This document shows positions 1 to 32,849 of a stretch of DNA of 32,849 nucleotides, one piece after another. Source of the stretch: Candidatus Parcubacteria bacterium (GTDB taxonomy: Bacteria > Patescibacteriota > Minisyncoccia > Phycocordibacterales > JAACPR01); the NCBI GenBank assembly GCA_009995365.1, contig JAACPR010000010.1, positions 1-32,849 on the forward strand, given 5' to 3'. Position numbers and translations under genes: made by a program. Each line of letters begins with the position of its first letter. Within the stretch, counting starts at the first letter, position 1. The notes below the pieces were generated by a model. The model worked only from the letters and a program-made list of their open reading frames with translations. It was not told the DNA's origin and searched no databases.

Positions 1-771
1 TAAATAAAATAGAGAGGTCCAAAGGAAAATCAAAGCGGCATAAGTAATTCCTGTTATTAATATGAATAATCCTCCGAATAATAGAACCTTTTTTCTAGAT
101 TTAAAAGTTAAGACAAGGCTAAGGATAAGCATCAAAGCCCCTAATGAACATATGTTGAATCCATCAAAGAAACCTAAAACAATAGCAAGAATAGGTAGTG
201 GTAATTTTTCTGGTTCGATCCCAATAGATGATAAGTTACTAGATTGTTTTAACACAGTATAGCTACCACTATCAATGGCAGAATTAGAATCTGTAGAAGA
301 TAAAAATTCAGTTAGATCAGATTCACACAAAACTGATTCTTCATCATCACAAAATTCCGCTTTGGCCAGCAATCCAGGACTGTTTTTTATTAAGGCAAGT
401 TCGATGTCTTTACCTGTTGTATCTGCGCTTCTGAAACCGACTATGAAAGATTCACCAATAAAAGTAAGAGGGACAACCGATGTGTATTGTTGAGCATTGT
501 ATCTCTCGGCAAAATCTCTTAGTATTGGACCTGTTTCCTTATCTCTATTTCTATATGAGTTTATAATCAGATTAGGATATTTTTCTAATAACTCCTGGTG
601 AAATTCTATTTGATCTGCACAATGAGTACAGGTATCACTGTAAAAAAAATTAATTTCTGGTAAATCAGAAATTTCCTCGGCAGTTTCTTGTGCGCTTATT
701 GCGTCGATATTTATAAAAAGTGATAAAGCTATTAAAAGACTAAAGAGTAATGATTTTGTTATTTTTTGCAT
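1..771 (-). CDS. Thioredoxin-fold / CcdA-like membrane protein (C-terminus cut off by window edge)
   Basis: I translated the minus strand from the ATG at 771-769; the frame stays open for 257 codons to base 1, so the gene continues outside the window. Residues 7-28 form a signal peptide. A thioredoxin-like domain follows, with a C48-T-H-C51 redox motif and a likely cis-proline near P101 (VVPLTFIG). Hydrophobic segments start at about 191. The segment GFFDGFNICSLGALM (200-214) resembles the first helix of CcdA/DsbD-type electron-transfer membrane proteins, with a Cys in the expected place. The likely role is extracytoplasmic disulfide exchange, with electrons passed across the membrane; the exact substrate is unknown. 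Partners could be the Cys-rich surface proteins and prepilins in this window (inference). The family call is good, the function tentative. The plus-strand reading frames here are antisense shadows. Confidence 0.75.
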   Translation of the reverse strand, partial: MQKITKSLLFSLLIALSLFINIDAISAQETAEEISDLPEINFFYSDTCTHCADQIEFHQELLEKYPNLIINSYRNRDKETGPILRDFAERYNAQQYTSVVPLTFIGESFIVGFRSADTTGKDIELALIKNSPGLLAKAEFCDDEESVLCESDLTEFLSSTDSNSAIDSGSYTVLKQSSNLSSIGIEPEKLPLPILAIVLGFFDGFNICSLGALMLILSLVLTFKSRKKVLLFGGLFILITGITYAALIFLWTSLFYL

Positions 772-777
772 TAGTAA

Positions 778-805
778 ATTCTATCTGAATTTCACTTAAG
801 GTCAA
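778..805 (-). promoter_or_regulatory. Promoter of the thioredoxin/CcdA-like gene
   Basis: On the minus strand there is TTGACC (805-800), a 16-nt spacer and TAGAAT (783-778), then 6 nt to the ATG. That spacing predicts a transcript starting at or next to the start codon. Confidence 0.6.
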
Positions 806-819
806 ATCGATAGATATGT

Positions 820-825
820 TATAAT
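820..825 (+). promoter_or_regulatory. -10 element of rpiB
   Basis: A perfect TATAAT lies 8 nt before the rpiB ATG. No good -35 is visible. No Shine-Dalgarno is present, so the message is probably leaderless or nearly so. Confidence 0.6.
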
Positions 826-833
826 TCACTATT

Positions 834-1316
834 ATGGATACAACAACAATTCACATAGGAGCAGATCATGCAGGTTATGAATTAAAAGAGATTTTAAAAC
901 TTTTTTTAGAGAGAAAAGGATATAACGTCATTGACCATGGTGCAGATGAATATGACGAAGATGATGATTATCCTGATTTTATTTTCCCAGTGGCACAAAA
1001 TGTCGCATTAGATACTGATTCAAAAGGTATTGTTTTGGGGGGTTCAGGGCAGGGTGAGGCAATCGCAGCCAATCGTGTAAAAGGTGTCAGGGCCGTAGTT
1101 TTCAACGGACAATATCAACCAATCGACGGACGCGAAGTTCCAGAAGAAATTGTGACAGCAAGACAACACAATGATGCAAATGTTTTATCACTTGGTGCTA
1201 GATTTCTATCGGAAGAAGAAGCAAAAGAAGCAGTTGATCTATGGCTAGAAACAGGCTTTTCAGGAGAGGAAAGACATCTACGACGCATAAAAAAACTAGA
1301 TCAGATGGGATTTTAA
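834..1316 (+). CDS. rpiB: Ribose-5-phosphate isomerase B (RpiB/LacAB family)
   Basis: 160 residues, the usual family length. It interconverts ribose 5-phosphate and ribulose 5-phosphate in the non-oxidative pentose phosphate pathway (cytosol). The N-terminal GADHAGYELK (residues 9-18) and GGSGQGEAIAANR (69-81) are RpiB signatures. The catalytic Cys of the E. coli type (CGTGIG) is absent: the loop reads GGSGQGE, with Glu at position 75, as in the mycobacterial type where this Glu is the catalytic base (family knowledge). RQHNDANVLSLGAR (110-123) carries the conserved phosphate/sugar-binding region. It is first in a run with an epimerase-like gene (28 nt downstream) and split transketolase, which supports the pathway call. 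The start is fixed by the -10 element 8 nt upstream. Confidence 0.9.
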   Translation: MDTTTIHIGADHAGYELKEILKLFLERKGYNVIDHGADEYDEDDDYPDFIFPVAQNVALDTDSKGIVLGGSGQGEAIAANRVKGVRAVVFNGQYQPIDGREVPEEIVTARQHNDANVLSLGARFLSEEEAKEAVDLWLETGFSGEERHLRRIKKLDQMGF

Positions 1317-1344
1317 TATAAAACTTAACTTAAAACTTGAAATA

Positions 1345-2118
1345 ATGAACGAACAAAATACACAAACAGAAAAAGAAATTGAAATTGTTCCAACAGTGAT
1401 GCCGGAATCATACAAAGATTTCGTTGAAAAAATTGAGAGAGTGGGTGAGCTTGTAAATATTATTCAAATTGATGTTATGGATGGAAAGTTCGTTCCTTCA
1501 GCTAGTTGGCCATACAATAATCAAGATATTGATGAAGATGGAAAAGTGGTTGCAAAGGATTCAGATTGGAAAAATTTGATAGATCAAACTGTCGGGATTC
1601 CTTTTTGGAAAGAATGCTCTTTTGAAGTTGATCTAATGGTAGCGGATCAATTAGGCGAAGCTAAAAATTGGATTTCTGCAGGCGTCGATAGAGTTATCTT
1701 TCATTTGGAGGCTTTGATTGATCAAGAGACAGAAGTTGGATCAGAAGAAGTATGGAAAGAAATAATTGATATAAAAGAACAAGGAATAGATTTATCTTTT
1801 GCGATTGTTCCAGAGACTCCTAATTCAAAATTAGAAAAATATCTAGAAGTTGCAGAATCAGTTCAATTTATGGGAATTAATAAAATTGGATACCAAGGGC
1901 AAGATTTCGAACCAAAAGTTCTAGAAAAAATTGCCGAACTCAGAGAGAAAAATCCCGATTTGGCAATTTCGGTTGATGGGGGTGTCTCTTTCAAGACGGC
2001 TCGTGACCTGGTCGATGCCGGCGCAAATCGACTTGCCTCAGGATCAACAATTTTCAAGGCAGAAAATGCAAAGCGCGCTATAGAGAATCTTAGAAAAATG
2101 GCCAATTCTTTGGTATAA
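1345..2118 (+). CDS. rpe: Ribulose-phosphate 3-epimerase-like protein with altered metal site
   Basis: 257 residues, a TIM-barrel member of the ribulose-phosphate 3-epimerase family (about 220 is usual). Visible landmarks are IQIDVMDGKFVPS (40-52), FEVDLMV (93-99), FHLEAL (119-124), GINKIGYQGQDF (177-188) and SVDGGVS (209-215). Canonical enzymes bind a catalytic metal with His, Asp, His, Asp; the equivalent positions here appear to be Gln41, Asp43, Asp96 and Asp211, so both His ligands are replaced. About 30 extra residues follow FVPS. The place between rpiB and transketolase genes argues for ribulose/xylulose 5-phosphate interconversion, but the changed ligands leave room for another substrate or chemistry. 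There is a 28-nt gap after rpiB and an 11-nt gap before tktN. Confidence 0.75.
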   Translation: MNEQNTQTEKEIEIVPTVMPESYKDFVEKIERVGELVNIIQIDVMDGKFVPSASWPYNNQDIDEDGKVVAKDSDWKNLIDQTVGIPFWKECSFEVDLMVADQLGEAKNWISAGVDRVIFHLEALIDQETEVGSEEVWKEIIDIKEQGIDLSFAIVPETPNSKLEKYLEVAESVQFMGINKIGYQGQDFEPKVLEKIAELREKNPDLAISVDGGVSFKTARDLVDAGANRLASGSTIFKAENAKRAIENLRKMANSLV

Positions 2119-2119
2119 T
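2114..2119 (+). promoter_or_regulatory. -10 element overlapping the epimerase stop codon
   Basis: TATAAT overlaps the last codon and TAA stop of the preceding gene and sits 10 nt before the transketolase ATG. The -35 is weak. It could give an internal, near-leaderless start within the run. Confidence 0.4.
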
Positions 2120-2129
2120 TATTTTAGTT

Positions 2130-3005
2130 ATGGGAAATATTTCAGATAAAAAAGTCCAAGAACTTGAACAAAAATCTAATGAAATTAGACAATCTATTAT
2201 CGAATCATTGACCGAGGCTGGTTCGGGGCATACTGCTGGTTCTCTAGGAATGGCTGACATTTTCACTTATCTGTATTTTCATGGAATGAATCATGACCCA
2301 AAAAATCCCGACTGGAGTAGTCGTGATATTTTTGTTTTATCAAACGGTCATATCTGTCCTGGACTCTATGCGACAATGGCACACGCAGGTTATTTTCCCG
2401 TCGAGGAATTAAAAACTCTTCGTAAATTAGGAACCAGATTGCAGGGCCATCCTCATCGCGAAACTTTACCTGGAATTGAAACTAGTTCTGGCCCACTTGG
2501 TTCGGGGATTTCACAAGCTCTTGGGATGACTCTTTCGATGCGAATTGATTCTTCTGGAAAAACTTCCGGCAGATTTGTTTATTGTTGTGTCGGTGATGGT
2601 GAATTGAACGAAGGGCAAAATTGGGAAGCAATAATGATGGCCGCAAAATATAAACTTCACAATCTAATTGTAATCGTTGATAGAAATAATATTCAAATTG
2701 ATGGATACACCGAAGATGTAATGCCGTTGAATGATTTGGCTGAAAAATTCGAAAGCTTTAATTGGCATGTCCAAGAAATCAGCGGACATAATTTTGAAAT
2801 GATTGATGACGCAATCGATCACGCAAAAGCAATTTTTGACAAGCCTTCGGTCATTATTGCCAACACAATTCCAGGAAAGGGAGTTTCTGAATTTGAAAGG
2901 CGACCAGAATGGCACGGAAAATCACCGAGCAGCGAAGAAGCACAAAAAGCCTTGAAGGAGCTTCGAACTCTCGGAGGGAATATTAGATGCGACCAATTAG
3001 ATTAG
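2130..3005 (+). CDS. tktA: Transketolase, N-terminal (thiamine diphosphate-binding) subunit
   Basis: 291 residues, corresponding to the N-terminal half of transketolase, which transfers two-carbon units between ketose and aldose phosphates. GSGHTAGSLGMADIFTYLYF (31-50) is the start of the PP domain. GHPHR (106-110) holds conserved His residues. GDGELNEGQNWEA (155-167) through DRNNIQIDG (184-192) is the diphosphate/Mg-binding motif. The C-terminal PYR domain is in the next gene, 46 nt downstream, so the enzyme is split, as in many archaea and CPR genomes. The start ATG follows the upstream -10 by 10 nt. It ends with TAG. Confidence 0.93.
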   Translation: MGNISDKKVQELEQKSNEIRQSIIESLTEAGSGHTAGSLGMADIFTYLYFHGMNHDPKNPDWSSRDIFVLSNGHICPGLYATMAHAGYFPVEELKTLRKLGTRLQGHPHRETLPGIETSSGPLGSGISQALGMTLSMRIDSSGKTSGRFVYCCVGDGELNEGQNWEAIMMAAKYKLHNLIVIVDRNNIQIDGYTEDVMPLNDLAEKFESFNWHVQEISGHNFEMIDDAIDHAKAIFDKPSVIIANTIPGKGVSEFERRPEWHGKSPSSEEAQKALKELRTLGGNIRCDQLD

Positions 3006-3051
3006 AACGGTCAGATTAAATTAACAAGAGGCTGATAAAATTTATAAAATC

Positions 3052-4104
3052 ATGTTAAACGAAAACCTAAAACTAAATCCAGACTTATTCAAAGAAGACC
3101 TAGGCGCAAGCCAAGGATTCGATAAAACTCCAACTAGAAATGGTTTTGGCGATGCACTTTTGAAACTTGGGGAGGAAAATGAAAATGTCGTCGCTCTTAC
3201 AGCAGACCTATCAGAATCAGTTCGAACTGAAAAATTTGCTGAAAAATTTCCAGAAAGATTTTTTGAAGTTGGAATTGCCGAGCAAAATTTGGTTAGCGTC
3301 GCCTCAGGATTGGCTCATCAAGGAAAGATTCCTTTTGCCGCCAGCTACGCCATGTTTTCACCTGGTAGAAGTTGGGAGCAAATCAGGACGACAGTTTGTT
3401 ACAACAATCAGCCGGTAAAAATGGTCGGTTCTCACTCGGGACTTTTGACTGGTCCAGATGGCGGAACACACCAAGCATTAGAAGACATCGCCATTACTCG
3501 CGTCTTGCCAAACATGGTCGTAGTTTCTCCTTGTGATTATCAACAAGCATACAAAGCGACCGTTACCATGTCAGAAACCAGCGATCCTACTTATCTGAGA
3601 CTTTCTCGTGAAAAGACTCCACAGATTACAACTACAGAGACTCCTTTTGAAATAGGAAAAGCTCAAATTCTATTCCAGGCCAAAGAACAGGGTGGAGATC
3701 AAGATGGAGATCAAGAAAAAGTTGGCGGTAAAATTGATGTCGGCATAATTTCAACCGGCGTAGTTACTTATCAAGCATTAAAAACTGCCCAGAAATTAGA
3801 AGATGAGGGTCTGTCAGTAGAAGTTATTAACATCCATACCATCAAACCTTTGGATGAAGAGGCTATAATAAAGTTAGCAGAAAAAGCAGGTGCAATTGTG
3901 ACTGTCGAAGAACATCAAATAAATGGCGGATTGGGGGGTGCAGTCGCCGAAGTTCTTTCCCGAAATCATCCAACACCTCAAGAGTTCGTTGGCGTAAAAG
4001 ATTTATACGGAGAGTCAGGAAACGGCTATGAATTATTTAGTCATTTTGAAATTGATGAAAAAGCAATAGAAGAAGCGGTCAAAAAAGTTATTAATAGAAA
4101 ATAA
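3052..4104 (+). CDS. tktB: Transketolase, C-terminal (pyrimidine-binding) subunit
   Basis: 350 residues. FEVGIAEQNLVSVASGLA (71-88) contains the conserved Glu77 that activates the thiamine cofactor. SHSGLLTGPDGGTHQALEDI (127-146) is the typical pyrimidine-domain loop. The C-terminal third (about 225-350) is the regulatory/C domain. A Gly/Asp/Gln-rich insert at about residues 211-224 (KEQGGDQDGDQEKV) is encoded by a short tandem repeat near 3693-3718 and probably lengthens a linker. It should form a complex with the N-terminal subunit just upstream. A TAAAAT sits 10 nt before the start. There is no Shine-Dalgarno at useful distance. Confidence 0.92.
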   Translation: MLNENLKLNPDLFKEDLGASQGFDKTPTRNGFGDALLKLGEENENVVALTADLSESVRTEKFAEKFPERFFEVGIAEQNLVSVASGLAHQGKIPFAASYAMFSPGRSWEQIRTTVCYNNQPVKMVGSHSGLLTGPDGGTHQALEDIAITRVLPNMVVVSPCDYQQAYKATVTMSETSDPTYLRLSREKTPQITTTETPFEIGKAQILFQAKEQGGDQDGDQEKVGGKIDVGIISTGVVTYQALKTAQKLEDEGLSVEVINIHTIKPLDEEAIIKLAEKAGAIVTVEEHQINGGLGGAVAEVLSRNHPTPQEFVGVKDLYGESGNGYELFSHFEIDEKAIEEAVKKVINRK

Positions 4105-4115
4105 TTATTAGTTTT

Positions 4116-5441
4116 ATGAAAAATATTATGAAAAATTTAAATATATTAACAGGAGCTGTAATCGCTTTAGCGGTTTTGATTCCTGGATTTGTCATCGGGC
4201 AAACTTTAGAAAGAAACACTGAGATTGATACTAGAGATGTTCAACTTGAAATTGATGAAATTATCGATGAAACCGAAGAGTCAGTAGATTCAACTATAGA
4301 AGAAACTACAGATATCATAGAAACAGCAGACACCACAGAGAACACTAGAGTCATTTCAGAAAATCTTGATTCAATAAAAAGAGAGTCAGATAAACTAGAA
4401 AATGATGTCAGGGCGGATGTTAAAAAAACAATCGACAAATCAATTTTGGATATTAGATCCGAGATTGATATAGAGGCTTATGAACTTCAAAGAATCGTCA
4501 ACGAAGCAAGAGATGAAATTTATCATGACTTAGACAAAACTCTTGAAAGTAATGATTATAATAATACAGAGTCTATTACAGAACTTCAAAATAGAGTAAA
4601 AGAAAACGTATCTAGAATTAAACAAGATCTAGAACGACAAACAGGTGTTGATTTGGCAGAAGATAATTCTAATCAAGAAATTGATGACAAGTTTAGTAGG
4701 TATTTAGAAACAGTAGTGGAAAACGCAAGAATAATTAATGAAAGAGAAGGGGAATTATTGCAAAGAGATACTGATGGTGACGGCTTGTCTGACTATGATG
4801 AAAAATTCATCTACAACACCGATCCTAATAATTCAAAAACAATCGACGGTGAACTTACCGATGGAGAAAAAGTAGAAAGAGGAATTGATCCAACTAGCAC
4901 ATCTAGCGAGCAAATAAATTATAGCGACCCTAGAGAAGACAGAACTTCATATGTTTCTAAAATTCATAATGTTGAAAGTGTCGAGTTAGTAACTGACGAA
5001 GAGACTCAACAAAAAAGACTTCGTATGTCTGGAACAGGTCTACCTAATTCTTATGTGACTGTGTTTATTTATTCAAACCCTGTTATTGCGACTGTTAAAA
5101 CTGATGAAAGAGGACAATGGACTTATACACTGGATAGAGAATTGGAAAATGGGGAGCACGAAGTCTATGTCGCAACAGTTGATAATACCGGTAGATTGGT
5201 GGCAAAATCTGAGAGAATTCCGTTGACTCAAACTGCAGAAGCAGCCGCTTTGGGAGTGTTTGGTATTGGAGAACCAACAAATACATCCGACGCCTTCAAC
5301 AGAAGAGAATTTATTCTGATAATAATATCAATAATTTTACTTGCCATTATTGTAACTCTTGTTTTGGCGGGTTCTAAAAAGAATGAGGATGTTGAACTTG
5401 ATGTAAAAGAGTTTTCTGATAAAGGTGATAACCAAGTCTAA
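4116..5441 (+). CDS. Surface protein: coiled coil, calcium-type repeat, Ig-like domain, C-terminal membrane anchor
   Basis: 441 residues of modular envelope protein. Residues 10-29 are a signal peptide or membrane segment. About 35-210 is a highly charged helical region, probably a coiled coil, rich in Glu, Asp, Ile and Thr. RDTDGDGLSDYDEKF (217-231) plus NTDPNNSKT is a thrombospondin type 3-like (EF-hand-like) calcium motif. About 285-370 is a bacterial Ig-like beta domain (GLPNSYVTVFIY, DERGQWTYTLD). Residues 398-418 form a transmembrane helix followed by a charged cytoplasmic tail. It starts 11 nt after the transketolase gene and ends 14 nt before a histidine kinase, so it is probably co-transcribed with the kinase and may serve as an adhesin or external sensor partner (inference). 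No specific function is recognised. Confidence 0.7.
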   Translation: MKNIMKNLNILTGAVIALAVLIPGFVIGQTLERNTEIDTRDVQLEIDEIIDETEESVDSTIEETTDIIETADTTENTRVISENLDSIKRESDKLENDVRADVKKTIDKSILDIRSEIDIEAYELQRIVNEARDEIYHDLDKTLESNDYNNTESITELQNRVKENVSRIKQDLERQTGVDLAEDNSNQEIDDKFSRYLETVVENARIINEREGELLQRDTDGDGLSDYDEKFIYNTDPNNSKTIDGELTDGEKVERGIDPTSTSSEQINYSDPREDRTSYVSKIHNVESVELVTDEETQQKRLRMSGTGLPNSYVTVFIYSNPVIATVKTDERGQWTYTLDRELENGEHEVYVATVDNTGRLVAKSERIPLTQTAEAAALGVFGIGEPTNTSDAFNRREFILIIISIILLAIIVTLVLAGSKKNEDVELDVKEFSDKGDNQV

Positions 5442-5455
5442 AAAGAATTATAATA

Positions 5456-6817
5456 ATGAAAAATTTCTTTCCTTCAGCGCAAAGCGGACTTCAAAAAATA
5501 AAAAATAGTAAGCAAATTTGGGCGACTATAATTATCGGTATTTTAATTATTGGTTCGTTCATTTTTGTTGTATTGAATTTTGTTAATGTTGCGAGAGATG
5601 CGCAGGACAGATTATCTAGAGTTCGTTTGGATTCTATCCAGAGCTCTTTTGTTAATTTTGCAAATGAATATTTAGAAAAAGGATATAACTTGGAGGATCT
5701 GCAAGATACAATTCAGAAAATCGTTATTGAAAATCCTAATATATCAGAATTCAAGATTGTTAACTTTGATGATGCCGATAGGCCTCAAGTAATTTTCTCT
5801 CTAAACAAAAGTGAAATAGGTAGTTATGACCTTGAAAATGAAACTATTTATAATTTTGCAAAAGTTAATAAAAATTCTTCACCAATAGCCGAGTTACTTA
5901 TAGAAAACGAGAGAGTTTTGAAAGGGGCTAGGGTAATTACTGACGATCGAGGTAAAGTAGTAGGTGCGGTTTTGACGACTCTTTTACCATCACAAGCTGA
6001 TACTATAATCAATCGGGAAATCAATAATAGTATTTTTATCTTTGTGTTAGTTGTTATTTTGATCTTGTTTTTATTCTTCCGCCACTCTAGAATCATCGAC
6101 TACAGCACTCTATACCGGAAAATCAAAGAGACCGATCAAATGAAGGACGACTTTATTTCGATGGCCTCACACGAATTGCGAACTCCGCTGACTGTTATTC
6201 GTGGCTACGCCGAGAGCTTGAACGAATCGGGCGAAATGAATGAAGTCCAAAAGAAGAGCGCCAACAGAATCGAAGTCGCCGCTAAACAGCTGGACGATTT
6301 GGTTAATGATATGTTGGATGTCTCTCGTCTAGATCAGGGTCGCTTGGAAATTAATATGGAAAAAGTTGATCCGATAGAACATGTCAAAGAAAATATCGCA
6401 GGATTTATGAAAGTGGCAGAAGATAAGGGATTGAAGTTGGAATACATCAACGAAATCGAGGGCAATATTTCAATTAATGCCGATACTGACAAGTTGCGTC
6501 AGGTTATTGTTAATCTGGTTGGTAATGCAATCAAATACACCAAGGAGGGTGATGTGAATGTTAAGACTTCTATTGTTGATGGAGATTTTGAATTGAGGGT
6601 AAGTGATAGTGGTATCGGAATGAGTAGTGAAGAGCAAAAAGGCTTATTCAAAAAGTTTCACCGAATCAAAAATGAAGAAACCCAAGAAATTCGCGGAACC
6701 GGACTAGGTCTCTGGATCACAAAGCAAATTGTTGAGTTGATGGGTGGAACGATAACGGTTGAATCTATCAAAGGTGTCGGAACGCATTTTATTGTGACTT
6801 TTCCACAGGTGAGGTAA
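5456..6817 (+). CDS. Membrane sensor histidine kinase (orphan)
   Basis: 453 residues. One helix at about 22-44 and another at about 192-208 bracket an extracytoplasmic sensor region of about 145 residues. It carries a HisKA dimerisation domain with MASHELRTPLTVIRGY (236-251) and phospho-acceptor His239, then a HATPase domain with the N box around 353-361 (NLVGNAIKY), a G1 box (D384-S-G-I-G) and a G2 box (GTGLGLWI, 414-421). All catalytic motifs are intact. No HAMP, PAS or receiver domain is evident, and no response regulator gene is adjacent, so the partner lies elsewhere. It sits 14 nt after the surface protein gene, which suggests a joint signalling unit. A TATAAT one nucleotide before the ATG is too close to be its own promoter. 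Confidence 0.9.
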   Translation: MKNFFPSAQSGLQKIKNSKQIWATIIIGILIIGSFIFVVLNFVNVARDAQDRLSRVRLDSIQSSFVNFANEYLEKGYNLEDLQDTIQKIVIENPNISEFKIVNFDDADRPQVIFSLNKSEIGSYDLENETIYNFAKVNKNSSPIAELLIENERVLKGARVITDDRGKVVGAVLTTLLPSQADTIINREINNSIFIFVLVVILILFLFFRHSRIIDYSTLYRKIKETDQMKDDFISMASHELRTPLTVIRGYAESLNESGEMNEVQKKSANRIEVAAKQLDDLVNDMLDVSRLDQGRLEINMEKVDPIEHVKENIAGFMKVAEDKGLKLEYINEIEGNISINADTDKLRQVIVNLVGNAIKYTKEGDVNVKTSIVDGDFELRVSDSGIGMSSEEQKGLFKKFHRIKNEETQEIRGTGLGLWITKQIVELMGGTITVESIKGVGTHFIVTFPQVR

Positions 6818-6871
6818 AAATTCATTGAAAATTAAGGATTTTTTGATAATTTCTTTAGAAAAATTTTGTAT

Positions 6872-6891
6872 GCTATTATGTGATTAATAGC
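6872..6891. promoter_or_regulatory. Perfect 7-bp inverted repeat over a -10-like element (possible operator)
   Basis: GCTATTA and TAATAGC flank a 6-nt spacer. The left arm contains TATTAT preceded by TG, resembling an extended -10 element, with a weak TTCTTT 17 nt further up. It lies upstream of the small coiled-coil gene at 6905. Confidence 0.4.
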
Positions 6892-6904
6892 GTAAATAAA
6901 TAGC

Positions 6905-7222
6905 ATGTCTAGAAAATTATCTAAAAAAGAAGAAGGGGAGTTGGTGACAAAGGGGTTTTTGTATGGTGAATTCAGGGAAGACTTCCTAGAAGAAATTGAC
7001 AAAAGGATTGATACTAAAATCTCGGCACAAACGGGCGTTTTAATGGAGGATTTAAGAGATCAGTTAAAAGGTATGATGGAAGCAATCAACATGAGATTTG
7101 AGATGTCTGACAGAAAAAACGAAGAAAGATTTAGCAGAATCGAAGCACGCCTCGACGCAGATAGAGAGTGGCTTAGAAATCACGAAATGCGAATTTCAAA
7201 ATTAGAGTATAAAAATATCTAA
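6905..7222 (+). CDS. Small coiled-coil protein of unknown function
   Basis: 105 residues, highly charged, with no membrane segment or Cys. From about residue 26 to the end it is predicted helical with heptad-like spacing (FLEEIDKRIDTKI, FSRIEARLDADREWL). Short proteins of this kind, loosely similar to t-SNARE-like coiled coils, are common in CPR genomes, but I cannot assign a role. The start ATG follows the palindromic site at 6872-6891 by 13 nt. No Shine-Dalgarno is present. The upstream histidine kinase ends 87 nt earlier and this gene may be its own transcription unit. Confidence 0.7.
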   Translation: MSRKLSKKEEGELVTKGFLYGEFREDFLEEIDKRIDTKISAQTGVLMEDLRDQLKGMMEAINMRFEMSDRKNEERFSRIEARLDADREWLRNHEMRISKLEYKNI

Positions 7223-7319
7223 AAAATAGAGTTACATAAAAAATTGCCTTTTCACTTTTTAATGTTAACCTATTATGCGGAAGTTCATGAGGTGTGGACT
7301 TTTTCAAACAAAAACTATA

Positions 7320-7325
7320 TATAAT
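7320..7325 (+). promoter_or_regulatory. -10 element of the DUF1653 gene
   Basis: TATAAT lies 7 nt before the ATG at 7333. This favours that start over the in-frame GTG at 7294, which would lie upstream of the promoter. Confidence 0.5.
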
Positions 7326-7332
7326 AAATAAG

Positions 7333-7725
7333 ATGACTACAAAAGCAGTTGCAGGAATGAAAGCCTTGTTTAGTGAAAACCCCGATATTATTTTCTGGAT
7401 TGTCGAAGGACATTTTCCTACCGGCGAAAACGAAAACGAATTGGTGGAGGTCAGCGATGGAGAGGTGGCTCTCCTAAGAGAAGCTTATCGTCTAGATATT
7501 CCAAAAAAGGGAAAGTATACACACTACAAAAAGGGAGACATCTATGTCGTGAAGGGAATCGTCAAGAATCCCGAAACAGATGATATTTTTGTCTGGTATC
7601 AGGCACAATATTATTCAGAGGTTTTCGGAAACAATACCAATTGGGTCAGACCAGTTGATATGTTTCTGGAAGAAGTCCTCGCTGTCGACTATAGAGGTCC
7701 ACGATACAAGTTTATTGGGGAATAG
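7333..7725 (+). CDS. DUF1653-domain protein
   Basis: 130 residues from the ATG at 7333. The N-terminal 60 residues (TTKAVAGMKALF...) are not recognised. The second half matches the DUF1653 pattern: KKGKYTHYKKGDIYVVKG, then NPETDD, WYQAQYYSEVFGN and a WVRPVDMFLEEV end (family-level recognition). DUF1653 proteins are small, soluble and without an established biochemical role. A longer reading from a GTG at 7294 is possible, but the -10 element at 7320 lies inside it. A strong terminator follows 30 nt after the stop. Confidence 0.8.
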   Translation: MTTKAVAGMKALFSENPDIIFWIVEGHFPTGENENELVEVSDGEVALLREAYRLDIPKKGKYTHYKKGDIYVVKGIVKNPETDDIFVWYQAQYYSEVFGNNTNWVRPVDMFLEEVLAVDYRGPRYKFIGE

Positions 7726-7739
7726 ATTTATCTTCTGTT

Positions 7740-8315
7740 TTACCCATAAATTGCAAACCGCCTAGGGATAGGCGGTTTTTTAATAATTTTATTTATCTTC
7801 AATAATAAATCATTTTTAGATTTTTTTGTAGAAAAATTATGATCTGTTGGTAGTATTTCTAAAGGTATTTTTATCGTTAAGTGTTTATTGTATTTTTCTG
7901 CAATTTTGTAACCTGCTTGCTTTGCCCCAAAGATATAAATATTTTTGTCTATTTTAGATATTATTTCTTCGTATTTTTCTAGTTTCTGGTAACTTTTCCT
8001 TTTTGGGAAGATATCTTCTAAATTTCTAGATGGTTCACAAAGTATTAATTTCTCGAAATACGGTTCTAATTTTAGAGAAAAATAACAACCAAGACTGTGA
8101 GATATGCAAATAATCTTTTCGGATTTTATTTTTTTTAATTCTTTCTCTATATTGTTGAGTGTATTTTTAACACCCCACTTTTTATTTTCACTAAAAGTTT
8201 TTAAGGTAATAAAATTAAATTCTTTCTTTAAATTCTTTTTTAAGAAAACAGAAAGATTATTTTTCGTATCGTCTAGATATCCAGTTATATATACAATAGT
8301 TAAATTAGACTTCAT
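7740..8315 (-). CDS. Alpha/beta-hydrolase-fold protein (RBBP9/esterase-like), small
   Basis: 191 residues. The start NLTIVYITGYLDD resembles the first strand and oxyanion loop of alpha/beta hydrolases. CISHSLGCYFSLKL (about residues 71-84) is a nucleophile elbow of the form S-H-S-L-G, with Ser73 as candidate nucleophile. TDHNFS near the C-terminus offers the catalytic His. The acid residue is not certain. Size and motifs resemble the RBBP9/YdeN serine hydrolases; the substrate is unknown. Its last 13 codons (from KKPPIPRR) are encoded by the opposite-strand terminator hairpin, so the natural C-terminus may have been extended by loss of a stop. The sequence is very Lys/Ile/Phe-rich and lower in GC than its neighbours. 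A TATAAT lies 7 nt before the ATG. Confidence 0.65.
   Translation of the reverse strand: MKSNLTIVYITGYLDDTKNNLSVFLKKNLKKEFNFITLKTFSENKKWGVKNTLNNIEKELKKIKSEKIICISHSLGCYFSLKLEPYFEKLILCEPSRNLEDIFPKRKSYQKLEKYEEIISKIDKNIYIFGAKQAGYKIAEKYNKHLTIKIPLEILPTDHNFSTKKSKNDLLLKINKIIKKPPIPRRFAIYG
7755..7781 (+). terminator. Rho-independent terminator after the DUF1653 gene
   Basis: A perfect 10-bp stem (AAACCGCCTA / TAGGCGGTTT), a GGGA loop and a run of T. The convergent gene on the minus strand reads through this hairpin. Confidence 0.85.
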
Positions 8316-8322
8316 ACAAGAA

Positions 8323-8328
8323 ATTATA
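8323..8328 (-). promoter_or_regulatory. -10 element of the hydrolase-like gene
   Basis: TATAAT on the minus strand, 7 nt before the ATG at 8315. It predicts a leaderless message. Confidence 0.55.
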
Positions 8329-8419
8329 ACATGTTACTTTTTTGTGAAAGCACTGGACCTGCCTTTGGGGTATTTTCTGGAGGTGCTGTATTAAGGGGTT
8401 GAGTGTACCAAATTTAGGG

Positions 8420-8449
8420 TTGACATTTCTGATAAAGTATGTGTATAAT
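8420..8449 (+). promoter_or_regulatory. Consensus sigma-70 promoter of the PEP-CTERM gene
   Basis: TTGACA (8420-8425), an 18-nt spacer and TATAAT (8444-8449). It is the only promoter in the window with both hexamers perfect. The expected start is near 8456, giving a leader of about 75 nt. Confidence 0.8.
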
Positions 8450-8456
8450 ATTGGTA

Positions 8457-8506
8457 AGTTGATCTTTTAAATTTGTTCGCAAGGTGCGAGCGAGGATCAC
8501 GCAACT
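8457..8506 (+). promoter_or_regulatory. Structured 5' leader of the PEP-CTERM mRNA
   Basis: An outer stem AGTTGATC (8457-8464) can pair with GAT and CAACT (8495-8497 and 8502-8506) around a small internal loop. An inner hairpin TCGC-AAGGT-GCGA occupies 8477-8489. It may protect the mRNA or regulate it; no known riboswitch is recognised. Confidence 0.4.
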
Positions 8507-8518
8507 ATAACCCTTAAT

Positions 8519-8524
8519 AAAGGA
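8519..8524 (+). promoter_or_regulatory. Shine-Dalgarno of the PEP-CTERM gene
   Basis: AAAGGA about 8 nt before the ATG. It is the only well-placed ribosome binding site I see in the window and fixes the start at 8532. Confidence 0.7.
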
Positions 8525-8531
8525 TAATATT

Positions 8532-9224
8532 ATGAAAAAGCAATTCTTTGCTATTTTAATCAGCGTGTTCCTTGTGAATGCGCTTTTCTCGATTACAGTG
8601 TCGCCAATCATAGAGAACGAAACATCATTCTTTGCAATTCCGGATGGTGAGACGATTGAAACATATCGTCCGTTTCATGGGGAAATTTTCGAAAATGGTA
8701 ACAACGAAGCGCAAAATGTTGCTGTTGGTAGTGGAGATTTCTCGACATACAGCAGTGCATACGACCTCGATCCGAATTGGCTTGTGAATACAAAGTATGA
8801 TTTTACTCTGTCTCACGATTCAGCCGGCAATGTCAACTTCATTGTTCACAATATTGGTATGGCTGAACCTCTCAGTTACCAACCATTGATTGCTACAAAC
8901 CAAATCTTTATCGGCAACGATAATGATTCAGGTATTAGTTTTCATGGAATGGAAATGACTGATATGGTGTTTAGTTCGGGTACGGATGTTCTCGTGTTAC
9001 CTGATTTGGTTACTACAGGGGATACCTTCAAAGGTCTCGTGGTTTCTGATTTCGCAGATACATGGAACCTCTCAGGAATAATAGAGTTCACCACACCAGA
9101 AGGAGGAACACTCGCACATTTTTCGAGTTTCAAGTTCTATGGTGCAGTTCCGGAGCCTTCGGCATATCCACTGTTGCTTGGATTATATGCAATTCTGTTG
9201 GTTATCTCCAGCAGGAAGCGATAA
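8532..9224 (+). CDS. Secreted protein with PEP-CTERM sorting signal
   Basis: 230 residues. Residues 1-20 form a signal peptide (MKKQFFAILISVFLVNALFS). The middle is a beta-rich, Cys-free secreted domain I do not recognise (roughly 25-205). The C-terminus is a textbook PEP-CTERM signal: VPEPSAYPLLLGL (206-218), a hydrophobic helix and a basic SSRKR end. In family knowledge such signals are cut by an exosortase and occur in Gram-negative-type bacteria such as Verrucomicrobiota and Proteobacteria. No exosortase gene is in the window. Unlike the other genes it has a consensus promoter, a 75-nt leader and a good Shine-Dalgarno (AAAGGA, 8 nt before ATG), plus its own terminator. Codon choice looks less AT-biased. 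Transfer or an assembly chimera are both possible. Confidence 0.85.
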   Translation: MKKQFFAILISVFLVNALFSITVSPIIENETSFFAIPDGETIETYRPFHGEIFENGNNEAQNVAVGSGDFSTYSSAYDLDPNWLVNTKYDFTLSHDSAGNVNFIVHNIGMAEPLSYQPLIATNQIFIGNDNDSGISFHGMEMTDMVFSSGTDVLVLPDLVTTGDTFKGLVVSDFADTWNLSGIIEFTTPEGGTLAHFSSFKFYGAVPEPSAYPLLLGLYAILLVISSRKR

Positions 9225-9248
9225 TTCGATTAAGGCACAAATTTCATC

Positions 9249-9278
9249 GCTACCAAATTAGTTTGGTAGCGATTTTTT
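9249..9278 (+). terminator. Rho-independent terminator after the PEP-CTERM gene
   Basis: A perfect stem GCTACCAAA / TTTGGTAGC with a short TTAG loop, then GATTTTTTT. It abuts the stop codon of the convergent prepilin gene. Confidence 0.88.
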
Positions 9279-9853
9279 TAATCATACTGATTAGAACTTT
9301 CATAAATAAAATAGGTTGTTCCTGCAAAATCTGCTGAAAGTTCCTTACTATCACCTCCGCAGTTTTGAGAAGTGCCTTCAAGATACCAATGTAATGTGAA
9401 ATTTGTACAGTTACTATCTGTAGTACAATTATAGATAACCCCTTTCATGTCACCATATGAACTTGCTAATGTTTCTGAATCACTTTTAGGTGTACTATCT
9501 CCACCAAAATGAGAACCTAAATCACCATTGATATCTGTATCACCAGTAACTTCATAAATTCCAAAGCAAAGTTCACTATTCCCGTATCCCAAACAGGCAT
9601 AATTAGTACTATTTATGCTACCACCATCATACCCCCGATCTGGATATTTCCCATCCGAATTATTACTCCTATACAACTCTAGTGCGTTTACATACTGTTG
9701 AACCATTTGAATCTTGGCACTATTCCTCGCCTCTCTCCTCGCGTCCTCTAAACTTACCAAAACAATCGCCGCCAAGAGGCCAATGATGGCAACAACAACC
9801 AAAAGCTCTATTAATGTGAAACCTTTTTCTGTTGTTGTCTTTGCTACTTTCAT
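9278..9853 (-). CDS. Type IV prepilin / pseudopilin-like protein
   Basis: 191 residues. The class III leader MKVAKTTTEKG is followed by FTLIELLVVVAIIGLLAAIV, with prepilin peptidase cleavage expected after Gly11 and the conserved Glu at mature position 5. The hydrophobic helix continues into the amphipathic SLEDARREARNSAKIQMVQQ. The globular domain is Gly/Ser/Asn-rich with several Cys (YACLGYGNSELCFG, YNCTTDSNC, QNCGG) that may form disulfides. It lies 8 nt after a small membrane-protein gene on the same strand, so it is probably co-transcribed. No pilus assembly genes are in the window. Confidence 0.88.
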   Translation of the reverse strand: MKVAKTTTEKGFTLIELLVVVAIIGLLAAIVLVSLEDARREARNSAKIQMVQQYVNALELYRSNNSDGKYPDRGYDGGSINSTNYACLGYGNSELCFGIYEVTGDTDINGDLGSHFGGDSTPKSDSETLASSYGDMKGVIYNCTTDSNCTNFTLHWYLEGTSQNCGGDSKELSADFAGTTYFIYESSNQYD

Positions 9854-9861
9854 TTTAAAAA

Positions 9862-10194
9862 TTATTCAGTATTACTATTATTAGCTCTGATGTTTTGTGG
9901 GGATAGGGGATCTCTGCCTTGGTCGACTAAGTCGAGATATTCTTGCATTTCGTATCTGGTGCCGTCAGGTCCTACAACATAGTCATTGCCGATGCTTCTC
10001 CCGTTCAATAAATACCAAGTCAAAGCAAAGAAAGTAATAATGATTAAAAACAGTAAAATAAAAGCACTAGCTCTGCTGCTAACTATTTTGTATCTAATCA
10101 AGAACTTTACCATTGAAGGGTCGTCCTTTCTCCCATACAGCTTTTTAGCTCTAAGATTAAATTCATTTTCTTCGTCAAATTGTACGCCTTCCAT
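9862..10194 (-). CDS. Small single-pass membrane protein upstream of the prepilin
   Basis: 110 residues. A charged N-terminal part (about 1-38) precedes one transmembrane helix at about residues 43-64 (AFILLFLIIITFFALTWYLL). An outward region of about 45 residues contains VGPDGTRYEMQEYLDLV. No family is recognised. Its stop is 8 nt before the prepilin start, so the pair is probably an operon and the protein could help pilin handling (inference). The TAAAAT -10 element lies 7 nt upstream of the ATG. Confidence 0.65.
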   Translation of the reverse strand: MEGVQFDEENEFNLRAKKLYGRKDDPSMVKFLIRYKIVSSRASAFILLFLIIITFFALTWYLLNGRSIGNDYVVGPDGTRYEMQEYLDLVDQGRDPLSPQNIRANNSNTE

Positions 10195-10201
10195 TAATTA
10201 C

Positions 10202-10207
10202 ATTTTA
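10202..10207 (-). promoter_or_regulatory. -10 element of the small membrane protein / prepilin pair
   Basis: TAAAAT on the minus strand, 7 nt before the ATG at 10194. Confidence 0.45.
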
Positions 10208-10278
10208 ATGTTAAAGCCGTTTTAAAGCAATAAAGTTAAGCAGGGTTTTAATTTTATTAAAAATTCATTTGCAATAAA

Positions 10279-10581
10279 CTAAAACATTGTAAATTTAAAA
10301 TTTTCGTATTTCTTGCTTTTCGTCTTTTTGAGGTTGCGATTTCGAACTCTTTTGACTTTTCGCAAGAAGAGGTTTACGACGATAAAATTGATGCAGACGC
10401 TTGTGATAGATAGTGTGACGATAGCGATTTCCATATAAATCGCCCATATTAAAATAGATTCAACAAATCCGAAAAATAGGGTGAGAATCAGGGGGATTAA
10501 AAATGATATTAGTGATAATAGTGCTCCGAATTTAGGGAATTTTTTGATGAACCAGTCTGTGATTTTTAGGATAATGTGCAT
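10279..10581 (-). CDS. Small two-pass membrane protein of unknown function
   Basis: 100 residues from the ATG at 10581. Two hydrophobic segments (about 18-40 and 43-70) are followed by a strongly basic tail (LRKVKRVRNRNLKKTKSKKYE) that should be cytoplasmic. No family is recognised. A longer reading from a TTG at 10623 is unlikely, because that TTG is part of a TTGACC -35 box paired with TATCTT. It ends in TAG. It lies in a group of small minus-strand membrane-protein genes. Confidence 0.55.
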   Translation of the reverse strand: MHIILKITDWFIKKFPKFGALLSLISFLIPLILTLFFGFVESILIWAIYMEIAIVTLSITSVCINFIVVNLFLRKVKRVRNRNLKKTKSKKYENFKFTMF

Positions 10582-10594
10582 ATTTGGAGTGCAA

Positions 10595-10623
10595 AAGATA
10601 ACAAATATGCTAGTGGTGGTCAA
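10595..10623 (-). promoter_or_regulatory. Promoter of the two-pass membrane protein
   Basis: TTGACC (10623-10618), a 17-nt spacer and TATCTT (10600-10595), then 13 nt to the ATG. This decides the start codon at 10581. Confidence 0.5.
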
Positions 10624-10638
10624 CTGTGGATTACTTTC

Positions 10639-10788
10639 TTAAAAATTCTTGATGTCATCGTGCAACCCGCGCGCGAACTCTACCGCGACTTCCATCAAAA
10701 GCGCTGTGTATTTAAATAACCAAAAGGTCAGCAAGATTATTATTACCGCTGGCCACAAAAGATAATACATTATCGTTCCGATTCCCAT
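10639..10788 (-). CDS. 49-residue single-pass membrane protein (short ORF)
   Basis: The minus-strand ORF encodes 49 residues: an N-terminal MGIGTIMYYLLWPAVIIILL run gives one transmembrane helix (about 5-27), followed by an amphipathic, mixed-charge helix (KYTALLMEVAVEFARGLHDD). TATTAT sits 7 nt before the ATG, the same promoter geometry as its neighbours. Good coding balance and a clean stop make it credible, but there is no homology evidence. Confidence 0.5.
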   Translation of the reverse strand: MGIGTIMYYLLWPAVIIILLTFWLFKYTALLMEVAVEFARGLHDDIKNF

Positions 10789-10795
10789 ACTTTCT

Positions 10796-10801
10796 ATAAT
10801 A
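10796..10801 (-). promoter_or_regulatory. -10 element of the 49-residue membrane protein
   Basis: TATTAT on the minus strand, 7 nt before the ATG at 10788. Confidence 0.4.
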
Positions 10802-10850
10802 CTGAATTAAATTAAAATATTAATAAATTTTTCCTAAAATTTCTTCGAAT

Positions 10851-10870
10851 AAAAATTCTCTGAATTTTTT
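10851..10870 (-). terminator. AT-rich hairpin after the PfkB-family gene
   Basis: AAAAATTC / GAATTTTT with a 3-nt loop lies just past the kinase stop codon on the minus strand. The U-rich arm doubles as the tail. It is a weak but plausible terminator. Confidence 0.4.
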
Positions 10871-10879
10871 TCTATTCTA

Positions 10880-11878
10880 CTAAATTTTTTCCGGTTTGTA
10901 ATCTGCAGGCGCTTCTTCTAGAAACTTTTCAATTTCAGCGAGCGTCAGGTGTCCCGCTTGCGCGCCGATATGTTGCACAACACTCATGGAATTAATCGGC
11001 CCCATCATCAAAGCTTTTTCGATTGAGCGCCCCATAGCAAGAGCCGCGGTGAATGTGGCAGAGAAAGAGTCGCCAGCACCAGTTCTATCAACAGGAGGCG
11101 CAGGATCAGGATACATAGGACCATGCCAAGCAACTTCTCCGTCGTAAACATAAGAACCTCTAGGTCCATCGGTAATCACAACAATGTTCGGCCCAAGATC
11201 GTGCATCTTTTTCATCAAAACTTTGATGTCGTCTTCGGTTGTTTCCAAAATCTTTTGCGCTTCTTCTTTGTTGCAGAAAAATAATTCGGTTAACTCATAT
11301 AGATCGCGCAATTTATCGTAACCTAATTTCATTTGAAAAGTCCCTGGCTGGAAAGCCAACTTTGTCTCGGGATGATCACGCAGAAAATCGGCAATCTCGT
11401 GGTGATGCTCTAGCGAGTTGTGGGCAAGGGAACTGAGATACATCCATTGTGGTCCAACTTTTAAATTAGGAAGTCTGTAGTCGTATTCGACATGATGAAC
11501 TAAAATCGTTCGCTCTTCTTTGTATCGTAAAATGTAGTTGTGATTAGAATCTTTGTCAGGGTGGATAGTAATATGATCGGTGTTAACCCCTTTTTCTTCT
11601 AGCGCTTTCAGAATTGCTTTCCCGTTGTCGTCTCCACCAACATTAGTAACTAGACCAGTTTTTAGCCCAAGCTTGCCAGCAGCGTTAACTGCATTCGGCG
11701 CATTTCCTGTCGCTTTAACATTAACTTCTTTTTTATAAGGAATTTTGTCACCAAAGTGCATACAAAGTTCCTGCTTTTTCTCGGGATTATCATCTTCAAT
11801 CCACGCGTGAATCAATTCAATAAAAGTATCAATCACCACATCTCCATAACCTAAAAATTCTATTTGATCATTTTTCAT
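10880..11878 (-). CDS. PfkB/ribokinase-family sugar kinase
   Basis: 332 residues. The N-terminal YGDVVIDTFIEL replaces the usual GxxxxD start of the family. TGNAPNAVNAAGKLG (57-71) and VTNVGGDDNGK (77-87) form the sugar-binding region. The signature DRTGAGDSFSATF (264-276) carries the catalytic base Asp270 and anion hole. An NKEEA motif (203-207) replaces the NxxE Mg-binding motif. The family phosphorylates sugars, sugar phosphates or nucleosides with ATP; the substrate cannot be read from sequence. It is divergently paired with fructose-bisphosphate aldolase (44 nt apart), so a phosphofructokinase-like role is plausible (inference). Ribokinase or adenosine kinase are alternatives. It ends in TAG. 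Confidence 0.85.
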   Translation of the reverse strand: MKNDQIEFLGYGDVVIDTFIELIHAWIEDDNPEKKQELCMHFGDKIPYKKEVNVKATGNAPNAVNAAGKLGLKTGLVTNVGGDDNGKAILKALEEKGVNTDHITIHPDKDSNHNYILRYKEERTILVHHVEYDYRLPNLKVGPQWMYLSSLAHNSLEHHHEIADFLRDHPETKLAFQPGTFQMKLGYDKLRDLYELTELFFCNKEEAQKILETTEDDIKVLMKKMHDLGPNIVVITDGPRGSYVYDGEVAWHGPMYPDPAPPVDRTGAGDSFSATFTAALAMGRSIEKALMMGPINSMSVVQHIGAQAGHLTLAEIEKFLEEAPADYKPEKI

Positions 11879-11887
11879 AATAAAATT

Positions 11888-11916
11888 ATTTTAACATGGC
11901 GAAAATTTGATACAAT
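11888..11916. promoter_or_regulatory. Divergent promoter region between sugar kinase and aldolase
   Basis: TAAAAT on the minus strand (11893-11888) is 9 nt before the kinase ATG. TACAAT on the plus strand (11911-11916), preceded by TTGA, is 6 nt before the aldolase ATG. The two promoters share 44 bp and could be co-regulated. Confidence 0.5.
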
Positions 11917-11922
11917 TAAAGT

Positions 11923-12960
11923 ATGAACGAAATCAATACAAATCTTTTGGAAGAAACAGTTAAAAAATTATTAGCTAAAGGAAAGGGCATATTAGCAGCT
12001 GATGAGTCGAACGGAACGGCCGATAAAAGACTGCAATCTGTCGATGTCGAAGGCGGTGAAGAAAATCGTCGTCGCTACCGAGAACTCTTTTTGTGTATGG
12101 ACGGTTTAGAGGATTATGTTAGTGGAGTCATTTTGTATGACGAAACTTTTTGGCAAAAAGATTGTTCTGGAGAAAAAACCTTTGTGGAGAAATTAGAAGA
12201 AAAAGGTGTCGTTCCCGGAATCAAAGTCGACCTCGGTGCCAAGGACTTTCCAGGATTTCCAGAAGAAAAATTGACTATCGGGTTAGATGACTTGGCAGAG
12301 CGCGCCGGAAATTATTCAAAACACGGTGGTAGATTTGCTAAATGGCGCGCCGTTATAAAAATTGATGAAGAAAAAGGTTTGCCAACCGAAGAGGCGGTAG
12401 AAGCAAATGCTGACGCACTCGGCAGATACGCCAGAATTGTCCAAGAGGCAGGTTTGGTGCCAATTGTAGAGCCAGAAGTTTTGTTAACTGGCCCTCATTC
12501 TCTTGAAACTTCAGAAAAAGTCACTAAATATGTCGTGAAAAAGGTTTTTGAAAAGCTAAACGAATACCGCGCCTATATCCCGGGGGTTATTTTGAAAACT
12601 TCTATGGTTATTAATGGAAGCGCTAATGTTGACGAAGCTTCTGCCGAAGAGGTGGCCGACGGAACAGTCAGAATGCTACTAGAATCAGTTCCAGAAAATG
12701 TTGGAGGCGTCGTCTTTTTATCAGGAGGACAGACCGCAGTCGAAGCGACAACTCACTTGGATGCAATTGCAGAGCGCGAACCGCTACCTTTTGAAATTGC
12801 TTTTTCATACGCTAGGGCACTTCAACAACCTGCGCTCCGAGTTTGGAAAGGAAAAGATGAGAATACAGACTTAGCCCGCGCCGAATTCAAAAAACGTCTA
12901 GAACTTAATCAGTTAGCAGACGCTGGGGATTACGACATCGCGATGGAATATTTAGAATAG
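11923..12960 (+). CDS. fbaB: Fructose-bisphosphate aldolase, class I
   Basis: 345 residues, close to the length of animal-type class I aldolases. It cleaves fructose 1,6-bisphosphate to dihydroxyacetone phosphate and glyceraldehyde 3-phosphate through a Lys Schiff base. GILAADESNGTADKR (22-36) holds the conserved Asp27. RFAKWRAVIKI (137-147) holds the conserved Lys. PIVEPEVLLTGPHSLE (180-195) carries catalytic Glu residues. GVILKTSMVING (221-232) contains the Schiff-base Lys225. FLSGGQ (265-270) is the phosphate-binding loop. No metal motif of class II is seen. It pairs with the divergent sugar kinase. It ends in TAG. Confidence 0.95.
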   Translation: MNEINTNLLEETVKKLLAKGKGILAADESNGTADKRLQSVDVEGGEENRRRYRELFLCMDGLEDYVSGVILYDETFWQKDCSGEKTFVEKLEEKGVVPGIKVDLGAKDFPGFPEEKLTIGLDDLAERAGNYSKHGGRFAKWRAVIKIDEEKGLPTEEAVEANADALGRYARIVQEAGLVPIVEPEVLLTGPHSLETSEKVTKYVVKKVFEKLNEYRAYIPGVILKTSMVINGSANVDEASAEEVADGTVRMLLESVPENVGGVVFLSGGQTAVEATTHLDAIAEREPLPFEIAFSYARALQQPALRVWKGKDENTDLARAEFKKRLELNQLADAGDYDIAMEYLE

Positions 12961-13016
12961 TATAATAAAAATGTATAAAAGAGGAGAAAAAACTTATAAG
13001 AAATAATTTAAAAAAT

Positions 13017-13427
13017 ATGGAAGAAGATAACAAAAATAATAGCCAAATAAAATTAATAGCTATAGTAGTAATTGTGTTTGCTGTGATTGTAGCTGGGTTT
13101 ATGATTTTTAATAATAGTGGTTCTGATAAAGAGCAAGTTATAGAAGAACCCGTAAATGAACAAGAAATAGTATATGACTATATAAATGTAATCTACACAG
13201 AAAATGGTTTTATTCCACCAATGGTTATAACTAGTGAATCAAAAATTAAGTTCAAAAATAGAACTTCTGAAAATATTGAATTGGAGATAAGAGAAAATGG
13301 TAGTGAATTTAGCGATATAATAAAAGTTAATATAGGCGGAGAAAAAATGCATGAATTTTTCATTGGAGAATATACAGCGACAGTAGTAGACACAGAAGAA
13401 CAAATTGATATTAGGATTAAAAATTAA
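13017..13427 (+). CDS. Membrane-anchored cupredoxin-fold-like protein without copper ligands
   Basis: 136 residues. One N-terminal transmembrane helix (about 13-30) exposes the rest outside the cell. About residues 52-136 follow a cupredoxin-like pattern: VIYTENGFIPPMVITSESKI, a KFKNRTSENIELEI strand, and a late GEYTATVVDTEEQIDIRI. Type 1 copper sites need two His, a Cys and usually a Met. This protein has no Cys and only one His (MHEF), so it should not bind copper in the usual way. The fold assignment is by pattern only. An 11-codon ORF lies upstream at 12971-13006, and the next gene encodes a large Cys-rich surface protein 36 nt downstream. Confidence 0.55.
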   Translation: MEEDNKNNSQIKLIAIVVIVFAVIVAGFMIFNNSGSDKEQVIEEPVNEQEIVYDYINVIYTENGFIPPMVITSESKIKFKNRTSENIELEIRENGSEFSDIIKVNIGGEKMHEFFIGEYTATVVDTEEQIDIRIKN

Positions 13428-13463
13428 AAATCAGGACTTAATACAAGTCTGCTCAAGTAATAT

Positions 13464-13844
13464 ATGAAATTAAAAATCACAAAATATTTTTTATTAGCAA
13501 TAGTTGCTTTCTTTTCCTTTTTTACTTTTGGTTATAATGAAAAAAGTGTAGATGCCCAAACTTGTACTCGTATTACACCTGGAGCTTCACAATGTGTTTC
13601 TGGAAGTTATTGCCAGCAGAATATTTATTTTAATTGTGAAGAGGGAGGCTATGAAATGGAGGGGCCGATTGATACCGATGGAAACATATGTCAGCCACCA
13701 TCTGAACCTGTGGATCCAGCAGAATATAGATGGAATAATCAATGTGAATGTGAGCAGAAACGGACGTCTTTTAGGTGTGATGATACAACGGCATATGGTA
13801 CTTATGAGGAAACAGATTATTGGACTACGGGGGGGTGTAGATAG
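13464..13844 (+). CDS. Cys-rich secreted surface protein, N-terminal part (reading frame broken at a G7 tract)
   Basis: 126 residues before a TAG. Residues 1-32 are a signal peptide (ends VDAQ). The remainder is Cys-rich with many acidic residues (CTRITPGASQCVSGSYC, QCECEQKRTSFRC). The frame runs into TTGG encoded by seven G (13829-13835) and stops 7 nt later. Removing one G joins it in frame to the open frame that continues to 15741, giving about 758 residues. The join keeps the same style of sequence (GG-VDSADCSAVSDPNDC), so I read the two parts as one gene. Either a sequencing error or a real slip in the homopolymer explains the break. Confidence 0.65.
   Translation: MKLKITKYFLLAIVAFFSFFTFGYNEKSVDAQTCTRITPGASQCVSGSYCQQNIYFNCEEGGYEMEGPIDTDGNICQPPSEPVDPAEYRWNNQCECEQKRTSFRCDDTTAYGTYEETDYWTTGGCR
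13829..13835 (+). other. G7 homopolymer at the frame break
   Basis: Seven consecutive G in an AT-rich gene, exactly where the reading frame shifts by one. Six G would restore the full-length protein. It is a candidate phase-variable tract or a sequencing indel. Confidence 0.6.
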
Positions 13845-15741
13845 TGCCGATTGTTCTGCTGTTTCAGATCCAAATGATTGTAGTGGTGGCGGTGGCGGTG
13901 GTGATATTCTTATGTTTGAACAAGATTTGGATTGTTCCACTGGTGAATTGACAATAAGTTGGAATAATTTATGGCAAACATATTATGGTTCAAATGACAT
14001 AGGCTACTCATATCCTATAGAAATAATTAATACTGACACAGGCAGCTCAATACTTACTAGAGAATATTCTAGTGCATATGATGATGGTGTTGAAAGTATA
14101 AGTGATGGTCGTATATCAGTTACTTATGATATATCTACTGAAGATTTAAATTTTGATTCTAGTAACTCTTCATATTCAGTTGATATATCTGCCTACGATT
14201 TTAATTCTTGGGATTGGTTGGTAGCGACACCTCATACATACCCTCCAGAACCCGATGAAATAACTGCTTCTTACTCGAGCGGGGTACTTGATAGTGATTA
14301 TAAAATTTATGATTGTGCTATAGAAGATGTTAGTTGTCTTCAGGGCTACGATCAGTGTGGTGTCTGTGGCGGTGACAATTCAACTTGTACAGATTGTGCA
14401 GGTGTTGTAAATGGCAATTCAGTTATTGATGTCTGTGGCGATTGTACTACTACACCAGAGACAGATCCAGATCAGTGTGAACCTCAGTTTACTTTGACTG
14501 TAACCGCTGGTTCTTGTGTCACTAATGATGAAGATACAATGTATTTGACTTGGACTGATATGGGTGGTAATCCAGAAGGGTATGTCATAGAAAGAGATGG
14601 AACTCAAATAGACACTGTTAACGCTACAACTACTTATGTTGATATATTGAGTGAATCAGATCCTAATTACTCACCAAATAAAACTTATTCTTATGTTGTG
14701 TATCCATATTATGAAAGCGGTAATGGTTTAGCTGGTTATGATACTGCCACTACACCTTCTGCATGTGATGGTAGTGGTATTAGTATCACTAATTTGGATC
14801 AGCAAGGTTTATGTGGATCAGAAAAAATAGTCGTAAGTTGGACTGATATGACCGGAGAAGATGGTTATTATTTATATAGAGATGAAAACCTAATAAAAAC
14901 TCTTTCTGAAAGCTCTACAACTACCGATGATAATTTTGATGATGGTTTCGATACTTTTTCACCAAACACAGAATATACTTATCAAGTTGCTGTTTATTAC
15001 GATGATGGAACAACAGTTACAACAGCAACTTCAACTCCTGTATCAATAATTTCAGAAGATGTATGTACTACTGAGAATAATATTTGTGGATCATTAAATA
15101 ATACTACTCAATTAACTAAACCAAGTGGTTCAAATCTCTGCTCGCTCGGCACAGAGTCATCTGTAACCGCAGATTCGACATCTCGTGATTGGGAATGGAC
15201 ATGTACTGATGGTGAAACTGTTTCGCAATGTAGTGCGAATGTCCAAGTTGGTTGTGGTGATGCAGCAGGCTTTCCAACAGATACAGCACCAACAACAGAT
15301 TTATGTATTACTGGTAATAGCACATCAACAGATGTGGGGACTAGCGGAACTCAATGGATATGGGAGTGTAGAAATGATAGCGCTTTTTCAGATAATGTAG
15401 AGATAACTACACAATGTGGGGCTGAAAATACTGACGGCGTCTTTATTAAAGATTTCAATTTGAATCCTAGAATTGTCCCAGCTCCAGAAGAAGTATGTAC
15501 CATCAACTATACAATAGAAACTTCAAGTGCAACTAGTACAAATTGTCTATTACAAGATACATCAGGTGCAACAACATCACTTCCTTTTACAAGTGGTGTA
15601 GAGCAAAGTTATTCAACCGATGTTAACCCAGGCAAAAGCTACAGAATATCATGTGTGTATGATGATGGAGTTGATCCGCCTATTGAAAAAGAGACTGGGT
15701 ATTTGTCTTGTAATCTGAATCCTTCATTTTCGGAGTTTTAA
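13837..15741 (+). CDS. Cys-rich secreted surface protein, C-terminal part with fibronectin-III-like domains
   Basis: This is the continuation of the gene begun at 13464, in the +1 frame; I list it from the frame break, as there is no good start or promoter of its own. After a GGGGGG linker comes a beta-rich domain. A Cys repeat follows (CLQGYDQCGVCGGDNSTC, then DCAGVVNGNSVIDVCGDC), a motif known from secreted multidomain proteins. Two fibronectin type III-like domains come next (LTWTDMGGNPEGYVIERDGT and VVSWTDMTGEDGYYLYRDE), then Cys-containing domains (WEWTCTDGETVSQC, WIWECRNDSAF) and a C-terminal Ig-like segment. There is no membrane anchor at the C-terminus. It is likely an adhesin or matrix protein. 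If unshifted it would be about 635 residues lacking a signal peptide. Confidence 0.65.
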   Translation, partial: VDSADCSAVSDPNDCSGGGGGGDILMFEQDLDCSTGELTISWNNLWQTYYGSNDIGYSYPIEIINTDTGSSILTREYSSAYDDGVESISDGRISVTYDISTEDLNFDSSNSSYSVDISAYDFNSWDWLVATPHTYPPEPDEITASYSSGVLDSDYKIYDCAIEDVSCLQGYDQCGVCGGDNSTCTDCAGVVNGNSVIDVCGDCTTTPETDPDQCEPQFTLTVTAGSCVTNDEDTMYLTWTDMGGNPEGYVIERDGTQIDTVNATTTYVDILSESDPNYSPNKTYSYVVYPYYESGNGLAGYDTATTPSACDGSGISITNLDQQGLCGSEKIVVSWTDMTGEDGYYLYRDENLIKTLSESSTTTDDNFDDGFDTFSPNTEYTYQVAVYYDDGTTVTTATSTPVSIISEDVCTTENNICGSLNNTTQLTKPSGSNLCSLGTESSVTADSTSRDWEWTCTDGETVSQCSANVQVGCGDAAGFPTDTAPTTDLCITGNSTSTDVGTSGTQWIWECRNDSAFSDNVEITTQCGAENTDGVFIKDFNLNPRIVPAPEEVCTINYTIETSSATSTNCLLQDTSGATTSLPFTSGVEQSYSTDVNPGKSYRISCVYDDGVDPPIEKETGYLSCNLNPSFSEF

Positions 15742-15747
15742 AAAATC

Positions 15748-15775
15748 TTGATATTTTTTTAATAAAATGTATACT
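15748..15775 (+). promoter_or_regulatory. Promoter of the bL25 gene
   Basis: TTGATA (15748-15753), a 16-nt spacer and TATACT (15770-15775). The ATG at 15784 is 8 nt further, whereas the in-frame GTG at 15778 is only 2 nt away, so I prefer 15784. Confidence 0.6.
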
Positions 15776-15783
15776 TTGTGCCT

Positions 15784-16440
15784 ATGACAACTATTAAAGC
15801 AGAAATCCGTCAAGGAAAAAATGAAAATCAATACCTAAGAGATAATGGAATGATTCCAGCTGTCTTTTATGGTCCAAAACAAGAAAACACTTCAATTAAA
15901 ATATCTGAAAAAGATTTCTTGAAAACTTACAGCGAAGCTGGAGAATCAACTATTGTTACACTTAATGATGGTAAAGAGGATCATGATGTTCTAATTCATG
16001 ATGTTCAATTTCATGCCGTATCAGGAAGACCTATTCATGTTGACTTCTATGTAATTGAAAAAGGTAAAAAAGTCGAAGTTGAAGTACCAATCGAATTCGA
16101 GGGAACTGCTCCAGCAGAAAAGAATCTTGGAGGAATGTTGGTCAAAGTTATGCACGAACTTCCAATTACTGCTATGCCCAAAGATTTACCACAACATATT
16201 GTTGTAAATATTGAATCACTTGTTGATTTTGACTCACAAATCAAGGCTTCAGACATCAAACTTCCAGAAGGTGTCGAACTTGATATCGAAGATCCAGATG
16301 CAGTAGTTGCGCTTATGCAAGAACCTAAAGAGGAAGAAGAAACTGAGACAGAAGAATTTAATCCAGATGCAGTCCAAGTAGAAGAAAAAGGTAAGAAAGA
16401 AGAAAAGACAGACGCTGACAATTCTGAAAATAAAGAATAA
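15784..16440 (+). CDS. rplY: 50S ribosomal protein bL25 (CTC/TL5 form)
   Basis: 218 residues from ATG 15784. It binds 5S rRNA in the large subunit. The N-terminal domain (MTTIKAEIRQGKNENQYLRD, then GMIPAVFYGP) is the bL25 5S-binding part. About 95-185 is the second TL5/CTC beta domain (VEVPIEFEGTAPAEKNLGGM). The last 40 residues are an acidic, Glu-rich tail of low complexity (PKEEEETETEEF, KKEEKTDADN). It is monocistronic, with its own promoter and a following terminator. Confidence 0.93.
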   Translation: MTTIKAEIRQGKNENQYLRDNGMIPAVFYGPKQENTSIKISEKDFLKTYSEAGESTIVTLNDGKEDHDVLIHDVQFHAVSGRPIHVDFYVIEKGKKVEVEVPIEFEGTAPAEKNLGGMLVKVMHELPITAMPKDLPQHIVVNIESLVDFDSQIKASDIKLPEGVELDIEDPDAVVALMQEPKEEEETETEEFNPDAVQVEEKGKKEEKTDADNSENKE

Positions 16441-16490
16441 TTTGCGCGACTGTTTCGTAACTACTTACAGAGAGCAGATTAATTTCTTAT

Positions 16491-16522
16491 AAAAAATCGA
16501 TAGCCTAACTATCGGTTTTTTT
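16491..16522 (+). terminator. Rho-independent terminator after the bL25 gene
   Basis: CGATAG / CTATCG with a CCTAA loop, flanked by A6 and T7 that can extend the stem. The T run leads directly into the promoter of the next gene. Confidence 0.8.
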
Positions 16523-16524
16523 GT

Positions 16525-16530
16525 TATAAT
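16525..16530 (+). promoter_or_regulatory. -10 element of the lytic transglycosylase gene
   Basis: TATAAT, 10 nt before the ATG at 16541, directly after the T run of the preceding terminator. Confidence 0.5.
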
Positions 16531-16540
16531 AACCGGACTA

Positions 16541-17905
16541 ATGAATCAAGTAAAAAAAATCTTCAAAAGTAATTTATTAAGAGTTCTATTCTTGGCAACT
16601 ATTTTTGCTACTGGGTTTGCTTTTACTGACACAATTTCAGCAGAAACCGCTATAGAGAGGCGAGAAAAAGAGCTTAGAGAAGAACTGAAGAGATTAGAAG
16701 AGCAACAAGCCGCTGTTCAAAGATCTCTTGATCAGCAAAAAAGTCAGACTGCCACCATTCAGCGTGATGTCAGTATTCTAGAGGATCAAATTTATAGCGC
16801 TGAACTTTCTATTCAAAAGAAAAATATAGAAATTCAAAATCTTTCTCAAACTATCAATTTAAAGAAGCAAACAATTGAGGAACTGAATGAAAAAATGGAT
16901 CGTAGTCGTTCTGCCTTGTCTGAACTTATTAAAAAAACTAATGATATAGACAAGACATCTCTACCAGAAATTATTCTTTCGAACAGAAGCTTGACTGACT
17001 TTTTTGCTGACCTTGATTCATATAATAGCGTTCAAAAACAATTAGAAGATTTATTTGATCAAATTCGTGAAATTAAATCTCAGACTGAAAATGAAACTCA
17101 AGAGCTTTCTAAAAGACAAAATCAAGAGTTAGATATTAAAAAAGAAATCGAAGGAGAAAAGAGAACTATTGCTGTCAAAAAGAATGAAAAAGACAACTTA
17201 TTGGGTCTTTCAAAACAATCAGAGGCCACTTATGAGAGCATTCTTCAACAAAAAAGAGCCGAAGCATCTAGAATTCGTGCTGCACTTTTCCAATTGCGTG
17301 ATACCGACGGGATTCCTTTTGGAGAAGCTATCGAGTATGCACAAAAAGCCTCAAGACAAACTGGCGTTAGAGCTGCTTTCATTCTAGGTGTTCTTAAACA
17401 AGAAACTGATATTGGTAGAATAGACGGATCTTGTGTCATTTCAGATCTAGAAAGTGGTAAAACTAAAAGTATTAATTATGGAACAATTTTTGATAATGGT
17501 ATACACCCAACTAGGGATTTGCCGATTCTAAAAGAAATCCTACCTAATTTAGGCAGAAATCCATTAGATACAAGAGTTTCTTGTCCGCAAAGTGTTGGTT
17601 ATGGTGGTGCCATAGGCCCTTCTCAATTCATTCCATCAACTTGGAAAATGTTTATTCCAAAACTTGAAGAAATATTTGGCACTTATCCTGATCCGTGGAT
17701 ACCGGAGCAGGCTATTATGGGAACCGCATTGCTTTTGAGGGATAATGGGGCAGCTAACGGTGGATATACATCAGAATTTGAAGCTGCAGGTAGATATTAT
17801 GCAGGAGGTAATTGGAATTTATATGGTCGTGGCTATGCAAACAGTGTTATGTCTCACGCTGTTGAAATTCAAAAACAAATTGATTTCTTGAGTGAAGTTG
17901 AATAA
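16541..17905 (+). CDS. Coiled-coil peptidoglycan lytic transglycosylase (EnvC/PcsB-like coil plus SLT/MltB-like domain)
   Basis: 454 residues. Residues 8-35 form a signal peptide. About 36-250 is a long coiled coil of the EnvC/PcsB kind (RREKELREELKRLEEQQAAV; the SLPEIILSNRSLTDFFADLD stretch at 140-159 is typical). About 258-450 is a lysozyme-fold transglycosylase domain with LGVLKQETDIG (282-292), candidate catalytic Glu288, GGAIGPSQFIPSTW (355-368) and the AAGRYYAGG motif (415-423). C298 and C348 could pair. It should cut glycan strands in the wall, perhaps at division sites where the coil would recruit partners (inference). In well-studied EnvC proteins the coil activates amidases instead of carrying its own transglycosylase, so this combination is notable. 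Confidence 0.85.
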   Translation: MNQVKKIFKSNLLRVLFLATIFATGFAFTDTISAETAIERREKELREELKRLEEQQAAVQRSLDQQKSQTATIQRDVSILEDQIYSAELSIQKKNIEIQNLSQTINLKKQTIEELNEKMDRSRSALSELIKKTNDIDKTSLPEIILSNRSLTDFFADLDSYNSVQKQLEDLFDQIREIKSQTENETQELSKRQNQELDIKKEIEGEKRTIAVKKNEKDNLLGLSKQSEATYESILQQKRAEASRIRAALFQLRDTDGIPFGEAIEYAQKASRQTGVRAAFILGVLKQETDIGRIDGSCVISDLESGKTKSINYGTIFDNGIHPTRDLPILKEILPNLGRNPLDTRVSCPQSVGYGGAIGPSQFIPSTWKMFIPKLEEIFGTYPDPWIPEQAIMGTALLLRDNGAANGGYTSEFEAAGRYYAGGNWNLYGRGYANSVMSHAVEIQKQIDFLSEVE

Positions 17906-17942
17906 GTTACTATTAATAGATTATTTTATATTTTAAATTTAG

Positions 17943-17971
17943 TTGATTTTTAAAACTTTATCTGTTAAATT
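17943..17971 (+). promoter_or_regulatory. Promoter of the rpmE2-prfA pair
   Basis: TTGATT (17943-17948), a 17-nt spacer and TAAATT (17966-17971), then 8 nt to the ATG. Confidence 0.55.
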
Positions 17972-17979
17972 ATCAAGCA

Positions 17980-18234
17980 ATGAAAAAAGATATACATCCA
18001 GAAGGATATGGAAAAGTAATTTACGTCGATGATTCATCAGGCGAGAAATTCCTAATTCCTTCTATTACAAAATCAGATAAAACAGAAAAATGGGAAGACG
18101 GTAAAGAATATCCAGTCGTTCATGTTGAAATTTCTAGTGCTTCACACCCATTTTATACTGGTAAAGAAAATGTCATCGACACAGCAGGTCGTGTTGAAAA
18201 ATTCAAAGCTCGTCAAGCCCAAGCTGGCAAATAG
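17980..18234 (+). CDS. rpmE2: 50S ribosomal protein bL31, Cys-free (type B) form
   Basis: 84 residues. [18 protein letters not shown] at the start and [18 protein letters not shown] followed by [12 protein letters not shown] near the C-terminus are the bL31 signatures. It has none of the zinc-binding Cys residues, so it is the zinc-independent form. It ends with TAG, 3 nt before the start of the release factor 1 gene, with which it is surely co-transcribed. Confidence 0.95.
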
Positions 18235-18237
18235 CTA

Positions 18238-19206
18238 ATGAATTTAGAAGACTACAAAAACAATCAAAAAACTCGCTTTTACGCCGAGCAATACGAACAG
18301 CTTTTAAATAGAAAAGCGGAGTCTTTGGAAATGTCTGAGAGCGAAGAAGATCCAACGATGAAAGAGATGGCACTCGAAGAGGTTAAAGACATAGAATCTC
18401 AAGCTGATGCTATTAAAAAACAAATGGATGAAATTCTCGAAGATGAAAAAGCGGAGGATGATTTTCCTAACGAAATCATTTTAGAGGTTCGTGCAGGAGC
18501 AGGAGGGGACGAAGCTTCACTTTTTGCTTATGAATTGGCGGAGATGTATTCACGATATTCTGAGAAGAAAGGTTGGCAAATTTCAAAAGTTTCAGAATCA
18601 GGAAGCGAAGCGGGTGGCTACAAAGAAGCTACTTTTGAAATTCATGGTAAAGGAGTTTACAAAGCGCTTCGTTTCGAGACAGGTGTTCATCGCGTCCAAA
18701 GAATTCCTGCTACTGAGAAACAGGGTAGAATTCACACTTCGACTGCTTCTGTAGCTATTTTGCCCCTTCGTAAAAAGATTAATATCGAGATTAAGGATGA
18801 TGAACTAGAAGTCGAATTCTCTCGCTCAGGTGGTGCTGGTGGTCAAAATGTTAACAAGGTTGAAACTGCTGTTCGTCTTATCCATATTCCGACAGGTATT
18901 GATGTCCGTTCTACCGCAGAGCGTAGTCAACAGAAAAACCGCGATCGTGCGATGTCGATTTTGCTTTCCAAGCTCGAGCAGAAAAGACGAGAAGAAGAAG
19001 AAGCCAAATATGCTGCTAATCGTAAAGATCAAGTTGGAACTGGTGCGCGATCAGAAAAAATCAGAACTTACAATTTTCCACAAAACAGAATTACCGATCA
19101 TCGAATCTCCAAGTCTTGGCATACAATCGAAACAACTATGGCAGGTGATTTAGAGGATATTTTAAATTCTGTAGAAGATTTTTACGAAAATCAAGAAAAA
19201 GAATAA
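18238..19206 (+). CDS. prfA: Peptide chain release factor 1
   Basis: 322 residues, shorter than the usual 350-360 because the N-terminal helical domain is reduced. RF1 reads UAA and UAG and releases the finished peptide. [13 protein letters not shown] (84-96), the anticodon-like P-A-T (157-159, in [10 protein letters not shown]) that identifies RF1 and not RF2, and the catalytic [13 protein letters not shown] (198-210) with GGQ at 201-203 are all present. It directly follows the bL31 gene. RF2, needed for UGA, is not in the window, and no gene here stops with UGA. Confidence 0.95.
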
Positions 19207-19308
19207 TTTAAATATTCTCTCGAATTGGCTTCTGACTCAGTTTTATTAAAAAAGAAGTCCTACAAAGATTCTCTGTAGTATTTAAATTATTATTTTTCTT
19301 GTTATAAT
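19201..19308 (+). repeat. 108-bp direct repeat, copy 1 (upstream of a prepilin)
   Basis: It matches 27358-27465 without gaps at 96 of 108 positions. It begins over the prfA stop codon, contains GACTCAGTTTTATTA and GAAGTCCT, and ends with TATAAT, which here lies 6 nt before the prepilin ATG. Confidence 0.85.
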
Positions 19309-19314
19309 AAACAC

Positions 19315-20055
19315 ATGAAAAACCACAACAAAGCCTTCACCCTAATAGAAGTTCTAATCGTAACAGCAGTAATATCACTAATAGCATCTATTATTAACGC
19401 CCAAATGGGAGAAGCTAGGCAAAAAGCAGAAGACGCTCACATGAAGACAGAAACACAACAGGTAAGAAACGCAGTAGAACAATACAGACAAAGAACAGGT
19501 AGTGTGCCGATACCAACAGGTAGTTATACAGCAGGATCTATGGTTCAAGAAGGAACAACACAATATAGAACAGCTATGCAAAAACTAGTTGATGAAAATC
19601 TTATATCATCAATACCAACATCACCTAGTGGTCAATCATACAGTTATCTAGCAACGACAGATGAACAGCAAGCTGTTTTTGCTGCTGTGTTGAATAATGA
19701 TAGTTCTAGTGGTTCAGGTGGGTCTAGTACTAATAGTTGTGAAGTGGTTGATGCCACTGTTGTGTATAGTAATTGTCAAAAAGATGCTTTTTCTTGTACT
19801 GAAACAGAAAATATTGCATGTTTTTCATCTAATATTTCTAATAATGGTGTTGGCTGTGATTCAAGTACAATGGTTCTTGATTCTTGTGTGGCAGAAGCTA
19901 TAGGTGATACTCCTCAAGAAATATGTGACGCACATTGGGGAAATTCAAATGGAACTTGTGCATTAATTTTATTGTCGACACCTTGGCAATGTGAAAAAAC
20001 AGTTAGTGGTGTCTGCTCAGGCGGATCAAACTCCGACTACTGCTCCTGCATTTAA
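19315..20055 (+). CDS. Prepilin-like protein, paralogue A
   Basis: 246 residues. The short leader MKNHNKA is followed by FTLIEVLIVTAVISLIASII and Glu at mature position 5. The residue before the cleavage site is Ala, not the usual Gly. An amphipathic helix follows (EDAHMKTETQQVRNAVEQYR), then GSVPIP, a Ser/Gly-rich hinge near 138-146, a Cys-rich variable domain (about 147-235) and a terminal SNSDYCSCI. The first 145 residues and the last 12 closely match the protein at 27501; the middle does not. It is transcribed from TATAAT at 19303, 6 nt before the ATG. It is presumably part of a type IV pilus-like fibre or a pseudopilin; no assembly genes are nearby. Confidence 0.85.
   Translation: MKNHNKAFTLIEVLIVTAVISLIASIINAQMGEARQKAEDAHMKTETQQVRNAVEQYRQRTGSVPIPTGSYTAGSMVQEGTTQYRTAMQKLVDENLISSIPTSPSGQSYSYLATTDEQQAVFAAVLNNDSSSGSGGSSTNSCEVVDATVVYSNCQKDAFSCTETENIACFSSNISNNGVGCDSSTMVLDSCVAEAIGDTPQEICDAHWGNSNGTCALILLSTPWQCEKTVSGVCSGGSNSDYCSCI
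19420..19515 (+). repeat. Near-identical 96-nt block shared by the two prepilin genes, copy 1
   Basis: It matches 27612-27707 with a single difference (c/t), while the preceding 90 nt of the genes differ at about two dozen positions. This is a pattern expected from gene conversion. Confidence 0.8.
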
Positions 20056-20088
20056 TCAATATTAAAATCGACTTTCACAATAAATCAC

Positions 20089-20117
20089 TTGCCATAATAA
20101 CCCTTATTTGCTAGACT
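20089..20117 (+). promoter_or_regulatory. Promoter of rpsB
   Basis: TTGCCA (20089-20094), a 17-nt spacer and TAGACT (20112-20117), then 9 nt to the ATG. Confidence 0.55.
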
Positions 20118-20126
20118 CTGACCTAC

Positions 20127-20846
20127 ATGAAAACAGAAGAAAATACAAAAACAAGCTTAATCGACAGAATGTTCCAAGTAGGAGCCCATTTTGGTTTTGC
20201 TAAGTCACGTAGACATCCATCTGCACTACCATTTATTTTCGGTAAAAAGAATGATGTCGAGATATTTGATTTAGAAAAAGTCGAGGAAAAGCTAAAAGAA
20301 GCAAAAGAATTTGTTTCAAAAATCGCCTCACAAAAAAGACAAATCCTTTTTGTTGGTGGCAAGAGAGAATCACAAGGAATTATCAAAGATGTAGCTGAAA
20401 AAATTGAAATGCCGTATGTTGCAGGTCGTTGGATTGGAGGAACTTTAACTAATTTTGAAGAAATCAAGAAAAGAGTTAAAAAACTACAAGACCTAACTTC
20501 TCAAAAAGAAAAAGGAGAACTTGGAAAATATACTAAAAAAGAGCGTTTAATGATCGATCGAGAAATTGAAAAATTACAAGAGCGTTTTGGTGGTATTGTA
20601 TCAATGGACAAGAAACCAGCAGCGATTTTCATTATTGACTCTGACAAAGAGAGCATTGCTCGCGATGAAGCTGATCTAAATAAAATACCAGTAATCAGCC
20701 TTATGTCATCTGATTGTGATATGACAAAAGTCAAATATCCTATTCCTGCTAACGATACTTCTGTGAAAAGTATTCGATTCTTTGCAGAAGAAATCGCCGA
20801 TGCATACGAAGAAGGTTTAAACCAAGCTCAAGCACAAACTAAATAA
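20127..20846 (+). CDS. rpsB: 30S ribosomal protein uS2
   Basis: 239 residues, normal length. Signatures: GAHFGFAKSRRHPSALPFIF near the N-terminus, AGRWIGGTLTNFEEIKKRV in the middle, and AAIFIIDSDKE through MTKVKYPIPANDTSVKSIRF at the C-terminus, typical of bacterial uS2. It is followed 64 nt later by tsf, the conserved rpsB-tsf order. The N-terminal MKTEENTKTSLIDRM is a slightly longer start than usual but fits the promoter. Confidence 0.97.
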   Translation: MKTEENTKTSLIDRMFQVGAHFGFAKSRRHPSALPFIFGKKNDVEIFDLEKVEEKLKEAKEFVSKIASQKRQILFVGGKRESQGIIKDVAEKIEMPYVAGRWIGGTLTNFEEIKKRVKKLQDLTSQKEKGELGKYTKKERLMIDREIEKLQERFGGIVSMDKKPAAIFIIDSDKESIARDEADLNKIPVISLMSSDCDMTKVKYPIPANDTSVKSIRFFAEEIADAYEEGLNQAQAQTK

Positions 20847-20910
20847 TTTTCGAATTTGTGTTAAAATATTCTTCATACTGATTTTAATTTATTAATTTAA
20901 TTTTTTTATT

Positions 20911-21498
20911 ATGGAAATTACAACTGAACAAATTAAAGAGTTGAGAGACGCTACAGGTGTTTCTATTATGCAATGTAAAAAAGCTCTTGAAGAGGCCGAA
21001 GGTGACATGGACAAAGCAAAAGTTATCCTGAGTAAAGCTAGCGCGAAATCAGCTTCTAAAAAATCTGACAGAGAATTAGGTGCAGGGGTTGTATCTTCTT
21101 ATATCCACGCAGGCGGTTCTGTTGGTTCTATGGTAGAACTTCTTTGTGAAACTGATTTTGTTTCTAAAAATGAAGAGTTCCAGGAGCTTGCTCGCGAAAT
21201 TGCTATGCAAGTTGCCGCTACTGATCCTGAATATATTACAGGTGAAGAAATTGACGATGAAATAAAAGCAAAAGCTACAGAAATTTTTGCTGGAGAAGCA
21301 GAAGGAAAGCCAGAAGATATAAAAGCAAAAATTATTGAAGGTAAATTAGAATCACATTTTGGTGAAAAAACACTTTTGAAACAATCATACATCAAAGACC
21401 CTGAAAAAACAGTTAACACTTTGATTGAAGAAGGTGTTCAAAAATTTGGAGAAAAAATTCAAATAGGTAGAATTTCAAGATTTGCTATATTACAATAG
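20911..21498 (+). CDS. tsf: Translation elongation factor Ts
   Basis: 195 residues, a short EF-Ts of the kind with one core domain. It regenerates EF-Tu GTP. The N-terminal UBA-like part LRDATGVSIMQCKKALEEAE (13-32) is the EF-Ts signature. YIHAGGSVGSMVELLCETDF and VSKNEEFQELAREIAMQVAA belong to the core, and FGEKIQIGRISRF closes the protein. The gap from rpsB contains TAAAAT and CATACT-like hexamers, so it may have its own start with a leader of about 40 nt. It ends with TAG, which overlaps the promoter of the next gene. Confidence 0.96.
   Translation: MEITTEQIKELRDATGVSIMQCKKALEEAEGDMDKAKVILSKASAKSASKKSDRELGAGVVSSYIHAGGSVGSMVELLCETDFVSKNEEFQELAREIAMQVAATDPEYITGEEIDDEIKAKATEIFAGEAEGKPEDIKAKIIEGKLESHFGEKTLLKQSYIKDPEKTVNTLIEEGVQKFGEKIQIGRISRFAILQ
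21491..21496 (+). promoter_or_regulatory. -10 element overlapping the tsf stop codon
   Basis: TACAAT spans the end of tsf and lies 6 nt before the ATG at 21503. It supports that start over the upstream in-frame candidate at 21482. Confidence 0.45.
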
Positions 21499-21502
21499 TC
21501 TT

Positions 21503-21868
21503 ATGACTTTATCCATCTGGTTAATTACAATTTCATTAGTTGTTATTGTTGGAATGATATCCTATCGTTCTTACGAGATTTCATCTAATAAAAAAATAAT
21601 TTCCGATGAGAAGAGACTGTCTTGTGATAAAAAAGTTTTGACTTTTTTCAATAAAAATATTAAGTTATTGAACAGACTTTCCAATAGTGTCAAAAAATTA
21701 CCCGAATGGTTTTTGCACCAAGTTCATAACATTTGGAAAGCTGTATCAAGAAAAGTAGATTTTTACTTCGAAAAAATCAAAAAAAACAAATCAAGCGATA
21801 ATCGCGGTTCAGTATCAATTTACTGGCAAAAAGTCAGTGAAGTCAGAAAAAAAGAAGACACTGAATAA
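21503..21868 (+). CDS. Small single-pass membrane protein of unknown function
   Basis: 121 residues from ATG 21503. One transmembrane helix at about residues 3-22 (SIWLITISLVVIVGMISY) is followed by a basic, Lys-rich and Trp-containing cytoplasmic or extracellular region (VKKLPEWFLHQVHNIWKAVS, then FYFEKIKKNKSS). No family is recognised. It sits between tsf and tRNA-Thr and has its own -10 element. Confidence 0.6.
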   Translation: MTLSIWLITISLVVIVGMISYRSYEISSNKKIISDEKRLSCDKKVLTFFNKNIKLLNRLSNSVKKLPEWFLHQVHNIWKAVSRKVDFYFEKIKKNKSSDNRGSVSIYWQKVSEVRKKEDTE

Positions 21869-21876
21869 AAATATTT

Positions 21877-21953
21877 GCCACCTTAGCTCAGTTGGCTAGA
21901 GCAACCGCCTTGTAAGCGGTAGGTCATCAGTTCGAATCTGATAGGTGGCTCCA
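21877..21953 (+). tRNA. trnT: tRNA-Thr (anticodon UGU), CCA encoded
   Basis: Acceptor GCCACCT pairs with AGGTGGC. The D arm reads TAGCTCAGTTGGCTAGAGCA. The anticodon stem CCGCC...GGCGG-type pairing encloses CTTGTAA with anticodon TGT. The T arm contains GTTCGAATC. The 3' CCA is encoded in the DNA. It decodes ACA and, by wobble, other ACN codons. Confidence 0.97.
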
Positions 21954-21955
21954 TT

Positions 21956-21982
21956 AAAACCTAGGAATTCTCCTAGGTTTTT
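21956..21982 (+). terminator. Rho-independent terminator after tRNA-Thr
   Basis: An 11-bp perfect stem AAAACCTAGGA / TCCTAGGTTTT with an ATTC loop and a T run, 3 nt after the encoded CCA. Confidence 0.88.
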
Positions 21983-21997
21983 CGTTTGAAAATTTGC

Positions 21998-22026
21998 TTG
22001 AAAAAAAGTCTTAAAAAAGGTAATCT
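21998..22026 (+). promoter_or_regulatory. Promoter of the glycosyltransferase operon
   Basis: TTGAAA (21998-22003), a 17-nt spacer and TAATCT (22021-22026), then 11 nt to the ATG. A TTATCT nearer the ATG is an alternative. Confidence 0.45.
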
Positions 22027-22037
22027 TTTATCTATCA

Positions 22038-23579
22038 ATGGACTATAAAAACAAACCTTATTTTCATGTAGCGCATGCTAGAGATTTAACAGGTTGGAAC
22101 AAAATTTTATATAGATTTTTGGAAATAATCCCGGGCTTTTTAGCTTGGTCTACTCTTATTGGTGTCATTTTGCTTTCTTTCTACAAGCCTGTCTGGGCAG
22201 CGATTTTCATTATAATTTTTGACTTGTTTTGGCTTTTGAAAACTGCTCATCTTAGTTTTCATCATTTTCACAATTGGCGAAGAATGAAACATAATATAAA
22301 ACTTGATTGGAACAAGCAGCTTTCTAAATTAAAATACGAAAATATTTATCATCTAGTCCTCTTACCATTCTATAATGAAAGCGAAGAGGTCATTACGAAT
22401 ACAATCGATGCTTTGGTTAGTTCTGAATATGACAAGAAAAAAATATTGATTGTCTTGGCGTCAGAAGAAAGAGCAGGCCAAGAAGCGCAAGATCTAGCAA
22501 ATAAATTAAAAAATAAATACCAAGATATTTTTGGTGATTTTTTGATCACAACTCATCCTACTGGTGTTCCGGGTGAGATAATGGGCAAGGGGCCAAATAT
22601 TACTTATGCTGCTGAAGAAGCTCGTAGGAAAATATTAAATTCTCGAGGAATTGATTATAAAAATGTTTTGGTTTCAGCTTTTGATATTGATACTGTCGTT
22701 TGGCCAAAATATTTTTCATGTTTGACTTGGCATTTCCTAACAGTTGAGGATCCTCAAAGATCATCTTTCCAACCTGTTCCTTTGTATAATAATAATCTTT
22801 GGCAAACACATGCGATCTCGCGTGTTGCTGCTTTGACTAGTTCTTTTTGGCAAATGATCCAACAAGAAAGGCCTGAAAAGCTAGTTACTTTTTCATCTCA
22901 TGCAATTCCGTTCAAGGCGCTTTATGAAGTTGGTTATTGGCAAAAAAACATGGTCTCTGACGATTCTCGTATTTTCTGGAATTTATACATGGCTAATGAT
23001 GGTAATTATAAGGCGGTTCCTATCTCTTATCCTGTTTCTATGGACGCCAATCTTGCTCCAACCGTTTTCCAAACTTTTAGAAATATTTTCAAGCAACATA
23101 CTCGCTGGATGTGGGGGGTCGAGAATTTACCATATATGATTTTTGGCTTTATTAAAAACAAAAAAATTCGTTTAAAGAAAAAAATTCATCATACGATTGT
23201 TCAATTAGAAGGTTTTTGGTCACTGGCTACAAATCCAATCATGATTATGGTTTTGGGTTGGCTACCGATTGTAATTGGAGGAGAAGCATTTCGTCAGACA
23301 GTTCTTTCATATAATTTACCTCACATTACTCGTTATCTTATGACGATTGCTATGTGCGGACTTATTCTTTCTGCTATTATTGCAACAACCCTTGTGCCTA
23401 AAATGCCACAAGAATACAAGAGAAGAAGATTTCGTTGGGTTATTATGTTTTTGCAATGGGCGCTAGTTCCGTTTACAATTATTGTATTCGGGTCGTTGCC
23501 AGGATTGCTTTCACAAACTAGATTAATGCTTGGTCGTTATGTCGGAAAGTTCTGGGTAACACCTAAACATAGAAAATAA
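22038..23579 (+). CDS. Membrane glycosyltransferase, family 2 (cellulose synthase-like)
   Basis: 513 residues. Two transmembrane helices (about 27-48 and 51-69) precede a cytoplasmic GT-A domain. HLVLLPFYNESEEVI (105-119) is the nucleotide-sugar start, D216-I-D218 the metal/nucleotide-binding DxD, SDDSR (307-311) the acceptor/base motif, and QHTRW (353-357) the QxxRW motif of processive enzymes. Further helices follow at about 390-500. It is likely to make or extend a cell-surface polysaccharide; the sugar donor and product cannot be read from sequence. The PEGA-domain protein follows 5 nt later, then pheS and pheT. Confidence 0.85.
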   Translation: MDYKNKPYFHVAHARDLTGWNKILYRFLEIIPGFLAWSTLIGVILLSFYKPVWAAIFIIIFDLFWLLKTAHLSFHHFHNWRRMKHNIKLDWNKQLSKLKYENIYHLVLLPFYNESEEVITNTIDALVSSEYDKKKILIVLASEERAGQEAQDLANKLKNKYQDIFGDFLITTHPTGVPGEIMGKGPNITYAAEEARRKILNSRGIDYKNVLVSAFDIDTVVWPKYFSCLTWHFLTVEDPQRSSFQPVPLYNNNLWQTHAISRVAALTSSFWQMIQQERPEKLVTFSSHAIPFKALYEVGYWQKNMVSDDSRIFWNLYMANDGNYKAVPISYPVSMDANLAPTVFQTFRNIFKQHTRWMWGVENLPYMIFGFIKNKKIRLKKKIHHTIVQLEGFWSLATNPIMIMVLGWLPIVIGGEAFRQTVLSYNLPHITRYLMTIAMCGLILSAIIATTLVPKMPQEYKRRRFRWVIMFLQWALVPFTIIVFGSLPGLLSQTRLMLGRYVGKFWVTPKHRK

Positions 23580-23584
23580 AAATT

Positions 23585-24616
23585 ATGAAACCACTTTCAA
23601 AAAAAATGAGATTAGGTTCTGGAATATTATTAGGGATAGTATTTGTTATTCTTGCGCCAATATTGTTGGCTAATTCTTTTGGATATCAATGGGAAAAAAT
23701 CGAAGATGTTTTTACTTTTGTTAAGACTGGTGGAATCTATGTCGCATCAGATATATCAGGGGTTCAAATTTATGTTGATGATGAATATATAAAAGATAGT
23801 GGACTTTTCATAAAAAATACATTGATTCAAGATTTAAAGCCAGATACTACCCACACAATTGTTGCTCAAAAAGAGGGAAGGCACGATTGGAGAAAAACTT
23901 TGCCGGTATATGAATCATTGGTCACAGAGGCGAAACTCTTGATGCTACCAACCGAAATTGAAAAAAGAGAAATATTTCCTTTCGAGATAGAAGGAGTTGG
24001 CACAACAACTCCAAGTGAAGACGCTATACAAAGCTCAGAAGTGGATGACGATTTTCTTGTTGATGGGTATATTCCTACAAACCCACTTTACAAAGAATTA
24101 GTTAATTCTTTTAGTGATAGAGTTGTAGATGTTTATTCTACTTCTACAAAGGTAACCGATGACGAAATACCTACATTAGGAGAAGAACCAATTTCCACTT
24201 CAACCGAAGAAATCATTCCAGAATATTTTACTGATTTAGGTATAGAAAATCCGAATGATTTAGAAAATTTAATTATTACATCAAATCAAATAAGTTGGTT
24301 GGAAAATGGAGATATTAAATTAATTTGGGTTAATGATGAAAAACCTCCATATTATTATTGTTTCGATTTGAATGATTGCGAAACAGAAATTACCATTGAT
24401 TGGCAGGATGAAATATTAAAATTTGATTTCTTGCCTGGTCGTTCGGATGTTTTTGTTGCTATGATTGCTGATGGAATTTACGCAGTCGAAGCCGATGGAA
24501 GATCAGATAGAAATATTCAACCAATATATCTCGGATCAGATTTAGATTTTAATAAAAGTATAAGAGATCAGATAGTTGTCAAAGATGATTTAGTTTTTTA
24601 TGAAATGAGATTTTAA
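23585..24616 (+). CDS. PEGA-domain membrane protein
   Basis: 343 residues. One transmembrane helix near the N-terminus (about 11-33, ILLGIVFVILAPILLANSF) is followed by a PEGA-like beta domain (about 47-117: GGIYVASDISGVQIYVDD, then HTIVAQKEGRHDWRKTLPVY). A Ser/Thr/Glu-rich linker (about 135-215) comes next, then a C-terminal beta-rich region (about 225-343) resembling the last blades of a propeller (DIKLIWVNDEKPPYYYCFD, GIYAVEADGRSDRNI). PEGA domains are found in surface-layer and envelope proteins. It may be functionally tied to the glycosyltransferase 5 nt upstream. Confidence 0.75.
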   Translation: MKPLSKKMRLGSGILLGIVFVILAPILLANSFGYQWEKIEDVFTFVKTGGIYVASDISGVQIYVDDEYIKDSGLFIKNTLIQDLKPDTTHTIVAQKEGRHDWRKTLPVYESLVTEAKLLMLPTEIEKREIFPFEIEGVGTTTPSEDAIQSSEVDDDFLVDGYIPTNPLYKELVNSFSDRVVDVYSTSTKVTDDEIPTLGEEPISTSTEEIIPEYFTDLGIENPNDLENLIITSNQISWLENGDIKLIWVNDEKPPYYYCFDLNDCETEITIDWQDEILKFDFLPGRSDVFVAMIADGIYAVEADGRSDRNIQPIYLGSDLDFNKSIRDQIVVKDDLVFYEMRF

Positions 24617-24625
24617 ATTTTAAAA

Positions 24626-25366
24626 ATGTCAGAGCAAAACAAAAAAAAGAATACAGAGCAAAACGTAAAGACAGAGACAGTGTCAGGGTCTATTCATCCT
24701 CTTAATAGGGTAATTTCTGATATTGTGGAAATATTCTCTGAAATGGGATTTGAAGTCGCAACCGGAACAGAAATAGAAGATGAAAAACATAATTTTGATG
24801 ACTTGAACGTTCCAAAAGATCACCCAGCCCGTGATATGCAGGATACTTTTTGGCTAAAAGATTTTCCTGGTCATCTAATGCGAACTCATACTTCAGGTGT
24901 TCAGATTCACTACATGAAAGAAAACCAACCACCTTTCAAAATCGTCGCCCCTGGAAAAGTCTATCGTTATGAAGCAACTGACAAAACCCACGAAGTTCAG
25001 TTCCATCAGATTGAAGGATTGGTTGTTGGTAAAGGAATCAATTTAGGGCACCTTAAAAAGGCACTGAACACTTTTGTTAAAAAATTCTATGGAGATGATG
25101 TAGAGACTCGTTTGCGCCCAGGGTATTTCCCATTCGTCGAGCCTGGTGTCGAGGTTGATATGAAAAGAGGTGATGGTGATTGGATAGAAATGTTGGGTGC
25201 AGGAATGGTTCACCCTAATGTTCTGAAAAATTGTGGCTTGGACTCAGAGGAATACAGTGGATTCGCATTCGGTATCGGTCTTGATCGTGTAGCAATGTTA
25301 AAATATGGTATTGATGACGTTCGTAAATTTTACGATGGTGACCTAAGGATGATTAATCAATTTTAA
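24626..25366 (+). CDS. pheS: Phenylalanine-tRNA ligase alpha subunit, lacking the N-terminal coiled coil
   Basis: 246 residues against roughly 330-350 for bacterial PheS. The class II catalytic core is present: FEVATGTEIEDEKHNFDDLN, DMQDTFWLKDFPGHLMRTHT (motif 2 region start), FHQIEGLVVG, EMLGAGMVHPNVLKNCGLD and motif 3 in FAFGIGLDRVAMLKYGI (213-229). The N-terminal helical arm that contacts the tRNA elbow in the bacterial enzyme is missing; only about 20 polar residues precede SGSIHPLNRVIS. It is followed 3 nt later by pheT. It attaches Phe to tRNA-Phe as a heterotetramer. Confidence 0.93.
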   Translation: MSEQNKKKNTEQNVKTETVSGSIHPLNRVISDIVEIFSEMGFEVATGTEIEDEKHNFDDLNVPKDHPARDMQDTFWLKDFPGHLMRTHTSGVQIHYMKENQPPFKIVAPGKVYRYEATDKTHEVQFHQIEGLVVGKGINLGHLKKALNTFVKKFYGDDVETRLRPGYFPFVEPGVEVDMKRGDGDWIEMLGAGMVHPNVLKNCGLDSEEYSGFAFGIGLDRVAMLKYGIDDVRKFYDGDLRMINQF

Positions 25367-25369
25367 TTT

Positions 25370-27328
25370 ATGGTTTTTTCATATAATTGGCTAAAAGAAT
25401 ATTTTGAAGAAGATTTGCCCACAGCAGAAACTGTCGCAGAACTTTTGACTGTGCATTCATTTGAAATCGAAGGCGTCGAGAGAAAAACATTTGAAAGCAG
25501 TGAAATTAAAGAGGTAGGTGACGACTGGCTAATCGATATTGATGTCTTGCCTAATCGAGCGCACGATGCCTTGTGCCATTATGGAATGGCGAGAGAAATT
25601 TCTGTTATAACAGGACTTAAACTTAAAAATATTGAAGAGAAAATATTTCCAAATCTATTATCTCCTAAAATTAAAATTAATGTAAAAGAAGATTTTTGTC
25701 GTAGATATATTGGGCGCCAGATTAAAAATGTAAAAGTTGGGGAAAGTCCGCTAAAGCTTAGGCAAAAACTTGAGGCAATTGGTCAAAGGTCAATTAATAA
25801 TATTGTTGATATCACAAATTTGGTCATGTTTGAATTGAACCAGCCAATGCATGCTTTTGATTCTGGCAAGGTTGATGGAGATATTAATATTAGATTTGCG
25901 AAAGAGGGGGAAGAAATAACTACTCTCGATAATAATGAAGTAAAGTTGAGCACGGACATTCCTGTAATTGCCGATGACAAGAGCCCACTCGCGATTGCGG
26001 GTGCCAAAGGAGGAAAGAAGGCAGAGGTCAATGAACAGACAACTAATATTATTTTAGAATCAGCTAATTTTGATCCAGTTCTAGTCCGAAAAACATCTGT
26101 TAAGACTGGAATTAAAACTGACTCTTCAAAAAGGTTTGAAAATGAAATCACACCCGAGTTGGCTTTAAAGGCGATCGATAGAGCGACCGAATTAATTTTT
26201 GAATTTGCAGGTAATGACGACACCGAAGTCTTTGAGGTTGTAGATAATTATTCAAACCCAGTCGAAGAAAAAACTATCGATGTTTCGACTGACAGGGTTA
26301 ATTCACTTTTGGGTTCAGAGCTTTCTACCGAAGACATTTCTAAAATTTTAAATAAATTACTTTTTGAAAATGAGGTTTCAGATTCTTTGATAAAAGTATC
26401 AATACCATACGAGAGGTTAGATTTGAACATGCAAACAGATGTGATTGAAGAGATCGGTCGAATTTATGGGTATGACAAAATCACAGAACAAGATTTGCCG
26501 GATTTTGATTTCAAAGCCAAAATCAACAAAGAGTATGGGGTGAATACTTTGATTAGAAAAATTCTGATTGACTTAGGCTTTTCAGAAGTTGTCACTTATT
26601 CTTTTATTGAAAGCGGAAGTTTGTCTCCAGAAAAGCCAATCGCAGAAGACAAGAAATTTTTGCGTGATTCAATTAAACCAGGAATGCAAAAATCATTAGA
26701 ATTAAATCAAAGAAATGCTGATTTATTAGGACTTGATCATATTAATATTTTTGAAATCGGAAAAGTCTTTGATGGCGAGCCAAATAATTATTATGAAAAG
26801 CCAGTTCTAGCAATCGGAACTATCAACAAGCAAGGAGTCAAAAAACCAAATCCTGCAACATTTAAAAAACAAGCAATCGAAAAACTTTCTGAAATTTTTG
26901 GTGTTGAATTTAAAATAAAAGATAATTTAGAAAATTCTGATGTTGTTGAAATTGATTTGGAGGAAATTTATAAATCTGCTGATTCAGATAAATTGTTAAA
27001 AAATGATTCTTATCCTGAGTTTCCTGCTATCAAAAATAATAGTTATACTCCTGTTTCGCAGTATCCTTTTGTTTTGCGCGATATTGCTGTTTGGCTGCCT
27101 AATGAAACTTCCGTTGACGAGCTTACAGAAATTTTAAGAGAAAAAGGTGGGGAGCTATTAATTAGAGAACCTCGTCAATTTGATGTCTATCAAAAAGATG
27201 ACAGAACTTCTTATGCGTATCGTTTAGTATTTCAATCTTATGAAAAGACTTTGACTGATGACGAAGTGAACAAAATAATGGATTCTATTAATTTAGAAAT
27301 TGAATTGAAAGGTTGGGAAATTCGGTAG
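25370..27328 (+). CDS. pheT: Phenylalanine-tRNA ligase beta subunit, lacking the EMAP-II-like tRNA-binding domain
   Basis: 652 residues against about 790-800 in E. coli. The B1 start MVFSYNWLKEYFEEDLP leads directly into VGDDWLIDIDVLPNRAHDAL, skipping the about 110-residue EMAP-II/OB insert (B2). The B3/B4 editing region (RSINNIVDITNLVMFELNQP, MHAFDSGKVDG), the B5 domain, and the C-terminal ferredoxin-like anticodon-binding domain (YPFVLRDIAVWLPNE to the end, about 564-652) are all present. With the shortened PheS, both peripheral RNA-binding arms are gone. It ends in TAG, 30 nt before the 108-bp repeat. Confidence 0.93.
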   Translation: MVFSYNWLKEYFEEDLPTAETVAELLTVHSFEIEGVERKTFESSEIKEVGDDWLIDIDVLPNRAHDALCHYGMAREISVITGLKLKNIEEKIFPNLLSPKIKINVKEDFCRRYIGRQIKNVKVGESPLKLRQKLEAIGQRSINNIVDITNLVMFELNQPMHAFDSGKVDGDINIRFAKEGEEITTLDNNEVKLSTDIPVIADDKSPLAIAGAKGGKKAEVNEQTTNIILESANFDPVLVRKTSVKTGIKTDSSKRFENEITPELALKAIDRATELIFEFAGNDDTEVFEVVDNYSNPVEEKTIDVSTDRVNSLLGSELSTEDISKILNKLLFENEVSDSLIKVSIPYERLDLNMQTDVIEEIGRIYGYDKITEQDLPDFDFKAKINKEYGVNTLIRKILIDLGFSEVVTYSFIESGSLSPEKPIAEDKKFLRDSIKPGMQKSLELNQRNADLLGLDHINIFEIGKVFDGEPNNYYEKPVLAIGTINKQGVKKPNPATFKKQAIEKLSEIFGVEFKIKDNLENSDVVEIDLEEIYKSADSDKLLKNDSYPEFPAIKNNSYTPVSQYPFVLRDIAVWLPNETSVDELTEILREKGGELLIREPRQFDVYQKDDRTSYAYRLVFQSYEKTLTDDEVNKIMDSINLEIELKGWEIR

Positions 27329-27357
27329 TATATAATATTTATAAAAAACAGAAACAA

Positions 27358-27465
27358 GAATAATTTAAATACTCTCTCGAATTGGTTTCGGACTCAGTTT
27401 TATTAGAAAGGAAGTCCTGCAAAGATTCTCGATAGTATTTTAATTATTCTTGTTCTTGCTATAAT
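27358..27465 (+). repeat. 108-bp direct repeat, copy 2 (upstream of a prepilin)
   Basis: It matches 19201-19308 ungapped at 96 of 108 positions, ending in TATAAT. Here the prepilin ATG lies about 35 nt downstream, because the position equivalent to the copy 1 ATG is ATA; a second TATAAT follows at 27471. Confidence 0.85.
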
Positions 27466-27500
27466 ACTCATATAATCAATTACAAATAAATTTAAAAACC

Positions 27501-28280
27501 ATGAACAAAACACCAAAAAACAAAGCCTTCACTCTGATAGAGGTTTTGATTGTAACGGCGGTGATATCACTAATGGCATCTATTGTCAGTGCGCAGGTAA
27601 CAGAATCAAGACAAAAAGCAGAAGACGCTCACATGAAGACAGAAACACAACAGGTAAGAAATGCAGTAGAACAATACAGACAAAGAACAGGTAGTGTGCC
27701 GATACCACAAAGACCAGAAGGTGGTAATTATACAGGTGCCATGGTCTCAGAAGGCACTGATGAGTATGAATCAGCTATGCAACAACTAGTTGCAGAAAAA
27801 CTTATACCATCAATACCAACATCACCTAGTGGTCAATCATATAGTTATCTAGCAACGACAGATGAAAAACAAGCTGTTTTTGCTGCTGTTTTGAATAATG
27901 ATAGTTCAGGTGGTTCTAGTTCCGGTGGGTCTAGTCCTTCAAATGTGTGCGATTCAATTGAAGGTAATGTTGAATATACATGGGGGAATTCCTGTGAGAT
28001 AAATACAAAAATTGAAAATTGTAATGATTATGAAGGTGTTGAGGGATTTGAATGTTTCGATGTTTATGATGATAATTATTTATTACAAAATTGTGATGGA
28101 GCATATTCATTGAATGAGGATTTTCCAGATTTCATTTGTTCTAATAACATTATGTGTAATGCTGAAGGCTGTTATCCTGGTCAGTTTGTAACTGCTCCAG
28201 GATCATATATCTGTGAATTTGAAGCTAGCGGTGCAGTTTGCTCCGGAACATCAGACTCCGACTACTGCTCTTGTATTTAA
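27501..28280 (+). CDS. Prepilin-like protein, paralogue B
   Basis: 259 residues. The leader MNKTPKNKA is followed by FTLIEVLIVTAVISLMASIV; again Ala precedes the cleavage site. The next segment, QKAEDAHMKTETQQVRNAVE and following, is identical to paralogue A. Then come a hinge (NNDSSGGSSSGGSSPSN), a variable Cys-rich domain (VCDSIEGNVEYTWGNSCEI, NCNDYEGVEGFECFDVYDD, GCYPGQFV) and the conserved tail SDSDYCSCI. The variable part differs fully from that of paralogue A while both ends and the upstream region are conserved. It sits between pheT and gyrB as a single gene. Confidence 0.85.
   Translation: MNKTPKNKAFTLIEVLIVTAVISLMASIVSAQVTESRQKAEDAHMKTETQQVRNAVEQYRQRTGSVPIPQRPEGGNYTGAMVSEGTDEYESAMQQLVAEKLIPSIPTSPSGQSYSYLATTDEKQAVFAAVLNNDSSGGSSSGGSSPSNVCDSIEGNVEYTWGNSCEINTKIENCNDYEGVEGFECFDVYDDNYLLQNCDGAYSLNEDFPDFICSNNIMCNAEGCYPGQFVTAPGSYICEFEASGAVCSGTSDSDYCSCI
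27612..27707 (+). repeat. Near-identical 96-nt block shared by the two prepilin genes, copy 2
   Basis: It matches 19420-19515 with a single difference, far better than the flanking parts of the genes. Confidence 0.8.
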
Positions 28281-28377
28281 AATAATTTAACCCTCCGGCT
28301 TGATTTTTGTCGGTGCACAGTCATAGTCTGCAGTTTTTTACCTACTTCAAAAGCCACTCAATCGCTCTTAAAACAAG

Positions 28378-28406
28378 TTGTCGCACCCCCTAAAATTTGC
28401 TAAAAT
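28378..28406 (+). promoter_or_regulatory. Promoter of gyrB
   Basis: TTGTCG (28378-28383), a 17-nt spacer and TAAAAT (28401-28406), then 11 nt to the ATG. The rest of the 137-nt gap before gyrB shows no gene; a weak TGCA...TGCA hairpin with T6 near 28315-28340 might end the prepilin transcript. Confidence 0.55.
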
Positions 28407-28417
28407 AATCCTTACAA

Positions 28418-30478
28418 ATGCCGAAAAATCCTAAAAGTAATCATAAATATAAAGCTGATGAAATCACAGTTCTAGAAGGGCTTGAGCCGGTTCGTAAGCG
28501 ACCTGGTATGTATATTGGGACAACTGGTCCTGACGGCCTACATCACCTAATTACTGAAATTTTCGATAACTCTCGTGACGAGGCCATGGGTGGTTTCGCT
28601 GATCGTATCGAGGTGGCACTTTTGCCGGACGGGTATGTTCGTGTCGTCGATAATGGTCGTGGTATTCCTGTTGACAAGCATCGCCAAACTGGAGTTTCTG
28701 CACTTGAGACAATTATGACAACTCTGCATGCCGGAGGAAAATTCGGAGGAGAGAATTCTGGTTACAAAGTCTCCGGTGGTCTTCATGGTGTTGGTGCTTC
28801 TGTTGTTAACGCTCTTTCTACTCACGCATTCGCCGAGGTATATAAAGAAGGTAATAAATATTTCCAAGAATACAACATTGGGAAAAGCAAAGCACCCGTT
28901 AAAAAGATCGGTAAAACTGATGAAAACGGGACGATAATTTCTTTCAAAGCCGATGATTCAATTTTTGAATCAGTCGAATACGATTTCAAGAGGGTCGTAG
29001 AGCATCTTCGTCAACAAGCTTATTTGGTAAAGGGTGTTAGGATTACTGTCATTGATGCTCGTGAGCTAGAAGAAAAAATCGATTTTGAAAACATCTATTA
29101 CATTTCAGATTCAAACATCGAGGCTCCTTCGCAAACTTTCTACTTCGAAGGTGGGCTTGCTTCTCTTGTAAAGTTCAAGAACAAATTTCAAAAACCAATT
29201 CATAAAAATATTTTTTATATCGACAAAGAAACAGAAGACATTTCGGTTGAGATTGCTTTGCAATATGTAGATGATATTTCACCTCGCCTGAATGCTTTTG
29301 CCAACAATATTTACAACCCAGAAGGTGGAACACATGTTACAGGTTTCAAAACCGCTTTAACTAGAACCCTTAACTCTTATGGGAAGAAAAATAATTTAAT
29401 CAAGGATACTGATGGTGGATTTACCGGAGACGATGTTTTGGAGGGAATTACTGCCGTTATTTCTATCAAGATGCCAGAAATTCAGTTCGAGGGGCAAACC
29501 AAGGCAAAGCTAGGTTCAACCGAGGCTCGTAGCGCTACTGACTCTGTTTTTTCTGATGCTTTCGCAACTTTCCTAGAAGAAAATCCTGATGACGCTAAAT
29601 CAATTATCAGCAAAGTTGTAATGGCACAACGCGCTCGTAAGGCTGCCAAAGCTGCAAAGGATTCTGTTTTGAGAAAGGGTGCATTGGAGGGAATGACACT
29701 TCCTGGAAAATTAGCCGACTGTCAGTCTAAATCAGCGGCGGAATCAGAATTATTTATCGTAGAGGGAGACTCTGCTGGTGGTACTGCAAAAACTGGGCGC
29801 GATCGTAGAACACAGGCGATCTTGCCACTTCGTGGAAAAATATTGAATGTTGAAAGGGCGCGTCTTGATCGTATGCTTGGTTCTGAACAAATTAAAAATC
29901 TAGTTGTGGCACTCGGTGCAGCGATTGGTGATACATTTGATATTGAAAAGCTTCGTTATCACAAAATTATTATTGCAACCGACGCCGATGTCGACGGTGC
30001 TCATATCAGAACTTTGCTTCTAACACTATTTTATAGATATTTCCGTCCGATTATTGATGGTGGATTTTTGTATATCGCACAACCTCCTTTGTACAAGCTT
30101 CAAAAAGGAAAAGAAATTCACTATGTTTTCACTGATGAAGAAAAAGATAAAATAATTGGCAAGGAAAATGACGACTCTTTCGATGATGATTACAATGATT
30201 CTGACGATGATTCGGATTCAGATTCCGACGAAGAAGAAAGCACAAAACCAAAACGCGTAGCAAAATGGAAAATTCAACGCTACAAAGGTCTCGGAGAAAT
30301 GAACGCTGATGAGCTTAAAGAAACTACTATGGATGCTAATAACCGCGTCTTGAAACAGGTGTCAGTTGATGATGGAGAAATGGCCGACCAAGTCTTTGAT
30401 ATGCTGATGGGAACTGATGTCCCAGCTAGAAAATCTTTTATCACAAACAACGCCAAAGAGGCAGAGCTGGATATCTAA
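28418..30478 (+). CDS. gyrB: DNA gyrase subunit B, with an acidic insert in the C-terminal part
   Basis: 686 residues, the short GyrB type. It is the ATPase and TOPRIM subunit of gyrase. The GHKL ATPase domain contains VLEGLEPVRKRPGMYIGTTG, EIFDNSRDEAMGG, VDNGRGIPVD and GGLHGVGASVVNAL. TOPRIM has EGDSAGGTAKTGRDRRTQAI, PLRGKILNVERARLDRML and the metal-binding DADVDGAHI. The KGLGEMNADEL signature is near the end. Between them (about residues 582-613) there is an insert almost entirely of Asp, Ser and Glu followed by KPKR, which standard GyrB lacks. QAILPLRGKILNVE favours GyrB over ParE. It has its own promoter; gyrA is not in the window. Confidence 0.93.
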   Translation: MPKNPKSNHKYKADEITVLEGLEPVRKRPGMYIGTTGPDGLHHLITEIFDNSRDEAMGGFADRIEVALLPDGYVRVVDNGRGIPVDKHRQTGVSALETIMTTLHAGGKFGGENSGYKVSGGLHGVGASVVNALSTHAFAEVYKEGNKYFQEYNIGKSKAPVKKIGKTDENGTIISFKADDSIFESVEYDFKRVVEHLRQQAYLVKGVRITVIDARELEEKIDFENIYYISDSNIEAPSQTFYFEGGLASLVKFKNKFQKPIHKNIFYIDKETEDISVEIALQYVDDISPRLNAFANNIYNPEGGTHVTGFKTALTRTLNSYGKKNNLIKDTDGGFTGDDVLEGITAVISIKMPEIQFEGQTKAKLGSTEARSATDSVFSDAFATFLEENPDDAKSIISKVVMAQRARKAAKAAKDSVLRKGALEGMTLPGKLADCQSKSAAESELFIVEGDSAGGTAKTGRDRRTQAILPLRGKILNVERARLDRMLGSEQIKNLVVALGAAIGDTFDIEKLRYHKIIIATDADVDGAHIRTLLLTLFYRYFRPIIDGGFLYIAQPPLYKLQKGKEIHYVFTDEEKDKIIGKENDDSFDDDYNDSDDDSDSDSDEEESTKPKRVAKWKIQRYKGLGEMNADELKETTMDANNRVLKQVSVDDGEMADQVFDMLMGTDVPARKSFITNNAKEAELDI

Positions 30479-30527
30479 ATTATCCTCAAAGTAAAATTAT
30501 ATACCCCCTTTTTTTTATTAAAAGTTA

Positions 30528-30533
30528 TATAAT
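30528..30533 (+). promoter_or_regulatory. -10 element of the third-type prepilin
   Basis: TATAAT, 6 nt before the ATG at 30540. Confidence 0.5.
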
Positions 30534-30539
30534 TATTAT

Positions 30540-31022
30540 ATGTTAAAGAAAATAAAAAATAATAGAGGTTTTACATTAATAGAGCTCCTCGTTGTAATCT
30601 CCATTATCGGAATGCTTGCTGCAGTTGTTATGATTTCACTTAACGACGCAAGAAGAGATGCACAAATTACCAAATTCAATGAAGAAGTTAGGCAAGTTGA
30701 ATTAGCTATTCAATTATACAGAGATAGTGTTGGTGGTATAGAGTACTATTCTAATGATCACCCCGCATATGGTGGTGACCCATACCCAATACAAAATAAT
30801 GTGTTAGGTGTTTATATGCCTGAATTACCAGAAGTCCCTTTTTATGATAATTTATATCTGTACATTGGTTATAAAAATGAAAATGGTTGGGTCAAATCTA
30901 TAGATGATGGAGATTCATTCCATGATCTTATGATATTAGATGGTTCGGGTCTTTTTAGTTATAGTGATAATGAAATGGAAATATTTGCTGAAAATGGCTG
31001 GGTTAAATATAATGAAGGTTAA
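30540..31022 (+). CDS. Type IV prepilin / pseudopilin-like protein
   Basis: 160 residues. The leader MLKKIKNNRG (cleavage after Gly10) is followed by FTLIELLVVISIIGMLAAVV and SLNDARRDAQITKFNEEVRQ. The globular part is short and has no Cys (LYRDSVGGIEYY, YMPELPEVPFYDNLYLYIGY). In the conserved N-terminus it resembles the prepilin at 9278 more than the paralogous pair at 19315 and 27501. It is a single gene between gyrB and a convergent surface-protein gene, whose stop lies 13 nt beyond its own. Confidence 0.87.
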   Translation: MLKKIKNNRGFTLIELLVVISIIGMLAAVVMISLNDARRDAQITKFNEEVRQVELAIQLYRDSVGGIEYYSNDHPAYGGDPYPIQNNVLGVYMPELPEVPFYDNLYLYIGYKNENGWVKSIDDGDSFHDLMILDGSGLFSYSDNEMEIFAENGWVKYNEG

Positions 31023-31035
31023 TAATTGAGAAAGA

Positions 31036-32397
31036 TTAATCCCTAACTCTCAACCTCACACTATCATCATTGTTTCTTTCGTTTTCCTCATCAACATCAT
31101 CGTCTGAGTCGACTTCTACTTCGATATTATAGCGACCTGCGTCGGGGTTTTCGAATTCAACAGTTATTATTCTTGACTCACCAGGGCGTAGAGAGCTTTG
31201 TCTGCCTGAACGATAATCATTATTACTGTCATCGTAAGGAGTGCCGTCTATTTCAAATCTCCATGTGCCTGTAGATTCACCACCGATATTTACAACTTCA
31301 AAACGAATCGCCGCGTCGTCTCTTTCATCTATATCGTCATCTTCTCTAAAACGAGAACCGCTCATGTATCCAGCTTCTAGATTTCTAATAATCAAGTCAG
31401 CCTCGTCGTCAGAATCGTAATTATTGTCAGATGAATCTCCGTTTCCGCCATCTCCTCGAACAAAGACAGTCGTAATGTTGTTAGTCTCTGAATTCTCTCT
31501 GATTGAATTTGTTGGGTCTACAGAGATAACCGCATTACCCGATGGAATATCATCAAAGGTAAGTGTGTATCTAATAGTTGCACCAGGAGTTAGAGATAAT
31601 TGTAGGGGAGAAGTTTGTAGTCCTTCGCCAGGAATTGTATAAGAAAAGTTCCAATTACCACTAGAGCGACCACCGATATTAGTTACATCAAAAACAACTA
31701 TAGTGTCGCTAATAGCACGAGCATTAAATATAGCCAAATCAGCAGGAACATTTGAAACGGTTTGATTATTGTTTGGAGTATTTGAATTCGTAGAGTCGTC
31801 AGTGTCGACATTATCATTATTACTTGTATCACCTCCACCTGTATTTACACCTTGGCTAGAAATTGTGGCACTGCCTGACAAATCATTAACGGGGGCGCTT
31901 CCTTCATTTGTTACTGAAAAAGCTTCAGAAGCGCTTGAAACTTCTTCTCCTGTTCCGTCTATGTATGCAACAGATATTTTAGATTCTGTATAAGTGTTTT
32001 CTCTAGCTGATACAGCTTTTAAATCGATAAATTTGTCGCTAGCTGATAACGGATAATTTGTATCACATTTTAATTCAGTATTATTTTCATCAACTACAAC
32101 TAAACCAAGGTTTGGAGCACATTCATAATTTAAATTAAAAGTTCCTTCTTTTGACCCTTTATATTCCCAATACAGTCTGAAAGCCTCGTTAGAATTAAGG
32201 TCATTTTCGCTTAATCTGATTTCTACATCACTACTGAAAGGGGATTTAACAGAGCTTCCAACTGAGGCAAAAGATGAAAACATAAAAGGAATAAAGCGTA
32301 TTACAGCAAAAGCAAGCAACACGATAATCACCAAGATCATTATGATAAATAATGACTTTAATATTATTGGTTTGTATTTTTGTGTGTTTTCTGACAT
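31036..32397 (-). CDS. Surface protein with two CARDB-like domains
   Basis: 453 residues. An N-terminal transmembrane helix (about 12-40) anchors the protein with the remainder outside. About 57-165 is a beta domain with one pair of Cys (YECAPNLGLVVV, ELKCDTNYPL). A low-complexity Ser/Asn/Asp linker (about 167-212) precedes two CARDB-type domains: about 217-320 (IVVFDVTNIGGRSSGNWNFS, then RENSETNNITTVFV) and about 335-453 (AAIRFEVVNIGGESTGTWRF, then DEENERNNDDSVRL). CARDB domains mediate cell adhesion or bind partners in surface proteins. The many Asp residues may bind calcium. Function is inferred from domains only. Confidence 0.8.
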   Translation of the reverse strand: MSENTQKYKPIILKSLFIIMILVIIVLLAFAVIRFIPFMFSSFASVGSSVKSPFSSDVEIRLSENDLNSNEAFRLYWEYKGSKEGTFNLNYECAPNLGLVVVDENNTELKCDTNYPLSASDKFIDLKAVSARENTYTESKISVAYIDGTGEEVSSASEAFSVTNEGSAPVNDLSGSATISSQGVNTGGGDTSNNDNVDTDDSTNSNTPNNNQTVSNVPADLAIFNARAISDTIVVFDVTNIGGRSSGNWNFSYTIPGEGLQTSPLQLSLTPGATIRYTLTFDDIPSGNAVISVDPTNSIRENSETNNITTVFVRGDGGNGDSSDNNYDSDDEADLIIRNLEAGYMSGSRFREDDDIDERDDAAIRFEVVNIGGESTGTWRFEIDGTPYDDSNNDYRSGRQSSLRPGESRIITVEFENPDAGRYNIEVEVDSDDDVDEENERNNDDSVRLRVRD

Positions 32398-32402
32398 TTG
32401 CA

Positions 32403-32433
32403 GTATTATTACATATAAAATGCTTTATGTCAA
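32403..32433 (-). promoter_or_regulatory. Promoter of the CARDB surface protein
   Basis: TTGACA (32433-32428), a 19-nt spacer and TAATAC (32408-32403) on the minus strand, then 5 nt to the ATG. Confidence 0.5.
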
Positions 32434-32527
32434 CCAAAATCCTTGAATTTTGTCATGGAAGTAAAATGAAATAATATTTTCCAAAATGGAAGAAAATTCT
32501 CTCAAAATCTTGCCTAAAATTAAGTTT

Positions 32528-32533
32528 TATAGT
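32528..32533 (+). promoter_or_regulatory. -10 element of the bL33 gene
   Basis: TATAGT, 12 nt before the ATG at 32546. It supports that start over the in-frame ATG at 32486. Confidence 0.4.
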
Positions 32534-32545
32534 AATCTTTCACAC

Positions 32546-32701
32546 ATGTCACAAGATAATTTGATACAACTAAAGAACAAGGATACAGGTGAAGTTTATT
32601 GGTCTCGTCGCAATAAAAAGATCACTGATACAAAACTTGAGCTTAAAAAATTCAGTAAAAAACTGAAGAAATACATTACTTTCAAGCAAACCAAGAAATA
32701 A
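32546..32701 (+). CDS. rpmG: 50S ribosomal protein bL33, Cys-free form
   Basis: 51 residues from the ATG at 32546 (MSQDNLIQLKNKDTGEVYWS). The bL33 pattern is clear: RRNKKITDTKLELKKFSKKL aligns with the usual NKRNTPDRLELKKYCP region, and the end KKYITFKQTK matches. The zinc-binding Cys pairs are missing, as in the zinc-free type. A longer reading from 32486 adds 20 residues unlike L33. A terminator hairpin follows the gene. Confidence 0.85.
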   Translation: MSQDNLIQLKNKDTGEVYWSRRNKKITDTKLELKKFSKKLKKYITFKQTKK

Positions 32702-32736
32702 TTTATTTCCCGATTTGGTTTTTCTAATTTTTAAAC

Positions 32737-32772
32737 AAATGTGCTAATATATTGCTTAGCACTTTTGTTTTA
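32737..32772 (+). terminator. Rho-independent terminator after the bL33 gene
   Basis: Stem GTGCTAA (32741-32747) / TTAGCAC (32756-32762), loop of 8 nt, then TTTTGTTTT. Flanking A3 and T3 may extend it. Confidence 0.7.
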
Positions 32773-32796
32773 TTTGTTAAAAGTGTTACAAATATG

Positions 32797-32849
32797 GGTC
32801 TATAGTTTCAATGGTAAGATGCTACGCATCTTGCTTCAACTTCGTTCGG
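32797..32849 (+). ncRNA. Possible start of a tRNA-like RNA gene, cut by the window edge
   Basis: The segment begins GGGTCTATAGTTTCAATGGT. The first 7 nt could be an acceptor arm, followed by TA and a D-arm-like stretch with AATGGTA. A TACAAA-like -10 lies just upstream. The next part has a perfect hairpin AAGATGC-TAC-GCATCTT that does not fit a normal anticodon arm. I cannot assign an anticodon. Confidence 0.3.

Follow-up and report, generated by a model that had tools for sequence, protein, structure and literature searches.

PEP-CTERM proteins have been described from bacteria that possess an outer membrane and a homologue of the exosortase EpsH, with a median of eight substrates (PMC1569441, 2006). 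An exception is Chlorobium tepidum, in which two PEP-CTERM domains are found without an EpsH homologue (PMC1569441). The import of genes into Patescibacteria is established, with individually transferred genes derived from diverse putative donors (PMC12455944). The text of the latter study contains no mention of PEP-CTERM, and a literature search, which left most subscription papers and preprints outside its coverage, returned no report of PEP-CTERM or exosortase in Patescibacteria. Two things are new here: orphan PEP-CTERM genes recur in a patescibacterial order without a detectable exosortase, and diverged ectodomains are joined to near-identical heads.

The window, the whole 32,849-nucleotide stretch analysed, is contig C24 of a 758-kb genome (95.86% complete, bin contamination 0.29%). 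One of its genes encodes P0001, a protein of 230 amino acids. Similar to the substrates of the exosortase (EpsH) system, P0001 has an N-terminal signal, a non-conserved ectodomain and a C-terminal PEP motif followed by a helix and a basic end, and its gene is monocistronic with a long upstream region (PMC1569441). It differs from that system in that no exosortase was found, in that there are two instances rather than a median of eight, and in its Patescibacteria host. The promoter also differs, matching the sigma-70 consensus, whereas a sigma-54 motif is described for Proteobacteria (PMC1569441). The features of the locus are as follows.

8397-8591, + strand: head common to both gene copies of the genome, comprising promoter, leader, Shine-Dalgarno (SD) sequence and 20 codons (blastn, alignment)
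8420-8449, + strand: sigma-70 consensus promoter, TTGACA-18-TATAAT (12/12 match)
8456-8531, + strand: 5′ leader of ~75 nt with a hairpin at approximately 8458-8504 (transcription start placed from the -10 box)
8519-8524, + strand: SD sequence AAAGGA, 7 nt 5′ of the ATG
8532-9224, + strand: gene of the PEP-CTERM protein P0001 (ORF, tail motif, profile scores)
8532-8591, + strand: signal peptide MKKQFFAILISVFLVNALFS, DNA identical to that of the copy on contig C10
8676-9092, + strand: ectodomain (aa 49-187) with weak choice-of-anchor W similarity (NF041928, E 8.5e-6, 25.5 bits, cut-off 45)
9147-9221, + strand: PEP-CTERM tail of VPEPS, hydrophobic helix and SSRKR (sequence, profile scores, genome count of VPEP)
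9246-9279, + strand: intrinsic terminator with a 12-bp stem and a T-run (9246-9273)
9278-9853, - strand: convergent GFTLIEL pilin, in the same arrangement at the C10 copy and in the genomes G004 and G071
9862-10194, - strand: small transmembrane (TM) protein paired with the pilin, with a paralogue at the C10 locus

The stretch at 8420-9278 is confirmed as an autonomous expression unit, in which promoter, leader, SD sequence, the gene of a secreted protein and terminator follow one another. An earlier note on this DNA had singled out its promoter as the only full consensus in the window, and the sole 12/12 match to sigma-70 is indeed that at 8420-8449, where 0.05 would be expected from Markov-1 simulations. 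The same holds for its claim of a single good SD sequence, as AAAGGA is the only one of at least 5 nt across the 30 genes of the window. The leader of about 75 nt and the strong terminator were also borne out, the latter being the best in the region scanned. The leader has a predicted fold of -19.1 kcal/mol and folds somewhat better than its shuffles (z = -2.26); an Rfam scan of the head region of the window gave no credible match. Most genes of this genome lack an SD sequence, and one of at least 5 nt precedes just 32 of the 667 genes that encode 120 aa or more. The SD-bearing genes may list further imports. Two secreted-looking proteins with an SD sequence, at G000:C17:37755-38807 (-) and G000:C19:109948-110493 (+), are candidates for similar imports.

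The N-terminus of P0001 consists of MKK and a hydrophobic core, recognised as a signal peptide by hydropathy and inspection. The C-terminus reads ...AVPEPSAYPLLLGLYAILLVISSRKR, so that the VPEPS, hydrophobic helix and RKR end reported previously are present. Within the tail, VPEPSAYPLLLGLYAILLVISSRKR, the Pro-Glu-Pro lies near the C-terminus and is followed by a hydrophobic helix and a basic end, as is characteristic of PEP-CTERM. P0001 scores slightly under the profile cut-offs, with 16.8 bits for PF07589 (cut-off 20.7) and 15.0 bits for TIGR02595 (cut-off 16). Across the 758-kb genome just two sites encode VPEP(S/T), both of them within PEP-CTERM genes, and the reversed control pattern is absent (0 sites); PF07589 likewise gives two hits in this genome. 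The structure prediction for P0001 was uninformative (pLDDT 38) and too poor for a fold search, and no match was returned from the solved structures searched.

A check for further PEP-CTERM proteins, proposed in the earlier note, led to a second gene. The search of the genome with P0001 gave one other match, P0002 on contig C10, a paralogue of 238 amino acids ending VPEPSMYALLFGIGALALVSLRRK, which clears both cut-offs (PF07589 26.2 bits, TIGR02595 19.7 bits). The 195-nt head of the window gene is 94% identical to its counterpart at G000:C10; its last ~80 nt and the first 20 codons show no difference. With 12 differing positions in the alignment, the heads cannot be one set of reads placed on two contigs. 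Past codon 20 the DNA of the two copies is unalignable by blastn, and the proteins share ~30% identity overall. Both ectodomains resemble choice-of-anchor W (NF041928; E 8.5e-6 and 1.6e-5, 25.5 and 24.6 bits), with neither reaching the cut-off of 45 bits. The coding part of the head has no change at 12 synonymous sites while the body is saturated (pS 0.77), which suggests an exchange or co-acquisition of the heads that is recent compared with the divergence of the bodies. The GC content of the two genes is 41.6% and 44.5%, against 33.7% for the genome. The head was also considered as a mobile element; this was rejected, as the copies have no terminal repeats in common. Beyond short matches at the start region, the head was not found in the other genomes of the 397-genome order sample, and the exact leader was not found in viral contigs. 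A LOOT RNA (Rfam RF03000, 49.9 bits, gathering threshold 46.4) lies on C10 at L004:2555-2676 (+), ~340 nt upstream of the P0002 gene, and explains part of the inverted repeats at that site.

The whole-genome check for an exosortase found none by two models and a manual screen. There was no match to PF09721 (E 0.001) or to TIGR04178 (E 10) in the genome. Manual reading of 757,219 of the 758,067 bases gave 24 proteins of 140-450 aa with multiple TM segments, and no evident exosortase is among them. Pfam assigns other identities to two of the four less obvious candidates and none to the remaining two. A screen for the Cys-Arg-His motif matched just two non-membrane proteins and is supportive only, the motif having missed one of three control exosortases. 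An exosortase could yet reside in the ~4% of the genome that is absent, or be too diverged for the models.

The recurrence of such genes was followed in 397 genomes of the order and in a sample of 380 genomes of the phylum. PF07589 matches occur in 52 of the order genomes (13%; 42 over the cut-off), at one or two places in each, and none of these 52 carriers has a PF09721 match over the cut-off. Within the phylum sample, PF07589 was found in 16 genomes (11 over the cut-off) and the exosortase family PF09721 in 10 (6 over the cut-off), and the two sets do not overlap. Homologues of exosortase/archaeosortase that carry CSG/CAG motifs are seen in other Patescibacteria (L017, L018 and L019), in which no PEP-CTERM protein was detected.

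From the surroundings of the order matches, 52 tails meeting the motif rule were kept. In 47 of 49 testable loci the PEP-CTERM gene exceeds the ORFs around it in GC, the mean difference is 10.5 points (Wilcoxon p 5e-14), and at 35 loci it is the GC-richest gene, against 6.1 expected. An SD sequence of at least 5 nt precedes 23 of 46 PEP-CTERM genes with signal-guided starts and 25 of 433 neighbours, an excess of about eightfold, the neighbour count rising to 41 of 433 if the most favourable of several starts is used. The higher GC and the SD excess point to import as whole expression units. The unit in the window has the same pattern with a milder GC shift. The ectodomains of the order's PEP-CTERM genes are mostly unrelated to each other. 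In most homologous pairs dN is well under a saturated dS, and the genes therefore look maintained. Two relatives sampled from the same family yielded no syntenic orthologue of the window gene.

It is probable that P0001 is a surface protein gained by horizontal transfer, exported by Sec and retained through its C-terminal helix, in a lineage that appears to lack the cognate sortase. A single-gene cassette for a secreted surface protein would have been acquired by horizontal transfer, and its donor-style promoter, leader and SD sequence would drive translation in a genome whose genes mostly lack SD sequences. The product would be exported by Sec and its signal peptide then removed. The hydrophobic helix and basic end at the C-terminus would stop transfer, presumably leaving the ectodomain on the cell surface. 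In the putative donor lineage an exosortase would cut the VPEP tail; here, where none is detectable, the tail is most likely a plain membrane anchor. The two genes would be of one ancestry, recent recombination or co-acquisition having kept the heads alike as the ectodomains diverged. The earlier suggestion of a recent transfer is thus well supported by GC, by SD usage and by the recurrence of this signature in many related genomes. As for the donor, tblastn with P0001 head and body peptides, a method that reaches close relatives only, gave no homologue in 84,980 species genomes, and none was found among plasmids and phages, the matches to phage DNA being short chance matches.

The GC and SD usage of the unit, unlike those of its neighbours, could also arise if foreign DNA had been joined to a Patescibacteria contig by assembly or binning, and some of the other order matches, being on short contigs, may be misbinned. 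Such an artefact, which the earlier note had raised as a chimeric assembly, is highly improbable for the window. The twin lies on a second contig with 12 head differences and the same pilin-pair neighbourhood, bin contamination is 0.29%, and similar genes are found inside contigs of 100-981 kb in relatives. Among these, the single 981,549-bp contig of G004 carries two PEP-CTERM genes whose GC is 60-61%, against a background of 38-39%, and the 12 testable cases on contigs of at least 100 kb keep the GC pattern (mean +12.7 points). Import was preferred over a single chimeric join on account of the twin and the order-wide pattern. The pilin neighbourhood itself allows another account, in which a resident module for expression and secretion, the head, has received different ectodomains by recombination, forming a small surface-variation system that is perhaps tied to the pilin loci. 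Each PEP-CTERM copy is convergent with a pilin that follows a small TM protein; G071 has this arrangement too, as does G004, which is from another family of the order and has a different PEP-CTERM gene there. Of the 648 genes of this genome that encode at least 120 aa and are not pilins, 5 are convergent with a pilin no more than 450 bp away, among them the two PEP-CTERM genes. Order-wide, 7 of 52 PEP-CTERM genes have a pilin within 450 bp, six flanking the pair of TM protein and pilin and the seventh a pilin alone; adjacency was rejected as a rule and retained as an enrichment. A common insertion site and a functional connection are both possible. Swapping of ectodomains would also fit the sharp end of identity at codon 20. 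It is nevertheless improbable, as there are two copies only, silent ectodomain cassettes were not found, an identical head occurs in no other multi-copy genome, and the same weak domain similarity of both ectodomains means that simple duplication suffices. An alpha/beta-hydrolase-like gene lies near the PEP-CTERM and pilin locus in three genomes (L124, L128 and the window at 7740-8315, the last with weak Pfam support).

A further account holds that the tail is still processed, the PEP motif being recognised by an exosortase analogue of another family or by an undetected exosortase. A whole-protein search of f68, a family other than that of this genome, which was not conditioned on the tail, gave five homologues of at least 33% identity (query included), all with PEP, helix and basic tail, and a sixth, weak match without the PEP tail. 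PEP is also kept in homologous pairs of f10, f36 and f51, though these were found via the tail. The retention in f68 may mean either that something still reads the tail or that there were repeated separate imports. Continued processing is unlikely given that no carrier in the order has an exosortase above the cut-off (0/52), that exosortase and PEP-CTERM genomes do not overlap in the phylum sample, that each genome has only one or two substrates, and that no candidate enzyme was found. The undescribed sorting system suggested in the earlier note likewise has no positive evidence, with no exosortase found and no substitute candidate identified. More speculatively, and with rather little probability, the order's Patescibacteria may repeatedly capture PEP-CTERM surface proteins from other bacteria, plausibly their hosts, and retain the PEP tail because it is still processed, either by a different enzyme that they encode themselves or by one of the cell on which they live, which would amount to exosortase-type sorting with no exosortase of their own.

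Acquisition by transfer with the tail serving as an anchor remains the probable reading. The orphans of Chlorobium tepidum are a close parallel, with two PEP-CTERM domains and no EpsH homologue, as here. They were read as the possible relic of a lost system in an outer-membrane bacterium, whereas the genes described here recur across an order and carry signs of import. In the latter respect they resemble the import cases of PMC12455944, which are likewise individually transferred genes. Should the genes derive from host or neighbour cells, they would provide a searchable record of the contact partners of uncultured bacteria, as well as a natural test of the role of the PEP-CTERM tail without a sortase.
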